Origin: Crateriforma spongiae
Lineage (GTDB): Bacteria; Planctomycetota; Planctomycetia; Pirellulales; Pirellulaceae
Assembly: GCF_012290005.1 (NCBI RefSeq)
Contig: NZ_JAAXMS010000005.1
Location: 248,001-312,000, forward strand
Length of the DNA: 64,000 bases
Reading direction: 5' to 3'
Numbering within the stretch: position 1 is the stretch's first letter; the number at the start of each line of letters is the position of its first letter. The position numbers were made by a program, and so were the translations under genes. Of this stretch, positions 1-64,000 are shown piece by piece. The notes below the pieces were generated by a model that saw nothing but the letters and a program-made list of their open reading frames with translations, was not told where the DNA came from and ran no database searches.

Positions 1-156
1 CAGCATTGCGCCGGCGAAGGCTTGGCCGACACCCGTGCGTTCGGCAAACAAGTCAACGTAGCGGCTTAGTTTCGTGCCCGCCAACCAAACGACGCATGCT
101 GCAACGGAAAAGATGACCACATTGATGGGGATCGAAAACTGTTGAAATTCAAGCAT
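1..156 (-). CDS. Sodium/calcium exchanger family protein, N-terminal fragment
   Basis: Only the first 52 codons lie in the window; the gene runs off the left edge. The ATG at 154-156 opens a reading frame with a hydrophobic helix (INVVIFSVAACVVWLAG) followed by a TKLSRYVDLFAERTGVGQAF stretch. That pattern of a helix, then xxLARYADxIAERTGLGxAF, is characteristic of the first half-repeat of YrbG-like CaCA antiporters, inner-membrane proteins that exchange Ca2+ for Na+ or H+. The alpha-1 repeat with the metal-binding acidic residue would lie just outside the window, so the exchanged ion cannot be judged. The gene diverges from the hypothetical gene at 414. The family call rests on this short signature. 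Confidence 0.6.
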   Translation of the reverse strand, partial: MLEFQQFSIPINVVIFSVAACVVWLAGTKLSRYVDLFAERTGVGQAFAGAML

Positions 157-413
157 GCCCTTGGTCGGCTGCAACCGCCGCGCCGTCTTGTGGTGTGGAC
201 GTGTCGAGAACCGCCAGGGGAAAGAACCAGAGAAAAGGACTGCGCTGGACAAAACGCGTCAGGTTAGCGGAGTCGCCCGTGTCTCCGCGATTGACGAACA
301 ATCCTGCGGATAAACAGCGTCACGGCATGTCGATTGCGTCTTGATTAAGTCATCGGCGGCCATTCATCGGCGGCCGTTCAATTCCACCGCAACTTGATAC
401 AACGGAGTCCACC

Positions 414-776
414 ATGGCAGATCCCAAACCCAGTGAATCCAACCCGCAGATTGATGAATTGTTCGATGAGCTGGCAGAACTTTGTTGCCAGTGCCTGCAA
501 GGCGATCAATCCCACATGGCCGATCGGTCCGAAGCCTTGTTGAAGTCGTTGATTCAGAACGGCTACGCTCGCAAAGACGGCAGCATCCAAGCGGAAATTG
601 AATCACGCGCTAAAGATGGCTGTCGCGAGTCGGCGATGCATCGTGGTGGCGAGCTGTCGGGGCTGACTAAGAATCTTCAGGACCGGTTCGATCGCTTGGC
701 CAAATGGAACAGCGACAACCCTCCATCGGACAACCAAGCCAAAGCGGCCAATATCAGTTCCGCGACAGACGCCTGA
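414..776 (+). CDS. Hypothetical protein, 120 aa
   Basis: A small soluble acidic protein I do not recognise. It starts at an ATG preceded by a GGAG motif with good spacing (positions 401-413). It has no signal peptide and no membrane helix. The N-terminal half (about residues 12-50) is predicted helical with a Cys-Cys pair (ELCCQCLQ), and the middle holds charged helices (EIESRAKDGCRESAMHRGGE). The C-terminus is Asn/Ala-rich and looks disordered. It stands at the edge of a group of stress-type genes, so a role in stress physiology is possible but is only guilt by association. Confidence 0.6.
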   Translation: MADPKPSESNPQIDELFDELAELCCQCLQGDQSHMADRSEALLKSLIQNGYARKDGSIQAEIESRAKDGCRESAMHRGGELSGLTKNLQDRFDRLAKWNSDNPPSDNQAKAANISSATDA

Positions 777-881
777 TCTGCTTCGGCATCTGGCGACGCA
801 AAGCAAGTTGCTTTGCGTCGCAGTCGCAGGTTGCCGCCCCTCGCATGCTGCACGGCATCGGCCACCGCGGACGCAACGATG

Positions 882-1418
882 CTACGCTGCATCTTCCTCG
901 CGAAGGAAGACTTCCAGCGTCACAGGGTCGACGGTTTTTAAAATGCGTTCCGCTTCACGCAGCTTCAATGGTTCGTCTTCCATGATGATCAATCGCGACC
1001 CTTCCTCCACGCGTTGTTGATACGTTTTCGCGTTCTCGGTTTGAACTCCGGTGTTGGTCAGTGCGGCGATCAAGCCACCGCCGACTGCACCAACGGCCAT
1101 CCCGGCGATCGGCCCGGCGACCAAAAATGGGCCGACCAGACTTGCAGCGCCGATTGCGCCCCCGACCAAGCCGCCGGTCATCGTGGTCGCGGAGGTCAGC
1201 TTTTCACTGTCGACCTTGTTGGCAGTTCTCTGTCCCGTTTCCGGAGTGTTAGCTGTATCGAACTCGTCGGATCGAACGACGGTCGAGATTTGTTGTTCAT
1301 TGAAGCGGGCTTTCTGCAACGCCAACAGGCCGTTGCGAAACGCTTCGTCGCGGCGAAACTCTGCGATCAGGCAATTTTTGTCGACAGCCGAATGTTGGCG
1401 GGGTGTGATGCTGGACAT
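882..1418 (-). CDS. Glycine-zipper general-stress-like protein (YflT/GsiB-type N-domain)
   Basis: A 178-aa protein starting at the ATG at 1416-1418, chosen because an AAGGA lies about 7 nt upstream; the frame remains open further upstream without such a site. Residues about 15-50 (LIAEFRRDEAFRNGLLALQKARFNEQQISTVVRSDE) resemble the ferredoxin-like fold of heat-induced YflT/general stress 17M proteins. The middle is a Gly/Ala-rich hydrophobic segment (GGLVGGAIGAASLVGPFLVAG) typical of a glycine zipper that inserts into or caps membranes. The C-terminus (EGSRLIIMEDEPLKLREAERIL) resembles a second copy of the same fold. Proteins of this layout are usually stress-induced; the biochemical role is unknown. 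Confidence 0.65.
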   Translation of the reverse strand: MSSITPRQHSAVDKNCLIAEFRRDEAFRNGLLALQKARFNEQQISTVVRSDEFDTANTPETGQRTANKVDSEKLTSATTMTGGLVGGAIGAASLVGPFLVAGPIAGMAVGAVGGGLIAALTNTGVQTENAKTYQQRVEEGSRLIIMEDEPLKLREAERILKTVDPVTLEVFLREEDAA

Positions 1419-1547
1419 GAAGAACATCCTTGGATGGGAAGAAAGTAACAAAGTGGTCGGCGATCGGGTTCTGCGAAGTCCACGACGGACAAGATTGAAC
1501 CGGATACGTTGCCCCACGAAGTGGATTGCAATCGGCGATACAGGCGA

Positions 1548-1748
1548 TTAGCGACGCGGATGGCGGTCGGACGTCTTGTCAGACTCACTGGGATATCGCA
1601 GCGGTGGATGTTTGGTCGGCGTGATGTCACCGGGATGTTCGACGTAGATCTTGTTACCGCAATTGGGACAGGCGACTGCGCGGTCATCGACGGACTGCTG
1701 ACAGTTCGGGCATCGCACGCGATTCAATGGTGCTGACTTAGATTTCAT
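1548..1748 (-). CDS. Small zinc-ribbon protein, 66 aa
   Basis: The start chosen is the ATG at 1746-1748; a GTG three codons upstream is the alternative. The protein carries a four-cysteine zinc ribbon, RCPNCQQSVDDRAVACPNCG, in residues about 13-32, of the kind found in many regulatory and ribosome-associated proteins. The remainder (residues 35-66) is polar, rich in Pro, Lys and Arg, and probably disordered. There is no membrane segment. It lies downstream of, and diverges from, the SDR gene at 1970. The ribbon supports metal binding; the partner is unknown. Confidence 0.55.
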   Translation of the reverse strand: MKSKSAPLNRVRCPNCQQSVDDRAVACPNCGNKIYVEHPGDITPTKHPPLRYPSESDKTSDRHPRR

Positions 1749-1775
1749 GGCTCTCACCGTGTTGATCGAGACTTG

Positions 1776-1849
1776 AGTGTTTTCCTTTGTTGGAACGTTT
1801 CATTGTTGTTAGCGATGCAAGGGCCATGCCGATGAAGGCCGAAAACACT
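1776..1849. repeat. Inverted repeat between zinc-ribbon gene and SDR gene
   Basis: AGTGTTTTC at 1776-1784 is perfectly repeated in inverted orientation as GAAAACACT at 1841-1849, 56 bp apart. The pair lies in the divergent promoter region between the genes at 1748 and 1970, where paired operator half-sites could allow looping. A chance match of 9 bp is possible. Confidence 0.3.
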
Positions 1850-1969
1850 TTGGCGCGATATCTGCATCCGGGGATCTTTCAGGTGAATCCCTGCGTTGAT
1901 GGCCACACCGTGACCGAAGACCGCTGCGATTCATTGGACTGATAAGCAACTCATACGGAAATTCACTGA

Positions 1970-2782
1970 ATGAATCGTCGAACAGCCATCGTGACCGGCG
2001 GAAGCACCGGCATTGGACGGGCGATCGCGATCGAATTGGCCGAGTACGGTCACGATGTTGCGATCACGTATCGATCCAGTTGCGACAAAGCCCAAGAAAC
2101 GGCGGACGCGGTGGAAGAGGCGGGCGGCCGGTGCTTTATCCACCAACTTGATCTGTCATCGCCCGAAACCGCCGGTCCGGTGGTCGACCAGGCGGTCGAT
2201 CAGTTGGGCGGTCTGGATGTGCTGGTCAGCAATGCCGGCATGATGGTTCGACAGACAGTACCAGACTTGGACCTGGAAACGGCACGAAAGATCTTCGATG
2301 TCAACGCGATCGGCGCCGCCATGCTGATCCAGCGTGGCGTGCAGCACATGGTGCCCGATGGGGATCTTTCGCAGGCACGTCCGACACCAGGTCGCGTGAT
2401 CGTGGTCACCAGCGTTCATGAAACGATTGCCAATCCACAAGACACGCTTTACACGATGACCAAGCACGCACTTGGCGGCTTGGTGAAATGTTTGGCGTTG
2501 GACCTGTCGCCACGAAACATCACGGTCAATGCGATCGCTCCGGGTGAAGTCGCGACTCCGATCAACGGCATGGATGCGGACGATTTCGACGACGTCGATC
2601 GACCCGCGATCCCCGTCCGACGTGCCGGCGCACCCAAAGAGATTGCCGCCGCGGTACGGTTCCTGGCATCCGACGACGCCGGGTTTGTTACCGGTGCCAG
2701 TTGGGTCGTTGATGGCGGTCTGAAAGTCGCCGCGCCGCTGGCGGCTAGCGGCTTCCGAAAGTCATATCTTCAACAGGGATGA
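1970..2782 (+). CDS. Short-chain dehydrogenase/reductase (FabG-like)
   Basis: A 270-aa classical SDR oxidoreductase, a cytosolic NAD(P)H-dependent enzyme. The Rossmann cofactor motif TGGSTGIGR is at residues 10-18, and NNAG-like SNAG follows in the fourth strand (VLVSNAGMM). The catalytic Tyr-Lys pair appears as YTMTK, preceded by a Ser in the VVVTSVHE strand. NAIAPGEVATP and the terminal GASWVVDGG strand are typical. The substrate cannot be read from sequence; sugar dehydrogenases and 3-oxoacyl reductases share this layout. The gene sits immediately before dps with an 80-bp gap and may be co-expressed with it. Confidence 0.85.
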   Translation: MNRRTAIVTGGSTGIGRAIAIELAEYGHDVAITYRSSCDKAQETADAVEEAGGRCFIHQLDLSSPETAGPVVDQAVDQLGGLDVLVSNAGMMVRQTVPDLDLETARKIFDVNAIGAAMLIQRGVQHMVPDGDLSQARPTPGRVIVVTSVHETIANPQDTLYTMTKHALGGLVKCLALDLSPRNITVNAIAPGEVATPINGMDADDFDDVDRPAIPVRRAGAPKEIAAAVRFLASDDAGFVTGASWVVDGGLKVAAPLAASGFRKSYLQQG

Positions 2783-2838
2783 CGCGGAAAACGGCGACCG
2801 AATTTGTCCTGACTTATTAGTCCCACTCTCTCTCCATT

Positions 2839-2853
2839 TTTGTTTCAAACAAA
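2839..2853. promoter_or_regulatory. Perfect palindrome overlapping the dps ribosome-binding region
   Basis: The 15-bp sequence TTTGTTTCAAACAAA (7-bp arms around a central C) ends at the AAAGGA Shine-Dalgarno of dps. The single-base centre makes an RNA hairpin unlikely, so it looks more like a DNA operator for a dimeric repressor. Dps genes are commonly controlled by peroxide or iron sensors, but this sequence does not match a Fur or PerR box that I know. Confidence 0.4.
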
Positions 2854-2862
2854 GGAAATCGA

Positions 2863-3354
2863 ATGTCCACGACGACAACCGTTTTTAAACGCAACATCTT
2901 GGCCGACAGCGATAACGAAAAGACTGCTGAAGTCCTGCAGTCGAACCTGACAAACTTGGTCGACTTGGCACTGTTGCTGAAGCAAGCTCACTGGAACGTG
3001 GTCGGCCCCAACTTCCGCAGCGTCCACTTGCAACTTGACGAAATCATCGAAACCGTGCGTGACGGTAGCGACGAAGTGGCCGAACGACTCAGCACCCTGG
3101 GCGTTGCACCGGACGGACGTGCCGGCACCGTCGCTTCCGACAGCGATTTGGCACAGTACGATGCCGGGTTTGTCTCCGTGAAGCAAACAGTCGACAACGT
3201 CGCCGATGCACTGAAGACGGCGATCGAAGGCCTTCGCACCGGCATCGAAACGGTGGGCGACTTGGATCCGATCAGCGAAGACATGCTGATCTCCATCTCC
3301 GCGCCGCTTGAAAAACACCTTTGGATGGTTCAGGCCCAGCAAGCGGACGTTTGA
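2863..3354 (+). CDS. dps: Dps family ferritin-like DNA-protecting protein
   Basis: A 163-aa protein of normal Dps length, starting at an ATG with a strong AAAGGA Shine-Dalgarno. Dps forms a dodecameric shell that binds DNA and oxidises Fe2+ with peroxide at an intersubunit ferroxidase centre. The diagnostic region is LLLKQAHWNVVGPNF followed by HLQLDEIIE: the His and the downstream Asp and Glu residues are the shared ferroxidase ligands. The N-terminal tail (KRNILADSDNEK) is short and only weakly basic, so DNA binding may be modest. It follows an SDR gene and ends in a strong terminator, and the surrounding genes are also stress-type. Confidence 0.92.
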   Translation: MSTTTTVFKRNILADSDNEKTAEVLQSNLTNLVDLALLLKQAHWNVVGPNFRSVHLQLDEIIETVRDGSDEVAERLSTLGVAPDGRAGTVASDSDLAQYDAGFVSVKQTVDNVADALKTAIEGLRTGIETVGDLDPISEDMLISISAPLEKHLWMVQAQQADV

Positions 3355-3392
3355 TTCGCTTCGGCATTCTGCCGAAACCTCGGATACCACAG

Positions 3393-3421
3393 CGGTCGGT
3401 CCTTCGGACTGGCCGTTTTTT
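3393..3421 (+). terminator. Rho-independent terminator of dps
   Basis: A 10-bp GC-rich stem (CGGTCGGTCC paired with GGACTGGCCG, two G-U pairs) closes on a TTC loop and is followed by six T residues. It lies 39 bp after the dps stop codon. Confidence 0.85.
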
Positions 3422-3510
3422 ATGCGCCGACCGATTCGTTTACGATCCACTGGGTCCACGGCCCGAATGAACGAACCTTCCGCAGCAGGCCTTCGGGACG
3501 ACTTTGGTGA

Positions 3511-4896
3511 TTACAGTTCGGAAGCGAACAACCGCACCAGCACGGACATCATCCGACGGAACAGCGAATCGTCGATGACGCCGCATTCGCTCTTCTCCAG
3601 AAGGTTTTCGTACCACGCTTTCAGTTTCTCGATCGTTTCCCGATCGTGAACGGCGACGGACAGTTCGTAATTTAAAAAGAACGAGCGAATGTCGAAGTTG
3701 GCCGAACCAACCAAGGCCACCTCGTCGTCGACCAACCCGACTTTGGCGTGCACCATGCCATCGGTATAGCGATACAGTTTCGCACCGACCTCAATCAGGT
3801 CTTTCATATAGTCGTATCGGGCGTAATCGACCGGCCACAGATCGCTGCGGCTTGGGACCAGCAACCGGACATCCAATCCACGACGACACGCCAGTTCTAG
3901 CGAACGCATCGCGCTGGGGGACGGGACCAAGTACGGTGTGCAAATCCACACCCGATGTTCCGCTTGGTGAATGGAGTACTGCCAAAAGTCTTCCAGGATT
4001 TCTTCCGGCCCATCGGGGCCGATCGGAACGACGGTCAAGCGGGATGATTCACAGTCGGCACCTTCGGCGGGAGTTTCGATTTTGCTGGGCGGCAGCGTTT
4101 CGTCGGTCACAAAGTTCCAATCGCTGCAAAAAACCGCCTGCAACTGTGCCGCTGCCGGGCCCTCGATACGTACGCTCAGGTCGACCCAAGCATCTTTCGG
4201 TGGATCCTCCGCGATTTCTTCCTGCACCAAATTCGCGCCGCCCAGGATGGCCATCTTTCCATCGACCACCATCAACTTGCGGTGATTTCGATAGTTCAAG
4301 TAAGCCAAACGGCTGAGCTTCGATAGCGGTTTAAAACGTCGCGCTTTCCCGCCGGCTTCCCGAATTGCTTCCAGCTGGTCGTCGGACATCTGGAACGATC
4401 CGAAACCGTCACACAACAATCGGACTTGCACCCCGTCCCGGGCTTTGCGGCACAATCGTTCCACGATTTCCTCAGACGATTCACGTTCGTCCATGATAAA
4501 AGTCATGACGTAGATCGCTTCCTGTGCCTGATCGATCATGTCCAGATAGGCGTCGTAGACTTTGTGGACTTCCGTCAAGATCTCGAACTCGTTCCCGATC
4601 GTCGGGGGACGCAGCCCGCGCGACTGTAGCAGCGATTCGAATCCGTCGCCGTGATCAGGAACCTCTTCATCATCCTTGGGCAAATCGACCAAGCGTCGGG
4701 ACGCATGCTCGGCGGAGATCTTTCGACCCCCCAGCCACAAGAACAACAGCAGACCAATGGGTGGCGTCAAAAGAATCAGCCCCATCCAGCCCAAACGCCC
4801 GACGTTGTGGCGGGTGTCGTTGCGGATGATCGTCATCGCGACCAGCGTCAACAAAGCGCCGAGGACACTGCTTAGGTAGGCGACGATCCAGATCAT
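3511..4896 (-). CDS. cls: Cardiolipin synthase (phospholipase D superfamily)
   Basis: A 461-aa membrane enzyme that joins phosphatidylglycerol molecules into cardiolipin. I chose the ATG at 4894-4896 because it begins directly at the first membrane helix (MIWIVAYLSSVLGALLTLV); the open frame extends 28 codons further without support. A second helix follows (LILLTPPIGLLLFLWLGG). Two complete HKD motifs are visible: HRKLMVVDGKMAILGGAN (H205, K207, D212 from this start) and HAKVGLVDDEVALVGSANFD, as expected for ClsA-type synthases. It diverges from glsB at 5168. Cardiolipin remodelling fits the neighbouring envelope-stress genes. Confidence 0.88.
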   Translation of the reverse strand: MIWIVAYLSSVLGALLTLVAMTIIRNDTRHNVGRLGWMGLILLTPPIGLLLFLWLGGRKISAEHASRRLVDLPKDDEEVPDHGDGFESLLQSRGLRPPTIGNEFEILTEVHKVYDAYLDMIDQAQEAIYVMTFIMDERESSEEIVERLCRKARDGVQVRLLCDGFGSFQMSDDQLEAIREAGGKARRFKPLSKLSRLAYLNYRNHRKLMVVDGKMAILGGANLVQEEIAEDPPKDAWVDLSVRIEGPAAAQLQAVFCSDWNFVTDETLPPSKIETPAEGADCESSRLTVVPIGPDGPEEILEDFWQYSIHQAEHRVWICTPYLVPSPSAMRSLELACRRGLDVRLLVPSRSDLWPVDYARYDYMKDLIEVGAKLYRYTDGMVHAKVGLVDDEVALVGSANFDIRSFFLNYELSVAVHDRETIEKLKAWYENLLEKSECGVIDDSLFRRMMSVLVRLFASEL

Positions 4897-5167
4897 GTTT
4901 GCGATTGAGGTGTTCAAAAAGGGGCAAAGCGAAAACTGCGATGCGAACGCGACGTTAGTGTAGCGACCGTTTGTCGACACGAATTTGCCGGCGGTGAATC
5001 TTCACGTCCAACAAGTTCCGGTCATAAATCTTTGCCGGCGGCCAAGCTTTCGGCACGGTGATTGCGATTGCTATGCCAGTGTCAGGCGAACCCGCGTGTT
5101 TTGGAAATTTCCCAAGACATGTGGGTTGGCGAATCAAACACAACCTTCGGACAGGAGCTTTCTAGCC

Positions 5168-5428
5168 ATGTTGGTGCCCATTTTGGGTTGGATCCTTTTT
5201 GGTTTGATCATCGGTGCCATCGCACGGTTGGTCGTTCCCGGTCGTCAAGACATCGGAATGCTGCGAACCATGCTTTTGGGCATCGTCGGATCGTTCGTCG
5301 GTGGTTTCGGCGGCTGGCTGTTGTTTGGCGGGTCTCCGCTGCAGGCATCCGGATGGATCGGGTCGATCCTAGGTGCCGTCGTGGTTTTGTTGATCGCGGT
5401 TCGTTCGCCCAGCAGGGCCACCGGCTGA
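5168..5428 (+). CDS. GlsB/YeaQ/YmgE family stress-response membrane protein
   Basis: An 86-aa inner-membrane protein. The ATG at 5168 is preceded by AGGAG at a usable distance, so the longer open frame upstream is not used. Three hydrophobic segments are visible: residues 1-18, 32-55 and 62-79. The Gly-rich second segment (LLGIVGSFVGGFGGWLLFGG) and the LVVPGRQDIG turn are the signature of the transglycosylase-associated family, whose members are induced by acid, osmotic or envelope stress. Despite the family name there is no evidence for enzymatic activity. The next gene starts 79 bp downstream on the same strand. Confidence 0.88.
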   Translation: MLVPILGWILFGLIIGAIARLVVPGRQDIGMLRTMLLGIVGSFVGGFGGWLLFGGSPLQASGWIGSILGAVVVLLIAVRSPSRATG

Positions 5429-5507
5429 TCGACAGGGCACGCGCTCTACTGAACCGCCACCCACGCATCCGTCGCGGATCAACGTGATAGAAAGAGGAAT
5501 TTTGAGA

Positions 5508-5993
5508 ATGAATACTGAAGAAAAATTGGTCAATATCATCCAAGCGTTCGACAATGCCATGTTGGTCACCAAGACCGATGACACCAAACTACACGGGCGT
5601 CCCATGGCGGTTGCCGAAGCCACCGAGGACGGTCATCTGTGGTTTGTAACCGATCGCAGTTCAGGAAAGATCGCCGATCTGATGCTGGACAGTGACGTTG
5701 CCGTTACTTTCCAATCGGACCGCCGCTTTGCCACCGTCAGCGGGCAATGCCATGTCGTCGATGATCGATCCAAAATCGAAGATTTGTGGAAAGAAGCCTG
5801 GAAAGTCTGGTTCCCGGGTGGTCCGTCGGATCCTTCGTTGACGCTGCTGCGTGTCGATCCGGAAATTGGTGAATATTGGGACAACTCGGGTTTGTCGGGC
5901 GTTCGCTATCTGATCAAAGCAGGCAAGGCCTATCTACAAGGCGATACACCGGAAACCGATGAATCCATCAATGCAACCGTGGACATGAAGTAG
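5508..5993 (+). CDS. General stress protein 26-like (pyridoxamine phosphate oxidase fold)
   Basis: A 161-aa cytosolic protein; the ATG at 5508 has AGAGGAA upstream. The sequence begins MNTEEKLVNIIQAFDNAMLV and continues with HGRPMAVAE and LWFVTDRSSGKIADL, the pattern of the split-barrel FMN-binding domain of Bacillus GS26-like proteins. Central strands (VAVTFQSDRRFATVSGQCHVV) and the closing WDNSGLSGVRYL region, where these proteins contact the flavin, are intact. Such proteins are thought to be flavin- or F420-dependent reductases linked to oxidative stress. It follows glsB and precedes a converging terminator at 6127. Confidence 0.82.
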   Translation: MNTEEKLVNIIQAFDNAMLVTKTDDTKLHGRPMAVAEATEDGHLWFVTDRSSGKIADLMLDSDVAVTFQSDRRFATVSGQCHVVDDRSKIEDLWKEAWKVWFPGGPSDPSLTLLRVDPEIGEYWDNSGLSGVRYLIKAGKAYLQGDTPETDESINATVDMK

Positions 5994-6126
5994 GCACTTG
6001 CACCTGATTGCGAACATCTCAATCGGCTTGTCGTTGTCATCTGGCTATGACAAGCTGTATTTCATGCGCCGTTTCTTTTCTTACGCAGTTTCGGCTTCTT
6101 ATGCAGTTTCGGGACTGAACAGGCAT

Positions 6127-6162
6127 AAAAAAATCCCGCGCAAACGAATCATGTTGCACGGG
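6127..6162 (-). terminator. Rho-independent terminator of the 55-aa membrane gene
   Basis: Read on the minus strand, CCCGTGCAA pairs with TTGCGCGGG (one G-U) around a 10-nt loop and is followed by A then seven T. It lies 36 bp after the stop codon at 6198, which supports that small gene being transcribed. It may also serve the converging gene ending at 5993. Confidence 0.75.
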
Positions 6163-6197
6163 GAGGCGAAGATGGTTGGATCTGTTGAGATTTGAAA

Positions 6198-6365
6198 TCA
6201 AAACGTCCAGTAAACCAGGGCGGCGATTCCGACGACACCAGCAAGGATCACCAAGTAGCTCAGTGCGACCAGTGCGAAGGGGGTTCCTGGTGCGGCCTCG
6301 CCGACTGAATGCTTGTTGTCTGTGATCGCCTCTTTCGTGTTTTCAAACGCGCTTTTGTCTGCCAT
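6198..6365 (-). CDS. Single-pass small membrane protein, 55 aa
   Basis: This reading frame is too short for most gene callers, but it has an ATG at 6363-6365 preceded by GAAGAGA, a hydrophilic N-terminus (MADKSAFENTKEAITDNK) and one clear membrane helix (FALVALSYLVILAGVVGIAA) ending in VYWTF. A strong terminator follows at 6127-6162. The N-terminus resembles amphipathic CsbD-like stress peptides, but the family is not certain. It lies amid stress-response genes, so a role in membrane stress is plausible. The evidence for coding is the combination of start context, membrane helix and terminator. Confidence 0.6.
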   Translation of the reverse strand: MADKSAFENTKEAITDNKHSVGEAAPGTPFALVALSYLVILAGVVGIAALVYWTF

Positions 6366-6817
6366 TTCTCTTCATTCCAAGTTTGGTTGCTTCGATGACC
6401 AAGATCATCGCGGCCATCACTCTTTACACAATCGCAACTGGCGTGCCACAGCCGCCGCGTTGCGAAAACCTGCCGCCGATGCTTCCAGGCCGACGCAAAA
6501 GAACCCGTCAGTTGTTGGATGATCGTCCAACGCGGTGCCACGTCGATCATTGGGGCGAACGTCGAAGGGGTTCCCCATCAAGCCGCTGACAACAACCCGC
6601 TGACAAGTGGCGATTGCTATCGACACGAATCACGACGAACGGTCCGCCGTTCGCCGTCATCTGGTGACCACAGCGGTCGACTGATATGAAAGCCAATGGC
6701 AGATCCGCTTATACGGCGGAAACCTTCAACGGATGATCCGATCAAGGGTGGTTCGACGCGTCCAAATCAAACGTCGCATAACCATCGAAACCTTTGCAAA
6801 GCGAAGACGAAGCGTCG
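6366..6817. other. Intergenic region with one imperfect hairpin
   Basis: About 450 bp between the 55-aa gene and the AI-2E permease. No credible coding frame was found. An inverted repeat at 6632-6657 (ACGACGAACGG and CCGTTCGCCGT, one mismatch, 4-nt loop) lacks a T tract, so it is not an obvious terminator. The region probably carries divergent promoters. Confidence 0.4.
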
Positions 6818-8032
6818 ATGAATCAGTCCAACGACAAGTCCGCAGACGGCAACGCCGCGCAAATCGGATCGAGCAATCAAGCTTCCCCACGGTCGCCCGG
6901 CGAAGACGACACGGGACAAGAATCGAAACCCGGCGAAGGCACCGGTCGGCTGAACCTTTCCGGTTACGCGCTGATCGCGTTGTGCTTGCTGGTCGGCGTG
7001 ATGTTCTATCGCATCGTGCAGCCGTTCCTGATGGCATTGGTCTCTGCCGCGATTCTTGCGGTTTTATTCCATCCTTTTCACGACTGGATTCAAAACAAGG
7101 TCGGGGGACACCGCCGGGTTGCCGCGGGGATAGCCGCGTCGATCATCTTTTTCCTGATCTGTCTGCCCATCGCCGCCGCGTTGGCTGTGGCCGGGACCCA
7201 ACTGTTCGACATCAGCGAGTCGTTGATGGAGGTCGTCGAAGATCCCGAGGATTCGGATTGGGCCAGGCGAATGGACCGATGGGAACAACTCTGGATCGTC
7301 CGTGAAGGCATGCAAGCCTATGGGCGTATTGGTGACGAAGAAAAGGTTCGGCTACGCGAATTCGCGGGCAAGGGGATGCAGGGGATGGCATCGGGGCTGT
7401 ACGAAAAGACGGCTGGTTTGATCGCCAACTTGATTCATTTGGGGATCAGCATCTTCGTGGCCATGATGGCTTTGTACTATTTCTTTGCTGATGGCGATTC
7501 GATCATGGCAGAATTGCATCGACTTTCGCCGCTGGGCCGTCGCGACGAAGACAAATTGATCGATCGTTTCGGACGTGTCTGTCGCGGCGTCGTCATGGGC
7601 AGCGTCGTTGCGGGACTGGCCCAAGCCGTGTTGGCGGGCATCGGCTATACGGTGGCCGGGGTTCCAAACGTCTTTCTGATGGCCGCGTTGACGATGTTCT
7701 TCTCGTTCGTTCCGTTCTTGGGTGCTGGTTCGGTGGTGACGGCGATCTCCATCTACCTGGCCTTCGACGGTCAGTACGCGGCTTGTGCGGGGTTGTTGAT
7801 CTACGGGTTCATCGTGGTCGGCTCGGTCGACAACATCATCAAAGCAAAATGGATCGGTACCGAGGCGTCGTTGCATCCACTGGTCGCACTGGTTTCGGTC
7901 ATCGGTGCCGTTCAGTTTCTGGGTCTTTGGGGCATCTTTTTGGGGCCGATGATCGCCGCGTTCTTCTATGCATTGCTGCAGTTGGTGCGGCAGCGATTCA
8001 CTCCAGTCGACTCGGCATCGTCGGCCGCGTAG
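6818..8032 (+). CDS. AI-2E family (PerM/UPF0118) transporter
   Basis: A 404-aa inner-membrane protein starting at the ATG at 6818, chosen over an in-frame TTG eight codons upstream. A polar N-terminus of about 50 residues precedes the first helices (LIALCLLVGVMFYRIVQPFLMALVSAAIL), followed by a large soluble segment at about residues 145-195. The C-terminal half contains the typical ADGDSIMAELHRLSPL stretch and FVPFLGAGSVVTAISIYL, hallmarks of the family. Members export autoinducer-2 in E. coli (TqsA) or act as Na+/H+ antiporters in others, so the substrate here is open. The position after stress genes would suit an ion-homeostasis role. Confidence 0.85.
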   Translation: MNQSNDKSADGNAAQIGSSNQASPRSPGEDDTGQESKPGEGTGRLNLSGYALIALCLLVGVMFYRIVQPFLMALVSAAILAVLFHPFHDWIQNKVGGHRRVAAGIAASIIFFLICLPIAAALAVAGTQLFDISESLMEVVEDPEDSDWARRMDRWEQLWIVREGMQAYGRIGDEEKVRLREFAGKGMQGMASGLYEKTAGLIANLIHLGISIFVAMMALYYFFADGDSIMAELHRLSPLGRRDEDKLIDRFGRVCRGVVMGSVVAGLAQAVLAGIGYTVAGVPNVFLMAALTMFFSFVPFLGAGSVVTAISIYLAFDGQYAACAGLLIYGFIVVGSVDNIIKAKWIGTEASLHPLVALVSVIGAVQFLGLWGIFLGPMIAAFFYALLQLVRQRFTPVDSASSAA

Positions 8033-8325
8033 AAGAAAGCTTCGCCGTGTCGGGGAACCCGCCGGGCTGACGGTGCGTCCAACGCCCAAGCGAGCGTCCG
8101 AAAACAACTATCATGGTGATGGACGGACGTCATTGATTGTCAATCGTTTTCGCGGTGGGTGTGGTGCACCAGGATTCCGATTCCGCGATGCCATCGCAGG
8201 ATCCATTGGGGGACAACATCCGTTGCGGCACGATGAAATATTGCGACGGTCGCGAACGAACCATCAATACAATCGGCCGATCAAGACAATCAGTCATGAC
8301 AAGCCACCAAAATAGGGATACCACG

Positions 8326-9045
8326 ATGCGGCGTGTGATGTTTCCAGCTTTGACAGGGATTGCACTGACGGCATTGTGCTGGACGGTGGTCGTTGCACAG
8401 CCTCCGCGTCTCGGTCAGTCCCAACCGAGTGACACCCGCGCCGACTCTCCGCCATCCGGCCCGTCGTCACCCCGCTTCGGCCAAGCACCGGCCAGCGTCT
8501 CTCGGGCAAGCATTCAGCCGGCAAACGTCACACCCGCCAGTGTTGCCGCGGACCGGCGTGCAGGGACGAACCCTTCGGGAATGGGCGTCCAGGATCGGGG
8601 TGGTCAAATCCCGATGAAGGAAGCGCGTGTGCAGGTGTTGTGGTTGATCGAATCCGACGACGCAAACCGCGCGGTCTATGACGGTCCAGCGGCCGACGGT
8701 TTGGCCTCGGCCGGCTTCGGACGGTTGGTGATCGGCGCGTCCAACGTGTTGACGACGTCGGTTGGCCAGCGGGCAATGGTCAGCGGCACGGGACGCTACG
8801 GATCGCTGAATGTGTCGCTGACGCTGTTGAACACCACCGATGTCGGGGAATTGCAAATTGCCGCCAAACTGCAGACCCAAACCCCGTCACCGTTCCAGTT
8901 GGACACGACCACTCGAGTGCCGGTCGGTCGTTGGGTGTTGCTGGGGGCCGCGGAGACACGAGCGATCCATCCGACGCACGTGCAAGACGGGCACCGCAGC
9001 GTGATGATCCTGCGAATCGACCCCGGCGTGCTGGTCCTGCAGTAG
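8326..9045 (+). CDS. Secreted hypothetical protein, 239 aa
   Basis: The ATG at 8326 begins a signal peptide (MRRVMFPALTGIALTALCWTVVVAQ) and has AGGGA upstream, although the frame is open from 8137. Residues about 25-90 are Pro/Ser/Ala-rich and look like a disordered spacer. The C-terminal region (about 95-239) alternates short hydrophobic strands (VQVLWLIES, VSLTLLNTTDVGELQIAAKL, RWVLLGAAETR, SVMILRIDPGVLVLQ), suggesting a beta-rich envelope domain. I do not recognise the family. It stands alone between the permease gene and the tRNA gene. Confidence 0.65.
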   Translation: MRRVMFPALTGIALTALCWTVVVAQPPRLGQSQPSDTRADSPPSGPSSPRFGQAPASVSRASIQPANVTPASVAADRRAGTNPSGMGVQDRGGQIPMKEARVQVLWLIESDDANRAVYDGPAADGLASAGFGRLVIGASNVLTTSVGQRAMVSGTGRYGSLNVSLTLLNTTDVGELQIAAKLQTQTPSPFQLDTTTRVPVGRWVLLGAAETRAIHPTHVQDGHRSVMILRIDPGVLVLQ

Positions 9046-9202
9046 CGAATTTGGCCGGCCAGTTTTGTGGCATTGTGGCCTTGGCGACCAGGCCGGTGTG
9101 ACGCTAGAATCCCCGGCTTGACGCGGCCAGCCTGGCGACGGGCAGCGCTGCACGTCACGTTCGGCCGGCGGCGATTCAAAGCTCCGCCGAATCAGCCACC
9201 AC

Positions 9203-9276
9203 GGCGGCATAGCTCAGCTGGTTAGAGCAGCGGAATCATAATCCGCGTGTCGGGGGTTCGAGTCCCTCTGCCGCTA
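9203..9276 (+). tRNA. tRNA-Met (CAT), elongator type
   Basis: A 74-nt cloverleaf with GGCGGCA/TGCCGCT acceptor arms, D-arm GCTC/GAGC, anticodon stem GCGGA/TCCGC around loop ATCATAA (anticodon CAT) and a T-loop TTCGAGT. The first pair is G-U and the stem lacks three consecutive G-C pairs, which argues against an initiator tRNA. The sequence closely resembles bacterial elongator tRNA-Met; a lysidine-modified tRNA-Ile2 cannot be fully excluded. CCA is not encoded. Confidence 0.93.
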
Positions 9277-9306
9277 CTCTTGCGTCTGACGGCCCAAGAC
9301 GATCAA

Positions 9307-9345
9307 AGCCAAACACGGATAACCACTGCGTTTGGCTCTCTTTTT
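9307..9345 (+). terminator. Rho-independent terminator of tRNA-Met
   Basis: AGCCAAAC (9307-9314) pairs with GTTTGGCT (9330-9337), followed by a T-rich tract ending in five T. It lies 30 bp after the tRNA. Confidence 0.75.
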
Positions 9346-9400
9346 GCGCCGCCCCTGTTGGCGCCTCCACCACGATTCGAATCCCGTGGCCCAAAGTCTT

Positions 9401-9425
9401 GAGCGGCAAGGCGCTAGCCGCCGGT
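9401..9425 (+). repeat. Palindromic intergenic repeat, copy A
   Basis: A 25-bp element made of GAGCGGCAA, then GGCGCTAGCCGCCGGT. The core GGCGCTAGCC is itself palindromic around CTAG. It is identical to positions 9687-9711 and is found inverted at 9646. Confidence 0.75.
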
Positions 9426-9645
9426 TCGTCGCCCCTACTTGCCGCGATCCATCCGATCTTGAGCTCCTTTCACGCGCCCTTTGCACCAATCCTCCAGAAC
9501 GTGCTGCGGCTGTTGCCCGCCCTTCTTCCACTTCATTCAACCGCGAGAATCACCCGGCAACCATGAACCATACGTGGTCCATGTGATGAGCGTTATCGGT
9601 TCATTGAACTCGTCTGGCATATCAACATCGTACTAATCGCATCGA

Positions 9646-9711
9646 ACCGGCGGCTAGCGCCGTGCCGCTCACGAATACAATTTTGTGAGCGGCAAGGCGC
9701 TAGCCGCCGGT
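9646..9711. repeat. Inverted pair of the palindromic repeat, copies B and C
   Basis: Copy B (9646-9672) is the reverse complement of copy C (9685-9711) with one mismatch. The two face each other across a 12-bp spacer, so the transcript or single strand could fold into a hairpin of about 27 bp. The layout of paired inverted copies resembles bacterial REP/BIME elements, which are mobilised by RAYT transposases; no such gene is in the window. Confidence 0.75.
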
Positions 9712-9862
9712 CCCACGGTGAAGCCGATGAACGAGGTTTTGGGCAACGCGTCTCGCATGTGTCTAAAGTAGCCGAAGACGTCGTTTGCACCGGTGACTTC
9801 GCCGGTTTCCTTGTCTCATCGGAAATCACAAAAACGTGAGCGTCAATGTTTCCAAGCCGCAA

Positions 9863-11110
9863 TCAATGAAACAGAACGGCGATTCTCCACAAACCAAGGA
9901 GAGCTACCGCGACGACGACCAGACGCGCGGAATGCACCCTCAGTCTGTCCAGTGACGTCGTTCGGCTGTCTCGTCTGGGAGATGTGGCAACTAGCAGAAA
10001 CAAGGCGACGATTGGCAGCAAAAGACCGTTGGTTAACTGTGCGAAGACGATTGTTGCTGACGGGCTTTTGCCGAACCCCAACGCGACGGAACCTCCGATT
10101 GCAACGACGCCAATCGCAATGCTTCGGAACCGGGTCGACGATGGATCGACTGACCAACCTAGGCAACCGCATACCGCATAGGCGGTGGCCATCGGAGCGG
10201 TGATCGAACTCGTCAGGCCCGCGGCGAACAGACCGATTGCAAACGCGATAGCACTGGCTTCGCCCAGAGTCGGTTTCAGCTGAAGCGAGATGTCGTCGAC
10301 GGATTTCAATTGAGCCTGCGTATCGAAAAACGCCGTACTGGCGGTGACCAGAATCGATGCCGTGATCAGTCCGCCAAGGCAAACCGAACCCGTGGTGTCC
10401 CAATCGGACTGAATCACAGATTCGGATATCGGCCGATTCTTCCAAGTCTCTGCCGCACTACTGGCGTGCAAAAATAGGTTGTAGGGAACAATCGTGGTTC
10501 CAATGAGCGCAAGGGTGAGCGTTAAATCCTGGGAACTCAGGCGGGGAATCGCCGTTGCCCAGGCGTTGCCACTGACCGAGGGAAGCGATAACGCGGCGGT
10601 ACAAAGGAACGAAACGCTCAGGATCGCGACCAGGCCGACCAGAACGGCATGCAGAACACGATATCGCCCCACCAGAAGAATCACGCAGGTGCAAATGACG
10701 ATGATCGCAAGCCATGTCTCTGGACTTCCGCCGACGCACGCGTGGACTCCGATTGCAGCACCGGTCAGGTTGCCGGTTTGGTAGGCCGTATTGCCAATTC
10801 CAATCGCGGAAATCACCAGAGCAATCGCGGGCTTTAAAAGTGGTGACTGGGCCAGCGTATCGCGGATCGACTCACCCAGTCCTTTTCGACCAATGATTCC
10901 AAGTCTGGCCGCAAGCGACTGCAAAACGATTGTCCCGAAGCACGCAAAGACGATCGCCCACAGCAATCCAAGGCCTCGCTCCGCTCCCGCCTTGCTGGCG
11001 GTAACCACGGTCCCCGGCCCGATGAATGCAGCGGTGATCAGTAGCCCGGGACCGATGCGAAAACCGCGGCCACCTTCGCTGGATGATTCGGCACGATCAA
11101 TCGCCGACAC
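9863..11110 (-). CDS. Divergent Nramp-family transporter
   Basis: A 415-aa membrane protein with about eleven helices. The GTG at 11108-11110 is preferred because it overlaps the upstream gene by only 14 bp; a GTG at 11167 would overlap by 71 bp. The Nramp fold is evident from GPGLLITAAFIGPGTV in helix 1 and VPYNLFLHASSAAE in helix 6. In canonical Mn2+/Fe2+ transporters these sites read DPGN and MPH; here the Asp, Asn, Met and His ligands are replaced by Gly, Thr, Val and Tyr. The protein therefore probably carries another substrate, as in known non-canonical Nramp clades, or works without the usual metal site. It follows the DUF2891 gene on the same strand. Confidence 0.8.
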   Translation of the reverse strand: MSAIDRAESSSEGGRGFRIGPGLLITAAFIGPGTVVTASKAGAERGLGLLWAIVFACFGTIVLQSLAARLGIIGRKGLGESIRDTLAQSPLLKPAIALVISAIGIGNTAYQTGNLTGAAIGVHACVGGSPETWLAIIVICTCVILLVGRYRVLHAVLVGLVAILSVSFLCTAALSLPSVSGNAWATAIPRLSSQDLTLTLALIGTTIVPYNLFLHASSAAETWKNRPISESVIQSDWDTTGSVCLGGLITASILVTASTAFFDTQAQLKSVDDISLQLKPTLGEASAIAFAIGLFAAGLTSSITAPMATAYAVCGCLGWSVDPSSTRFRSIAIGVVAIGGSVALGFGKSPSATIVFAQLTNGLLLPIVALFLLVATSPRRDSRTTSLDRLRVHSARLVVVAVALLGLWRIAVLFH

Positions 11111-12257
11111 TGGAGACCCCGACTCGCTTGACCGCGTAGAGCCCAAAGGTTGCAAGCCAGTGATCACCCTCGTAGTGTCCGCTGTTGATGTATGCCAACC
11201 CGGCGCTCCGATGCATTTGGGCGCTTTTGCTAATTGGATCGCGAAGTGGGTGGTCTGCGGGAAGTGCCGCTGCGACCGATTGCATGCACCATGCGCGGTT
11301 CAAATTCAGACCGGCCAAGTGAACGATTTTTGGATCCGTGACGTCGCTGACGCCGACTGGCGTGATCGTGCCGTCAGTAAGCTGTTCGGACAATTCCGGA
11401 ACGAATCGGTCCAGCCACGCAACAAACTTTCGCTGCGGCAAGACACGCCGCATCAAGTCCGCCTCGTTCCAACACGATGAAAAGAAATCGTGCCCCGAAG
11501 GTTCATAGTTTACGGGGTAATCCACATCGTCTTCGTAGAATGACTTGGTTCGATTTACGACCAGCGATTCCAGTTCTGCGTGGTTCATCTGGCGGGCGTA
11601 GTCCAGGATCTGTCCAAGGGCGAACCCGGTGTCGGTGTGTTGCCCGATTCGAATGGGATAGGTCAGAAGCGGCAGGTAATCTTTGATCCGATCGACCAAG
11701 ACGATTTCCAAAGGACGAAGGTTTTCACGCCATTGTTCCGCATCGGGGTCGTCCCAAGTGTCGACTTCCATGACCAGACGCAGGAACCACGCCCAACCGT
11801 ACATTCGTTCGAACGTCTTCTGCTCGTCCTTGGTAAAGAAGTCTGCTTCCTTCTTCAGGTTGGCCGCAGAGAGGTGTCGACCGAGAACCTGCCGTATTCG
11901 TGGTGCTGATTCGATCGAGGGATGATCCTTCAAAAGCCGAACGAGTAACCAATGTCCGTGGACGCTGCTGTGCCAATCGAAGCAACCGTAGAAGGCGGGG
12001 AAATGTTGTCGTGGTGTCTTGATCTGTTCTTCGCTCGAATAGACCAACGAAAGCTTGTTCGGAAATTCGGTATCGACTCCCTTCAAGACAAGCTTTCCCC
12101 ATTCGTTTGCGACCGATGCATCCAAGTCAGACATCGTCGGCTCGATGGATTGCACCGAAGTGGTGGAGACCGCTATTGCCATGATCGCTAGCGACAAAAT
12201 GGCATAGGAAATTGAGTTTCGACGCGGTTGCCGTCTGATCATCTGCTTCCAATCCAT
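11097..12257 (-). CDS. DUF2891 family secreted protein
   Basis: A 386-aa protein with an N-terminal signal sequence (basic RRQPRRNS followed by a hydrophobic ISYAILSLAIMAIAVSTT). The mature part carries the DUF2891 hallmarks FYGCFDWHSSVHGHWLLVRLL and HTDTGFALGQILDYAR, plus HDFFSSCWNEADLMRRVL and HLAGLNLNRAWC. The conserved His, Asp and Trp residues and the helical composition suggest an alpha/alpha-barrel, possibly a glycan-active or metal-binding fold, but no activity is established. Members are often cytosolic, so the signal peptide is notable. The end overlaps the transporter gene, suggesting co-translation. The 236-bp gap to the sulfatase at 12494 suggests a separate unit. Confidence 0.82.
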   Translation of the reverse strand: MDWKQMIRRQPRRNSISYAILSLAIMAIAVSTTSVQSIEPTMSDLDASVANEWGKLVLKGVDTEFPNKLSLVYSSEEQIKTPRQHFPAFYGCFDWHSSVHGHWLLVRLLKDHPSIESAPRIRQVLGRHLSAANLKKEADFFTKDEQKTFERMYGWAWFLRLVMEVDTWDDPDAEQWRENLRPLEIVLVDRIKDYLPLLTYPIRIGQHTDTGFALGQILDYARQMNHAELESLVVNRTKSFYEDDVDYPVNYEPSGHDFFSSCWNEADLMRRVLPQRKFVAWLDRFVPELSEQLTDGTITPVGVSDVTDPKIVHLAGLNLNRAWCMQSVAAALPADHPLRDPISKSAQMHRSAGLAYINSGHYEGDHWLATFGLYAVKRVGVSSVGD

Positions 12258-12493
12258 TCACGGGCTCATCGATAGAATTCAACAGGAATCGATGATTTCA
12301 ACCAACGGAGAAGACTTTGGCAATGCGAAGTCGCCACTTTGAAGCGGAACTCGCAACCGAAACCATTACCGGTATCGACGAATTGAAAGAAGGACCTTTC
12401 GATCGGCGGCGTCGTTCTTGACGGCAACCGATCTCGGGTGGAATCGTGTTTGCGACGAAGATTTGACCTTTCGATGCCTTCGTTGATTGAAGC

Positions 12494-13906
12494 CTACTTC
12501 GACAGCGGTCTGGGGTCGTCGACGAACGCGGCGGGACGACTGTTTTCGGCGATGTCGCGGGCGAAGGTGGCAAGATGCTGTTGCAGACGAGCGACAACGT
12601 CGGGGTGCGATTCGATCACGTTCTTCGTTTCGCCGATGTCGGTTGACAAATCGTACAACTGTGCGGGCTTGCCACGATTGATGTGCAGTTTCCAATTGCC
12701 GCACCGAACCGCCGCAAGCGTGTTGCCGCGGTGGTAAAAGAAACACTCGTGCGGTGTTGCAGACTTGCCGATCAGCGTGGGCCAAATGTCTTTGCCATCG
12801 ATCACGCGATCGCTGGGAACGGATGCTCCGGCAAGCTTCGCAAAGGTGGGCAGCAAATCCATCGTCGTCATCAGTTCGTCGTTGGTCTGGCCTGCCGGGA
12901 TCTTGCCAGGCCACCGAACCACCGTGGGCTCTCGCATTCCGCCTTCGAACGTGGTTCCCTTGTTGCCGCGTAGCGGGCCCGCACTGGCGAACAACGAGTT
13001 TTTCGGCGGTCCGTTGTCGGAGGTGAACAGGACGAACGTGTTTTCGTCCAATCCGTTGGCGTTCAACGTGCTAAGGATCTGTCCGACGGACCAATCGATC
13101 TCTGCGATCGCTTGACGGTAAATCTTGTCTCGCGTGCGATAGTCGATGTTGCCGTCTTCTGCGTTAATTGCGTCGAGCGTTTCCTGGGCGACGCCTTTCA
13201 TGAACGGGGGTGATGCGTGCAGCGGTGCGTGGGGAATCGGGTGAGGGACGTACAGAAAGAACGGTGCATCTTGATGTCGTTCGATGAACGAGACCGCGGC
13301 TTCGGTCACACGCTTTGTCAGGAAGTCGGCGTCGGGTTCCATTTCCACCACCGTGTCGTTTTCCAGCAGCGGCAGCGGTGGAAACTTGTAATGGCTTTGT
13401 CGAGGGTGGAACGGATGGATGTCGTGGCTGTAAGGGATTCCAAAGTATTCGTCAAAGCCTTGCTTGGTGGGCAAGAATTCCGGTTGGTCACCCAGGTGCC
13501 ACTTGCCAAAGATCCCCGTGCTGTATCCGGCGGTCTGCAATACTTCGGCGATCGTGATCTCGCGGGGATGCAATCCTTTTCGATCGCCCGCAAGCAAGAC
13601 ACCGAAATTCGATCCGGTCGCCATGTCGATTCGCTTGGGGTAACACCCGGTCATCAATGCCGCGCGTGACGGTGTGCAAACGGGGGCGGCAACGTAGAAG
13701 CCGGTCAGCTTCATCCCCTCGGCCGCCATTCGGTCGATGTTTGGCGTGTCGATGTGGTCGCCGCCGAAACAGCTGAGGTCACCGTAGCCCTGATCGTCGG
13801 TAAAGATCACAACAAAGTTGGGCTGTCTGGATTCGACTGGAACACCTTGCAAACACAGCAGGAGCAGCGTGATCGATCCCAAAGAGGTCGTCTTGATTCG
13901 ACTCAT
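12494..13906 (-). CDS. Sulfatase 1 (formylglycine-dependent)
   Basis: A 470-aa exported sulfatase that would remove sulfate esters from a glycan. A signal peptide ends near residue 27 (SLGSITLLLLCLQGVPVES). Metal-binding Asp residues lie in FTDDQGYGDLSCFG (D37, D38), and the formylglycine signature is C-T-P-S-R at C77 within VCTPSRAALMTG. Further active-site segments are GIFGKWHLG, YVPHPIPHAPLHASPPF and FTSDNGPPKN. The C-terminal part after residue 400 is a small domain typical of the N-acetylgalactosamine-6-sulfatase type. It starts 2 bp after sulfatase 2 stops, so the two are almost certainly co-transcribed. It is the last gene of the glycan locus. Confidence 0.92.
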   Translation of the reverse strand: MSRIKTTSLGSITLLLLCLQGVPVESRQPNFVVIFTDDQGYGDLSCFGGDHIDTPNIDRMAAEGMKLTGFYVAAPVCTPSRAALMTGCYPKRIDMATGSNFGVLLAGDRKGLHPREITIAEVLQTAGYSTGIFGKWHLGDQPEFLPTKQGFDEYFGIPYSHDIHPFHPRQSHYKFPPLPLLENDTVVEMEPDADFLTKRVTEAAVSFIERHQDAPFFLYVPHPIPHAPLHASPPFMKGVAQETLDAINAEDGNIDYRTRDKIYRQAIAEIDWSVGQILSTLNANGLDENTFVLFTSDNGPPKNSLFASAGPLRGNKGTTFEGGMREPTVVRWPGKIPAGQTNDELMTTMDLLPTFAKLAGASVPSDRVIDGKDIWPTLIGKSATPHECFFYHRGNTLAAVRCGNWKLHINRGKPAQLYDLSTDIGETKNVIESHPDVVARLQQHLATFARDIAENSRPAAFVDDPRPLSK

Positions 13907-13908
13907 GG

Positions 13909-15492
13909 CTATTTTGCCTTGTCAGTGGATAAATGCTTCGATTGTTTTGCCGCGGGTTTGCGCGGGGCGGGAACCGGAGGTCGTGTTGGACGAGGACCCG
14001 TTAGATCAAAGAATCGCATGTTTTCCCCGACACGGTCGAAGTCACCCAAGTCCTTTCGCATGTCTTCGGCCAGGGCGACCAGCCGCCGGACGACTTGGGG
14101 ATTCTGGTCGGAAACATCGGTGGTTTCGCCAAGATCGTTTTCCAGGTCGACCAGGAAGGGCTGTGCAAAGCCCACGCGATCCGCCGGAGCGATGTGCATG
14201 TTGCGACCGAACGGGGCGGCGCCGATCGGTTCCTTTTCCCGCGGCAAGTGAAGTTTCCATTTGCCTTGGCGGACCGCCTGCAAATGAACACGCAAGTAGT
14301 AAAAGTACGCTCGGTCGGGATCGGCCGAGGCAAAGTCACCGTGGAATAGATGGCGAATGTCTTGGCCGTCGATCACTCGGTCCGAGGGAACCTCAGCGCC
14401 GGCCAATGCGGCAAAGGTCGGTAGCACATCCATCGTTGTTGCAATCGATTCGCACGTGGTTCCGGCAGGCACGCGACCCGGTCCCCACAGGATGGCGGGA
14501 ACGCGAACGCCGCCTTCGAAGACGGACACCTTTCCGCTGCGAAGTGGTCCGGCCGAACCACCATGATCTTTTGGTAAATGCCCATCGGCAAAGTTCTTGT
14601 TTTTGTTCAGCCAAGGGCCGTTGTCGCTGGTGAACAACACGTAGGTGCGATCATGAAGTTTCAGCGATTCAACCGCATCAAGGATTCGCCCCACATTGAA
14701 ATCGATCTCTTCGATCACATCTCCATACAAACCACGCGGACTGGATCCTTTGAAATCTTCCGATGCCGCAAGGCGAGTGTGTGGCATGGTGTGAGGCAAA
14801 TAGACGAAAAACGGCTCGTCCTGGTGACGCTTCATGAATTCGATCGCTTGATCGGTGTAACGCCGCGTCACCGTTGACATGTCGGTTTTGGGGTCGATCA
14901 GAGTTTCGTTGCGGTACAGATTGGCAATGCGATCGTTGCTGGTGGGGGTGCCGTAGAAATAGTCGAACCCCTGACGTGTCGGAAACAGATCCAAAAAGAA
15001 ATCCGTTTGCGAATGCTTGGCCAAGTCCCATTTTCCAAAGCATGCGGTGGCATAGCCTTGTGTTTTCAAGACTTCGGCCACGGTGATTTCATCCTGATGC
15101 AGAATCGGGTGAACTTGCTTGGTGTTTCCTCGTTCGGCGACTCGCATTGGATAACAACCGGTCATCAACGCGGCTCGTGATGGTCCACAGATCGGTTGTG
15201 CATAAAAACTGGTGAACTTCATCCCCTGCGACGCCATCGCATCCAAACGTGGCGTGCGTATGTCGGGCGACCCAAAACAGCCGACATCCTGATATCCCTG
15301 GTCATCGGTGAAGATGACCACGAAATTGGGCTGGGGCGTTTCGTCGGCGCGGACGGCGATGACGCAGCATAAAAGACACGCCAGCACGCCGATGCGCGCG
15401 GCCCAAGGTGCAAGATGCATGCGAAATGCGGAAGTCATGGAATGCGTGGATCTCGGTGAGGTGCGGTTTGTGTGATGCGATGAAGCGATCAT
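13909..15492 (-). CDS. Sulfatase 2 (formylglycine-dependent)
   Basis: A 527-aa exported sulfatase. The ATG at 15490-15492 has AAAGGGG upstream; internal Met codons at residues 19 and 25 lie closer to the signal peptide (ARIGVLACLLCCVIAVRA) and are alternatives. Metal-site residues are in FTDDQGYQDVGCFG and the formylglycine site is C102 in ICGPSRAALMTG. FGKWDLAKHS replaces the usual FGKWHLG, so the second conserved His of that motif is an Asp, which may affect substrate binding. The C-terminus is a basic Pro-rich tail (RPPVPAPRKPAAKQSK) that could act in anchoring. It begins 12 bp after sulfatase 3 ends. Confidence 0.9.
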   Translation of the reverse strand: MIASSHHTNRTSPRSTHSMTSAFRMHLAPWAARIGVLACLLCCVIAVRADETPQPNFVVIFTDDQGYQDVGCFGSPDIRTPRLDAMASQGMKFTSFYAQPICGPSRAALMTGCYPMRVAERGNTKQVHPILHQDEITVAEVLKTQGYATACFGKWDLAKHSQTDFFLDLFPTRQGFDYFYGTPTSNDRIANLYRNETLIDPKTDMSTVTRRYTDQAIEFMKRHQDEPFFVYLPHTMPHTRLAASEDFKGSSPRGLYGDVIEEIDFNVGRILDAVESLKLHDRTYVLFTSDNGPWLNKNKNFADGHLPKDHGGSAGPLRSGKVSVFEGGVRVPAILWGPGRVPAGTTCESIATTMDVLPTFAALAGAEVPSDRVIDGQDIRHLFHGDFASADPDRAYFYYLRVHLQAVRQGKWKLHLPREKEPIGAAPFGRNMHIAPADRVGFAQPFLVDLENDLGETTDVSDQNPQVVRRLVALAEDMRKDLGDFDRVGENMRFFDLTGPRPTRPPVPAPRKPAAKQSKHLSTDKAK

Positions 15493-15504
15493 GAATTGGC
15501 CCCT

Positions 15505-17631
15505 TTATTCGGGATACTGGTTCAAGATCTGAGCATCCATTTGAAAGTTGTCAGCGGTCACGTGCCCCCATCCGGTCTTCGAATGGTCGACAATCTTCAA
15601 GAACATCTGTTTGCCAACAAAAGGCCGCAGATCGAAGGTCGCGTTTTGCATGGTTTGATCGTTGATGCCATGAGCCCGGCTGACTTCTTCGCCATCGGCG
15701 GTGCACAGTGCGACGTAAGTCTTTGGGCCCCCGCCGCCACCGACACGAAAGGTCATGGTGTCGCCTTGGGGGACAAACAATGGTGACATGATCACGCCGG
15801 TTTGCTTGTCGTCGCCCTTTTCGGCACCGGCAGACGTTTCCAGTGTCGAAAGGTAATACTGACCCTGCTTGTTGTAGTCATGACCGTTGTGGAAGAATTT
15901 CGCACGACTTCCGATGATGTGGCCAAAGCGACCGTCGACGATTCGCCAAGGCTGCAGCGTGCCAGACTCAAAATCGAACGACGCACTGCGATCACTGGGA
16001 GTGGCGGGAATCTTTTTCGCTGGCGATCCCTTTGGCTTTTGCCTGCCTTGTCGCGACGGCGTCGGTTTGGCAGGAGCGTAGTCCTTCAGGATCTCGCTCA
16101 TTTCTTTGACGACTTGCGGATAATCCTGATACAGGTTTTGGGTTTCCCGAACATCAAATTCCAGATCGTATAGCTGTGCGGGAGGCGCATCCTTGCGGAT
16201 CTTTCCGTCTTCGATATCGCTGTTGACCGAACCCACAAAGGTGACCGCCGGCGGACCGGCGAACGTGTGGTCGCTGGGTTTTCGGCCCCCAAATCCACCG
16301 CTGCCTTTGGCGGGAATGTATTTCCATTTGCCTTTTCGAAGCGACAGGTGGGTGCCTTTGTGGGGTGCCAGGACCAATTGTTCGCGAATCGGTTCGGCAG
16401 GTTGATCGATCCATGCCGACAGCATGTTCAAGCTGTCGGCCTGTTGTTCTTTGGTCAGTGATTGGCCCGTCAGTGCTGCGAAGGTCGCCAGCATGTCGAC
16501 ATGGCCGATCAATTGGTCCGACGTCGTGCCGGCTTTCACTTTGCCAGGCCAACGAATGATCATCGGAACACGGTGGCCACCTTCCCAGACGCCGAATTTG
16601 AAGCCAAGCAATTCGCCGTTCTGACGGTGCCCTGCTTCAAAGGCGGCCTGACCACCAAAGTTGAACATGCCGCCGTTGTCACTGGTGAAGATCACCAGGG
16701 TGTTGTCGGTCAACTGGTTGTCATCCAGACACTGCAAAACCCGGCCGACCATCCAGTCCAGTTCGTGAATGGAATCGCCGTACAAGCCGCATTGGCTGGT
16801 ACCCTGAAATCGCTCTGCCGGAGTGAAAGGGTGATGGATATTGGTGGTTGCCAGATACAAAAAGAACGGATGGTCCTTGTTCTGCTCGATCCATTGAACC
16901 GATTTTTCGGCAAACTTGGTGCCCAGTTCATAGTCGTTGAACTGCTTGTGTGCTTCGATGGCTCCGGTGAAAGCGTTGGCACTGCGCTGGGCGGCTTCCG
17001 GTGGAATGGGCGTGATCGGTGTGGCGTTCTTCGCATTGCGTCCGACATAAACCAGCGGGTCGTCGGGATCACTGCCAACGATGCGATCGTTTTCGACATA
17101 GACATAGGGCGGCGCGCTGTTGACGACCGGCATGCCAAAGTAGTAATCGAAGCCCAAGTCCTGGGGACCCGGACGCAGGGGTGGCTGCCAGTCGTTGGTC
17201 CCCGATTTGAAACCCAAATGCCATTTTCCCAAGACCGCGGTTTTGTATCCGCTGGTCTTGAAGACATCGGCGATCGTGGTCTTTTCGGTGTCGACAATCA
17301 ACGGCGAAGTGATCGGTGCAGGGCCCCACACACCCTGGCCGTTGTTGGCACGAACCGGGTATTGGCCCGTCAATAGCGCATATCGCGACGGCGTACAAAC
17401 GGCGGATACCGAATGGGCATCGGTGAAACGTCGACCTTCGGCCGCCAGTTTGTCGATGTTCGGTGTCTGGACTTTCGTCGCGCCGTAGCAACCCAGGTCA
17501 CCGTACCCCAGATCATCGGCAAAGATCAAAATCACATTGGGTGGGGCCTCTGCGGCATCACTGTTGGGAACAGCCAAAGTCCCAACGAAGTAGGGCAGAA
17601 GCAGAACGATGAACCGAAGATGGATTGGCAC
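15505..17631 (-). CDS. Sulfatase 3 with C-terminal jelly-roll-like domain
   Basis: A 708-aa exported protein. I place the start at the GTG at 17629-17631: it begins a signal peptide (VPIHLRFIVLLLPYFVGTLA) and has GAGG upstream, whereas the open frame runs on into the preceding gene. The sulfatase domain spans residues about 30-520, with FADDLGYGDLGCYG and formylglycine site C79 in VCTPSRYALLTG. A Pro/Lys linker (TPSRQGRQKPKGSPAKK) leads to a C-terminal beta-sandwich of about 150 residues beginning FDFESGTLQPW and ending GWGHVTADNFQM. That domain resembles the accessory module of GH32 enzymes and the insertion in the GH116 protein at 24553. It probably binds the target glycan. Confidence 0.88.
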   Translation of the reverse strand: MPIHLRFIVLLLPYFVGTLAVPNSDAAEAPPNVILIFADDLGYGDLGCYGATKVQTPNIDKLAAEGRRFTDAHSVSAVCTPSRYALLTGQYPVRANNGQGVWGPAPITSPLIVDTEKTTIADVFKTSGYKTAVLGKWHLGFKSGTNDWQPPLRPGPQDLGFDYYFGMPVVNSAPPYVYVENDRIVGSDPDDPLVYVGRNAKNATPITPIPPEAAQRSANAFTGAIEAHKQFNDYELGTKFAEKSVQWIEQNKDHPFFLYLATTNIHHPFTPAERFQGTSQCGLYGDSIHELDWMVGRVLQCLDDNQLTDNTLVIFTSDNGGMFNFGGQAAFEAGHRQNGELLGFKFGVWEGGHRVPMIIRWPGKVKAGTTSDQLIGHVDMLATFAALTGQSLTKEQQADSLNMLSAWIDQPAEPIREQLVLAPHKGTHLSLRKGKWKYIPAKGSGGFGGRKPSDHTFAGPPAVTFVGSVNSDIEDGKIRKDAPPAQLYDLEFDVRETQNLYQDYPQVVKEMSEILKDYAPAKPTPSRQGRQKPKGSPAKKIPATPSDRSASFDFESGTLQPWRIVDGRFGHIIGSRAKFFHNGHDYNKQGQYYLSTLETSAGAEKGDDKQTGVIMSPLFVPQGDTMTFRVGGGGGPKTYVALCTADGEEVSRAHGINDQTMQNATFDLRPFVGKQMFLKIVDHSKTGWGHVTADNFQMDAQILNQYPE

Positions 17632-17740
17632 GGTGGGAACCTCGAAAGATGGAATCGGGGCAGTTGTCGCCACGAGGGAGGAGGCGAACGCGGTGGGCGT
17701 GGTAAGCGATGGGAAGGACTGGCACAAAAAGTAAGGAATG

Positions 17741-20626
17741 TTAGAACAGTTCAACGTCCAGCGATTGTCCGGCATTGATGTCCAAGCCGGCGGGGAAACG
17801 AAGGACGTGCTGCGATCCATCGGTCTCCAAAACCACGGGAACGTCTTGGTCTTGCAGCCGCGCGGTCGCACTGGTGGCCGACACACCGGCAACGGCCTGT
17901 AACGACAGCTGATTCAAATGCAGCGTTCCGTAACGTAACGCAACCGACGCGGACAATGTTTGCTGGTCAGTTTTCTGGGTGAACGTGCCCCAACCCTCGG
18001 CCGTCGTGAATGCGGCTTTGAAGTGATCGGGCGAAACGCGAGGTGCGAAACCCAGGTGACCTTTGGGCCCATGGTAATGAAAACCACACGCCGCTAGGAA
18101 AACACCGTAGCTTGCCATCGATCGCGCGTAGTGATCGCTGCATTCGATTTCGTTGTAGGGATTGCGTTTGTCGGCGGCATATCGTTCGTGTACCGACTTG
18201 GTGATGGCGAGGCCTTGCTGAACGAGCTGGCTATCGGGTTCGCCCTCATAGATCATGTGGGCCGCGACCTGGTATTCGAATCCGTTCATGCATTCGTTGA
18301 AGTAGCCACCCGGTCCGGTGTACACCTCCGGGTTGTCTTTTGTCCGCAAACCGTTGCCGGGAATGGCCTGGGTCGCACCGCCTTTGGGCCAAGTGCACAT
18401 CAGCAAGCCGGCTTCGCCCGGCATTGCGTACCAACGGAACGCTTTTTCGATCTGGATATGATCCAGTGAATACTGTCCCGCATTAGGTGCGAAATTGTAT
18501 TTCCAAAGACTGTTCAGTGCCGAAACCGTTTCTTGTTTGGGGATCACTCGGTCCAGGTCCACTTGTCCGATCCAAGCTTGCCCCAAGACTTGGTCGATAT
18601 GACAGCCTTTGTTGGAGTTCAGTGCCGTGACGTTCGGGTCCGGTTTATGAATGAAGTATTCACCGTCAAACAGTTCATCGACGATTGTTTTGGATCCACG
18701 GTCGATGATCGTCTGACATTGGTTGGCGAAAACATCGTCGCCCATTTCCGCAGCCATCGCCTGACCGGCAGCCAGCGCGGCCAAATACATGCCACTTAGC
18801 CAAGCGATTGGACCATACCAGGATGCGTCCAGGGTATGAGGCTGTTTTCCTTCCAACAGTCCGTTGTCGTCACCATCTTGGGCAATCAGGTATTGGATCG
18901 ACTTCTTGACGTTCGGCCAGATTCGTTTCAGGAATTTGTTATCGGGTGCGATCTGGTGCTCGCGGTAAGCACGCAGAATCGTTCCGGCTTGGCCATCGAT
19001 TGCGGGGGTGTGATGGTTTTCAGCACGATGTCCAATGATGCCAGTGTCGGAATGGAATCCGATGCCTTCCCGATAGTCGACCTTTTCCCGAAACGCACGT
19101 TCGATGTCGGGAAAGATTCGCGCCAAAGCTTGTGCGTAGTGCCAAACGTGGGTGCACGTGCCGGGGCAACAATCGACGCCTTCCCAACCGTAGGGTCGAC
19201 CGTTGTCGAACCAATGAAATGTCTGGGTGGCGATGCAGTCGATCGGAATGAAACTGCGATCCAACAACCAGTGCGGCAGTGTGCTGTCGTACCAAGTTTG
19301 GTTCCACAATCGTGTGTTACCCAACAAACGCGATTTGTTTTCGGTCAAGTAGTTGGCAACGCCGTCGGCCGAATCAAACCATGCGGCGTAATGCCGGCGT
19401 AACGTTCCGAAATCACGAATCCCCAGCATCTGCGCTCGACCACGGCCCTTTTCGTTGTAGTCGGGGAAGAACCAAGTGATGGCAAAGTCGATCGTTCGCG
19501 ATTCCTGTGGTGCTAGATCAAACGTCGTTGCCAGTCCGCCGACCAGCAATTCGTCCAATGGCTTTTCGACGGCATCCACTTGTAGCCCGTTGATCTGTTC
19601 CCACAATCCATCGGGGCTGTCAGGATCGGTCAGGGATGTCGCAGCGCTGATCGAAACACTGTCGTCTGTTTTCCGGTCGTGCAGAACTGTCAGGGCCATC
19701 GATCCGAAGCCGTGCTTGGTTTCGACGCCCGCACCGCTGATCGAACTTAGAATCTCGACGCACCCATCAGTCTGCATACACCGATTGGTCCGCTGACCCA
19801 GGCCGGTTTCGGTGGTGTAGGGACAGGTCGCGTTCTGCATCCAACCGCCCAAGTCGATGGTGATCGGTGTTTGGGATGTGTTGGTGACTGTGAAGCTCAT
19901 CACGGTCGCGGGCAACGCAGAGTCCGTAGAGTTCAGCGGAATGAAGGGGCTGAACGCTTCCAAATCGATCCTGGCGGGAAAACCGCGGTCGCTGTAGCCG
20001 ACCTTGCCGATCGGGTATTCCCCGCGAAAGTTCACGTCGGGAAAGCCGATTTGATCCAGCGTGCGAGTTTCGCTGTTGCCATCAGCGGTCGCGCGGATCA
20101 AGAAGCCTTGCGAGACATCCGCACCATTGCGATTGGTGTACGTTTCGCCGGCGGGAACCGGATGCGCGTAATGGCCACCCAAGGTGAAGGCAGCGATCCG
20201 TTGACCGTGGCCGCGTTCGCGGGTGTAGTTGCATTTGAAGATGTCCCACAGCCACAAACGTCCATCACCACCCAAGTAGATCTGTCCACACCCGATACCA
20301 CCGACTGGCATACCGATGTACTTCAGTTGTGATCCGGTGTAGACCTCCGGCTGGTCGCGCCGGGTCAATGAAGCCAGCCACTGTGGCGTTAGCTTTTTAT
20401 CGGCGGGAATCAGGTGACCGGATGCATGACGATCATCGGAAACATCCGCTTCGGTGAATGGACCGGCCATCGTGTTGTGTCCGGCCGAAAGCACCGCTGC
20501 GCCGGCACCGAGCGTCGTTAAGAAGCTTCGACGTTCGATTGACGGTCCACATCCGCACGCCGACGAGCAACCGGATTCAAGGTCGTCGCAGCGGCTGGTT
20601 TCGTGAGGGTTTGCTTCGGTGTTCAT
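17741..20626 (-). CDS. GH116-family glycoside hydrolase A (DUF608, Tat-exported)
   Basis: A 961-aa protein of the GBA2-like GH116 family, whose members include beta-glucosidases, beta-xylosidases and glucosylceramidases. The start is the ATG at 20624-20626. Residues 32-50 form a Tat signal (ERRSFLTTLGAGAAVLSAG), preceded by a cysteine-rich stretch (C13, C20, C24, C26). An N-terminal beta-sandwich (about 90-400) is followed by an alpha/alpha-barrel. By comparison with the family, E481 in GWEGVDCCPGTCTHVW is the likely nucleophile and D599 in HTLDASWYG the acid/base; this is an inference. A short C-terminal beta domain closes the protein. It lies between two sulfatases of the same strand, so the substrate may carry sulfate. 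Confidence 0.85.
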   Translation of the reverse strand: MNTEANPHETSRCDDLESGCSSACGCGPSIERRSFLTTLGAGAAVLSAGHNTMAGPFTEADVSDDRHASGHLIPADKKLTPQWLASLTRRDQPEVYTGSQLKYIGMPVGGIGCGQIYLGGDGRLWLWDIFKCNYTRERGHGQRIAAFTLGGHYAHPVPAGETYTNRNGADVSQGFLIRATADGNSETRTLDQIGFPDVNFRGEYPIGKVGYSDRGFPARIDLEAFSPFIPLNSTDSALPATVMSFTVTNTSQTPITIDLGGWMQNATCPYTTETGLGQRTNRCMQTDGCVEILSSISGAGVETKHGFGSMALTVLHDRKTDDSVSISAATSLTDPDSPDGLWEQINGLQVDAVEKPLDELLVGGLATTFDLAPQESRTIDFAITWFFPDYNEKGRGRAQMLGIRDFGTLRRHYAAWFDSADGVANYLTENKSRLLGNTRLWNQTWYDSTLPHWLLDRSFIPIDCIATQTFHWFDNGRPYGWEGVDCCPGTCTHVWHYAQALARIFPDIERAFREKVDYREGIGFHSDTGIIGHRAENHHTPAIDGQAGTILRAYREHQIAPDNKFLKRIWPNVKKSIQYLIAQDGDDNGLLEGKQPHTLDASWYGPIAWLSGMYLAALAAGQAMAAEMGDDVFANQCQTIIDRGSKTIVDELFDGEYFIHKPDPNVTALNSNKGCHIDQVLGQAWIGQVDLDRVIPKQETVSALNSLWKYNFAPNAGQYSLDHIQIEKAFRWYAMPGEAGLLMCTWPKGGATQAIPGNGLRTKDNPEVYTGPGGYFNECMNGFEYQVAAHMIYEGEPDSQLVQQGLAITKSVHERYAADKRNPYNEIECSDHYARSMASYGVFLAACGFHYHGPKGHLGFAPRVSPDHFKAAFTTAEGWGTFTQKTDQQTLSASVALRYGTLHLNQLSLQAVAGVSATSATARLQDQDVPVVLETDGSQHVLRFPAGLDINAGQSLDVELF

Positions 20627-20709
20627 GCGATTGCCGCGAAAGGAAATGGAGTCAGATAGCGGTAAAGTTGGGGCAATTATGCGAAGGTGATGTCTGCGTC
20701 GGGCTGCGG

Positions 20710-22206
20710 TCAGAACGCTTGTTTTCGGGACCTTTTGATTCCCTCGTTCAGGTCGCCGGGATAGGCAAAGTCGGCGCGGTCCGTACCGTCGCGATTCCAG
20801 TCCCCAAGTTCTTGTCGGGCTTCGTCAGCCAGTGACTGTAGCCTGCTAGTCTGGTCCGGATACCTTGCTGCCACGTCCTTGGTTTCCGACAGATCATCGG
20901 GCAGATGATTCAGCACCGGATGGTCCAAATTCAAATAGGTCTTTCTTGGATGACGAGCCCAATAGACACGCTGGTCTGCGGTGCGTGGCAAATGAAGTTT
21001 CCAAGGTCCGCGTCGAACGGCCTCCAACGTCAAACCGTTGTAGTAGAGGAATTCTTCTCTGGGGCTTTGGTCGGTCTGGCCCGTCAACAGTGGCAACAGA
21101 CTGTATCCGTCATAGGTGCGATCACGCGGTAACGTGGTTCCGGTCGCCGCCGCGATGGTGGGCATGACGTCCAAAGCACTTACCATTGCATCGCAGACCT
21201 GTCCGGCGGGGATCGTCTTGGGCCAACGAATGATCGCCGGGACACGGTGTCCGCCTTCCATCGTGGTGTACTTCCATCCGGACAATGGGTAGGCCGATCC
21301 GGCGGGCAGCCAGGGGCCATTGTCCGACGCGAAGATGACAAGCGTGTCATCTTCGATGCCCAATGACGCCAATTGGTCAAGCACGCATCCGACGTGATGG
21401 TCCAGTTCACGCACCATGGCGGGCAATGCCTTTGGGTTCATGCGGCCCTTCAGCTTCTGAACTGACGCCCATTCCTGTTCGGTGCAGAATTCTTGGTTCG
21501 GCGACCAAGGCCCATGAACCAGGTAGTGTGCCAGGTAAACAAAGAACGGTTTCTCGGCTGCATGTTGGCGCTGCATGAAGTCGATCGTCGCGTCGGTCAG
21601 CCGCTGGTGGGCGTCGCGAAACATGATTTCATCTTGCGGGGTTTCGTTTTCAAACCAGGTGCCGGCTTTGCCCACATGGAAATTATGTTTTCGACCGACG
21701 TAGCGATCGAAGCCCTGCTGTCGCGGCGCAAATTCATCCGCGTCGCCCAAATGCCATTTCCCAAACGCAGCGGTCGCGTAGCCGATCGGTTTCAGCAATT
21801 CGGCAATGGTGATTTCGCTTTGTGGCAAGCCCACATGCTGGTACCAATCGGGATACTCCGGGCGGTCATTGGGGCATACCGGCAAACCGTTTCTTTGCGG
21901 ATATCGTCCGGTCAAGACGGCAGCACGACTTGGCGAACAAACGCTGCAAGCGGAAAGATAATTGGTGAAACGAATCCCGTCAGCCGCCAAACGGTTGATG
22001 TTCGGCGTTTTGATTCCCGGATCTTGCGCGTCGTAGCACTCCAGGTCGTTGTAGCCCAGGTCGTCCACATAGATCAGCAAGATGTTGGGCGACGGTTCGT
22101 CCGCTGTTGCCCCGCGGATCACCAAGATCGACCACAACGTCAGTGCGACAAGAGCGAGGGAAGATTTCATTCGTTGCAAGCGAAAACGTTTTAGGGCCGG
22201 GATCAA
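20710..22206 (-). CDS. Sulfatase 4 (formylglycine-dependent)
   Basis: A 498-aa exported sulfatase. I prefer the TTG at 22204-22206: it has a perfectly spaced AGGAG that overlaps the stop codon of the upstream GH172 gene, and it gives a signal peptide with a basic start (KRFRLQRMK) and a hydrophobic core (SSLALVALTLWSILVI). The ATG at 22168-22170 is the alternative. Metal-site residues are in YVDDLGYNDLECY and the formylglycine site is C90 in VCSPSRAAVLTG. FGKWHLGDADEF and FASDNGPWLPAG complete the active site. The SD-on-stop arrangement indicates translational coupling with GH172. Confidence 0.88.
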   Translation of the reverse strand: MIPALKRFRLQRMKSSLALVALTLWSILVIRGATADEPSPNILLIYVDDLGYNDLECYDAQDPGIKTPNINRLAADGIRFTNYLSACSVCSPSRAAVLTGRYPQRNGLPVCPNDRPEYPDWYQHVGLPQSEITIAELLKPIGYATAAFGKWHLGDADEFAPRQQGFDRYVGRKHNFHVGKAGTWFENETPQDEIMFRDAHQRLTDATIDFMQRQHAAEKPFFVYLAHYLVHGPWSPNQEFCTEQEWASVQKLKGRMNPKALPAMVRELDHHVGCVLDQLASLGIEDDTLVIFASDNGPWLPAGSAYPLSGWKYTTMEGGHRVPAIIRWPKTIPAGQVCDAMVSALDVMPTIAAATGTTLPRDRTYDGYSLLPLLTGQTDQSPREEFLYYNGLTLEAVRRGPWKLHLPRTADQRVYWARHPRKTYLNLDHPVLNHLPDDLSETKDVAARYPDQTSRLQSLADEARQELGDWNRDGTDRADFAYPGDLNEGIKRSRKQAF

Positions 22207-22217
22207 ATCGTCTGCTC

Positions 22218-24560
22218 CTACGGTGTATTGGATTCGATGACGAGGCAATCAAGACCAAAGAAGGTGCCGGGATCCTTGGAATCCGGATTGGATCCCGTCA
22301 CTTTGATACGAATGGTGACGTGATCATCGTGCGGGGTGAACGTTCCCAACGTGACAGGTCCGGTGACGCCCACATCGGCGGAATAGGTGTCTAAAGAAAT
22401 CCCGGTGGGTTTTCCGTCGACGGTGAATTCCAAAATCCCATAGTCGAAACTGGTCGTGGCATGGACGGTGATCGTGACGGGATTTGTGCCAGAGGTGGGG
22501 ACCTGCAAATCGACATAGTCACCGATTGATGTATCGCGGACGAAAAGGTGACGGCCACCGCTCCATCGATCCTGTCCGTAACGTCCCAGGTTTTGATTGC
22601 GAATCACCTTCACACCGCTGCGGTTTGCCACTGCTTTTAAAGTTTCACATTCGATCGCATGGTCAAAATGTGACGTCGGCGGTGGCGTTTGGCGTGATGC
22701 GGATGCATTGGAAACTGACGGAACCACCCAGCGTTGGGTTGCGTCTTGTGGAGTCGGTTTGCGATTGCAGGTCGTGTCGGCAAAGCCATACCAATACGTG
22801 CCCGCTGCATAGCCCATGTCACAGTCCGACCAAGACCAGACTTCCATATCCAACTTTAGCAAATCGGAAAACGGCATCGTGTCCAGAACGCGTGTGCGAG
22901 TCTCCGTACTATAGCCCAGCGTGTTTCTTTCGTCCGCGTTGGTCTTACGGTTCTGTTTGTTGTACTGGTGACAGAACGGTTGGGCATGAAACGGATGCTC
23001 GTAAAAATCGGTACTGCGTCCACCCCACGAATATCCGTAATAGTCTTCGGTCCCGGTTCCGAAGATCGACGGAAAGGATTCGCCATCGACGAAGATCTTT
23101 TCGTCGCCTTCGCCCCACCATCGTTCGACCGGGTTCATGACCGTCAGTGTGTCACCGACGTAAACGCCGCGACCCTTCAACGTGATATAGTTCCAATCCG
23201 AACGCGGAAGGGTGGGCACCGGATACTGGCCACGCCAATTTGCGTGGAAATACATCGATCGTTGATCCCAAGTCCACGGTCCTGTCTTGATCTCCAGATC
23301 GGCGACCACATCTTTGCTGCCTAGATTGACCAGGGAAACTGTGCCATTGGTTTGATATGGCATCACCCAACGACACGTCATCGTTCCATCTTCGGCGACA
23401 GTACGGTACCAACCATCGAACGCGTTCAAGCCGATGCCCGAACCAAAGAATTCACCGATCGGGCACCAGATGGTCTGTTTGCCGTCGAAATCCATTTTCA
23501 GAACAACATCGCGTGTGACCATGGGGTCGCCAAAGTCGGCCAGTTTGACGGAAAGTTCGCGCACGGCGGCGGCGCCGGACGGCAGGTCGTACTTCATCTG
23601 TTCGCCGCCACCCAATCGCGTATGAAAACGCTGACGTTCCGTTGCGCCGGTGGTCGCCGGATTCAATAAAGATTGACCGACGTGTTGGGTGATGTTTCCG
23701 GCGGCCCGGAAATCGTCGATCGTGAATGTTTTGACGGGCGTGTCTTCGTCGTATTCACGAAAAGTGAATTGGAAGAAGAATGGCATCTCCGACACCGTGA
23801 CTTTGCATGATTTAGCGTACGGTATCGGGAAAAAATTCACGGCCGAACGCAACGACGGATGAGCGAAGGGGTAGGGGAACATTCCACTGCCGTCAAACAT
23901 GCCCAGCATGTTGCCTTCGAGTGTTGGTTCGTCGGCGCCATCCAGATAGATCCGCATGATCAGATCGGTGCCACCGTTTTTCTGATTCTGCCAAGGCATC
24001 CATGTCCGCACGATCGCACCGGGGCCATCGTGATCCATCAGCACCCATTCCTTGTTGCCATTGATCACTTCGGTGCGAATGAAATTCTTGCCGTTGGGAG
24101 GACGGTTGAAATCGCCGTTGGCGAACCAGCCCTCGGGATCGTCGGGTGTTATGGATTCTCGGTTGTAACTGCTGTGTTGTCGAAGCCGAAAATTCTTGAC
24201 CGGGAACCGTGCAATCCCATCGCGATCGACCATGTCCTTGAGCAGGGTTTCGATGGTGACGACCGAATCAGCAGACCGATGTTTGCTTGACGTCTGCTTG
24301 GGGCTATGCGGATCAACCTGTTGAGAAATTGAATCGTCCGCTGCATCACATACCGAGGAGCATTCCGAAACGATGGCACCAGCAAAAAACAAAATCATCG
24401 CTGTCCAAAAAACACTGCGGTTGACGCCACGATCGTCGGGCGAAGTCACCGTCAACGCAGGACCGTAGGGCGACCGGCGAGATCGCCATGTCTTCGGCCG
24501 GCGGAGGCTGTGGAATCGCGGTGCGTCCATGTGATGAGCCATTGTCGAAAAGCTACGCAT
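22218..24560 (-). CDS. GH172-type glycosidase (DUF2961)
   Basis: A 780-aa protein with DUF2961, the domain of glycoside hydrolase family 172, whose characterised members act on fructofuranosyl and arabinofuranosyl bonds. The ATG at 24558-24560 lies inside the end of the upstream GH116 gene (8-bp overlap). A hydrophobic export segment occurs at about residues 50-68 (VFWTAMILFFAGAIVSEC) after an unusually long basic N-terminus. The family core includes VLMDHDGPGAIVRTWMPW, FPFPYA-like segments and the signature FGTGTEDYYGYSWGG. A C-terminal beta-sandwich of about 140 residues (starting HFDHAIECETL) may bind carbohydrate. Its neighbours imply a sulfated, furanose-containing substrate, but this is inference. 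Confidence 0.85.
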   Translation of the reverse strand: MRSFSTMAHHMDAPRFHSLRRPKTWRSRRSPYGPALTVTSPDDRGVNRSVFWTAMILFFAGAIVSECSSVCDAADDSISQQVDPHSPKQTSSKHRSADSVVTIETLLKDMVDRDGIARFPVKNFRLRQHSSYNRESITPDDPEGWFANGDFNRPPNGKNFIRTEVINGNKEWVLMDHDGPGAIVRTWMPWQNQKNGGTDLIMRIYLDGADEPTLEGNMLGMFDGSGMFPYPFAHPSLRSAVNFFPIPYAKSCKVTVSEMPFFFQFTFREYDEDTPVKTFTIDDFRAAGNITQHVGQSLLNPATTGATERQRFHTRLGGGEQMKYDLPSGAAAVRELSVKLADFGDPMVTRDVVLKMDFDGKQTIWCPIGEFFGSGIGLNAFDGWYRTVAEDGTMTCRWVMPYQTNGTVSLVNLGSKDVVADLEIKTGPWTWDQRSMYFHANWRGQYPVPTLPRSDWNYITLKGRGVYVGDTLTVMNPVERWWGEGDEKIFVDGESFPSIFGTGTEDYYGYSWGGRSTDFYEHPFHAQPFCHQYNKQNRKTNADERNTLGYSTETRTRVLDTMPFSDLLKLDMEVWSWSDCDMGYAAGTYWYGFADTTCNRKPTPQDATQRWVVPSVSNASASRQTPPPTSHFDHAIECETLKAVANRSGVKVIRNQNLGRYGQDRWSGGRHLFVRDTSIGDYVDLQVPTSGTNPVTITVHATTSFDYGILEFTVDGKPTGISLDTYSADVGVTGPVTLGTFTPHDDHVTIRIKVTGSNPDSKDPGTFFGLDCLVIESNTP

Positions 24561-27500
24561 GTTTCACTCGCAAAGTCTGTCCATTGTCGATGTTCAAGCC
24601 GCCGGGAAACGTTGCGACCAGACGGTTACCGTCGGTCTTGAACACCGCGGGGATTGTTCGCCCGTCCAAAGTCGCGGTTGCCTGGCCCGATTTGGTTCCG
24701 GGGGCAAGATCGAGTGTCAGCTGTTGCAACTGGAGTTTGCCGTAACGCAGTTCGATGGAATTTTCCTGCCGAACGTCTTTGACGGTTTGCGTGAACTGGC
24801 CCCAGCCTTCAGCCGTGGTGAATGCGGCACGAAAATCTTCATGTTGCATTTTCGGTCCGAAAGCCAGTCGGCCTGACGGTCCATCATATTGGTAACCACA
24901 AACCGCCATGAACGCGCTGTAACTGGACATGGCGCGGGCATAGTGGTCGCTGCACTCGATTTCGTTGTACGGATTGCGGTCTTGGGGTTGATACCGGTCG
25001 TAGATGGCCTTTCCGATGGCTAAACCCTTTTCCAACATGCCTTCCCATATCATGTGGGCGGCGACCTGCCATTCGAAGCCCGTCATGCACTCGTTGAGGT
25101 AGCCCGCATAGTTTTTCTTGCCGCTTTTGGCTTCGATCTTTCCGTAGGGAAACGAGCACATGATCAATCCCGCGTTGCCTTCGACGGCGTACCATCGACC
25201 AGCGGTCATGACTTTGCGGTAATCGCCGACGTTGGGCGAAAAGTTGTACGTCCACAATGATTCCAGGGCGCGACGCGTTTTGTCTTGCGGCAGCACGGGA
25301 TCAAGGCCAACGTTCCTGAGCCAAAATTCGCCCAGCACCTGGTCGATGTGGCAACCGTTGACCGATCCATGCTTCTCATCTTCGCCGGGGCCCGGATTGT
25401 GAACGAAGTACCCGAAGTCCTCATTCCACAGCATGTCGACCATCGCCGGCGCACCCTTTGCCACGATTCGTTCATAACGATCGGCGACGGCGGGCTGGTT
25501 CATTTGCCGCGCCATGACCGCGGATGCCTTCAAGGAAGCGTGGTACAGATTGATCAACCAATGGACTTGGCCGAACCAGGGTTCATCCAACGTGTTGTGT
25601 TGGGCGCCTGCCAGCAATCCGGTTTCGTCCTTGTCCCATTTGCGGATCACATGTTCCATGGATTGGCGTGTGCGGTCCCAAATGCTTTCCAAAAACCGGT
25701 CGTCGGTTGTCATTTGGCTTTCGCGCAAGACACGCAGAATGGTGCCGCACTGGCCATCGATGGCGTCACGAAACTCTCCGATGCTGTGCCGGAAATTGAT
25801 GGCACCGTCGCTGGCACGGAATCCTTTTCCGTACTCCACTTTTTCACGGCATTCGCGTTCAATGACCGGGAAGATGCGAGCCAATCCTTGCGCGTATTGC
25901 CAAACGTGGGTGCAGTTGCCCGGACAGCAATTGACCCCTTCGTCCAAGTTGTACATGCCATCTTGCAAAGCCAGACGCTCGGCGACCTGCGTCTGCATGC
26001 AGTTCAGTGGGATCAGGGTTCGCTCCAAGAACCAATAGGGCAGTGTGGAGTCGTACCAAGTGTCCGTCCAAGTCTGGGAGGTGTCGGTCAATTCCGCCTG
26101 TCGCACGGCGACGCTGGCAGCCGAATCGACTGGTGTCGGCCAACGCGTGGAGTACTCGTTGATGTCAGGTTCACCAGGGCTCCGGCCAAACTTGGTGACA
26201 TACCTCGCATTGGGGAAACGCCATGAAACCGTGAAGGTGACGACGGCATGTTCGCCGGGGGCAAGCTTCGTGGTCCTTCCCAGCGACGCAAACGCTCGTT
26301 CACGCAGCGGGCGTTGGAAGGTGTCGCCATCGGAGACCTTGGAATTCGTCCGAGTGAACAGATCGTTCGAGCCGGTGGCGGAGCGTTGAATGTCCACAAA
26401 TTCTGCCGGTTCGTTGCCCAGCAATCCTAGTGCGATCGATCCAAAGTCGGTCGCACGTTCCAAGGGCGTCTCGGAGTTCCCGCTTGCCGGTTTGGTCGAA
26501 AAGACGATCTGGTCGATGTCGATGTGTCCCCATCCGCCGGATGCCGCATCGACGATTTCCAGATGTGCGGTCTTGCCCGCCCATTCTTCCACGTCCCAAC
26601 TGGCCCATGTCATCGCATCGGATCGATTGCCCGAAGCCGATCGCACCTTTTGTCCGTCGACCCACAGGTGCATTCCCAAAGACTTGGTGTTGTTGCCGCC
26701 GCCGATCAAGAAATTGATAAACGGTTTTTGAATCGTGAAATTGGGTGACGTCAGTTTTCCTTGCGGTTTGTCTGATCCGGTCCACGAATTCACCAAGCCC
26801 TTTCCGTCAAAGCCGGACAATTTTTGAATGGTGCGCGGACCGGTTGCCGGGCGGTCACCAAAGGCGTCTCCTTCGACTTTCCAATCGCCATAGTCGCCGC
26901 CTTCAAAATCAGCGAAGACGTCAGCTTGTTCTTCGGCTCCATCATCTGAAATGGAACCGGCCCAGCATTCGACTGCTGACAAACCGTCTCGCTCAGTGAA
27001 CCGACTGAACCGGCGTCCTTGACGTCCTTTTCCGCTGCGAAAGTTCGAGAGGTTTTCGATCCAGCCGGCGATGGAGACTTCTTGATCTGTTCCGGACAGA
27101 TTGCTTAGCGAGTACCGCATCACGATGACGGGAAAGCTGGAATCATCGCGATTCAACGGAATGTATGGCGTGTACGCGTCCAATTCGACTTTGATCGGAC
27201 ATGCGTTGTCGGCATAGGTGACGTTGGCCATCGGATAGCGGTTGGTGAAGACCACGTCTTCGAAACCATTGGAATCCAACGTGAACGTTGTCGCTGAATT
27301 GTCGGAGCGAACTTCGATGGCAAACCCTTGGTCCATCGGCGATTGGAACGTGTCCGGTTCGGTAAAGCGTGGCCCGGCGCCAATCTGTTTACGGTCGCGA
27401 TGGCCGTCCAAATTCCAGTACCACAACCTCCCGTCGCCGCCCAAGTAGACTTGTCCGGTGCAGATGCCGTTGATCGGCATTCCGATGAACCGAAGATTTT

Positions 27501-27771
27501 CGCCGGATGCGGATAACGGATTGCCGCGGTCGTACAGGCTGGCGATCCATTCCTTGCTGAGCTTCTTATCCGCGGGAATGATCGGATCAAAATCATTCCC
27601 ATCGAAGGGTCCCGCCATGACTTTCGAACGCCCGGAAAGCAAGAGTGCGGCGTTCAAGCCGGCGGCTTGGATCAGGCGACGGCGGGGTAAGGGTGTCGGA
27701 CCGCAGTCCGCGGAAGATGCGCAGCCACAGTGCGTTGTGTTGTCCGACGAGTGCTGAAGATTTTTGGTCAT
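24553..27771 (-). CDS. GH116-family glycoside hydrolase B with inserted jelly-roll domain
   Basis: A 1072-aa paralogue of GH116 A. The ATG at 27769-27771 gives an N-terminus that parallels the paralogue: a Cys-rich stretch (HCGCASSADCGP) followed by a Tat-like RRRLIQAAGLNAALLLSG. The family core is intact: EGVNCCPGNCTHVWQYAQ carries the likely nucleophile Glu and NTLDEPWFG the likely acid/base Asp. A domain of about 150 residues, starting VFADFEGGDYGDWKVEG and ending GGWGHIDIDQIVFS, is inserted into the N-terminal beta-sandwich. It strongly resembles the accessory module of GH32 levanases and also the C-terminus of sulfatase 3. This gene is the first of the locus and its end is coupled to GH172. 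Confidence 0.85.
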   Translation of the reverse strand: MTKNLQHSSDNTTHCGCASSADCGPTPLPRRRLIQAAGLNAALLLSGRSKVMAGPFDGNDFDPIIPADKKLSKEWIASLYDRGNPLSASGENLRFIGMPINGICTGQVYLGGDGRLWYWNLDGHRDRKQIGAGPRFTEPDTFQSPMDQGFAIEVRSDNSATTFTLDSNGFEDVVFTNRYPMANVTYADNACPIKVELDAYTPYIPLNRDDSSFPVIVMRYSLSNLSGTDQEVSIAGWIENLSNFRSGKGRQGRRFSRFTERDGLSAVECWAGSISDDGAEEQADVFADFEGGDYGDWKVEGDAFGDRPATGPRTIQKLSGFDGKGLVNSWTGSDKPQGKLTSPNFTIQKPFINFLIGGGNNTKSLGMHLWVDGQKVRSASGNRSDAMTWASWDVEEWAGKTAHLEIVDAASGGWGHIDIDQIVFSTKPASGNSETPLERATDFGSIALGLLGNEPAEFVDIQRSATGSNDLFTRTNSKVSDGDTFQRPLRERAFASLGRTTKLAPGEHAVVTFTVSWRFPNARYVTKFGRSPGEPDINEYSTRWPTPVDSAASVAVRQAELTDTSQTWTDTWYDSTLPYWFLERTLIPLNCMQTQVAERLALQDGMYNLDEGVNCCPGNCTHVWQYAQGLARIFPVIERECREKVEYGKGFRASDGAINFRHSIGEFRDAIDGQCGTILRVLRESQMTTDDRFLESIWDRTRQSMEHVIRKWDKDETGLLAGAQHNTLDEPWFGQVHWLINLYHASLKASAVMARQMNQPAVADRYERIVAKGAPAMVDMLWNEDFGYFVHNPGPGEDEKHGSVNGCHIDQVLGEFWLRNVGLDPVLPQDKTRRALESLWTYNFSPNVGDYRKVMTAGRWYAVEGNAGLIMCSFPYGKIEAKSGKKNYAGYLNECMTGFEWQVAAHMIWEGMLEKGLAIGKAIYDRYQPQDRNPYNEIECSDHYARAMSSYSAFMAVCGYQYDGPSGRLAFGPKMQHEDFRAAFTTAEGWGQFTQTVKDVRQENSIELRYGKLQLQQLTLDLAPGTKSGQATATLDGRTIPAVFKTDGNRLVATFPGGLNIDNGQTLRVKHA

Positions 27772-28123
27772 CGCGTGAATCGCCTTTCTTCGTCTTCGGG
27801 CGTTGGCACCAAGGAATCCGACACCGCCACAGACAGCGTTATCCGGTCCACCGGACGGCGGAGGGTCGGACATCAACGGATGCTCGTTCGCGAGCCAGAA
27901 AAACGAGAAAACGACCAATCCGATGACATTGGTCGGGGGAAAGGACCAATGGTCACGCCGATGACGTGCTTCGCTTTGATGTGGGGCGTGCCTTGAATGT
28001 CCCTCGTGCCGACAGCGGTGTCGAGACTTCGGGACGACACGCTGTTAACGTTTTGCGACGCCCAAGATGGGGCGACCAATGGACAACGCCTGTCGGGGCG
28101 TCCCGGCTTGGTCACCAAATTTG
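27772..28123. other. Intergenic region, probable promoter of the glycan locus
   Basis: About 350 bp between the LRR gene end and GH116 B start. It has no credible gene. Near 28053-28110 GC-rich complementary stretches (GACGCC, GGCGTC) occur after the LRR stop codon, but without a clear T tract I do not call a terminator. The region presumably holds the leftward promoter of the glycan locus. Confidence 0.4.
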
Positions 28124-28918
28124 CTAATGATGCGCAAGGCTGTCGATTGCCAGCTTTGGTCCATGAATGAGGCATTCGGGATGCTGGGCACTGAAACCCA
28201 GGATTGCCGACGCGGTCACCTGTGTTCCCGTCACGTCCAATTCACGAAGGTTGCCGAGCGATTTCAGCTTAGCGAATCCTGCGTCGGTGATCTTGGTCCC
28301 GGCTAGATTCAAACGGGTGATTTTCGGCATGGTGACAAGGTCGTTCATGCAACGATCGGTTACCCCGGTCTGGCTTAAGTTCAAATTCTGAATCGTTTGG
28401 TGTCCAGAGAGACGTCCGACGGTGGTGTCGCTGATGCGGGATTCCGACAGATCCAGCGTGTGCAGGCGAGGCCAAGAAACATGGCTAAACGTTTTGTCGG
28501 TCAACTCGCATCCCGCAAGTGACAAGGTGCGGAGATTCGAGAGCTTCCCCAACCCCACGGCGGCTTGGTCGGTGATTTTCGTGTGGTCTAGAAACAGCCA
28601 TTTCAGTTGGCCGAGGTCACAGACGATCCGCAGGGTTGCGTCGGTGATCGGTGTCTGTGCCAGTGAAAGAAAAACCAGGGAACGTTGGCCGGCAAGCAAA
28701 TCGGCAGCATCGTCGGTGAATCGCGAACCCTTCAAGTGCACGTAGGAAAGTTGGCCGTTGATCTGGCGTACGTTGCCAGCCCCCAGGTCAATCAACTGCT
28801 GGCTAATCGACTGGCGGTTGTTGGACCGGCCGATGGTGTCGTCCGCAGGAATTTTTGGAAACCAAGCCATCGCCGCTGTCACCAGGGATGAAAAGCAAAT
28901 CAGACGCAAAGGTTTCAT
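28124..28918 (-). CDS. Leucine-rich-repeat secreted protein
   Basis: A 264-aa protein with a start at the ATG whose first base is 28918, preceded by CGGAGA. An export signal (LRLICFSSLVTAAMAWF) is followed by about seven LRR units of 23-25 residues, e.g. LRIVCDLGQLKWLFLDHTKI and LNLAGTKITDAGFAKLKSLG. The LxxLxLxxTxITDxxL consensus is of the cysteine-free type that is very common in Planctomycetes. LRR arcs bind proteins or glycans. It begins 79 bp after the SulP-PII gene ends and may share its transcript, but any link with inorganic-carbon transport is unsupported. No catalytic motif is visible. Confidence 0.82.
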   Translation of the reverse strand: MKPLRLICFSSLVTAAMAWFPKIPADDTIGRSNNRQSISQQLIDLGAGNVRQINGQLSYVHLKGSRFTDDAADLLAGQRSLVFLSLAQTPITDATLRIVCDLGQLKWLFLDHTKITDQAAVGLGKLSNLRTLSLAGCELTDKTFSHVSWPRLHTLDLSESRISDTTVGRLSGHQTIQNLNLSQTGVTDRCMNDLVTMPKITRLNLAGTKITDAGFAKLKSLGNLRELDVTGTQVTASAILGFSAQHPECLIHGPKLAIDSLAHH

Positions 28919-28997
28919 GGTGTCTCCGGAACCGAACGAAGGCGGTACAGCGTTGGCGATACGAATCAAGGAATCAGTGGTGGTGAAAACGTGCCTT

Positions 28998-31013
28998 TTA
29001 AACAGGCGTGGCGCACACAGCAGCGGTGATGGAGGAATCAAAATGGTCGCGACGAACCACATCGACGTCTTCGCACCAAACAGCAACGCTGTGGTTGGGG
29101 AACACATCGGTTCGCAGATACCGAAGGACGTCGTCACCAGTTTCCGGAGTCACAACCACTTCGATGCGGACCTGTGATTCTGACGGCCGGTCCCCACATC
29201 GCAGCCGATGGCGTCCGGCTCCGCTGCAAGGTGTTGACGTGTAACCGGTGGCACCCAATTCGACGAAACGATCGACCAGTCGCGACTCCAGATCATGGTC
29301 GGCGACCACGGTCACCCTTCGCATTGTGGAAAGGCCACCTTTACGTGCCGATTGCGGGCTGGCTGCTAGCGGCTTCATCTGCGACAAACCACGGATATGG
29401 AATTGCAGGCCTTCCTGTTGGAAATCGCGTTCCATCTCTTCGAGCTTTTCCATCACGCTGTGGTCGACCAGCTTGGTGTCGGACACGTCAATGATCAGAT
29501 TTCGTTTTTGAATCAGCCCGATCTGTTCGATTTGGCGACGGAACGGAATCCAGTTACTGAAGACGGCGGACTCTTTGGCCACGATCAGGCTGGTGTTGTC
29601 ATCGATTTCCTGGACCTCAATGAACGGCTTGAACAGACTTTTCAGTGGAACGCCATTGGCAACGTGGATGATCAGTTTCAACAGGATTCCAGCAGCGACG
29701 CCGATCAGCAAATCGGTCGCCAAGACGACGATCAGCGTGGTGACAAAGATCGCGAGCTGTTCTTTTCCGATTCGCCAGACGTGCACAAACTCGGCCGGAT
29801 GTGCCAGTCGGTATCCGGTGTAAACCAGCATGCCCGCAAGGGCTGCGAGAGGAATCTCGTGCAGCACCATGGGGATCATTGCGACACAGGCGAGCAGAAA
29901 GATCCCATGCCACATATCGGCAAATCGCGTGCGAGCACCGTTGTCGATGTTCGCTTTGGACCGCACGATTTCGGAGATCATCGGAAGTCCGCCGACCATC
30001 GACGCACACAAGTTTCCGATCCCAACGGCGACAAGGTCACGGTTCATGTTGGTTTTGCGTTTCCAAGGATCCAACAAGTCGATCGCTTTGGCGCTGAGCA
30101 GCGATTCCAGGCTGCCGATGATGAAAAACATCATCACCCATTTCCACGCTTTACCCTGTGCAAGTGCCGTGAAGTCGGGTGTGGTCACGTCGTCAAACAT
30201 GCCAAAGACGCGTTCGGGCATCTTGACCAGGTATTGTTCACCCAACTGGTACTGATGTCCTTGCAGCGTATAAGAGTGCTCGTGCAGTAGGTCGAACATC
30301 AGTCCCATGGGAACGGTGACCAACAGAACGATCATTGGCGAGGGAATCTTCTTTAGCAGCCCGACCTTTTGGCCTGCCAATGGCCATAAGAACATGATCA
30401 GAATGCTGGTCATCCCGATGGCAGCGATCGCCGGGTTGGCTTCGGCAATGTAGTGCGGAATCTCGCGTAGCATTTCCAGGGGTTCACCGCCGGCGGAGAC
30501 ACCCAACGCCACGGGGAACTGTTTGATGATGATGATGACGCCGATCGCCGCCAACATCCCGTGCACCGCAGAAATGGGGAAAAATTCGCCCAAGATTCCG
30601 CCACGGAACAGTCCGAACAGGATTTGGATGACGGCGGCGGCCACGCCGACGGCAAGGGCGGCTTGATAGGCGGTGAAGTCAGCGTCGGTCCATCCCCCGG
30701 TCATCCCATCGCCACCGAAATCTTCGATACAGCCGATCGCAATCACGATCAAACCAGCCGCGGGACCTTTGATGGTCAGTTCACTATTGCTGATAAAGGT
30801 CGTCAGAATGGAACCGATGATGGCGGTGAAGATCCCGGCGATGGGCGGATAGCCACAAGCCAGCGAGATACCTAAGCACAGCGGCAACGCGATCAGAAAG
30901 ACCAACAAGCCGGACAGAAAATCGTGCTTGAAGTACTGCACAAACCCTGACGCGTTTCCGCGAGGCGTTTCGTTTTGTTTTGTGATGGCGGCGGGGACTG
31001 CGTTATCACTCAT
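28998..31013 (-). CDS. SulP-family bicarbonate/anion transporter with STAS and PII-like domains
   Basis: A 671-aa inner-membrane protein with three parts. Residues about 28-460 are a SulP (SLC26-type) anion transporter with the [15 protein letters not shown] and [17 protein letters not shown] segments; the BicA members of this family take up bicarbonate. Residues about 470-552 are a STAS domain ([19 protein letters not shown]). Residues about 564-655 ([35 protein letters not shown], and a final EDVDVVR strand) match the trimeric PII/SbtB fold, which in cyanobacteria senses cyclic AMP and adenine nucleotides to regulate bicarbonate uptake. It starts at an ATGA overlap with the preceding antiporter-like gene, so it is translationally coupled to the DAB operon. 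Bicarbonate as substrate is inference from context. Confidence 0.85.
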
Positions 31014-32542
31014 TTTCGGTCTCCGATTGGATCCTGCGCCGTGGACACAGCGATCGCTTGAATCTGAGGCTTTTCGGTGGATGACGTGGGGAGAGAGACG
31101 GGCGGGGCGATCAACGCGTGAGATGTGCCTGGACCGTCGGTGGTGTGAAAGTCGGAATCGGGGCTGGAGGCGGCCTTGCGGTGACGGATCAGTTCAATTG
31201 CAGCGTGATAGCGTGATGCGACGCTCCACTGGGGATACAGTCCGCCAAAGATGATCAAGGTCGACAGCATCAAAACGGCAATCTTTTCGGATCGGCGGGC
31301 ACGCAGTGAGAACGTGGCCAGATGACGATGGCCAGTGAAGATGCGGAAATAGGCTTGTAAGATTGCAATGCCGTTCAGTGCCGCTGCGACCACCACCGCC
31401 ATTCCGATCCACGGATACACATCGACCGCGCTTTCGACCAACAGTTCGATCCCGATGAATCCGATGGTGCCCGGGAATCCGATCGAAGCCAGCCCCGTCA
31501 AAAGAAACAGTGCCGCAAGGGTGGGCATGTGTTCGTACAGACCATGGAATTCCAACATAGAGATGCGGCCCACTCGGGCTTCGACGCTTCGCAAGGTCAA
31601 TCCGAAACCGCCCAGGGACAGTCCGACGGAAATCCAGACGCACAACGCACCGGTCAAACCGATGGGTGTGGCCAGTTCCAGGCCGATCAAGACCAACGAA
31701 GATTGGCTTAGCAATAGGTAACAAAAGAATCGTCGGGCTTCATGCTGGACCAGCGCCATGCATCCGGCATAGACGGCGGTGATCAAAGACACGACCGCGA
31801 TACTTTGCAAGGCCCAGTCCGGTGCGATCGGTAGAACCAACCGCATCACCGCGTACGCGCCGGTCATGGGAGCGACAAACAGTAGTGCGGTGCCAAAGGT
31901 CGCCTTTTCAAACAGATCGGTCATCCAGCAATGCAGCGGAACGATGCCGGTTCGCAGCAACGCGGCAACCGTCAGAAGAGCGCCGCCAACAAACACCGCG
32001 CCGAATTCGACCAGCACTTGGCCGACCACCAACAGGGCCGCGAATACGGTCATGTGAATGGTGAACACTCGCGTGCAACGTTGACGACTTCGCAATTCCA
32101 TCCAAACGGGAATCGTCGCAGCCAACAACAACCCGATGATGACCCAGGCGTTTCGGCAACTGAGCGTTGCGATCAAAACGGCTTCGGAGACTAACATCGC
32201 GTTGAAGGAAAAGCGGTTGGCTTTGGTACGCAATGTTGATAACGCGGTCAACAAACACAACAGTGCTGCCAGCGGCAACAACGGCGCGTTCAGTTCATCG
32301 ATGACAAAGACATCGTGATGAAAGATCCAGCCGATGACATCCCAGTGGTCGTGGGCTTCGAAGGTTTGCAACCGTGAAAAATCGATCCATTCCCCGGTGG
32401 CACACGCCAACGTCAGGCCGCATGCAACCAAACTGACGATCCGGGCGGTCGCGGAGTTTTCCAGTCGTGTGACAACCACCGATGCGATGATCGGAATCAA
32501 GATGGAAAGCTCCATCCATGGCAAATGCAATTCCTGCATCAA
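31010..32542 (-). CDS. Second antiporter-like membrane subunit of the DAB operon (NuoM/MrpD-like)
   Basis: A 510-aa membrane protein of the proton-conducting NuoL/M/N and Mrp family, with about thirteen helices. [20 protein letters not shown] and [17 protein letters not shown] mark helices 7 and 12. The key Lys of helix 7 is Arg (R197), and the helix-8 Lys position in [17 protein letters not shown] reads Arg-Arg (R270, R271). The helix-5 Glu of the core is not obvious; E149 in VWMELRSR is a possible substitute. This differs from DabB next to it, which keeps all residues. It overlaps both neighbours by 4 bp (ATGA). It likely forms part of one membrane complex, either as a second ion channel or a structural subunit. 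Confidence 0.82.
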
Positions 32543-33930
32543 ACGAATTCCTCCAACGATTCGACGTGCGGACGGACGTCATCGGATTCACGTGATTGAC
32601 CGCCGGATAGAAGATTGGTCCAGCGTCTTTCCATGTTGTCACACCATCGAAACAGGCGGGTGAAAGGACGCACGATGTAGTCATCCAACAATGCGTCCAG
32701 GAAACCGCGTTCAATCGCGGTGGAATACAACCGTGCTCGGAATCGCGTTGGCAGCCAACGTGCCCAAATCGTTCCGTTGCGTTGAAGGTGACCACCGATG
32801 GCGTTTTCCAGCGTGTGGTAGTCGTGCAGCAGTGTGGGGGCACGCAGCAATTGCAGCGTCCGCAGGCAGGCATGTCCGATAATGTGGATCAATGCCAGGT
32901 AACGCAGCCCACAACCAATTTCGACCACGATGATCCCGACCTGGGTCAGCGAGGCGAACGCTAGGGCGCTCTTGATATCGGTCTGCACGCGTGCGGTCAG
33001 GGTGCCAAAGACGGCGGAGATCAGGCCCACCGAAATAACAGCGGCACGCAAAAGTGGGGACGCATCTAATAGCGGGCCGACGCGAAGCAAAAGGTACGCA
33101 CCCAAGTGCACCGACAATGCGCCGTAAAAGATCGCACTGGACGGTGTGGGGCCTTCCATCGCCCGAGGAAGCCAGCCGGAAAACGGTACCAAAGCGGATT
33201 TGCCCATCGCCGCCAGCAATAACAATGCACCGACGAATAACGCATGCGACTGCGTGATCGCAACGTGGCCTTCGGGCCAAACGCCCGTCCCCATCAGGGC
33301 GTCGAAATCGCCGGCCCCGGTCAAGTGGTGCAGCGTCAAGGCGGCGATCAAGAATGCCGCGTCAGAAACGCGATAAATGCTCCAAACGCGTTGGCCATTT
33401 CGAACCGGGTTGGTGCGTTCGTGAAAATACGCCACCAGCAACGCCGATGACAGGCCCACCAGTTCCCATCCAAAAAACAGTGTTTCAATCGTGCCGGCCA
33501 GCGATGACACAATCATGCCCAACAGAAAGACGCTGAACAGGACAAAGAATCGGTTGTAACCCGGTTCACGGTGCAGATACCGGCTGGCAAATGCACTGAC
33601 CGTTCCGCAAAGAACGAAGGACAGAATTGTGAAGGGTACCGAAAGCCGATCGAAAACGAATTTCAAATGAAAGTGGAAGTGTTGTTGGGGAATGACGACC
33701 CAATTGCCCAATTCAATGGGGACAAATCGCCGATCGGTCACCAACATCAATCCTAAGATCGCAATAATCGCGACCAATCCAACGACGACCGAAGTTTCGG
33801 TCAAGCGTGCGGAGGTTCGCTCGCTAATCTTTTGATCCAGCAGTGACGTCACCGCCAAGACCGCCAACAGCACCGCGGGGCTGATCACCACGACCAGGCC
33901 GAGCGCGAAATAGCATTGATCCAACGTCAT
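32539..33930 (-). CDS. dabB: DabB: ion-channel subunit of DAB inorganic-carbon pump
   Basis: A 463-aa membrane protein of the NuoL/antiporter family. The ATG at 33928-33930 overlaps the dabA stop codon as ATGA and replaces a longer open frame. The residues expected for ion conduction are present: E156 in [15 protein letters not shown]244 in [20 protein letters not shown] and K320 in [16 protein letters not shown]. In characterised DAB systems DabB uses proton or sodium motive force to drive CO2 hydration by DabA on the cytoplasmic side, trapping bicarbonate. It is shorter than NuoL, as is usual for DabB. The adjacent second antiporter-like gene suggests a larger complex than in two-gene DAB operons. 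Confidence 0.88.
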
Positions 33931-36900
33931 GCCGGGTCTCCTTGTTGCGGGGTGTTGGCCGACAGGATGGATGCGAATCCCAAGTGTTCGCGATGTCCGG
34001 CGTACCAATCCGGCGACGAATTGACCGCCGGAATTTCTCGTTCATGCGGCGCGTACATCAGAAAATCATCCTTGACCCAGCGATGGACGCGTCCGGATTC
34101 CGGATCGAAGACCGCCAGTTGCACCCATCCGCCTTTGACCAGTCGGGCAATTGCATCGTTGTCGTCGATGATGCGTTTCATCGCCTGCGGCGTGGATTCG
34201 ATCACGAACAACAACCGGACCGGTTCATGGATTTCAACCATCTGCCAAGGCAAGCCCGGACGCAGGTCGCTTTCGGCACCGTCCATCACACCCAGCAGGG
34301 ATGTGATGTTGTGCGGAAGCTTGGTCCCGCATCCGTATCCGATGGGATCGACATAGGAAAAGTAGTATTCCAAGTTGATCCCGGCACACACCGGAATGAC
34401 CGCTTGCAGCATCTGTTCCAGAATGGAACTGCGATCGTCGTCTTGCGTCGGGTCATAGGATGTCAGGAACGCGCGGCGATCCAAAAACAATCCGCGACTC
34501 CATTCACGTCGGCCGACGAAACACAGGGCATTGGTGGCATGGCCGTATTCCGGCCGTGTTTGGGAGAGGTCTTCAGCCCGTCCTTCGACGTGTCGCAGGG
34601 CTTCGTCAAAGTCGACCGAATCACCGGCCGATTCGAAACGCCGGCATCGTTCGTGGGCACTGCGTTTTCGCGCTTCGTCGATATCCGCCTTGGCCGCCTC
34701 GAATCGCTGACGGTGCCGCAAAGGCACGCGGTCCAAGTCATACCAAGACATCGTGTCATCACACGTGTTGTGGTATCCACCGAGGAAGAAGGTCGAGTCA
34801 GGAATCGTCAATCCGCGATCGGCCAATTGCGATCGGACGCGTGGATCGTTGGCCATTTGGGCGAACGCGCGGGCGTTGGGGCCGCCACGACCGCCGCCGC
34901 ATGCGCCGCAATCATGTGCGGCTTCGTGTGGGTTGTTCAGGCTGGCCGATCCGTGGCCACAGATGACCACTAACTCGGACAACAAGTCAGGGTTGGCAAG
35001 CCCGAGGGCTCTCAGGCCACCTTCGACGATGTTGCACATTTCATCGACGCAATATCCGATATTCCCGTTGTCCGATCCGGGGTCTGGTTTCAGTCTTTCC
35101 AAGCATAACTCGGTCGATTGCGTGCGAACGATGGACCCGAACCACCGCCGGATTTGGGCCGTGGTTCTGGGGAACATGATCCGAGCGACCAACGGGACGG
35201 CTGCGATGGATCCGAAGATGCCCGTTAATGCGCCGCCCAGGAAGGAACGTGATCCCAAATGCGCTTGATGGGTGGCGTGGCCCAAGGTGCGACGTGCACC
35301 GGCGCGACGACGTTCGCCTTCGACCGCCGAATAGACCGGTGTTTCGACGACAAAGTGATCGGGTTTGACGTTCACCGGGCACAGCGGCGTGTAGTGCGCG
35401 TCCGCTGCACCGCGGTAGTACATGGCAACACCAAAGAAGCCAGCGATTCCGAAGGTTTCGCAATCTGGTTGAATCTCTTCCAGGTGACGCCGAAATGATT
35501 CTTCGCGTTCGTCCAGGCAACAAACAATTTGAAAAGCCGGGCGCTGTTGGGGCCGGCGTTTGGGCCGCCGACCGTGGGCGATCACAGCATCCAGTGTTTC
35601 ATTGCGATACTTGCGTTCAAAGGCGCGATGATAGATCCGACGTCGCTCCAATGCAGGAAAGGACTCGATTTCTCTCAGCAACGCACTCCACTGCTGTGGT
35701 GCCAGGTTTTCAAGATTGCGGGGACGCCAACCCAAGATTTGGGCCAGTTGAAAGACGGTGTAGGCACGCTGTTCGAAATGGTTGTTCGGTCCGATCGTAT
35801 CGTGACGTTGAAAGGTCTGGCGCAGTTTGTGTAGCGGGACCTGCTGATCAGAAAATTCGTTGACAACCTGTTCAAGTGCGATGCGATCGAGCATCAAACG
35901 GACGGCCAGAAATTCCACCAGGCTGCCGGATGGTGCGGGATGCGGGGCCCATTCCGCGTTGGTTTCCATCTGCCAAATCATGCCCGTCCAACCACGCAAC
36001 GCCAACTGGGTTTGTGTGATGAATCGTTCCTGTTCGCTCTCATCGACCCCAAGCAACTGCAAGGATTCGCGGATCGATTGCAGGGGCGTCACTTGGTGAT
36101 CGGACAGCCGCTGACATTCATTTCGAACCGATCGCAGCCAACGCGTCGGTGCAGGTCCGTCGATGTGCCGGGCCAAGAACGAGCGGTAAAATCCTTGGTT
36201 GCGATACGGCAGATTCCATGCAGCAAAGCCTTGGTCCAAGAATGCGGCGCAGAATCGAATCAACGTTTCGTGGACCGGAACATCGGCATCGCCGGCACCG
36301 GCTTGCAACAGAATGTCGCGGTGTCGCAGCGGTGGGTCACTTGGCCCGGGGCTCGCGTCCGTTGTTACCGCGGAGGGACCGGCGATGCGAACGCCTTCGC
36401 AGCAGACACGCCAAAGGTAGTTCAGAACGAATGCTTCCCAGCGCCGGTCGCTCCACGATTGTCCCTTGGCAGACTTGAACTGCTTCAAAACCTCGTCCAT
36501 GGTGTCGCCGATGGGCGATGGTTGTTGCCGGCGACGCTGGACGGCCGCGCGAGTGTCGGCCAACATTTCTTGACGGACCGTGGCGGGCACTTCATCACGA
36601 AAGCATCGTAGTGCATCAGTTTCCGCGACGACCCATCGCAATTCATGGGTGGACCCGGTGCGCAGCGAAAATTTCATCATCGACAAACGCAACGCATATC
36701 GGGTGCAGAATACCGAAACCAATCGGTCCGCTTCGTCTTCCAGGTCTTCGTGCAAGACCGCTTCAAGGTCTTCGACGCGGATCCGTCCTTCTTCCAACAT
36801 CTTTCGATATCGGTCTTCGGGCAGATACGCGTGGCATCCAAAGGTGCGACCGCCGGCTTGGACACCGCTGTCGAAATCGACGTCCTCAAAGGCGTGCAGC

Positions 36901-37049
36901 GTATTATGGTGAACGAAGACCGTGATCGGGCCTTGCGATGGCAGCAAATGGGCGGCGTGTTCGATCTGGTGACGTAGTGATGTCAACGGATCATGCGATG
37001 GTGTGGAACGACCAATCGCGGCGTCCATTTCCAAAGCGGGCATGTTCAT
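33927..37049 (-). CDS. dabA: DabA: zinc-containing CO2-hydrating subunit (DUF2309/UPF0753)
   Basis: A 1040-aa cytoplasmic protein of the DUF2309 family, the beta-carbonic-anhydrase-like partner of DabB. The predicted zinc ligands match known DabA: a Cys and Asp in [16 protein letters not shown] (C511, D513 from this start), a His in [13 protein letters not shown] (H699) and a Cys in [12 protein letters not shown] (C714). The His-to-Cys spacing of 15 equals that in characterised DabA. The N-terminal motif [15 protein letters not shown] is also typical. The start is uncertain: the frame is open to 37178 with no clear Shine-Dalgarno, and I use 37049. It leads a four-gene operon and diverges from a histidine kinase gene across a 580-bp region. 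Confidence 0.9.
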
Positions 37050-37290
37050 TGGCAACGACAGACATCTAAAGGAATGGCGATCCATACCGGCGACCCTACG
37101 ACGTCGCGGACCGATGGCCCCGCCCAAACGCAACCGTCGTGCCATCGGCGGATCACGCCGCAGATTGAACGGCGGCAATGTGCGATGGACTTCCCTGGTT
37201 CACCGGGAAAATGCATCTGCAAGGTCATCGAAGATGGTTGCGAACAGCGCAATGAAGCTGGCTAGCACGGCTGACTACAACACCGGGGCT

Positions 37291-37327
37291 GTGCAAGACT
37301 TTGCAGGTCGTCTGCACCGGCTTGCAC
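37291..37327. promoter_or_regulatory. Concentric palindrome with four helically phased TGCA boxes
   Basis: GTGCAAG at 37291-37297 pairs with CTTGCAC at 37321-37327, and TGCAG at 37302-37306 pairs with CTGCA at 37312-37316; all arms share the centre at 37309. The four TGCA cores begin at 37292, 37302, 37313 and 37323, a spacing of 10, 11 and 10 bp, so they face the same side of the helix. This is the expected form of a binding site for two dimers of a TGCA-recognising regulator such as an NtrC-type protein. Confidence 0.5.
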
Positions 37328-37517
37328 GATGATGCCAGCCAAAGCGGCGAAGTCGGCTGATTTCACCGACTGGTGCGGCGTTCGCACGGATGGGGTGCGT
37401 TAGCGTCGAAGGGACCCGGACGTTTGTCGGCCTCGATTGGTTGGCGGCCACCGCCATCGCCGGCTTGCTCGGTCTGGCCGTCGTCCCGGGTTCGCCTTAT
37501 CGTCCGTGATCAACGGC

Positions 37518-37533
37518 AGGCACAGCGGACGCT
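37518..37533 (+). promoter_or_regulatory. Possible sigma-54 (-24/-12) promoter of the kinase-regulator pair
   Basis: AGGCACAGCGGACGCT matches the invariant GG and GC dinucleotides at the correct 10-bp spacing, and GGCAC matches the -24 block. The -12 block lacks the preferred TT. In GC-rich DNA such matches occur by chance, so this is tentative. Confidence 0.25.
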
Positions 37534-37633
37534 GGACAGCGACGCTGTGATGGCCATCGATTGAATGTTTCCCCGTTACTGCGCCGCGGACGTTGAGACC
37601 CAATGGGCCGCGGTAACGATACAAATCCACCCG

Positions 37634-39001
37634 ATGTTTCGCGCACGATCCGAAGAGAACGAGAAAACGTACCGGCTGGCCGTGATTGGTCTGCTGCTGG
37701 GCAGTGCCGCTGCGCTGGCGATCACCATTTGGGTGATGGTGGACTTTCTGCGTGAACAGCAAATTGTCGAAGACTTGATCGGCCAATTGCCACGCGACGG
37801 CCGCGAATCGGCGCAAGTTTTGGCCGGGGAACTACGCTGGCAATTTCGATTGACCATCTTGGTCGTGTTGAACCTTGTCGTGACCGGGATCGCCGTGGTG
37901 TTGCTGTCACGGGCGTATCGTTCGTCGCTGCGAAGTCTGCGTGACCTTAAAGCGCTGGCCGGCGACATTCTAAGCAGCATTGATCAGGCGGTGATCACGA
38001 CGGACCGTGACGGCCGAGTCACCAGTATGAATCGTCGTGGATTGGAATTGCTGGACCCTCCCAGTGAACCGGTCGGACGGTCCTTGCATGACTTGGCGCC
38101 ATGGGTACCGTTGGACGAGTTTCGACAAGGACAAAAGGACCGAGAAGGCGGCAAACAGTCGGACGATTTTGAAACGATGATCCGTGATAGCGATTTGGTG
38201 CTTCAGGGGTTCTGTCAAACATTGTGCGATATCGATGATCAAGAAATCGGTTATGTGATCCAGTTGCGCGACGTGACCGATCGCATCATGATCGAGGAAC
38301 GGGTGCGACGAATGGAAAGATACATGGGGTTGGGCTCACTGGCCGCTGGCTTGCATCACGAGATCAAAAATCCATTGGCGGCGTTATCGTTGCATGTCCA
38401 ACTGTTGGAAGAACAATTGGATGGGAAAGACGAAACGGATGATGTGCGGCAAATGCTGCGTGTAATCCGCAGCGAAGTGGTTCGCATCGGTGGTGTGTTG
38501 GAAGTATTTCGCGATTTCGCATCCATCGACCGGTTGAATCTACAACCGGTGAATCTGGACCACTTGATCCACCGCCAAGTCGACTTGATTCGTCCGACGG
38601 CCAAAAAACAAAGTGTGGCCGTGCAGGTGCGATGTCCACGGGACGTTTTGCCCGAAGTGATGGCGGACCCGGTCCGTTTGGAACAAGTGCTGCTGAACTT
38701 GTTGGTGAACGCGTTGGAAGCAATGGCCGGTGGTGGCAGTCTTTGTGTCGAAGCCGAAGTGATCGAAGAGACGGTCAAAATCAGTGTGGTCGACTCGGGA
38801 TCGGGCATTCCTGCCGAACTAAGCGACAAGATTTTCGATGCGTACTTCACAACCAAGGGCTCGGGCAACGGTTTGGGCTTGGCGTTTTGCGACAAGATCA
38901 TTCGACAGCATGAAGGCAGCCTGCATTTCCATTCCGGCACAGGGGGAACCACCTTTGAAATCACATTGCCGATCGGTTCTGAATTCGAAACCAGTGAGTG
39001 A
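37634..39001 (+). CDS. NtrB-like membrane sensor histidine kinase
   Basis: A 455-aa kinase starting at the ATG at 37634, with an alternative ATG at 37565. Two membrane helices (YRLAVIGLLLGSAAALAITI, and LTILVVLNLVVTGIAVVLL) enclose a short periplasmic segment of about 40 residues. A PAS domain follows (DILSSIDQAVITTDRDGRV), then the H-box LHHEIKNPLAALSLH with the phospho-acceptor His (H242), N-box LLNLLVNALEAM, G1 DSGSGIP, F-box FDAYFTTK and G2 GNGLGLA. It would phosphorylate the downstream response regulator, whose start is 5 bp after this stop. It diverges from dabA, so control of inorganic-carbon uptake is a reasonable hypothesis. Confidence 0.88.
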   Translation: MFRARSEENEKTYRLAVIGLLLGSAAALAITIWVMVDFLREQQIVEDLIGQLPRDGRESAQVLAGELRWQFRLTILVVLNLVVTGIAVVLLSRAYRSSLRSLRDLKALAGDILSSIDQAVITTDRDGRVTSMNRRGLELLDPPSEPVGRSLHDLAPWVPLDEFRQGQKDREGGKQSDDFETMIRDSDLVLQGFCQTLCDIDDQEIGYVIQLRDVTDRIMIEERVRRMERYMGLGSLAAGLHHEIKNPLAALSLHVQLLEEQLDGKDETDDVRQMLRVIRSEVVRIGGVLEVFRDFASIDRLNLQPVNLDHLIHRQVDLIRPTAKKQSVAVQVRCPRDVLPEVMADPVRLEQVLLNLLVNALEAMAGGGSLCVEAEVIEETVKISVVDSGSGIPAELSDKIFDAYFTTKGSGNGLGLAFCDKIIRQHEGSLHFHSGTGGTTFEITLPIGSEFETSE

Positions 39002-39006
39002 GCGTC

Positions 39007-40365
39007 ATGGACGAGGAGTTTCAGGTATTGATTGTCGACGACGAACCGAACATCCGATCGGGCTTGGCGCGAGGATTGGAAAAGGAAGCCACCCATATCG
39101 AAACCGCGGGGACGGTCAACGAGGCGCTGGATAAGTTCGATGCCGGCGATTTCCAACTGGTCATTGCCGATATCCGACTGCCGGGCGATCGTGACGGGCT
39201 GGAACTGATCTCGTTGGTCCAGCAACGAAAGCCTGGCACGACGGCCATCGTGATCACCGCCCATGGAACGGTGGAAACTGCGGTCGATGCGATGCGGCGT
39301 GGGGCATTCGATTTCATTACCAAGCCGGTCGATCTGAACCTGATCCGCCAACAGATCGCCAAGGCACGCGAACACCACCGGTTGCAATCCGAGAACCGGG
39401 AATTGCGCGACCGATTGGCCGAGGCGGGTGAGGTGTCGGGGATCGTAGGAAACTGTCGAGCTCTGCAAGACGTGCTGACACAGATTCGGCAGGTGGCCGA
39501 CACCGATGCAACCGTCTTGATTCGTGGTGAAAGCGGCACCGGTAAGGAGTTGATCGCTCGGGCCGTTCACGATCTTAGCAACCGGGCCGGCGGACGATTC
39601 ATTGCCGTCAACTTGGGGGCTTTGCCAGAGACATTATTGGAAAGCGAATTGTTCGGGCATGAACAGGGATCCTTCACAGGCGCGTCGCGTCAGAAACCCG
39701 GGTGTTTCGAACAGGCCAACGGTGGCACGTTGTTCCTAGATGAAATCACCGAGATCCCGTCGAAAAGCCAAGTCGATTTGTTGCGTGTTCTGGAAACCGG
39801 ACACTTTGTACGCGTCGGTGGCGAAGAAGTGTTGGAATCGGATGCTCGGATCCTTTCAGCAACCAATCGTGATATTCAACAGATGGTCGATGATGGCGAA
39901 TTTCGTGAAGACTTGTTTTATCGTCTGAACATTGTTCCGATCGAAGTCCCGCCGCTACGTCAGCGTCGTGAGGACATTCCCTTGTTGGTCGACCACTTCC
40001 TGGAACACTTTTGCATCCGCCATCATCGTCCCGCCAAAACGATTCACGATGCGGCAATGACGCAACTGGTCGGATCCAGTTGGCCGGGCAATGTTCGGCA
40101 GCTGCGTAATGTGATCGAACGATTGGTTGTGACCGTCGGCGATGACACGATCGAAACTCGTCATCTGCCGTCGGATCTGCAAGGATCGTCGACATCGGGA
40201 CCATCCCAAGAGGCCACGTTGGCCGAAGTGACCGAGGCGGCTGAGAAATCGGCGATCCAATCCGCGCTTTCGGCAAATGATTTTCATCGCGAAAGAACGG
40301 CAAAGTCGCTTGGGGTCAGCGTGCGAACGCTTCACTACAAGATGAACCGCTACGGGCTGCACTGA
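39007..40365 (+). CDS. NtrC-family sigma-54-dependent response regulator
   Basis: A 452-aa activator in three domains. The receiver domain (1-120) has the acidic pair D11/D12, the phospho-acceptor D55 in IADIRLPG and K106 in ITKP. The AAA+ domain (about 140-375) has Walker A GESGTGKE (174-181), the sigma-54-contacting GSFTGA loop (221-226) and Walker B FLDE (243-246). The C-terminal Fis-type helix-turn-helix ends RTAKSLGVSVRTLHYKMNRYG. The loop is intact, so it should activate sigma-54 RNA polymerase. It is co-transcribed with the kinase. The candidate binding site at 37291-37327 lies in the shared upstream region. Confidence 0.92.
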   Translation: MDEEFQVLIVDDEPNIRSGLARGLEKEATHIETAGTVNEALDKFDAGDFQLVIADIRLPGDRDGLELISLVQQRKPGTTAIVITAHGTVETAVDAMRRGAFDFITKPVDLNLIRQQIAKAREHHRLQSENRELRDRLAEAGEVSGIVGNCRALQDVLTQIRQVADTDATVLIRGESGTGKELIARAVHDLSNRAGGRFIAVNLGALPETLLESELFGHEQGSFTGASRQKPGCFEQANGGTLFLDEITEIPSKSQVDLLRVLETGHFVRVGGEEVLESDARILSATNRDIQQMVDDGEFREDLFYRLNIVPIEVPPLRQRREDIPLLVDHFLEHFCIRHHRPAKTIHDAAMTQLVGSSWPGNVRQLRNVIERLVVTVGDDTIETRHLPSDLQGSSTSGPSQEATLAEVTEAAEKSAIQSALSANDFHRERTAKSLGVSVRTLHYKMNRYGLH

Positions 40366-40427
40366 TATCCTGCGCTAGCAATCCCACGCGAGCGAACACC
40401 CGCACAAGAATTCCCCGCGGGTCGGTT

Positions 40428-41858
40428 TCAGTCGGACGGACTGGTCCATTGGGGGCGCCCACGGCGATCGCGACGCGTGGTGGATTCCCAGGAATCGTAC
40501 ATCGCACGCAGTCGTTTTGCCGTGTCGGGATACTGTTCGATCAAGTTGTGGCTTTCCGATTCGTCGACGGCCAAGTTAAACAAATAGACCTTTTCGCGTT
40601 CGCCACGGCGATCAACGACGTATTTCCAGTCGCCATCACGAACGCCTTTCCAAATCGATTCGCCGCGTGGTTTCCGCCAGTACAAAACGCGATCGGGATG
40701 TTCGCCGTCGAGGATGTCCAAGACATTGACGCCTTCGAGTCGGTGAGGTCCGGGAAAGCTGGCGTTCGCGAGATCGGCAAGCGTGCGTGTCCAATCAAAC
40801 GTCAGCGTCGGAACGTCGCAAACCGTGCCCGCAGCAATCTTGCCGGGCCAATACGCGATCGCCGGAACGCGGATGCCGCCTTCAAACGTGCTGCCCTTAA
40901 TCCCCCGATACGGATCGTTTCTGGCGCTCTTGGTGCCGCCATTGTCGCTGGCAAAGATGACCAGCGTATTTGCGTTGACGGTATCGAGGACACGACCGAT
41001 TTGTTGGTCCATCCGCTGGATCATCGCACGATAAACATCGGGCGGTGCGCTGCCCTGTTTCCATAGCGGCGAATCCAAGGGCAGAGGGTGCGTTCGTCGG
41101 TCATCCGGACCTTGGAATGGTGAATGCGGGCAGGTGTACGGCAGATACAAAAAATAGGGACGTTCGTGTTTGCCATTGATGAACTTGACCGCTTCGTCGG
41201 TGATTAAGTCTGTGAAATATCCCTCGTCACGGATCGGTTTGCCATCACGAAAAAGGTTGTATCCGGCCACGTTGTCGGTGTAATGGAAATAGTCCATTTC
41301 ACCACCGATGCAATAATACGTGTGGTCAAAGCCGTGCAGGTGGGGCGCGAACTTTGGTTCATAACCCAGATGCCATTTTCCGAAAATCGCCGTTTCGTAT
41401 CCGGCGGATTTCAATTGGGCCGGCAAGGTGGGGACTGAAACGGGAAGTCCCAGATCATGGGTTTCGCGCAGACGAATGGCGTCGTCATAGCGGCCGACAT
41501 TTCCCGTGCCGATGGCGCATTCCAGTCCGCCGATCCATTGTTGATAGCGACCGGTCAAGAATGCCGCGCGGGTTGGCGAGCATTCCGCACCGTTGGCGTA
41601 GTGGGCGGTGAATCGAACCCCATCGGCGGCCATCTGGTCAAGCCGAGGGGTTCGGATGTCTTTGCGACCATAGCATCCAAGATCGCCGTAGCCCAAATCA
41701 TCGGCCAAAACAAAAATCAAATTCGGTCGATCCGACGTGGGGTCGATGTCCGTGGTTTTGTCAGCGGCGGTCGACGGTGTGGGGCCATCCAGGATCACCT
41801 GCATTGCAATGCCCAACACAATGCAGACGATCCTGGAACGAATTCGATTTTGGGACAT
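40428..41858 (-). CDS. Sulfatase 5 (formylglycine-dependent)
   Basis: A 476-aa exported sulfatase, separate from the main locus. Residues 1-32 form a signal peptide (IVCIVLGIAMQVILDGPTPSTAA). Metal-site residues are in VLADDLGYGDLGCYG, and the formylglycine site is C93 in ECSPTRAAFLTG, with Thr in place of the common Ser, which the maturation signature tolerates. IFGKWHLGYEP and FASDNGGTKS are present. The insert IGGEMDYFHYTDN following the GFDHTYY strand is typical of arylsulfatase A-like enzymes. It converges with the response regulator gene and has no glycosidase neighbour. Confidence 0.9.
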   Translation of the reverse strand: MSQNRIRSRIVCIVLGIAMQVILDGPTPSTAADKTTDIDPTSDRPNLIFVLADDLGYGDLGCYGRKDIRTPRLDQMAADGVRFTAHYANGAECSPTRAAFLTGRYQQWIGGLECAIGTGNVGRYDDAIRLRETHDLGLPVSVPTLPAQLKSAGYETAIFGKWHLGYEPKFAPHLHGFDHTYYCIGGEMDYFHYTDNVAGYNLFRDGKPIRDEGYFTDLITDEAVKFINGKHERPYFLYLPYTCPHSPFQGPDDRRTHPLPLDSPLWKQGSAPPDVYRAMIQRMDQQIGRVLDTVNANTLVIFASDNGGTKSARNDPYRGIKGSTFEGGIRVPAIAYWPGKIAAGTVCDVPTLTFDWTRTLADLANASFPGPHRLEGVNVLDILDGEHPDRVLYWRKPRGESIWKGVRDGDWKYVVDRRGEREKVYLFNLAVDESESHNLIEQYPDTAKRLRAMYDSWESTTRRDRRGRPQWTSPSD

Positions 41859-42006
41859 AAGACGGTGCCATGGTGAGAATTCGGAAATGCGACATTCTAA
41901 CAGTCTGGCTGGGTCGCATTGTGAATGGATTCATCACGCATGGCACGTCTGCAATTTTTCGTGGGAATGATTGGCCCAGCGACGTTCCGGTTTTGCAAGC
42001 TGCTGG

Positions 42007-42897
42007 TCAGGCTGCTTGGGCCAATTGCGGGACCGGAATGTTGGCCTTCTTCATCCGCTGCAGAATCTCGTTGCACAGCTGTGCGTAACGCAGCGAGAAT
42101 TCTTTTCCGTACTTGGTTTCACAGCTTGCCACTGGTTGGTCGACCAACCGTGGATCAACCGCACCGGCAAGCTGGCTGGCATTCGGGATGATGCTTCCAA
42201 AGGGTTCAGGCAATCCTTCGAATGGTTCCAAGACCATTTCGCGATGCAGGACGGTTTGTTGACGATACAGCGTCCAAAGGGTGCCCAGGCAATTCGTCTT
42301 GTGACGTTTCAGGCGCTGGACCAAGTTGAAGGAACCACGAACCGAAAGCTGGTCAGGAATGCTGGGGATGATGCAACCGTCGGCGATGCGCAGGAACATC
42401 TTGACTTGCATCGCGATGCTGGGCGGGCAATCGACAATGATCAGATCAAAAATGCTTTCCAAAATCTTTTTGACCTTGGGCATCTGCTTCTTCAAATGAT
42501 GACCCAATTCACGCTCGGTCACGAACGTGCGGCAGCACCGCTTGGATCGAAACACGTTGCTGTAAAAATCATCAATGCGAAACGAACACGGCAGTACAAA
42601 TAGATTGGGGCGTGACGCTGCAACACTGGACGAGCTGGGGATGATGTAGTTCGCGACCGAATGCACGTCAAAATCAACATCCGACATCGCAAGAAAAACA
42701 TCATGCAACGTCCGGTGAGCCTTTTCGCAGCTGAGCATCCGGCTTTGACCCAGCAACAATTCGCCGGCCATGCTTTGGTGGTCGGCGTCAATCACCAGCG
42801 TCTTATAACCGACTTCTGCGAACGTTTCGGCGATTGCGACGGTCGACGCAGTCTTGCCGACGCCGCCTTTCAAGTTGATCATCAATAGGGTGGGCAT
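42007..42897 (-). CDS. ParA/MinD-family ATPase, orphan
   Basis: A 296-aa cytosolic ATPase starting at the ATG at 42895-42897. The deviant Walker A KGGVGKT is at residues 10-16, Walker A' LVIDADHQ near 34-41 and Walker B LIIVDCPPS near 150. ParA proteins form ATP-dependent dimers on DNA or membrane and move chromosomes, plasmids or protein cargo. No parB-like gene or parS-like repeat adjoins it, and it lacks an N-terminal helix-turn-helix. The Cys-rich stretch RSKRCCRTFVTE and length are not typical of chromosomal ParA, so it may position another cargo. Confidence 0.85.
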   Translation of the reverse strand: MPTLLMINLKGGVGKTASTVAIAETFAEVGYKTLVIDADHQSMAGELLLGQSRMLSCEKAHRTLHDVFLAMSDVDFDVHSVANYIIPSSSSVAASRPNLFVLPCSFRIDDFYSNVFRSKRCCRTFVTERELGHHLKKQMPKVKKILESIFDLIIVDCPPSIAMQVKMFLRIADGCIIPSIPDQLSVRGSFNLVQRLKRHKTNCLGTLWTLYRQQTVLHREMVLEPFEGLPEPFGSIIPNASQLAGAVDPRLVDQPVASCETKYGKEFSLRYAQLCNEILQRMKKANIPVPQLAQAA

Positions 42898-43098
42898 AGA
42901 ACTCGACTCTCCATGGGGGAAGGAACCGTGGGCACGTCGTGGGGTGACGTTCCCATCGGCGTCGAGTGGGGGAGGTGCTCACCTTGAACAGGTGTTGTCA
43001 ACCGAAGACGCCGGCAAGGTCCGGCGCAGACGGCAAAGTCGACATCATCGATAAGGATTCAAAATCGCCGAACCTATCCGGGGCGGAGGACACCGTGG

Positions 43099-46000
43099 CT
43101 ATTCTTTTTTGGTCAGCGTCATCAGATATTCCACCAAGTCGACCAATCCCTGTTGGTCGGTCGTGTGGTGCAGATTTTCCGGCATGATGGATTTTTCGCT
43201 TTTGACGATTTCTTCCAGTTCGTCCTTATCAATTTCGCGATCGATTGCTTCGGCGGTTCGCAGCGTGACCGAATCGTCGGTTTCGCTGACCATCACGCCG
43301 GTGATGATTTGGCCGGAATCCAGAAGCGCGACATAGTTTTCATAGTTGTGGCTGATGCCCGCGCTGGGATCCAAGATGGATGTAAACATGGCTTCGCGGG
43401 ACAGCTTGCTGCCGATTTCCGAAAGGTCCGGGCCCACGGTTTTGCCGAAACCGTCAACCAGGTGACAATTGCTGCACGTCGCTACGCCCCGAAATAGTTT
43501 GCGTCCCTGTTCGACGTCGCCGTTCATCTTGGCCAGTTGGTCCAGCGGAGCCAGCGGTTCATGATCGGCCTGTTGGGGCAGCGGCAAGATCTTGGCCGCT
43601 TGGCTGCGAATGTCTGCATTGGAAACGGATGCCAAGCGTCCACCGACCAGCAAGCGAGTGTCGGCGGGCAGTTTTCCACCTGTCGCCAATTCCAACAGTT
43701 TCTTTTGGCCGATGTTGTTGCCCGCCATGGATGCGATCGCAGCCGAGCGAGTCGCGAAGGGTTGGTTGGCGTTGGCGACCAATGACGACAGCATCGCCAT
43801 CGCACGCGGATTTCCCAGCATGCCGACCAGCTGAATTGTTCGTTTCGCCTTCTCGGTATCCGCGTCACGCATCCAACGATTGATGCGGTCGACGCCGGAT
43901 TGTTCTTGCAACACGGTCGAAAGGGCTTCAACGGCGGCAGAAGAGTTGCCATCGGAAAGCATCAACGATTCAAAGGCGGATTCCAGTTTCTGAGGTTGGA
44001 AACGCTTGATCAGCGTCAGGTAGTTGGCCGTGCCACGTTGGGATTGGACATGTCGATCGATGGCCGCGGCGATGTTCGGTGATGCGTGTGCCGTGTCGTA
44101 GTCGCTGATGCGCTGTACCGAACGAACGATACGACGGTCCGCGATAGTGCTGTCCAAATCACTGTCGATCAGATGGTTGACCAGACGTGACAGCGACGCG
44201 GCGCGGACATCATCGGCGTGATATTCCAACGCGCGAAAGTACCGTCGCTCGTCCGATTCAGACAGATCCGCCTTTGACAAAAGGTCGACAATCAGATCGG
44301 CCGATTCGGGGGCCCGCAGGCGCCAGACCAGTTCGCGCCCCGAGGGGGAATCCCAGTGTCCATCGACGTGTTGCATCCACGCGGCGAAACAATCGGGGGC
44401 TCGCAAATCGCTGGCGATGCCCAAGGCTTCCAGCATCCAGCGATCTTGACCGTCATACCCTGCGGCCAAGGTTGCAAAAACGCCGGGCATCGCATCGGTG
44501 TCATCGAAACGCAACGATACCGCAAGTTCACGTCGGACTTGCGGATCGGGGTCTTCTGCAAGCCGACCGAGTGTTTGGGCGGTCGACATCCCCAGTTGCT
44601 GGGCCAGTCGGATTGCAACGATGCGGATGTTGGGGTCGGCATCCTTGGATGCTTCGTCCACATAGTGTGGGCCACGACCATGGGTTTTTCCCAACAACCA
44701 AAGTGCGCGAGCACGGTACCGCGGATTGGGATCGTGACGATACACATCCAGCAAAGCGGCTTCGGCATCGGTCCCCATCGCGTGCAACGCTTGCCAAGCC
44801 TTGAAGCGGACCGAACGGGCCGGATTCTTCATCGCGGCGATGGCACCGTCCACCGTGGAATAGTCAAACGTCGGTATCTGGTACTTCGATCCCGGTGGTG
44901 CGACGCGGAACAAGCGGCCGCGATCGCTGTCTTCTTGGCGATGTCCACCAACACCGGGGTCGTACCAGTCGGTGACAAACAACGATCCGTCGGGCGCCAC
45001 GCAAACATCCGCCGGACGGAACCATTGATCGCGAGTTCCCGTCAGGATCGGATCGATATCGGCGGTGTACCCAGCCCCATCGGATTTCATCGGATACGCG
45101 CGAACGACGTTGGGGCCGGGATCACAGTGAATGACTTGATTCCAAAACCGTTTGGGCAACAACTGGCCTTCGTACATACAAATTCCGCTGGGCGAACCCG
45201 CACCGGTTTGCAAAACGTTGGGAACCACGCCCGGATCGTTCAAGTGCCAATGCCGAAGCGGGATTTCATCGTCCATCGTGATCCGCTGGGCTTTCCAAGA
45301 GGCACCAGTCAATTCGTCGCGATAGCCATAGTTGCCGTGTTGCATCACAAAATTGATGCGCGTCCCACGGTTGCCGTCGTCATCGTTGTCGCTTTGCCAA
45401 AGCGTGCCGAACGAGTCAACGGTCGTTTCCCAGTTGTTGCGAAAGTTGTGTGCCAAGACTTCGAAGTTTGACCCGTTTAAATCGGTGCGAAACGGCATTC
45501 CGCCATAAAACGGCTGGCCGTTGTCCACCACGGGACGCCCATGAATGTCGACGACCGTTTGCCCCTTGGCGTCTTTCACCTGCATGCCGGTGTTGCCAAA
45601 GTTCCAGTACAGCTTGCCATCGTCACCGAATAGAAACGAGTGCGCCGAATGGTCGTGTTGAGGCTGGCCGACGTCGGTATAGATGACTTCTTTCTTGTCC
45701 GGCACGTCGTCGCCATCGGTGTCGGTGAATTTCAGAATCGACGGCGAAGCCGAGACGATGATTTCATTCCCCAGCACGCAAATGCCCATCGCCGAATCAA
45801 TATCACGACCCTGGTAAAACGTTTTGACATCATCGGCGACGCCATCCCCGTCGGTGTCTTCCAAAATCAGGATGCGGTCGCCCTCGGGGCGTGCACCCTG
45901 GCGTCGGCGATAATTCATGACGTCGCAAACCCAGATGCGACCACGGTCGTCGATGTCCAGATTGGTCAGGCTGCGTAGGGCGGGTTCGGACGCGACCAGG

Positions 46001-47073
46001 GTTGCCTGGAGCCCCGGTGCGACATCGATCCCCGCGATGGCGTTTTCGGGGTGACGCGGGTCTTCGGTTCGGACCAGCGTGCTGGCACCAGTGACGGCGT
46101 GCTTCGGGGTGACCGATGAGATGTTTTGAAGTTCGAATTTTTCGAACACGTCATCCTTGTTGAAGTTCTTTGGCGGATCGTAGTCCTGGTTCTCCAGCAA
46201 GTCGTCAAACTTGACCGATTGCAATTGTGATCCATCAGCGTTCAGGGATTCACCGGCCGTCCAGCGGATCGCGTTGGTAACCAAGCGACGCACCGGAGCA
46301 TGTCCCCAGTTCCAATGGAAATGTCCACCGGTGAAACCAAATGAACGTCCGCCGTCGGGACGATCGAATGCCCAAGCGACCGTTTGTGAATCGCCACGGG
46401 CGACGCTCTTGCGAACGTGCGGATTTCCGCTGTGGGCACCATCTTTGCGACGCATCGTTTCCGGCGGCGCCACCGCCGACAGGATCGGTTGCAGCCCAGG
46501 GTGATCGGTGAAACGTAGGTGGAAATACCATTCGTCTTCATTGCCGAATGGTTTCACGCCGGCGGTGACGGGGTGATCGGGCAGGTCCGCGAAATCGGCG
46601 TGCCAGTGTGGATTGACGCTGTAATTCAATTCGAAATTACCGCCCAGCCACGCCAGCCAATCGTCTTGGGCCGACGGCGGAACTTCCACGGCGTAATGCA
46701 GACACACGAAACCGCATCCCGCCGCCATCTTTTCGGCCAATGCATCGCGGTGCGCAAGGGCCAAATGGCGGCCACCTCCGTCGCAGTAGATGACGATCGA
46801 TTCGGCGTCGTCCACCAACGCTTTGTCTTCTGGCCAACCCCGAACGACACGAACGTTGACACGATCGGTCGACGCGACGATGGCTTCTTCCAGAATCTTT
46901 AGCCCCGCATAGTGCTCGTGGGCACCATAGCCGTGGCTGCGCGATCCGGCGATCATCAAGATGTCGGGTTTGCCGTCGTCTTGGGCATCAGCGGCGTGAA
47001 CCGACGCGAAGCAAAGGGTCGACAATAGCGCAGCGGCGGCGCACATCGGTGCGCGGGAAGCAAAGGTCATCAT
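43099..47073 (-). CDS. Giant ThuA / PVC-type dehydrogenase / HEAT / cytochrome c protein
   Basis: A 1324-aa exported protein. A signal peptide ends near residue 27 (AAALLSTLCFASVHAA). Residues about 36-275 are a ThuA-like (glutamine amidotransferase fold) domain with CGFVCLHYAVE and GGHFHWNWGHAPVRR. Residues about 355-720 are the planctomycete/verrucomicrobial membrane-bound dehydrogenase beta-propeller (LDIDDRGRIWVCDVMNYR). HEAT-like repeats follow (about 740-1180). The last 120 residues are the PVC-type haem-binding domain with CSNCH, a GPDLSEIGSKLSREAMFTSI stretch and MPENLH as likely distal Met. It probably oxidises a sugar or glycan-derived substrate and passes electrons to the haem; the substrate is unknown. 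It is monocistronic. Confidence 0.85.
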   Translation of the reverse strand: MMTFASRAPMCAAAALLSTLCFASVHAADAQDDGKPDILMIAGSRSHGYGAHEHYAGLKILEEAIVASTDRVNVRVVRGWPEDKALVDDAESIVIYCDGGGRHLALAHRDALAEKMAAGCGFVCLHYAVEVPPSAQDDWLAWLGGNFELNYSVNPHWHADFADLPDHPVTAGVKPFGNEDEWYFHLRFTDHPGLQPILSAVAPPETMRRKDGAHSGNPHVRKSVARGDSQTVAWAFDRPDGGRSFGFTGGHFHWNWGHAPVRRLVTNAIRWTAGESLNADGSQLQSVKFDDLLENQDYDPPKNFNKDDVFEKFELQNISSVTPKHAVTGASTLVRTEDPRHPENAIAGIDVAPGLQATLVASEPALRSLTNLDIDDRGRIWVCDVMNYRRRQGARPEGDRILILEDTDGDGVADDVKTFYQGRDIDSAMGICVLGNEIIVSASPSILKFTDTDGDDVPDKKEVIYTDVGQPQHDHSAHSFLFGDDGKLYWNFGNTGMQVKDAKGQTVVDIHGRPVVDNGQPFYGGMPFRTDLNGSNFEVLAHNFRNNWETTVDSFGTLWQSDNDDDGNRGTRINFVMQHGNYGYRDELTGASWKAQRITMDDEIPLRHWHLNDPGVVPNVLQTGAGSPSGICMYEGQLLPKRFWNQVIHCDPGPNVVRAYPMKSDGAGYTADIDPILTGTRDQWFRPADVCVAPDGSLFVTDWYDPGVGGHRQEDSDRGRLFRVAPPGSKYQIPTFDYSTVDGAIAAMKNPARSVRFKAWQALHAMGTDAEAALLDVYRHDPNPRYRARALWLLGKTHGRGPHYVDEASKDADPNIRIVAIRLAQQLGMSTAQTLGRLAEDPDPQVRRELAVSLRFDDTDAMPGVFATLAAGYDGQDRWMLEALGIASDLRAPDCFAAWMQHVDGHWDSPSGRELVWRLRAPESADLIVDLLSKADLSESDERRYFRALEYHADDVRAASLSRLVNHLIDSDLDSTIADRRIVRSVQRISDYDTAHASPNIAAAIDRHVQSQRGTANYLTLIKRFQPQKLESAFESLMLSDGNSSAAVEALSTVLQEQSGVDRINRWMRDADTEKAKRTIQLVGMLGNPRAMAMLSSLVANANQPFATRSAAIASMAGNNIGQKKLLELATGGKLPADTRLLVGGRLASVSNADIRSQAAKILPLPQQADHEPLAPLDQLAKMNGDVEQGRKLFRGVATCSNCHLVDGFGKTVGPDLSEIGSKLSREAMFTSILDPSAGISHNYENYVALLDSGQIITGVMVSETDDSVTLRTAEAIDREIDKDELEEIVKSEKSIMPENLHHTTDQQGLVDLVEYLMTLTKKE

Positions 47074-47226
47074 CCGGATTGGCGGGGCGTTTAGGCAGGC
47101 GTGGCTGGAAAAGCGATCGAAGGAAACGCAGTTTAGCCCAATCGCATTGCCGATGTGGCCGCGAAAACGGCTCGCCCCAATGACTTGCCGGCGGGACGAT
47201 GACCAGGCCCGCGGCGATTCACCGGA

Positions 47227-48822
47227 TCAGCCGACGTCGCCGGTGGACCAAGTGCCATCGATGCGGCGCCATGTCTTGCCGGTCGGGTTGGCGTTCGCCA
47301 GCAATGCGGGCAATCGTTCGGCGCGAATGTTGTCGAACGAAGTCAGTTTACCGAAACGGATCATCGACGCCGGGATTCCGACGGCGGTGAATCCAGGGTG
47401 ACCGGTCGACGGATAGGGGCCCCCGTGGTTCATTGCGGGGCTGACGGCAACACCGGTGGGCATTTTGTCGTTCAGCAAGCGGCCGACTTTGGGTTTCAAT
47501 TCGAATTCGATTTTCTGGTACACGTCTTCATCGCCGCCGTCGGTCGCCGAATAAACGCAGCCGGTCAGGTTGCCTTCCAAATGACCAATGGCTTGGCACA
47601 GTTGTTCCAAGTCGTCGCAAACGACCATCAGCGAAGCGTTGCCGAACGCTTCGGTTTGAAAGCCATCGGGATTTCCCAGGAATGATTTGCCGTCGACCGT
47701 CATCAATGTGTTGGCCATCGCGCAACGATCCGATTCGACGTCGCCGCCACCGGTGATCAATTTGGCGCCATAGTCGACCAAAGTCTGGACGCTGGACGAC
47801 AGGCTTTTGGCGACCGCGGGTGACAACAATGTTCCCGCGGCGGTGGATTCAAACTTTTGTCGTACCGCATCGATGAACTGGTCGCTGGGTTCGCCGCGGA
47901 CCAGCATCACCATGCCGGGATTGGTGCAAAACTGGCCGGTTCCCATCAACACGCTGGTGACAAATTCATCAACGATCGCATCCCCGCGTTCGGCCAACGC
48001 ATTGGGGGTGATGACCACCGGATTGACGCTGGACAGTTCCAAATAGATTGGTTTGCCCGCGGCGTCGGCGGCCGCTTTCAATTTCAATCCGGCCGAACGG
48101 CTGCCGGTGTAGCCGGTGGCGGCCAAACGTGGGTCGGCGACCAAGCGTTCGCCGTCGGCGTGGCTGGTGCGATAGATCAATTGCACCGTGGCGGCGGGCA
48201 TGCCCGTTTTCTGGATCGCTTTGGCGGCAGCGACGGCGAACAGACGCGTGGTTTCGGGATGCGAACTGTTGGCTTTGCCGATAACCGGATTACCTGCGGC
48301 GATGGCGGCGGCAAAATCGCCACCGGAAACGCTGCCGAAAGCAAACGGGAAATTGTTCGGACCGAACACCGCGACCGGACCGATTGGTTCAAAGCAACTG
48401 CGGATGCCCGTGGCCGTATCGATCGTCGCCATGGCCCAGTCACCACTTTCACAAGCGTCGGCGGCAAGCCGTAGTTGGTTGGTGGTGCGAGGCAGTTCGA
48501 CGTCGGCCAAGCGAGGCGATTTCGCCAGTCCGGTTTCGGCAAAGGCGGCGTTCACCAAATCATCTTTTGCTGATTCGATTTCGTCGGCGTACGCGCGAAG
48601 AAACTCGGCGATCTTCGACGCCGGCAGTTGACGCATTTGACTCGCCGCATCGGCCGCCGCGTCCAGGGCCGCATCACAATCGGACCAACTGCTGACGGGA
48701 AACGTTGCATCGAGTGGTTGATTTTGGTTCGGATCGGTTGCTTGGAAGGTCGATTGGGTGTCGGCGTCTTTCCAAGTTCCGTTGATCAAAATTTGTGCGA
48801 CGGCAGGTGCAGCGGTGGACAT
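47227..48822 (-). CDS. 2,5-dioxovalerate (2-oxoglutarate semialdehyde) dehydrogenase
   Basis: A 531-aa NAD(P)+-dependent aldehyde dehydrogenase that oxidises 2,5-dioxopentanoate to 2-oxoglutarate. The ATG at 48820-48822 is preferred to the ORF start 12 codons upstream. Cofactor and catalytic motifs are FGPNNFPFAFGSVSGGD, LELSSVNPVVI with the general-base Glu, and GQFCTNPG with the nucleophilic Cys. FAFGSVSGGDFAAAIAAGNPVI is characteristic of the class III enzymes of pentose and glucarate pathways. It is 63 bp downstream of a KdaD-like dehydratase that would make its substrate, which supports the assignment. Confidence 0.88.
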   Translation of the reverse strand: MSTAAPAVAQILINGTWKDADTQSTFQATDPNQNQPLDATFPVSSWSDCDAALDAAADAASQMRQLPASKIAEFLRAYADEIESAKDDLVNAAFAETGLAKSPRLADVELPRTTNQLRLAADACESGDWAMATIDTATGIRSCFEPIGPVAVFGPNNFPFAFGSVSGGDFAAAIAAGNPVIGKANSSHPETTRLFAVAAAKAIQKTGMPAATVQLIYRTSHADGERLVADPRLAATGYTGSRSAGLKLKAAADAAGKPIYLELSSVNPVVITPNALAERGDAIVDEFVTSVLMGTGQFCTNPGMVMLVRGEPSDQFIDAVRQKFESTAAGTLLSPAVAKSLSSSVQTLVDYGAKLITGGGDVESDRCAMANTLMTVDGKSFLGNPDGFQTEAFGNASLMVVCDDLEQLCQAIGHLEGNLTGCVYSATDGGDEDVYQKIEFELKPKVGRLLNDKMPTGVAVSPAMNHGGPYPSTGHPGFTAVGIPASMIRFGKLTSFDNIRAERLPALLANANPTGKTWRRIDGTWSTGDVG

Positions 48823-48885
48823 AGCGGTGGATGGGGATATTCGTATGCGGGTGGGCAAAGAAAGGACGATCGTCGCTCGTGTGGG

Positions 48886-49755
48886 CTAGCCCTGGACGAC
48901 CGTGTTGGAAAGCGTGCCGATGCCGGAAATCGAAATGTCGATTCGGTCACCGGGATGAAGCGTAAAGTCGCTGGTCGGGACGATGCCGGTCCCGGTCATT
49001 AGGAACGCACCATCGTCAAAGGAGTTGTCGCGGCCGAGCCAGCCGACCAGGTCTTCGAATCCGCGTGCCATTTGGTCGGCGGCGGTTTGTTGGTCGAAAA
49101 CGATCTGGCCGTCACGGTGGATCTTTAAGTCGACTTGAATCTGTGCCGGCGGCGGCAATCGGTCGTACAAAGTGATCCAAGGCCCCAGCGACGCGGACTG
49201 GTCGTAACACTTTGCCTGAGGCAGATACAGCGGGTTTTCACCCTCGATGTCTCGTGAACTCATGTCGTTACCCACCGTCAGACCGACGATCTTCATCGCC
49301 GGACTGATGACCAGGGTGACTTCCGGTTCGGGAACGTTCCAGGTGGCGTCTTTTCGGATGCGAACCGCTTGGCCGTGACCACTGACACGTCGCGGGGTCG
49401 CTTTGAAAAATAGTTCCGGACGATCGGCTTCATACACACGGTCATAGCACGATGCGGCGGCTGCGGATTCTTCCATTCGCGCCGTCTGGCTGCGTTTGTA
49501 AGTCACGCCGGCCGCCCAAACTTCTTGGTCGTCGATCGGTGGCAACCACTGATCCACTGATTCGATCGCGACGGGCGATTCGGTTGCCAAAGACGAAGCC
49601 GTGCCGAGCGGATCGTCTGCCGCGATGATGTCGATCAAACGCTTCACCGAATCGGTGGGCGTCAACGGGAACAACTGGTTCCCATCGATCCGGCCGATTC
49701 GAACGGACCCGGTGTCGTCGATAAACTTTGCTACGGTAAATTGTCGTTCGTTCAT
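48886..49755 (-). CDS. 2-keto-3-deoxy-pentonate dehydratase, FAH family (KdaD/XylX-like)
   Basis: A 289-aa enzyme of the fumarylacetoacetate hydrolase fold, starting at the ATG at 49753-49755. The metal-binding Glu pair lies in [12 protein letters not shown], followed by [21 protein letters not shown]; this [10 protein letters not shown] block is shared with archaeal 2-keto-3-deoxy-D-arabinonate dehydratase and distinguishes it from true fumarylacetoacetases. The reaction removes water from a 2-keto-3-deoxy-pentonate to give 2,5-dioxopentanoate, the substrate of the next gene. Whether the sugar is D-xylose, L-arabinose or another pentose cannot be told. The FG-GAP/UnbV gene diverges only 62 bp away. 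Confidence 0.82.
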
Positions 49756-49817
49756 GGCAGAAAACATATCGCAGATCGCACCGTCTCGGGAGGGTTTGCG
49801 TCGGGAAGTCAGGTGGA

Positions 49818-52800
49818 ATGAAGTCCAACCAATCGCAGCGTCGGTTCGTGCCCTTCACATTTTTAGCGGTCGTCGTCTTGGCCATTGTCGCGGGGCTTCG
49901 GTGGGCCGCCAATCGCACGGGCGAAGATTCATCAACACCGGCGGCGGACGACAAGAGTGCGTTGCAAACGGTCCGAGTCGCCTTGGCCGCCACAGAGGAT
50001 CTGGACGGTGACGCGGCGGATGAAGCTTGGTCGCGTTTGCGAAAGATGCGACCTGATGATGTGGCGGTCACGCGGAACTGGGCATTGAACCGACTGTTAA
50101 TTGTCGACCGCCTGGCGGAGCAGACCGAAAACCGATCGCTGTCGGCCGACCAGCGTCAAGCCGCGCGGACCGCCCTGCCCGATCGTATCGCCGAAGCCAA
50201 CGCGGCGGTGGAAGCTTTTGGATCGGTGCAGCCCGACGCCAACGTGCTGACACGATGGATGAAGGCTCGTGTGGATGTCCGCCAAGCCGCGTTGCTTCCC
50301 GCGGCGATCGCTCGCGGGGCGACGCGACGCGTTTTCGATGATCTTGCCGATTTCGTTCTGGAACATCCCGACAAAGACACCGTGATTTTGGCCGGTACGA
50401 TTTGGGACTTGGTCAATCGCATGGGCATCATCGAAGATTTGCCGGCGGATTTGCGGGATAAAGCCGCGGATGTGTTAACCCAGCTTGCCGAATCCAATCC
50501 GGACAACCTGTTTGTTGCCGTTCAAGCGGCCCAGTTGAACCTTGCCGCCCAGCGACCCGCCGCGGCACCGGCGATTGAGAATGCGGCACGCTTGGCGAAA
50601 GCCATCCAGCCGGAAATGAAAGCTCGGGCCGGCGGCGCGATCGAGTCGATCGATGGACTGGTCGCGCAAATGCTGGATGACATCGCTCAGCAGGATTGGC
50701 AGGCCGCCAATCGCGGCTTTGGCATCTGGTTCAACTTGGTCAACGCGTCCGAATTGATGAAGGCTGACCGGCGACGAGCATCACCGCACCCGTTGGACCG
50801 GATCAGCTTTGAAACGATCCGTCAGTTGAGCATCGAAGCTGAAAATGAATCTCCGGTGCAAGCGTTGGATGCGACTCTTTCGTTTCGACATGTCGTCATC
50901 GATGATTCGACTGACACGCGGTTGGTGATTCCCGTCGATTTGAACGTCGACCTGCGACCCGATTTGGTTTCCGTATCCGATCAGAACGAAATCACGCTGT
51001 GGCGACAAAGCAACGGCGGCGACTTTGAAAGGATCGCCGATGGTCCAGCCGGAATCAAAGTCACGGGGATGATTGCGACGGACCTGTTCATGGTGGATCG
51101 TGCCGCACCGGACAAGGTCAAGGTGTTGCCGCCGGCGGATCCGGACGCCACGGCGACGCCCGATTTTTCGGTCGGGCTGCGTCACAACGTGGTTCCCACC
51201 CTGGTTGTGTACGGCGACGAAGGGATTCGATTGTTCGGGATGGACGGTCGTGACACGACGGCGGACGATCGGCGGTTGTTTGCCGTGGATGCGGCGACGG
51301 GTCTGGAGGACGTTCGAAATGTCGTCAAAGTCGTCGCCGGTGATCTGGAAGGCGACGGGGATTTGGATTTGGTCGTCGCGACACGAAACGAAGGCTTGCG
51401 TTTGTTTATCAACCGTGGGACACGGCGTTTCTTTGAGGTCGAAGCACCGGCGACCGGCACGATGGTCGACTTGGCCATCGTCGACATCGATCGCGACTTG
51501 GACTTGGACATCGTCGCGGTGGAAGAAGGCTCGGGTACCATTGGCTTACTGGAAAACTTACTGCATCTACAGTTTCGGTACCGCGTATTGTCGGGGGCTC
51601 CCGCGATGCCCGATGCCCAGCGCGTCTTCGTCGATGACGTCGACGGAAATGTTTCGTGGGACTTGGTGGTTTCCGGCAAAACGGGTGGCCAAATCGTTTG
51701 GTCGCAAACCGCTGACGCGGGGATGTGGACCGTCGATTCGGTTTCCAAGAACGATGGCCCGATGATCAAGGGCCTGCTGGTCGATTTTGACAATGATTCC
51801 TTCGGCGAATTGATGCACGCGACCGAGGACGGTTCGCTGAAATGCACGCATTTGACGTCCGATGGTTTTGGGGCGACCAGGGCGGTGCAAGGTGATGACA
51901 TGGTCGTCGATGTCTGGCATGCCGCCGACTTTGACAACAACGGACGGATTGATCGTTGCGGCGTTGACCGGCGCGGCATTGTGTTGGGCATGAACACCAC
52001 CGAAAACGATGCCCACTACTTGCAAGTACGGATGAAAGGGATTGATGACAACAATGCGGCCAGCGGCCGAGTCAATCACTATGCGATCGGGTCGACGTTG
52101 GAGCTGCGTTTCGGGCCGCATTATCGTTCCAAAGTCATCACCAGCCCGATGACGCACTTCGGTTTGGACGGAATCGACCAGGCCGATTCGCTTCGGATCA
52201 TCTTTCCCAACGGGTTGACCCAGACGACCCGTTCACCGGCCGTCGATACGCTGGTGGAAGAAGAACAGACGCTAAAGGGTTCTTGTCCCTATCTGTATGC
52301 GTGGGACGGTGAAACATTTGCTTTCGTGACCGACTGTTTATGGGCGGCACCGTTGGGATTGCAGGTGGCCGCCGGTGTCGTCGCCAAGGATCGGCCTTGG
52401 GAATACTTGAAGGTGGACGGACGTTTCGTGGCGGAAAAAGACGGTCGGTATCACCTGCGTCTGACCGAAGAGCTTTGGGAAATCGCGTACTTTGATCACG
52501 TCGCCTTGACCGCCGTGGATCATCCGTCCGGCGTCCAGATCGAGACCAACGAAAAGGTCGGGCCGCCATCGATCGCCCAGCCGACCATCTATGCGTTTGA
52601 TCAGACCGACATGCAACCGGCTGCTGCGGCCCGGGACACCGGTGGGAACGATGTCGCGGATCGGTTGGCCGATGTCGATGGGCGATACGTCCAAGGCTTT
52701 GATCGTCGCATTGTTCAGGGTTTGTGCCCGCCGCACTGGATCGAGTTGACGGTACCGGATGCGGCGTTGCAGCGTCGCGACGCCGGTGAAGCGGTGTACA

Positions 52801-53591
52801 TGGTTTTGACCGGGTGGATTTTGCCGACCGACACGTCGCTGAACATTCAGATCGACCAGAACGATGAAATGCCGCCGATCGAGTTCCCCGGAGTTTGGGT
52901 TCCCGACGGCGATGCGGGGGAAACCAAAATGCCGGGCTGGCGACCAGCGATCGCATCAATGGGATTTCCGGGCGGAAAAACGAAAACGATTGTGGTGGAC
53001 GTGACCGACGCGTTGGTGCCCGAAGATCCTCGATTGCGGATTCGAACATCGGCCCAGATTTACTGGGACGCCGCAAAGTTCACGAGCCGTCGTGGCGATG
53101 ATGCTTTGGTCGTTCACAAATTGACGATGGAGACCGCGGAGGTCGGCTATCGCGGTTTTTCACGTCGCATCCGTGCGTCACTGCAACAACCCGAAACCTA
53201 TGACTATCACACTGCGGACGCCGATCCCCGTTGGCCGCCGCTGCGTGGATCTTTGACGGGGTACGGTGACGTGTCGGACATGCTGGCCCGATGGGACGAT
53301 AAGATGGTGGTGATCAGCGGTGGCGATGAAATTCGATTAACGTTTAAGGTTCCCGAGACGCCGGTGCCCGACGGATATGTGCGTGATTTTGTCTTGCACT
53401 GTGTCGGTTGGGATAAGGACGCCGACCTGAACACGCTGGCCGGTCAATCCGCCGACCCGTTGCCGTTTCGTCATATGAAATCCTATCCCCCGACGGTGGC
53501 CGACCAAGATGCCGCCGCGCAGGTGATGCGATCTCATACCGCCTCACGCAGTCGCCGACAATCGTTCCGGCGATTTTGGCATCGTCCTTAA
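49818..53591 (+). CDS. FG-GAP / ASPIC-UnbV (CRTAC1-like) protein, 1257 aa
   Basis: Starts at an ATG with AGGTGGA upstream. A single N-terminal membrane anchor ([20 protein letters not shown]) precedes a helical, TPR-like segment (about 50-340). A beta-propeller of FG-GAP type follows with calcium-binding loops ([39 protein letters not shown]). The ASPIC/UnbV module ([20 protein letters not shown] and [14 protein letters not shown]) is at about 755-815. The last 430 residues are a beta-rich region with [20 protein letters not shown] that I do not recognise. Such proteins are surface or periplasmic in PVC bacteria. The cytochrome gene follows after 53 bp, so they are probably one operon. Confidence 0.85.
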
Positions 53592-53644
53592 GCTGATCGG
53601 CGACTTTTCCCCTTTTTGATTCCCGCCAACGAAAATCGAAATCC

Positions 53645-56515
53645 GTGAGCGAGACCAACGCGCCAAAGCCGCCGACTGACATTTCGGGAACCCAGCAACC
53701 GGTCGCCCGCAAACCGGTGGCAAAACGAGTGATCACACCGCGGTTGCGGGTGATGTTGGTGATCGTTCTGGCGTTGTTCGGCATTTTGGCCGCCAACGGT
53801 CTGTACCTGACCAGCGTGACATGGATTCAGCATTTCACCGGTCGCGTGTTGGAGGATCACTTTTATCAACTGATGTTCTTGGGACACATCGGTTTGGGAT
53901 TGTTGTTGATCGTTCCCACGTTGGTCTTTGGATTCGCGCACATGTGGCGTGCCCGAAATCGGCGCAACCGGCGTGCGGTGCGGATCGGTTACGGGTTGTT
54001 GGTCGTGGCGATCGTGATCTTGATCAGCGGCGTTTTGTTGACGCGACTGGGAGGATTCCGGATCGTTGATCCATCGGCCCGGCGGTTGGTGTATTGGATG
54101 CACTTGGTCGCGCCGCTGGTGGCGATTTGGCTGTATTGGCTGCACCGTCTGGTTGGTCCGCGGATCAAGTGGCATGTCGGCCGACGGGTCGCGCTGGTGA
54201 TCGCCGGATTCGTTGCCGTGATGGTCGGCTTTCAAGCGTCCGACGCAACGATCAGTGATGATTCGGGACCGGAAGAGGGCCGCGCGTATTTCTTGCCCTC
54301 GTTGGCCAAGACCGCGACGGGAAATTTCATCGCGGCACAGACATTGATGAACGATGACTACTGTTTGCGGTGCCACGAAGACATCTATGACAGTTGGCTG
54401 CACAGCGCTCACAAGTTGAGCAGTTTCAACAATCCGGCCTATCGCGCCAGCGTTCGCGAAACCCGTCAAGTCGCCAGCGACCACAGCGGGACTGTCAAAG
54501 CGGCCCGTTTCTGTGCCGGTTGTCATGATCCGGTCCCGTTCTTCGCCGGCGAATTTGATAACCCGGATTACGACGACGTCGCTAACCCGACCGCGCATGC
54601 GGGGATCACGTGTGTGTCATGCCATGCGATCCAATCGATCGACAGTGATCGGGGCAACGCAGATTACACGATCGACGAGCCCAAGCATTACCCGTTCACG
54701 TACAGCGACAACGAATGGCTGCAATCGTTGAACGAGTTGATGGTGCAGGCCAAGCCGGCGTTCCATAAACGCGAAATGCTGAAGCCCTTTCACAAGACCG
54801 ATCAGTTCTGTGGAACCTGCCACAAGGTGTTCCTGCCGGGTGAACTGACACAGTACAAGGAATTTTTGCGGGGCCAAAATCACTATGACAGCTATCTGTT
54901 AAGCGGTGTTTCGGGCCACGGGGCGCGCAGTTTTTACTACCCGGAGGTCGCCCAAACGAATTGCAACGGATGCCACATGCCGCCGATGGCCAGTGATGGT
55001 TTTGGGGCAAGGTATTCCGAAGAATTGGAAACGTTGGCCGTTCATAATCACCATTTTCCCAGCGCCAACAGTGCGCTTAGCCACTGGTTCGGTGATGCGG
55101 ATGGAATCGCAGCGCACGAAAAGATTTTGAAGGGATCACTGCGTGTCGACTTGTTCGGCATCCGACGTGGCGAATCGATCGACGCCGAATTGGTCGCGCC
55201 TTTGGGACCCGAGTTGCCCGAATTGGAGCCCGGTCAGACATACTTGATCGAAACCGTTTTGCGGACGCTGACGTTGGGGCATCACTTCACCCAAGGAACG
55301 ACCGACAGCAACCAAGTCTGGGTGGAATTTCTGGTCCATGACGGCGACAAACTGATCGGGGCCAGCGGTCAGCGTGATGAACGTGAAGTCGTCGACCCGT
55401 GGTCGCATTTCGTCAACAACTTCATCTTGGACCGCCACGGAAACCGGATCAATCGCCGCAACGCGCAAGACATCTTCACACCGCTGTACAACCATCAAAT
55501 TCCGCCCGGTGCCGGTCAAACGATTCATTATCGGTTGGATGTACCGGAAGACGTCGGCGATACCCTTCGGATCTCGGCGCGGTTGCTGTACCGCAAGTTT
55601 GATACGGAGTATCTGGATTACATCCGTGCCGACCGTGACCCGGATCGCGATCCTCTGGATTTGGGCCAGGTGGGTGATCCGAATGATTTGCCCATCATCG
55701 AAATCGCTCGTGATGAAATCACGTTGGCGATCGCCGGCGGCGACGGAACGGCGGTCGCGTCGAAGCAGTTCATTCCCACGTGGCAGCGGTTCAACGATTA
55801 CGGCATCGGATTGTTGCTGAAGGGCAAAGCCGAATTGAAACAGGCGGCTGAAGCTTTCGCGGCCGTGCAGCGAATGGGCCGGTACGACGGTCCACTGAAT
55901 TTGGCACGCGTGCAATTCACCGAAGGCGATTTGACCGGGGCGACCGAATCCCTGGCGGTTGCGGCGACGATGGATCCGCCGCCGCCGGCTTGGACGCACG
56001 CTTGGTTAAGCGGGATGGTGAATCGGCAACAAGGCAACCTGGAACAGGCGGCGGAAAGTCTGGAAAGCGTCTTGAACACTCGGGTGCCCAGCCGCGGATT
56101 CGATTTTTCCAAAGACTACGTGGTTCGCAATGAATTGGGACTGGCGCTGATCGATTTGGCTCAGCGATCGGAAATCATGGGCGACGAAGATCAGGCCCAG
56201 AAGTGGTACGCCCAGGCCGAAGGGCATTTCCATCAGGTAATCGACATCGACGCGGAAAACGTCACCGCCCATGCCAACTTGGCGGAGATCTATGCGGCGA
56301 CGGGACAGACCGAACTGGCCGACCGGCATCGCATTCTGCACGAGCGTTACAAGCCGGACGACAACGCGGCGGAGGTGGCGATTCCCGTCGCACGTCGCCA
56401 GTATCCGGCGGCAAACCGGGCGGCGGAGAAGGTCGTCATCTATGACCTGGGCCGAGACTTTGTGTCGTCCGGTGAAGCGAAGACGTTGACGGCGACCGAG
56501 GCCGCGAGCCGCTAG
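53645..56515 (+). CDS. Membrane pentahaem cytochrome c with TPR domain, 956 aa
   Basis: The GTG at 53645 is the first start; no strong Shine-Dalgarno is visible. Four to five membrane helices occupy residues about 33-198 (e.g. VMLVIVLALFGILAANGLYL, GYGLLVVAIVILISGVLL), with several His residues that might bind b-type haem. Five CxxCH motifs lie at 240-244, 290-294, 323-327, 389-393 and 440-444, in the style of cytochrome c554 proteins. Residues about 790-930 are TPR repeats. It would carry electrons between the quinone pool and a periplasmic partner; the FG-GAP protein encoded just upstream is the obvious candidate. No enzyme activity can be deduced. Confidence 0.85.
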   Translation: MSETNAPKPPTDISGTQQPVARKPVAKRVITPRLRVMLVIVLALFGILAANGLYLTSVTWIQHFTGRVLEDHFYQLMFLGHIGLGLLLIVPTLVFGFAHMWRARNRRNRRAVRIGYGLLVVAIVILISGVLLTRLGGFRIVDPSARRLVYWMHLVAPLVAIWLYWLHRLVGPRIKWHVGRRVALVIAGFVAVMVGFQASDATISDDSGPEEGRAYFLPSLAKTATGNFIAAQTLMNDDYCLRCHEDIYDSWLHSAHKLSSFNNPAYRASVRETRQVASDHSGTVKAARFCAGCHDPVPFFAGEFDNPDYDDVANPTAHAGITCVSCHAIQSIDSDRGNADYTIDEPKHYPFTYSDNEWLQSLNELMVQAKPAFHKREMLKPFHKTDQFCGTCHKVFLPGELTQYKEFLRGQNHYDSYLLSGVSGHGARSFYYPEVAQTNCNGCHMPPMASDGFGARYSEELETLAVHNHHFPSANSALSHWFGDADGIAAHEKILKGSLRVDLFGIRRGESIDAELVAPLGPELPELEPGQTYLIETVLRTLTLGHHFTQGTTDSNQVWVEFLVHDGDKLIGASGQRDEREVVDPWSHFVNNFILDRHGNRINRRNAQDIFTPLYNHQIPPGAGQTIHYRLDVPEDVGDTLRISARLLYRKFDTEYLDYIRADRDPDRDPLDLGQVGDPNDLPIIEIARDEITLAIAGGDGTAVASKQFIPTWQRFNDYGIGLLLKGKAELKQAAEAFAAVQRMGRYDGPLNLARVQFTEGDLTGATESLAVAATMDPPPPAWTHAWLSGMVNRQQGNLEQAAESLESVLNTRVPSRGFDFSKDYVVRNELGLALIDLAQRSEIMGDEDQAQKWYAQAEGHFHQVIDIDAENVTAHANLAEIYAATGQTELADRHRILHERYKPDDNAAEVAIPVARRQYPAANRAAEKVVIYDLGRDFVSSGEAKTLTATEAASR

Positions 56516-56557
56516 GCGACGCGTCGCGGCGGCAAGATGCCGTCGCGTGGGGCGCAT

Positions 56558-56591
56558 AAAAAACGGGCCGCAGCGATCCAGTCGCGCGGCC
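56558..56591 (-). terminator. Rho-independent terminator of rpmJ
   Basis: On the minus strand GGCCGC pairs with GCGGCC around a 14-nt loop and is followed by CG and six T. It lies 35 bp after the rpmJ stop codon and may also stop the converging cytochrome transcript, since the plus side has a T-rich tract at 56601-56607. Confidence 0.75.
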
Positions 56592-56625
56592 ACGTTGTGT
56601 TCTTTTTGCGTCAGGTCAAGCCGTG

Positions 56626-56778
56626 TTAGCGGCGAGCCTTCTTGATCTTTGCGCCGCCTTGGCGGACTTTGAATTTCGGATTGCTTTTGCAAATCACGTA
56701 GATGCGCCCGCGTCGCTTGACCACCTGGCAATCCGGGTGGCGGTATTTCAGGGCGCCGATGCTGCTGACAACTTTCAT
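56626..56778 (-). CDS. rpmJ: 50S ribosomal protein bL36, YkgO-type
   Basis: A 50-aa ribosomal protein too short for most frame lists. The ATG at 56776-56778 has GAGG upstream. The sequence [18 protein letters not shown] followed by [19 protein letters not shown] closely parallels E. coli YkgO, including the RHPDC and YVICKSNP blocks. The ordinary bL36 zinc site (C-x2-C-x12-C-x4-H) is broken: only two cysteines remain and the last His is Phe. YkgO-type copies replace zinc-binding bL36 under zinc limitation. A basic tail ([10 protein letters not shown]) extends the protein. A terminator follows directly, so it is a single-gene unit. Confidence 0.92.
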
Positions 56779-57146
56779 CGTGTGGCCTCGGGCGTCTTTT
56801 AGAAAGGTTCTAAATTGAAGCGGCAGAGTATACCGGGATGGGGCGAAACATCAACGCCAGATCGTCTTGGGCCGCTTTTTTTCGGTTTTCGTGAGGTCCC
56901 CGAAGGTGAAACGACGCGCTTCCTCCTCGCTGTGGCTCGACCCTTTCGGAGGGAGGGCGAAGGAAATTCGGAGCCGCAATCGGCGGTGGTTGCGGGGCGA
57001 TCCGTTTCGCCGGCGTGTGTCGGCGCGACACGTCTGGCGGAAGGTTGACCTGGAGATCTCGTTCTCAGGTTCGGGTTCAGGGCCCAGGCGTCAGGGCCGA
57101 GGCGTCAGGTGCCGGGCGTCAGGTGCCGGGCGTCAGGTGCCGGGCG
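56779..57146. other. Intergenic region leading into a tandem repeat
   Basis: About 370 bp upstream of rpmJ and downstream of the hypothetical gene ending at 57147. The open frames here have no start context or recognisable motif. The right end contains the tandem array at 57088-57157. Confidence 0.4.
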
Positions 57147-57157
57147 TCAGGTGCCGG
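57088..57157. repeat. 14-bp tandem repeat, five units
   Basis: Four perfect units of GCGTCAGGTGCCGG (57102-57115, 57116-57129, 57130-57143, 57144-57157) follow one degenerate unit (57088-57101). The last unit covers the final codons and stop of the gene at 57147. There are no unique spacers, so it is not a CRISPR array. The pattern suggests slipped-strand expansion. Confidence 0.85.
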
Positions 57158-57707
57158 GCAGATCGCGGCGATAACGCGGGGTTTCGGCGCTGGGCAGGTC
57201 TGAATCGTGTTCTTCTTGGAACCGGCGACGTTCGACCGCGGTCGCATAGAACCGCAGCCATGTTTCGTTGTCTTCGATACACCGCCACTCTAGATATTTG
57301 CCGGGCAGGTCGACCTTCTTCTCGCAGCACGGAAGAATGTCGTGGCGAATAACGCGATAAAGATCACGGTCACTAAGGTGGTCGGTGTATCGAAGAACGA
57401 TGTGTTGTGAATAAAGACGTCGGATCGTTTCGGTCAATTTTTGCGACAGGCGGTCATCGTCCAGCGATTCGGCCGGTGGCAATTCCAATGGCGGGTGAAA
57501 CCACTGGGCGATCGGCATTGCGGGGGCTCGTTCCCATGCCAGCATCGACGCCAAGTACTCGTTTTCCTTGACCAGCGGCATCCGCCGAGTCGTCGGGTCG
57601 TCGATCGAATCGTCGCGGTACGGCTCAAGCTCGTCACGCAATCGGGCGTTGTCCATAAGCAGATCGACTTCGTCGAGGCTCGATCGGCTGGTTTCGCTCA
57701 TATCCAT
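57147..57707 (-). CDS. Planctomycete conserved hypothetical protein, 186 aa
   Basis: I place the start at one of two near ATGs (57707 or 57701), since the upstream part of the frame is not protein-like. The protein is soluble and acidic, with strongly patterned blocks: LVKENEYLASMLAWERAP, QWFHPPLELP, HIVLRYTDHLSDRDLYRVI, RDILPCCEKKVDLP and WLRFYATAVERRRF. From memory this set recurs in Pirellulaceae, with no function assigned. The Cys pair (PCCEK) and abundant Trp and His would suit a metal or nucleotide site, but nothing is established. Its stop codon lies inside a 14-bp tandem repeat, so the C-terminus may vary between strains. Confidence 0.72.
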   Translation of the reverse strand: MDMSETSRSSLDEVDLLMDNARLRDELEPYRDDSIDDPTTRRMPLVKENEYLASMLAWERAPAMPIAQWFHPPLELPPAESLDDDRLSQKLTETIRRLYSQHIVLRYTDHLSDRDLYRVIRHDILPCCEKKVDLPGKYLEWRCIEDNETWLRFYATAVERRRFQEEHDSDLPSAETPRYRRDLPGT

Positions 57708-58032
57708 CAGTGCAATGGCCCAGGTCTGGATCCCGATTCGGCTTTCTTGGCAGCATCGGGACGGAATACTCGTCGGGGCGTTGACCGGTCTGGTCACTGG
57801 TATTACGCCCGGCCGCCGCGTCCTTTGACCCCCTGGCGACCGCTAACCAAGCTATCCGTTCGCCGGCCTTTCTCAATCGTCTTTTGAGCCAAAGTGGGCA
57901 CGGAGACGAAAAATCAGGGGCCCGATCCTGCCCCGATTGTTACAAGCCGAACTGTTTATCAGTGTCGTCTGGGCTTTGGGCGATTGAGTGAAACTTTGCG
58001 GACGACGCTTTTTCGCGATCGCCTTGCCATGG
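57708..58032. other. Intergenic region with possible terminator
   Basis: About 325 bp upstream of the hypothetical gene and downstream of the glycosyltransferase at 58033. I see no gene. A possible leftward terminator is listed separately at 57909-57934. Confidence 0.35.
57909..57934 (-). terminator. Possible terminator of the glycosyltransferase operon
   Basis: On the minus strand GGGGC and GCCCC form a 5-bp stem around an 8-nt loop, followed by TGATTTTT. It is about 100 bp after the stop codon at 58033. The short stem makes it weak. Confidence 0.4.
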
Positions 58033-59184
58033 CTAGGTGTGTTCCGGCGGACCGGCTTTCCCGACGCACAGTCGGCGGTACAAATCAGCGTGACGCCGGA
58101 CCATCGATTCAACCGTAAATTCCTGTTCAATCCGTTGCCGGCCGGCGGCGCCCAAACGTTCGGCTTCCTGGGAATCGTCCAGCAAGGCCAGTGTTTGTCG
58201 TGCAAAGTCGGCGGTGTCGCCCAGCTTGACCAGCCAACCGGTTTCACCGTGCACCACCAAGTCGACGTTGCCCGGGATGTTGGATGCCACCACGGGTACG
58301 CCCGCTTGCATCGCTTCGATCACCGCGTTGCTTTGGCCTTCGTATTCGCTGGCAATCCAAAACACATCGGCGTGCGGCAGCAACTGGGCGACGTCGTCGC
58401 GTTGACCGGCAAACCAGACGCGATCGGGGCGCGTGACGGCGTCGCGATGCCGTAACAATTCCCCACGTTGCGGACCGTCACCGATGATCACCAGCGTGGT
58501 GTCTTCGCGGACGGTGGCGACCAGTTCGGCGGCCCAGATCAAATCACGGTAACGCTTTTGCGGCCACAGACGTCCGACGGCCAAAATGATGCGGCGGTTG
58601 GGATCGATGCCCAGTCGATTCAATGCTTCGTCGCGGTCGATGTCGTCGACGTGGCGAGGCGGGATGCCGTTGGGAATGACGACAAACTTGTTCGCATCGA
58701 TGCCGTGGCCAGCGTAAAAATCCACGACGCCTTGGCTGTTGGTGGTGATCGCATCCGATCGCTTGGCAAGCGCGCGATCGATCGCCAAGTGACGCCAACC
58801 TTTCCACGGATCGACGCAACGTTCGCTGGCCACCACCGACGGGACGCCGGCCAGGATGGCCGCGGCGCGACCGAAGCTGTTGGCGGCAAAGATCCATGTG
58901 TGGGCCACGTCGGGCCGAAATTCTTGCAGCGTCTTTTTCAGTCGCCAAAGAGCCGTCGGGTCCGCTTTGAATCGTTTGCCGATCAGTGTCACGGGGATCC
59001 CCGCGTACTGCAGATCGGCCAATCGTGGACCACCGCGTGTCAGCAAAAACACATGCACATCAAAAGCATCACGATCCAGACCGGATGCCAGTAAGCACAG
59101 TTGCTTTTCAGCGCCGCCGCGGTCCATCGTGGGAATGATCAGGGCGACGCGTATTCGACGGTCTTCGTTTTTGCTGGCGTTCAT
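58033..59184 (-). CDS. Glycosyltransferase family 4 protein
   Basis: A 383-aa GT-B enzyme that transfers a sugar from an activated donor, probably in cell-envelope or exopolysaccharide synthesis. The N-terminal fold begins VALIIPTMDRGGAEKQLCLLA, the typical GGAE motif. The C-terminal donor-binding domain contains RIILAVGRLWPQKRYRDLI and the E-x7-E signature within EYEGQSNAVIEAMQAGVPVVAS. The start ATG overlaps the stop codon of the next glycosyltransferase upstream by 4 bp, so they are translated in sequence. Acceptor and donor sugars are unknown. Confidence 0.88.
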   Translation of the reverse strand: MNASKNEDRRIRVALIIPTMDRGGAEKQLCLLASGLDRDAFDVHVFLLTRGGPRLADLQYAGIPVTLIGKRFKADPTALWRLKKTLQEFRPDVAHTWIFAANSFGRAAAILAGVPSVVASERCVDPWKGWRHLAIDRALAKRSDAITTNSQGVVDFYAGHGIDANKFVVIPNGIPPRHVDDIDRDEALNRLGIDPNRRIILAVGRLWPQKRYRDLIWAAELVATVREDTTLVIIGDGPQRGELLRHRDAVTRPDRVWFAGQRDDVAQLLPHADVFWIASEYEGQSNAVIEAMQAGVPVVASNIPGNVDLVVHGETGWLVKLGDTADFARQTLALLDDSQEAERLGAAGRQRIEQEFTVESMVRRHADLYRRLCVGKAGPPEHT

Positions 59185-60599
59185 CGGGTGAAGTCTCCCG
59201 ATCCCGATGTGACCGTGCCGCCGGAGTTGCCGTTGGGCCCGTCGCGACGTGAATCCGCGTCGGCGTCTGACGAACGTGGTTGCGGCGTCGGCGCGGACGC
59301 CAGCGACCTGCCGGTGCGATCGGCAGACAATTGACGAGCCAAATTAGCGATCTGATCAACGACCGCTTGGTAAGGGTACCGGCGGATGACTTGTCGATAC
59401 CAATCGCGACCATCGGAAATATGGCCGATCGTATTGTTTCGGCGATCTGAGACGGCCGAGTCGTTGTCGGGTGAAAGCGATGCGACGATTCGATTCATCT
59501 GTTGTTTGAAGGCTTGGCGAAACGGCTTTTGCGACTCGGTACGTGCAAACCAGGCAATCGATTCTTGATTCGCATCGTCGGGAATCCCCGCCGCGGTCAT
59601 CGCATGAGTCTCCGGTGCAACGCCCAGTCGCTGGCGATTGTCGGGCGAATCGCAGACGACCATCGGCATCGCATGAGAAACGGCCGTTGGCAAAAAGTAC
59701 TCGCAGCCTTGTGAGTCCAGTTGCAGGTACAAATCAGCGGCCGCGAACACGTCATCCAAACAGGCGAACGATCCGGGCATGGCGACCGCATGCCGGACAC
59801 CGTTGGCTTTCAAGTCTTGGTGCATCAAGTCACGAGCCGGACCATCGCCGATCAGCCATAAACGCATACGGGGATAGCGACCGATCATCCAGAATGCGTT
59901 TTCCACGGCCAACAGCATTCCGCTGTGATGGGTCATCGATCCGATGCACAAAGCGACCGGTACGTCGGAATCGGCGGCCATGTCCAGGTTGGCCAATCCC
60001 AGCGATGCGCGGGCTTCGCGGCGGCGAACCGCGTTGGCCGGACACAACGATGTGAAGCCGGCGGCACGACGGACGATGGCATCGGCGGGGCAACCGTCGA
60101 CGATCAGCCGACGATGCGAATCGGCCGTGGGGGCCAGGATGCGATCGGCTTGCATCGCCGAGCGATAGACTTTTTGATTCCATCGCGAACGGGTGGCCCA
60201 CTGATGGTCGGCGTTCCAATCGGATCCCGCATCGGTGACGATGCAGGGGATTTGCAGTGCGGATGCTGCGTCCACACCGGCGCTGGCTTCTTCACGCATC
60301 GAATCGACCAGGATGGCGTCAAAGTGGCTGCCGTGCTGGATGATCCACGATGACAATTGGCGGGCGTATCGGGCGTATCCCCAGTCGCGACGCGGTAAGG
60401 TCACGGGGCGATGAACCGAAAAACGATCCCAGCGGCATCGCGGAGTCCAAGACGTCGAGTGCTTGGGCGTGACGACTTCCACGTGGATCCCTTGTCGCGC
60501 CAGGCCTGACGCCAAACGCAACAGCGCCATCGCGCTGTCGTGTGACCCATGGGGCCAAAAATGCCGGCCCATCAATAGGATCCGGAGCGGTCGGTTCAC
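59181..60599 (-). CDS. Glycosyltransferase (GT-B, family 4-like)
   Basis: A 472-aa GT-B-like enzyme. The N-terminal domain begins RILLMGRHFWPHGSHDSAMALLRLASGLARQG-type in short (RHFWPHGSHD visible), and the C-terminal domain includes VALCIGSMTHHSGMLLAVEN, LIGDGPARDL and YLQLDSQGCEYFLPTAVSHA. The last motif has a single Glu in place of the full E-x7-E, so it is more divergent than its partner. The last 60 residues are polar, Ser/Asp/Gly-rich and likely disordered. It starts with an ATGA overlap on hpt and ends with one on the next glycosyltransferase. Confidence 0.78.
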   Translation of the reverse strand: MNRPLRILLMGRHFWPHGSHDSAMALLRLASGLARQGIHVEVVTPKHSTSWTPRCRWDRFSVHRPVTLPRRDWGYARYARQLSSWIIQHGSHFDAILVDSMREEASAGVDAASALQIPCIVTDAGSDWNADHQWATRSRWNQKVYRSAMQADRILAPTADSHRRLIVDGCPADAIVRRAAGFTSLCPANAVRRREARASLGLANLDMAADSDVPVALCIGSMTHHSGMLLAVENAFWMIGRYPRMRLWLIGDGPARDLMHQDLKANGVRHAVAMPGSFACLDDVFAAADLYLQLDSQGCEYFLPTAVSHAMPMVVCDSPDNRQRLGVAPETHAMTAAGIPDDANQESIAWFARTESQKPFRQAFKQQMNRIVASLSPDNDSAVSDRRNNTIGHISDGRDWYRQVIRRYPYQAVVDQIANLARQLSADRTGRSLASAPTPQPRSSDADADSRRDGPNGNSGGTVTSGSGDFTR

Positions 60600-61138
60600 G
60601 ATTTCGCTTCCGCCGCAGTCGCTTCAATCTCCTCCGGTTCCAAGACCGCCAGGTACGGAAGGTTGCGGTACATGTCCAAATAATCCAGCCCGTACCCGAC
60701 GACGAATTCGTCGGGGATTTGAAACGCCACATAATCTGGACGCAGCGACGTGATGTGTTCGCGCTGCTTGTGCAGCAGAACCGCCGTGCGGACCGAGCGG
60801 GCCCCCATTTCTCGCATCACGCCGCACAGGCGGTCCAACGTTTTGCCGGTATCGAAAATGTCATCGACCAACAACACGTCGCGGTCGGCCACATCAATCA
60901 GCATGCCCGAATCGACGTGCAAGTCGCCCGACTGGGTGCCGCCGCGATAACTGGACGCCTGGATCACGCCGACCCGCTGGGGCATCGACAGTCGCCGAAT
61001 CAGATCAGCGAACAAGACCAGGGATCCGGTCATCACCGCGACGACCGTCAACGCCGAACGGCCATAGTCACGGTCGATCCGTGATGCCAAGTCTTCCACG
61101 CCCTGCTTCAGCTGGTCTTCGTCCAACAAGATGCGCAT
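60596..61138 (-). CDS. hpt: Hypoxanthine phosphoribosyltransferase
   Basis: A 180-aa cytosolic enzyme that forms IMP and GMP from hypoxanthine or guanine and PRPP. The ATG at 61136-61138 matches the family start (MRILLDEDQLKQGVEDLA); the frame extends upstream without support. The substrate loop is AVMTGSLVLFADLIRRL, the SSYRGGTQSGD flexible loop is intact, and the PRPP motif VLLVDDIFDTGKTL has both Asp residues. PDYVAFQIPDEFVVGYGLDY is the purine-binding end. Its stop overlaps a glycosyltransferase start by 4 bp, an unusual operon partner. Confidence 0.95.
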   Translation of the reverse strand: MRILLDEDQLKQGVEDLASRIDRDYGRSALTVVAVMTGSLVLFADLIRRLSMPQRVGVIQASSYRGGTQSGDLHVDSGMLIDVADRDVLLVDDIFDTGKTLDRLCGVMREMGARSVRTAVLLHKQREHITSLRPDYVAFQIPDEFVVGYGLDYLDMYRNLPYLAVLEPEEIEATAAEAKS

Positions 61139-61504
61139 TGCCAAAGGCCTTCGGTGGGGAAAAGAGAGCTTCGTCGAATGAGTGAATTGGCGTCGGTGAC
61201 CGCGACTCGGTTTCGCAGGGAAAACACCGTGAGCATCGCATCGCCGTCCGATTGGCATTTTGGGCAATCTGGAGACAACGTGACTGTCCTGCCAGATGAA
61301 CCGGACATGCGGCCCGCCGGGATCCGAATTTAGCACTTGGCGAAGGAGTTCGGCACCTCCCGGGAATTGGCATCGCACGCCCGATCTCGGCACGGCCCGC
61401 CGAAACTCGATACGGCCCGCCGCCTTCCAACGGCCGGCCACCGCCGTTCGTGCCGTCGTCCGTTCGCCGACGAACCATTTTGGCCAACTTTCGCGATCAA
61501 TCGC
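61139..61504. other. Divergent intergenic region
   Basis: About 365 bp between hpt and a hypothetical gene. ACGGCCCGCCG occurs twice (near 61394 and 61412). No credible gene was found; promoters for both directions are presumed. Confidence 0.35.
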
Positions 61505-61990
61505 ATGACCAATTCACAACGACTGGCAATGATCCGCAACGCGCTTTCGGCGTGGATCCGTCAACAGCCTGACGCGCCAGGATCGGATCCTCTGCCTGAT
61601 GAAAGCTCAACATCGGGTGACCCACCCGCGAACGGGCCGAGAGGCGACATGATTCGGTTCGCCGAATCGATGGTGATTCGTGAAGGATTCTTTTGTGGGC
61701 GACGCTTGGCTTTTGCTGATTGGGTCGCGATCTGGTTCATGGAAGAAGACCAGGTGAAAATCACCTCGGCCGATACGGCAATGCATTTGGAAACCTGGAC
61801 GCCGGAAGATGTCGATCACTGGGCCGCGCAGTTCGAAGCGACGCCCGACCAGTCCACGCGACTGAAGGTGCTGTCGATGCCGTCGACAGAATCGGTCCAG
61901 ACTGATTCGGCGGATGCCGGCCAGGCCAAGACGCCGGATCAATCCGACCAGTCGGTCCAGGACGATCATTCGGAACGTCGCGCTGCCTGA
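61505..61990 (+). CDS. Hypothetical protein, 161 aa
   Basis: The ATG at 61505 begins MTNSQRLAMIRNALSAWIRQQ, a convincing start, whereas the frame upstream is low-complexity and Arg-rich. A conserved-looking core is IRFAESMVIREGFFCGRRLAF followed by DWVAIWFMEEDQVKI. The C-terminal 60 residues are Ser/Asp/Gln-rich and likely disordered. I know similar proteins in Planctomycetes only as hypotheticals. The BrkB-like gene downstream may share its transcript. Confidence 0.65.
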   Translation: MTNSQRLAMIRNALSAWIRQQPDAPGSDPLPDESSTSGDPPANGPRGDMIRFAESMVIREGFFCGRRLAFADWVAIWFMEEDQVKITSADTAMHLETWTPEDVDHWAAQFEATPDQSTRLKVLSMPSTESVQTDSADAGQAKTPDQSDQSVQDDHSERRAA

Positions 61991-62114
61991 ACGGGTTTTC
62001 AGTCGGGGTTCGCACGAAACGACTCGGCGACGAAACGGGCGGGGTAATCTATCTTTACGGCGCCGCAAACGTGCCATCGATGCACCCGAAACTTCCCAGC
62101 GACTGATCCGTCGT

Positions 62115-63983
62115 GTGTGTTTCGGTATCGGCCCGTACCCTTCCCGATCCTGGCCCAGCGAATTGTCTGAATACTGGAACTATCTGCTTGATGCGGTGCG
62201 ACGGCCCCGCGAACAGCTGACTCGTGGCCAGCACCAGGTCCGCTATGCGTGGGATCTGGCGGTCCATTGCGGCCGGCAATTGAACCGGCACCGCGCCGAG
62301 GGCATGGCGGCGGAGTTGACGTACCGCACGATCTTTTCGTTGATCCCGGTCGTCGTGCTGGGGCTGGTCATGTTCCGCGTCTTTGGCGGATTGGAAGACG
62401 TGCAGAACCGCGTCGAGAATCAGCTGTACTCGTTTTTCGGCGTCCCCGAAATTCCGGAAGACTATATCCAGCGACCGGTCGGCGACACGGATCCCGACAT
62501 TGGCGACCAAGAATCGGATCGCACCAAAGTCGACAATCAGGAAGCCGCCGATCAGGAAACCGTTGACGCCACGTTGCTGCCCGGCGAGGAATTGGTCGAC
62601 GTCGATCCGACGGACGATCCGATCGATCCAGCGGCCACGGTTGCCGATGACGTCCAGTTGCCTCCCAAGACCGACCTGATCGATGGCGATTCCGCCGCCA
62701 ATGGCGATGTCGACGAATCAGATTCGGAAAAGACACTTGGCGAAAAGGATGACCCCGACGATCCGCCGGTGGCCCAGTCCGATGATGAAGCCAGGCCAAA
62801 GTCGGGTGATGGCGCCCGGATTGCGGATTCCACGGACCGCGTGGTAACCGAATCGGATCTGACCAACGATTCCACCGCAGACGACGAATCGGTGGACGGC
62901 AACGCGGATCCGGCGGACGAAACCGCCGAGCGTGAAACAGCGTTGCGGACACGTGCCAGCATTCGCAAGACGCTTCACGAGGTGACCAGCAAGATTGCGA
63001 CGGTTGATTTCGCTTCGGTCGGCGTGTTCGGTTTGTTGTTGTTTGTTTATGCGGCCATCGCGTTGGCTGACTCGGTCGAACACTTGTTCAATCGCATCTA
63101 TGACGCACCCAGCAAACGCCCGATCCATATCCGCGTTGCGATCCATTGGTCGATCATCACTTTGGGCAGCGGGCTGTTGGCGATGAGCCTGTATCTATCA
63201 GGCCAATTGATCGCGTGGGTGGGCAACGTCGATTGGGTCGGCGGCAGTGCGGGGCTGGCCGCGGTGGTGTTGAATCACCTGTTGTCGATGCTGGCCAGTT
63301 GGGTGTTGATGTTCTTGCTGTACGCACTGATGCCCAATACGCACGTATCGGTCCGGGCGGCAGCGGCCGGGGCGGCGGTCAGCGCGTTGATGTGGGAAGC
63401 GGCCAAGTTCGGCTTTCGTGTCTATGTCGCCAAAGCGGTTCCCTATTCGGCCCTGTACGGATCGTTGGGGCTGATTCCATTGTTCCTGTTTTGGATCTAT
63501 GTCACGTGGTTGATCGTCTTGTTCGGGCTGATCCTGACTTACACGCTACAGATGCTGAACGGTCGTCCTCTCAGTCGTGATGATCGCGAGCGAGACGAAC
63601 TGCCCGCCGGTGATCCGGATTGGATGCTGCCGATCATGACCGAGGTCGCCGCGGCGTTTCAGGACGGGCGTGTCGTCGGGCGGCAGGAGCTGGCGGATCG
63701 GCTGGGCTTGTCCAGTCGTGTGGTCCGCGAGATGGAACAGTGGCTGGTCGAAGGCGGCATGCTGCGACACGTCAGCGGCGGCGCGGGCGAAGACATGGCG
63801 CTGACGTTGGCCAAGCCGGCGGAAAAAATTCCGATCGCCCAAATCTTGGATTTGGCGCACGAGCACCGTCCGACCAGCAACCATCCGGCCTGGAAAACCC
63901 TGGCCAATCTGAAGCGAGCCGAGCGAACGGCGGCGGGCGACAAGAAACTTGTCGATCTTTTGACCTTTTCGCTCAAGTCCTGA
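62115..63983 (+). CDS. YihY/virulence factor BrkB-family membrane protein with acidic insertion
   Basis: An inner-membrane protein of about 622 aa. The start is uncertain: the frame is open from 61914 inside the previous gene, and I use the GTG at 62115. The family core is clear: GMAAELTYRTIFSLIPVVVLGLVMF in helix 1, TVDFASVGVFGLLLFVYAAIA, ALMPNTHVSVRAAAAGAAV and YVAKAVPYSALYGSLGLIPLFLFWIY. Between helix 1 and helix 2 lies an extra segment of about 150 residues rich in Asp, Glu and Ser (DVDESDSEKTLGEKDD). The C-terminus adds a winged-helix-like region (GRQELADRLGLSSRVVREM). Function in the family is unresolved. Confidence 0.82.
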   Translation: MCFGIGPYPSRSWPSELSEYWNYLLDAVRRPREQLTRGQHQVRYAWDLAVHCGRQLNRHRAEGMAAELTYRTIFSLIPVVVLGLVMFRVFGGLEDVQNRVENQLYSFFGVPEIPEDYIQRPVGDTDPDIGDQESDRTKVDNQEAADQETVDATLLPGEELVDVDPTDDPIDPAATVADDVQLPPKTDLIDGDSAANGDVDESDSEKTLGEKDDPDDPPVAQSDDEARPKSGDGARIADSTDRVVTESDLTNDSTADDESVDGNADPADETAERETALRTRASIRKTLHEVTSKIATVDFASVGVFGLLLFVYAAIALADSVEHLFNRIYDAPSKRPIHIRVAIHWSIITLGSGLLAMSLYLSGQLIAWVGNVDWVGGSAGLAAVVLNHLLSMLASWVLMFLLYALMPNTHVSVRAAAAGAAVSALMWEAAKFGFRVYVAKAVPYSALYGSLGLIPLFLFWIYVTWLIVLFGLILTYTLQMLNGRPLSRDDRERDELPAGDPDWMLPIMTEVAAAFQDGRVVGRQELADRLGLSSRVVREMEQWLVEGGMLRHVSGGAGEDMALTLAKPAEKIPIAQILDLAHEHRPTSNHPAWKTLANLKRAERTAAGDKKLVDLLTFSLKS

Positions 63984-64000
63984 ATTTGGTACGGGAAACT

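Follow-up and report, generated by a model that had tools for sequence, protein, structure and literature searches.

The window analyzed here, a 64,000-nt stretch of the genome of the planctomycete Crateriforma spongiae (GCF_012290005.1, contig NZ_JAAXMS010000005.1, positions 248,001–312,000, forward strand), contains a four-gene operon, a divergent pair of regulatory genes and two candidate regulatory sites between them. DabM is the name coined here for the third, NuoM-like protein. The features, in window coordinates, are as follows.

28998..31013, minus strand: SulP-PII, 671 aa; PF00916 (195 bits) and a C-terminal PII-like PF00543 (46.6 bits)
31010..32542, minus strand: DabM, 510 aa; PF00361 (87 bits); NuoM-like, 14 helices; predicted third subunit
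32539..33930, minus strand: short DabB, 463 aa; PF00361 (140 bits) and PF00662; NuoL-like part and amphipathic tail
33927..37049, minus strand: DabA, 1040 aa; PF10070 (794 bits, cut-off 25); predicted cytoplasmic beta-CA-like zinc subunit
37129..37144, minus strand: sigma-54 promoter box, TGGCACG-N4-TTGCG, starting 95 nt upstream of the dabA ATG
37292..37326, minus strand: candidate enhancer, a tandem palindrome of two TGCA-N6-TGCA units with 21-nt spacing
37565..39001, plus strand: PAS histidine kinase (PF02518, PF00512, PF08448), divergent from dabA; predicted sensor of the operon
38998..40365, plus strand: NtrC-type sigma-54 response regulator (PF00158, PF00072, PF02954); predicted activator of dabA

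The four minus-strand open frames, dabA, dabB, dabM and SulP-PII, were confirmed at the coordinates given in the initial annotation, and the Pfam matches bear out its identification of DabA, DabB, a further NuoM-like protein and SulP. Strong family matches and orthologues exist for each of the four, which rules out chance or frameshifted frames; a longer DabA with a TTG start at 37178 was rejected, since this start would sit upstream of the sigma-54 box. ATGA overlaps, initially described for all three junctions, are present at 33927/33930 and 31010/31013, but not at the middle one, between dabB and dabM (32539/32542): there dabM starts either with TTG at 32542, which gives TTGA, or with ATG at 32539, which gives TGATG.

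DabA, DabB and DabM form a conserved trio. DabM accompanies DabA–DabB in 28/28 and 57/57 loci with room for it (85/85 together), room being defined as at least 2.9 kb downstream, with 3 and 23 shorter loci dropped; the trio spans Planctomycetota, Acidobacteriota, Myxococcota and Verrucomicrobiota. Hence, of the four-gene order proposed initially, the A–B–M part is conserved and its genes are by no means rarely adjacent in relatives, but the adjacency of SulP is not universal: it lies beside A–B–M in 12/25 and 15/24 planctomycete loci, counting only those with room on both sides, and in 12/13 loci of the three other phyla. As this adjacency is frequent but not universal, SulP looks like an optional accessory. 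The protein has matches in PDB, its STAS match scores 15.6 bits (below the curated cut-off of 22.6), and it is probably a bicarbonate importer, bicarbonate being the presumed substrate.

We propose, with a probability of about 0.6, that the trio constitutes a three-subunit proton-coupled CO2-hydrating complex, which would supply bicarbonate to carboxylases under the control of an inorganic-carbon two-component system.

In DabB, the intact Glu and Lys residues noted initially are indeed kept (Glu156, Lys244, Lys320), and His349 and His353 are retained as well. Tyr269, Ala326 and Arg357 occupy the places of H260, S316 and K347 of DabB2 from the DAB2 system; among DabB rows with letters at these places, they are found in 105/105, 98/104 and 103/103, respectively, whereas 11/11 DAB2-type DabBs have His, Ser and Lys. 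Moreover, the protein is short, 463 aa vs 551 aa in DabB2, which matches it at 94 bits. Of its 463 residues, the best NuoL family match reaches to residue 374 and PDB matches to residue 405 at most, and the last hydropathy peak is at 322–338, with none after 338. No counterpart of TM12–15 of DabB2/NuoL was seen in the family, PDB and hydropathy comparison, and DabB appears to end before TM12.

The AlphaFold model of DabM (pLDDT 90.6, pTM 0.88) is NuoM-like with 14 helices. Foldseek matches it to the NuoM/ND4/NdhD chains of complex I, with 6tjv_D, from cyanobacterial NDH-1MS, fifth by structure; the same chain is the best solved-structure match of the DabM profile (169 bits, the next two having 149 and 142). 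The TM12 acid of DabM is Glu366, which the pairwise alignment places one position beyond that of NuoM; Arg197 is at the place of the TM7 Lys. The NuoM TM5 Glu and TM8 Lys are absent from the C. spongiae protein by alignment, and its N-half is degenerate. This pattern is general: the TM12 acid is present in 90/91 DabM rows with letters, while the TM5 stretch lacks an acid in 92/98 rows and the TM8 stretch lacks Lys/His in 82/95.

In other lineages, DabB is fused to a DabM-like module. The C-terminal profile of DabM matches the C-terminus of 20/20 long DabBs (15 to 76 bits) and of 0/9 DAB2-type DabBs, and in one long DabB (L079) TM7–TM14 of DabM follow the DabB part. No separate DabM was seen in the long-DabB loci, some of which have short flanks. 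An origin of DabB and DabM by fission of a 665-aa DabB was rejected, as DabM has all 14 helices by the model. The single DabB–DabM frame of Sorangium (L110) was dropped as a template of the joint fold, its linker being a recent-looking RRA repeat and MAFFT having placed DabM rows on the DabB half of this frame.

A full 14-helix antiporter-like protein, as seen in the model and by Foldseek, could also act separately, as an antiporter-like helper for ions or protons that tunes PMF or ion balance, with DabA–DabB an ordinary two-subunit system; antiporter subunits serve cation transport elsewhere, and the use of sodium has been argued for MpsAB (accessible text of PMC13144422). However, transport by DabM on its own is doubtful, because the TM5 acid and TM8 Lys/His are mostly missing, and DabB alone shows no TM12–15. 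The presence of DabM in all loci with room and the fused forms also speak against a separate helper, which we consider unlikely, and we prefer to regard DabM as the third subunit of the complex.

The zinc ligands C-x-D and H-x14-C of DabA, described initially, are present as C511-x-D513-x-R515 and H699-x14-C714 in alignments including 9rd0_A, and the five zinc-site residues of DabA2 (C, D, R, H, C) are retained in 110–111 of 111 DabA rows. The situation with the coupling residue is different. In the DAB2 structure (2026), coupling is assigned to one DabA glutamate and rearranged DabB helices, and Glu444 of the DabA finger is reported as essential (PMC13144422, accessible text). The Glu444 column holds Gly613 in the C. 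spongiae DabA, and Glu in 0/111 rows, seven of which have gaps there. The AlphaFold model (pLDDT 81.5, pTM 0.85) contains the finger hairpin at ~573–625, formed by helices 573–601 and 603–625, with low confidence at 601–620 (block means 47 and 57). Foldseek comparison of this model with PDB (to April 2026, 9rd0 unlisted) yielded no match under E 0.001, a beta-CA being third with E 0.64, and NCBIfam gave no DabA match above the cut-off. In the tree, two kinds of DabA part with SH-aLRT 100, although the program warns that the separating branch joins long branches.

Two loci (L085 and L086) retain the finger Glu, yet have a DabM-like C-terminus of DabB, hence DabM does not simply substitute for the Glu. 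In two others (L080 and L083), lacking the Glu, no DabM was seen, hence nature does not strictly require the finger Glu. If the complex worked as an ion pump or by bicarbonate/cation symport, with DabA as a bicarbonate-binding gate rather than a CO2 hydratase, the changes of residues needed in DAB2 would be understandable, and bicarbonate transport has been reported for MpsAB (PMC8552792, accessible text). Almost invariant retention of the zinc site argues against such a gate and makes it quite improbable; a CO2-hydrating DabA remains our preferred reading.

The operon seems to have its own switch, formed by the divergent kinase and the sigma-54 regulator. The features expected of a sigma-54 two-component regulon are present: the kinase, the NtrC-type regulator, RpoN (rpoN is found in the C. 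spongiae genome), a –24/–12 box and an upstream palindrome pair. The translated response regulator has the GSFTGA loop motif. The sigma-54 box upstream of dabA, scoring 14.6, ranks first of 31 upstream regions selected within the window (the next one has 12.8), and was matched by 0/200 shuffles. The palindrome was first hinted at by an inverted-repeat scan; its earlier form, GTGCAAG/CTTGCAC pairs, matched 3/13 kinase-bearing loci, the window included, and the later search used the TGCAA-N4-TTGCA form. The pair at 37292..37326 is the only copy in the C. spongiae genome, allowing for up to one mismatch. Across the class, 48 sites were identified in 37/297 genomes, 39 of them beside dabA, sbtA or kinase–regulator genes, and in three relatives sbtA is found at the same enhancer. 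The link to the regulator is partial, as the switch is absent from dabA in some relatives: of the 21 A–B–M genomes, eight have the exact enhancer at dabA, five have it only elsewhere, and in eight it was not found. Kinase and regulator homologues adjoin dabA in 12/111 and 11/111 loci, respectively.

Among CO2-fixing pathways the search covered RubisCO, and no PF00016 match was found in the C. spongiae genome, so a RubisCO autotroph was rejected, in line with the initial description of an apparent heterotroph. The genome also encodes two beta-CAs and a DAB2-type locus. Divergent beta-CA genes upstream of dabA occur in 11/21 genomes; in four genomes, two of which are among these 11, a beta-CA gene lies downstream of the operon. 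In C. spongiae, no beta-CA gene lies beside dabA. PEP carboxylase (PF00311) was not found in this genome; anaplerotic use of bicarbonate is plausible, as the genome has a 1168-aa frame containing a biotin-carboxylase domain, which resembles pyruvate carboxylase in length only.

Antiporter-like membrane parts, and a genome already having beta-CAs and a second DAB, might suggest that the operon serves mainly pH or membrane-potential homeostasis, with inorganic carbon supply secondary; however, the SulP and beta-CA neighbours and sbtA at the shared enhancer in three genomes point to inorganic carbon, and we regard this as very unlikely. Finally, despite the loss of some channel residues, a DabM kept as a degenerate bystander by operon structure only is hardly credible, given its retention in four phyla with an almost invariant TM12 acid.

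Starting from the observed gene content, conservation, residue pattern, fused forms, promoter and palindrome pair, we infer the following assembly, proton path, substrate and signal for the three-subunit complex. DabA would use its buried zinc site, of the beta-CA-like kind, to hydrate CO2, and would be seated on a membrane part made of short DabB and DabM. Short DabB would provide the cytoplasmic half-channel (TM4–11), and the C-half of DabM with its TM12 acid may replace the DabA finger Glu and DabB TM12–15, which make the periplasmic half-channel in DAB2. Protons entering down the PMF via DabM and DabB would make hydration one-way, with bicarbonate delivered. SulP-PII may bring in bicarbonate, gated by its PII-like domain, and the product would be used by carboxylases other than RubisCO. 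The divergent kinase and sigma-54 response regulator are predicted to turn on the operon via the tandem enhancer.

More broadly, the chances are about even that PMF-driven carbonic anhydrases have a second class of wide distribution, DabA–DabB–DabM, in which a NuoM-like subunit serves as the coupling half-channel, making it a redox-free analogue of the cyanobacterial NDH-1MS end, and that Planctomycetota have a sigma-54 two-component inorganic-carbon system driving, via the tandem enhancer with 21-nt spacing, either dabABM or sbtA, depending on the genome. A natural class in four phyla, having a whole antiporter-like subunit instead of the DAB2 coupling parts, offers a direct natural test of which parts one-way CO2 hydration needs. 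The palindrome pair, a rare DNA signature, may make the inorganic-carbon regulon readable from sequence, and leads to a sensor kinase, the signal of which can be searched for. As no RubisCO was detected, the operon is also relevant to the question of why heterotrophs invest in bicarbonate. Neither a third DAB subunit nor DAB regulation in Planctomycetota was the subject of any paper found in the literature searched, with most subscription papers outside it, so novelty is not proven by this.

By PF10070, the zinc-site residues and the adjacent NuoL-like subunit, the C. spongiae operon is assigned to the DAB family, but not to the DAB2 type. With DAB2 of Halothiobacillus neapolitanus (9rd0; PMC13144422, accessible text) it shares these features and counterparts of DabB2 K235, K310, H339 and H343; it differs in the absence of the finger Glu444, the short DabB with H260Y, S316A and K347R, a NuoL-like Glu at the place of DabB2 I151, and the third subunit. 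Thus, the initial reading as a DAB operon holds at the level of the family, with an added antiporter-like subunit and SulP, but is inexact in the DAB2 sense, as residues needed there are changed.

DAB-type systems in heterotrophs have already been published (PMC6689103; PMC13144422, accessible text). MpsAB of Staphylococcus aureus (PMC6689103, PMC8552792) is likewise a DabA–DabB homologue supplying inorganic carbon in a heterotroph, but has two subunits, mpsC being reported as not a functional part (PMC8552792, accessible text). Similarity to the BicA/SulP and SbtA transporters is seen in SulP-PII of the operon and in sbtA at the enhancer of relatives, although SulP scores far below the BicA equivalog cut-off (107 vs 880 bits).

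The trio has a parallel in NDH-1MS, the CO2 pump of cyanobacteria, with its two-antiporter end (NdhD3, NdhF3, CupA; 6TJV; PMC6981117, accessible text); this complex, too, joins one NuoL-like and one NuoM-like subunit to a CO2-hydrating zinc protein at their cytoplasmic side. DabA, however, is beta-CA-like by homology to DabA2, and CupA is not; neither a CupA-type zinc protein nor a redox arm was found within the C. spongiae operon, its zinc subunit being PF10070, and the energy would come from PMF rather than electron transfer.

The operon encodes a variant form of the DAB family that is genuine and conserved, has three subunits and carries its own rare regulatory signature; as far as our searches show, the variant is undescribed within the literature searched. 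In the 6.87-Mb genome of Crateriforma spongiae it lies on contig C5, within the window. Its four genes and the divergent regulatory pair next to them are:

DabA, 1040 aa, minus strand
NuoL-like DabB, 463 aa, minus strand
NuoM-like protein, here called DabM, 510 aa, minus strand
SulP-PII, 671 aa, minus strand
PAS histidine kinase and NtrC-type regulator (kinase-regulator pair), divergent from dabA

The initial annotation described three ATGA overlaps; the first and the third junctions are indeed ATGA, while the middle one is TTGA or TGATG.

Of 392 genomes searched in the phylum, 61 contain a DabA. The DabA-DabB-DabM trio (A-B-M) is present in all 28 phylum loci with at least 2.9 kb downstream (three shorter loci dropped), and in all 57 such loci (23 shorter dropped) of a second set, which is chosen for likeness, as it comprises the 80 best-scoring of at least 566 genome-contig relatives of one A-B-M DabA; judged by record titles, this set extends to Acidobacteriota, Myxococcota (Sorangium, Myxococcus) and Verrucomicrobiota. 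Four MAG contigs with A-B-M genes (L105, L146, L149, L143) bear the labels Kuenenia stuttgartiensis or Akkermansia muciniphila, which look doubtful. Members of family f46 (L065, L068, L069) have two distinct dabA-dabB pairs arranged back to back and pointing opposite ways.

Of the proposed four-gene order, the trio is retained in relatives and SulP is optional in planctomycetes: counting only loci with room on both sides, it occurs in 12 of 25 loci of one set and 15 of 24 of the other, in most cases behind DabM and usually bearing a PII-like tail. SulP genes accompany 2/2 Acidobacteriota, 5/5 Myxococcota and 5/6 Verrucomicrobiota loci, mostly before DabA and without PII; some neighbouring SulPs are distant (about 250 bits). 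As the gene orders differ between phyla, this argues for a working link between SulP and the DAB genes, and bicarbonate would be the SulP substrate. An excerpt of PMC12628692 reports that a carboxysome-adjacent SulP of Thiomicrospira pelophila rescued CA-less E. coli, and another SulP failed to. In a Sorangium MAG (L125:1660-6477), SulP and DabA share one 1605-aa frame, either a true fusion or perhaps an artefact of assembly.

Profile search and predicted fold concur that DabM is a NuoM/NdhD-like 14-helix protein; its top 20 Foldseek matches (TM-score 0.74–0.79) are all chains of complex I apart from a single Mrp chain. An acid in TM12, in the C-terminal half, is kept in 90 of 91 rows, and in the window protein it lies one residue beyond the NuoM acid by pairwise alignment. 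The TM5 stretch is devoid of acids in 92 of 98 rows and the TM8 stretch of Lys/His in 82 of 95, and Arg replaces the TM7 Lys in 93 of 97.

The window DabB is shortened: its best NuoL family match stops at residue 374 of 463, PDB matches end by 405, and the last hydropathy peak (322–338) is followed by an amphipathic tail; no counterpart of TM12–15 of DabB2/NuoL was seen in family matches, PDB matches or hydropathy. Other lineages have a long DabB of 625–883 aa, with no separate DabM beside it in the flanks fetched. The DabM C-terminal profile matches the end of all 20 long DabBs (15 to 76 bits) and none of nine DAB2-type DabBs, and at locus L079 DabM TM7 to TM14 follow the DabB part. Judged from sequence, DabB and DabM belong together. 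In Sorangium cellulosum So0157-2 (L110:11014-14331), an RRA repeat joins dabB to dabM in a single frame of 1105 aa, by its look a recent event.

Not all relatives have the kinase-regulator pair next to dabA: of 111 loci, 12 carry close homologues (>300 bits) upstream of dabA (kinase only in L167), in five of these with a beta-CA gene in between. A sigma-54 box, the best of 31 window upstream regions, starts 95 nt before the window dabA ATG; such boxes (1 in 200 shuffles or better) occur in 10 of these 12 loci vs 3 of 20 picked loci without the pair. The only other window sigma-54-like box of equal score is at 6433–6448, minus strand.

Farther upstream of dabA than this box lies a tandem palindrome pair, best form TGCAA-N4-TTGCA, 21 nt apart. 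Allowing one mismatch, 12 of 13 kinase-bearing loci, window counted, have at least one unit, and eight of them have a second unit 20–21 nt away; among 20 picked loci lacking the kinase, six have at least one unit. Mononucleotide shuffles gave hits in 0 to 11 of 300. The two-unit pattern has one copy in the genome, even allowing one mismatch, and the backwards control none. Among 21 A-B-M genomes, 13 have the exact pair, eight at dabA (Crateriforma spongiae counted) and five, all of genus g10, only elsewhere; it was not found in the other eight.

Across 297 genomes of the class, the pair occurs at 48 sites in 37 genomes, with zero backwards controls among the matches listed. By our own reading of the neighbours (47 sites and that of the window), 18 sites precede dabA, three precede sbtA (the one tested scores 334 bits to PF05982), 18 stand beside kinase-regulator genes without dabA, and nine have none of these genes nearby. 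Nine of the 18 kinase-regulator sites also have a porin resembling the L193 one (PF07396 in 4/4 tested). From these neighbours, the rare signature marks several inorganic-carbon genes and travels with its own regulator; it is the strongest independent support for an inorganic-carbon role. In genus g10, kinase-regulator genes and a Porin_O_P gene have the palindrome region in common; the porin may let bicarbonate across the outer membrane:

L193:7772-9310, Porin_O_P gene
L194:6416-7954, Porin_O_P gene
L195:5999-7519, Porin_O_P gene
L196:6053-7579, Porin_O_P gene

RubisCO (PF00016) was not found in the Crateriforma spongiae genome and occurs in 2 of 21 A-B-M genomes, and beta-CA (PF00484) in all 21, in 11 divergently upstream of dabA. 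Both beta-CAs of Crateriforma spongiae are on contig C2, neither beside dabA; a beta-CA domain at C2:624640-625083 belongs to an open frame of 746 aa that could be a fusion of a transporter with a CA. In relatives, the A-B-M(-SulP) operon is directly followed by small proteins resembling beta-CA, a few of which have changed zinc-site motifs:

L040:13732-14367, small beta-CA-like protein
L045:15201-15803, small beta-CA-like protein
L041:1838-2437, small beta-CA-like protein

The genome yielded no PEP carboxylase but has two frames with a biotin-carboxylase domain, of which one is 1168 aa long, and biotin-dependent carboxylation is the likely bicarbonate user. In the mechanism we propose, DabM would complete the proton path, PMF would render CO2 hydration one-way, SulP-PII would bring in bicarbonate, and the histidine kinase would sense carbon status.

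DabM may also be akin to chain D of NDH-1MS, which takes up CO2 in cyanobacteria (6tjv_D; NdhD3, counted among the antiporter-like subunits in the part of PMC6981117 available). This chain tops the solved matches of the DabM profile (169 bits; next 149 and 142), but is fifth among near-equals by structure, so the kinship is a lead only.

The window operon is not of the DAB2 type. As the initial annotation noted, DabA has an intact zinc site: by alignment it carries the residues of DabA2 named in the available part of PMC13144422, and all five are present in 62 of 62 aligned DabAs. The same source, as far as available, states that replacing the finger Glu444 of DabA2 by Ala or Gln abolished in vivo activity, whereas Gly613 occupies this column in the window DabA. 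Glu444 is present in 11 of 13 DAB2-side rows, in none of 49 other rows, and in none of 111 rows of a wider set (seven gaps); the finger stretch lacks any acid in 105 of 112 rows, window counted. The two sets share five contigs (L042/L168, L058/L094, L059/L115, L061/L128, L062/L100). AlphaFold still predicts the finger hairpin (helices 573–601 and 603–625), with low confidence at its tip (block means 47 and 57). The two kinds are separated in the DabA tree with SH-aLRT 100, at a join flagged by the program as long-branch. A simple exchange of the glutamate for DabM is disfavoured, because L085 and L086 have both the glutamate and a DabM-like module, and L080 and L083 neither. L084, L085:3891-6437 and L086:3921-6572 represent a further DAB kind with the glutamate kept in DabA; DabB of the latter two nevertheless ends in the DabM-like module.

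The same genome has a second pair, of the DAB2 type (482 bits to DabA2, 251 to DabB2):

L003:3372-7813, dabB-dabA with the finger Glu, on contig C5 at a distance of about 210 kb from the operon in the window

Three residues needed in DAB2 are exchanged in the window DabB (H260Y, S316A, K347R, DabB2 numbering), and a NuoL-like Glu stands at the place of DabB2 Ile151. A-B-M DabB rows with letters have Tyr (105/105), Ala (98/104), Arg (103/103) and Glu (109/109), whereas DAB2-type rows have His, Ser and Lys (each 11/11) and lack the NuoL-like Glu (11/11).
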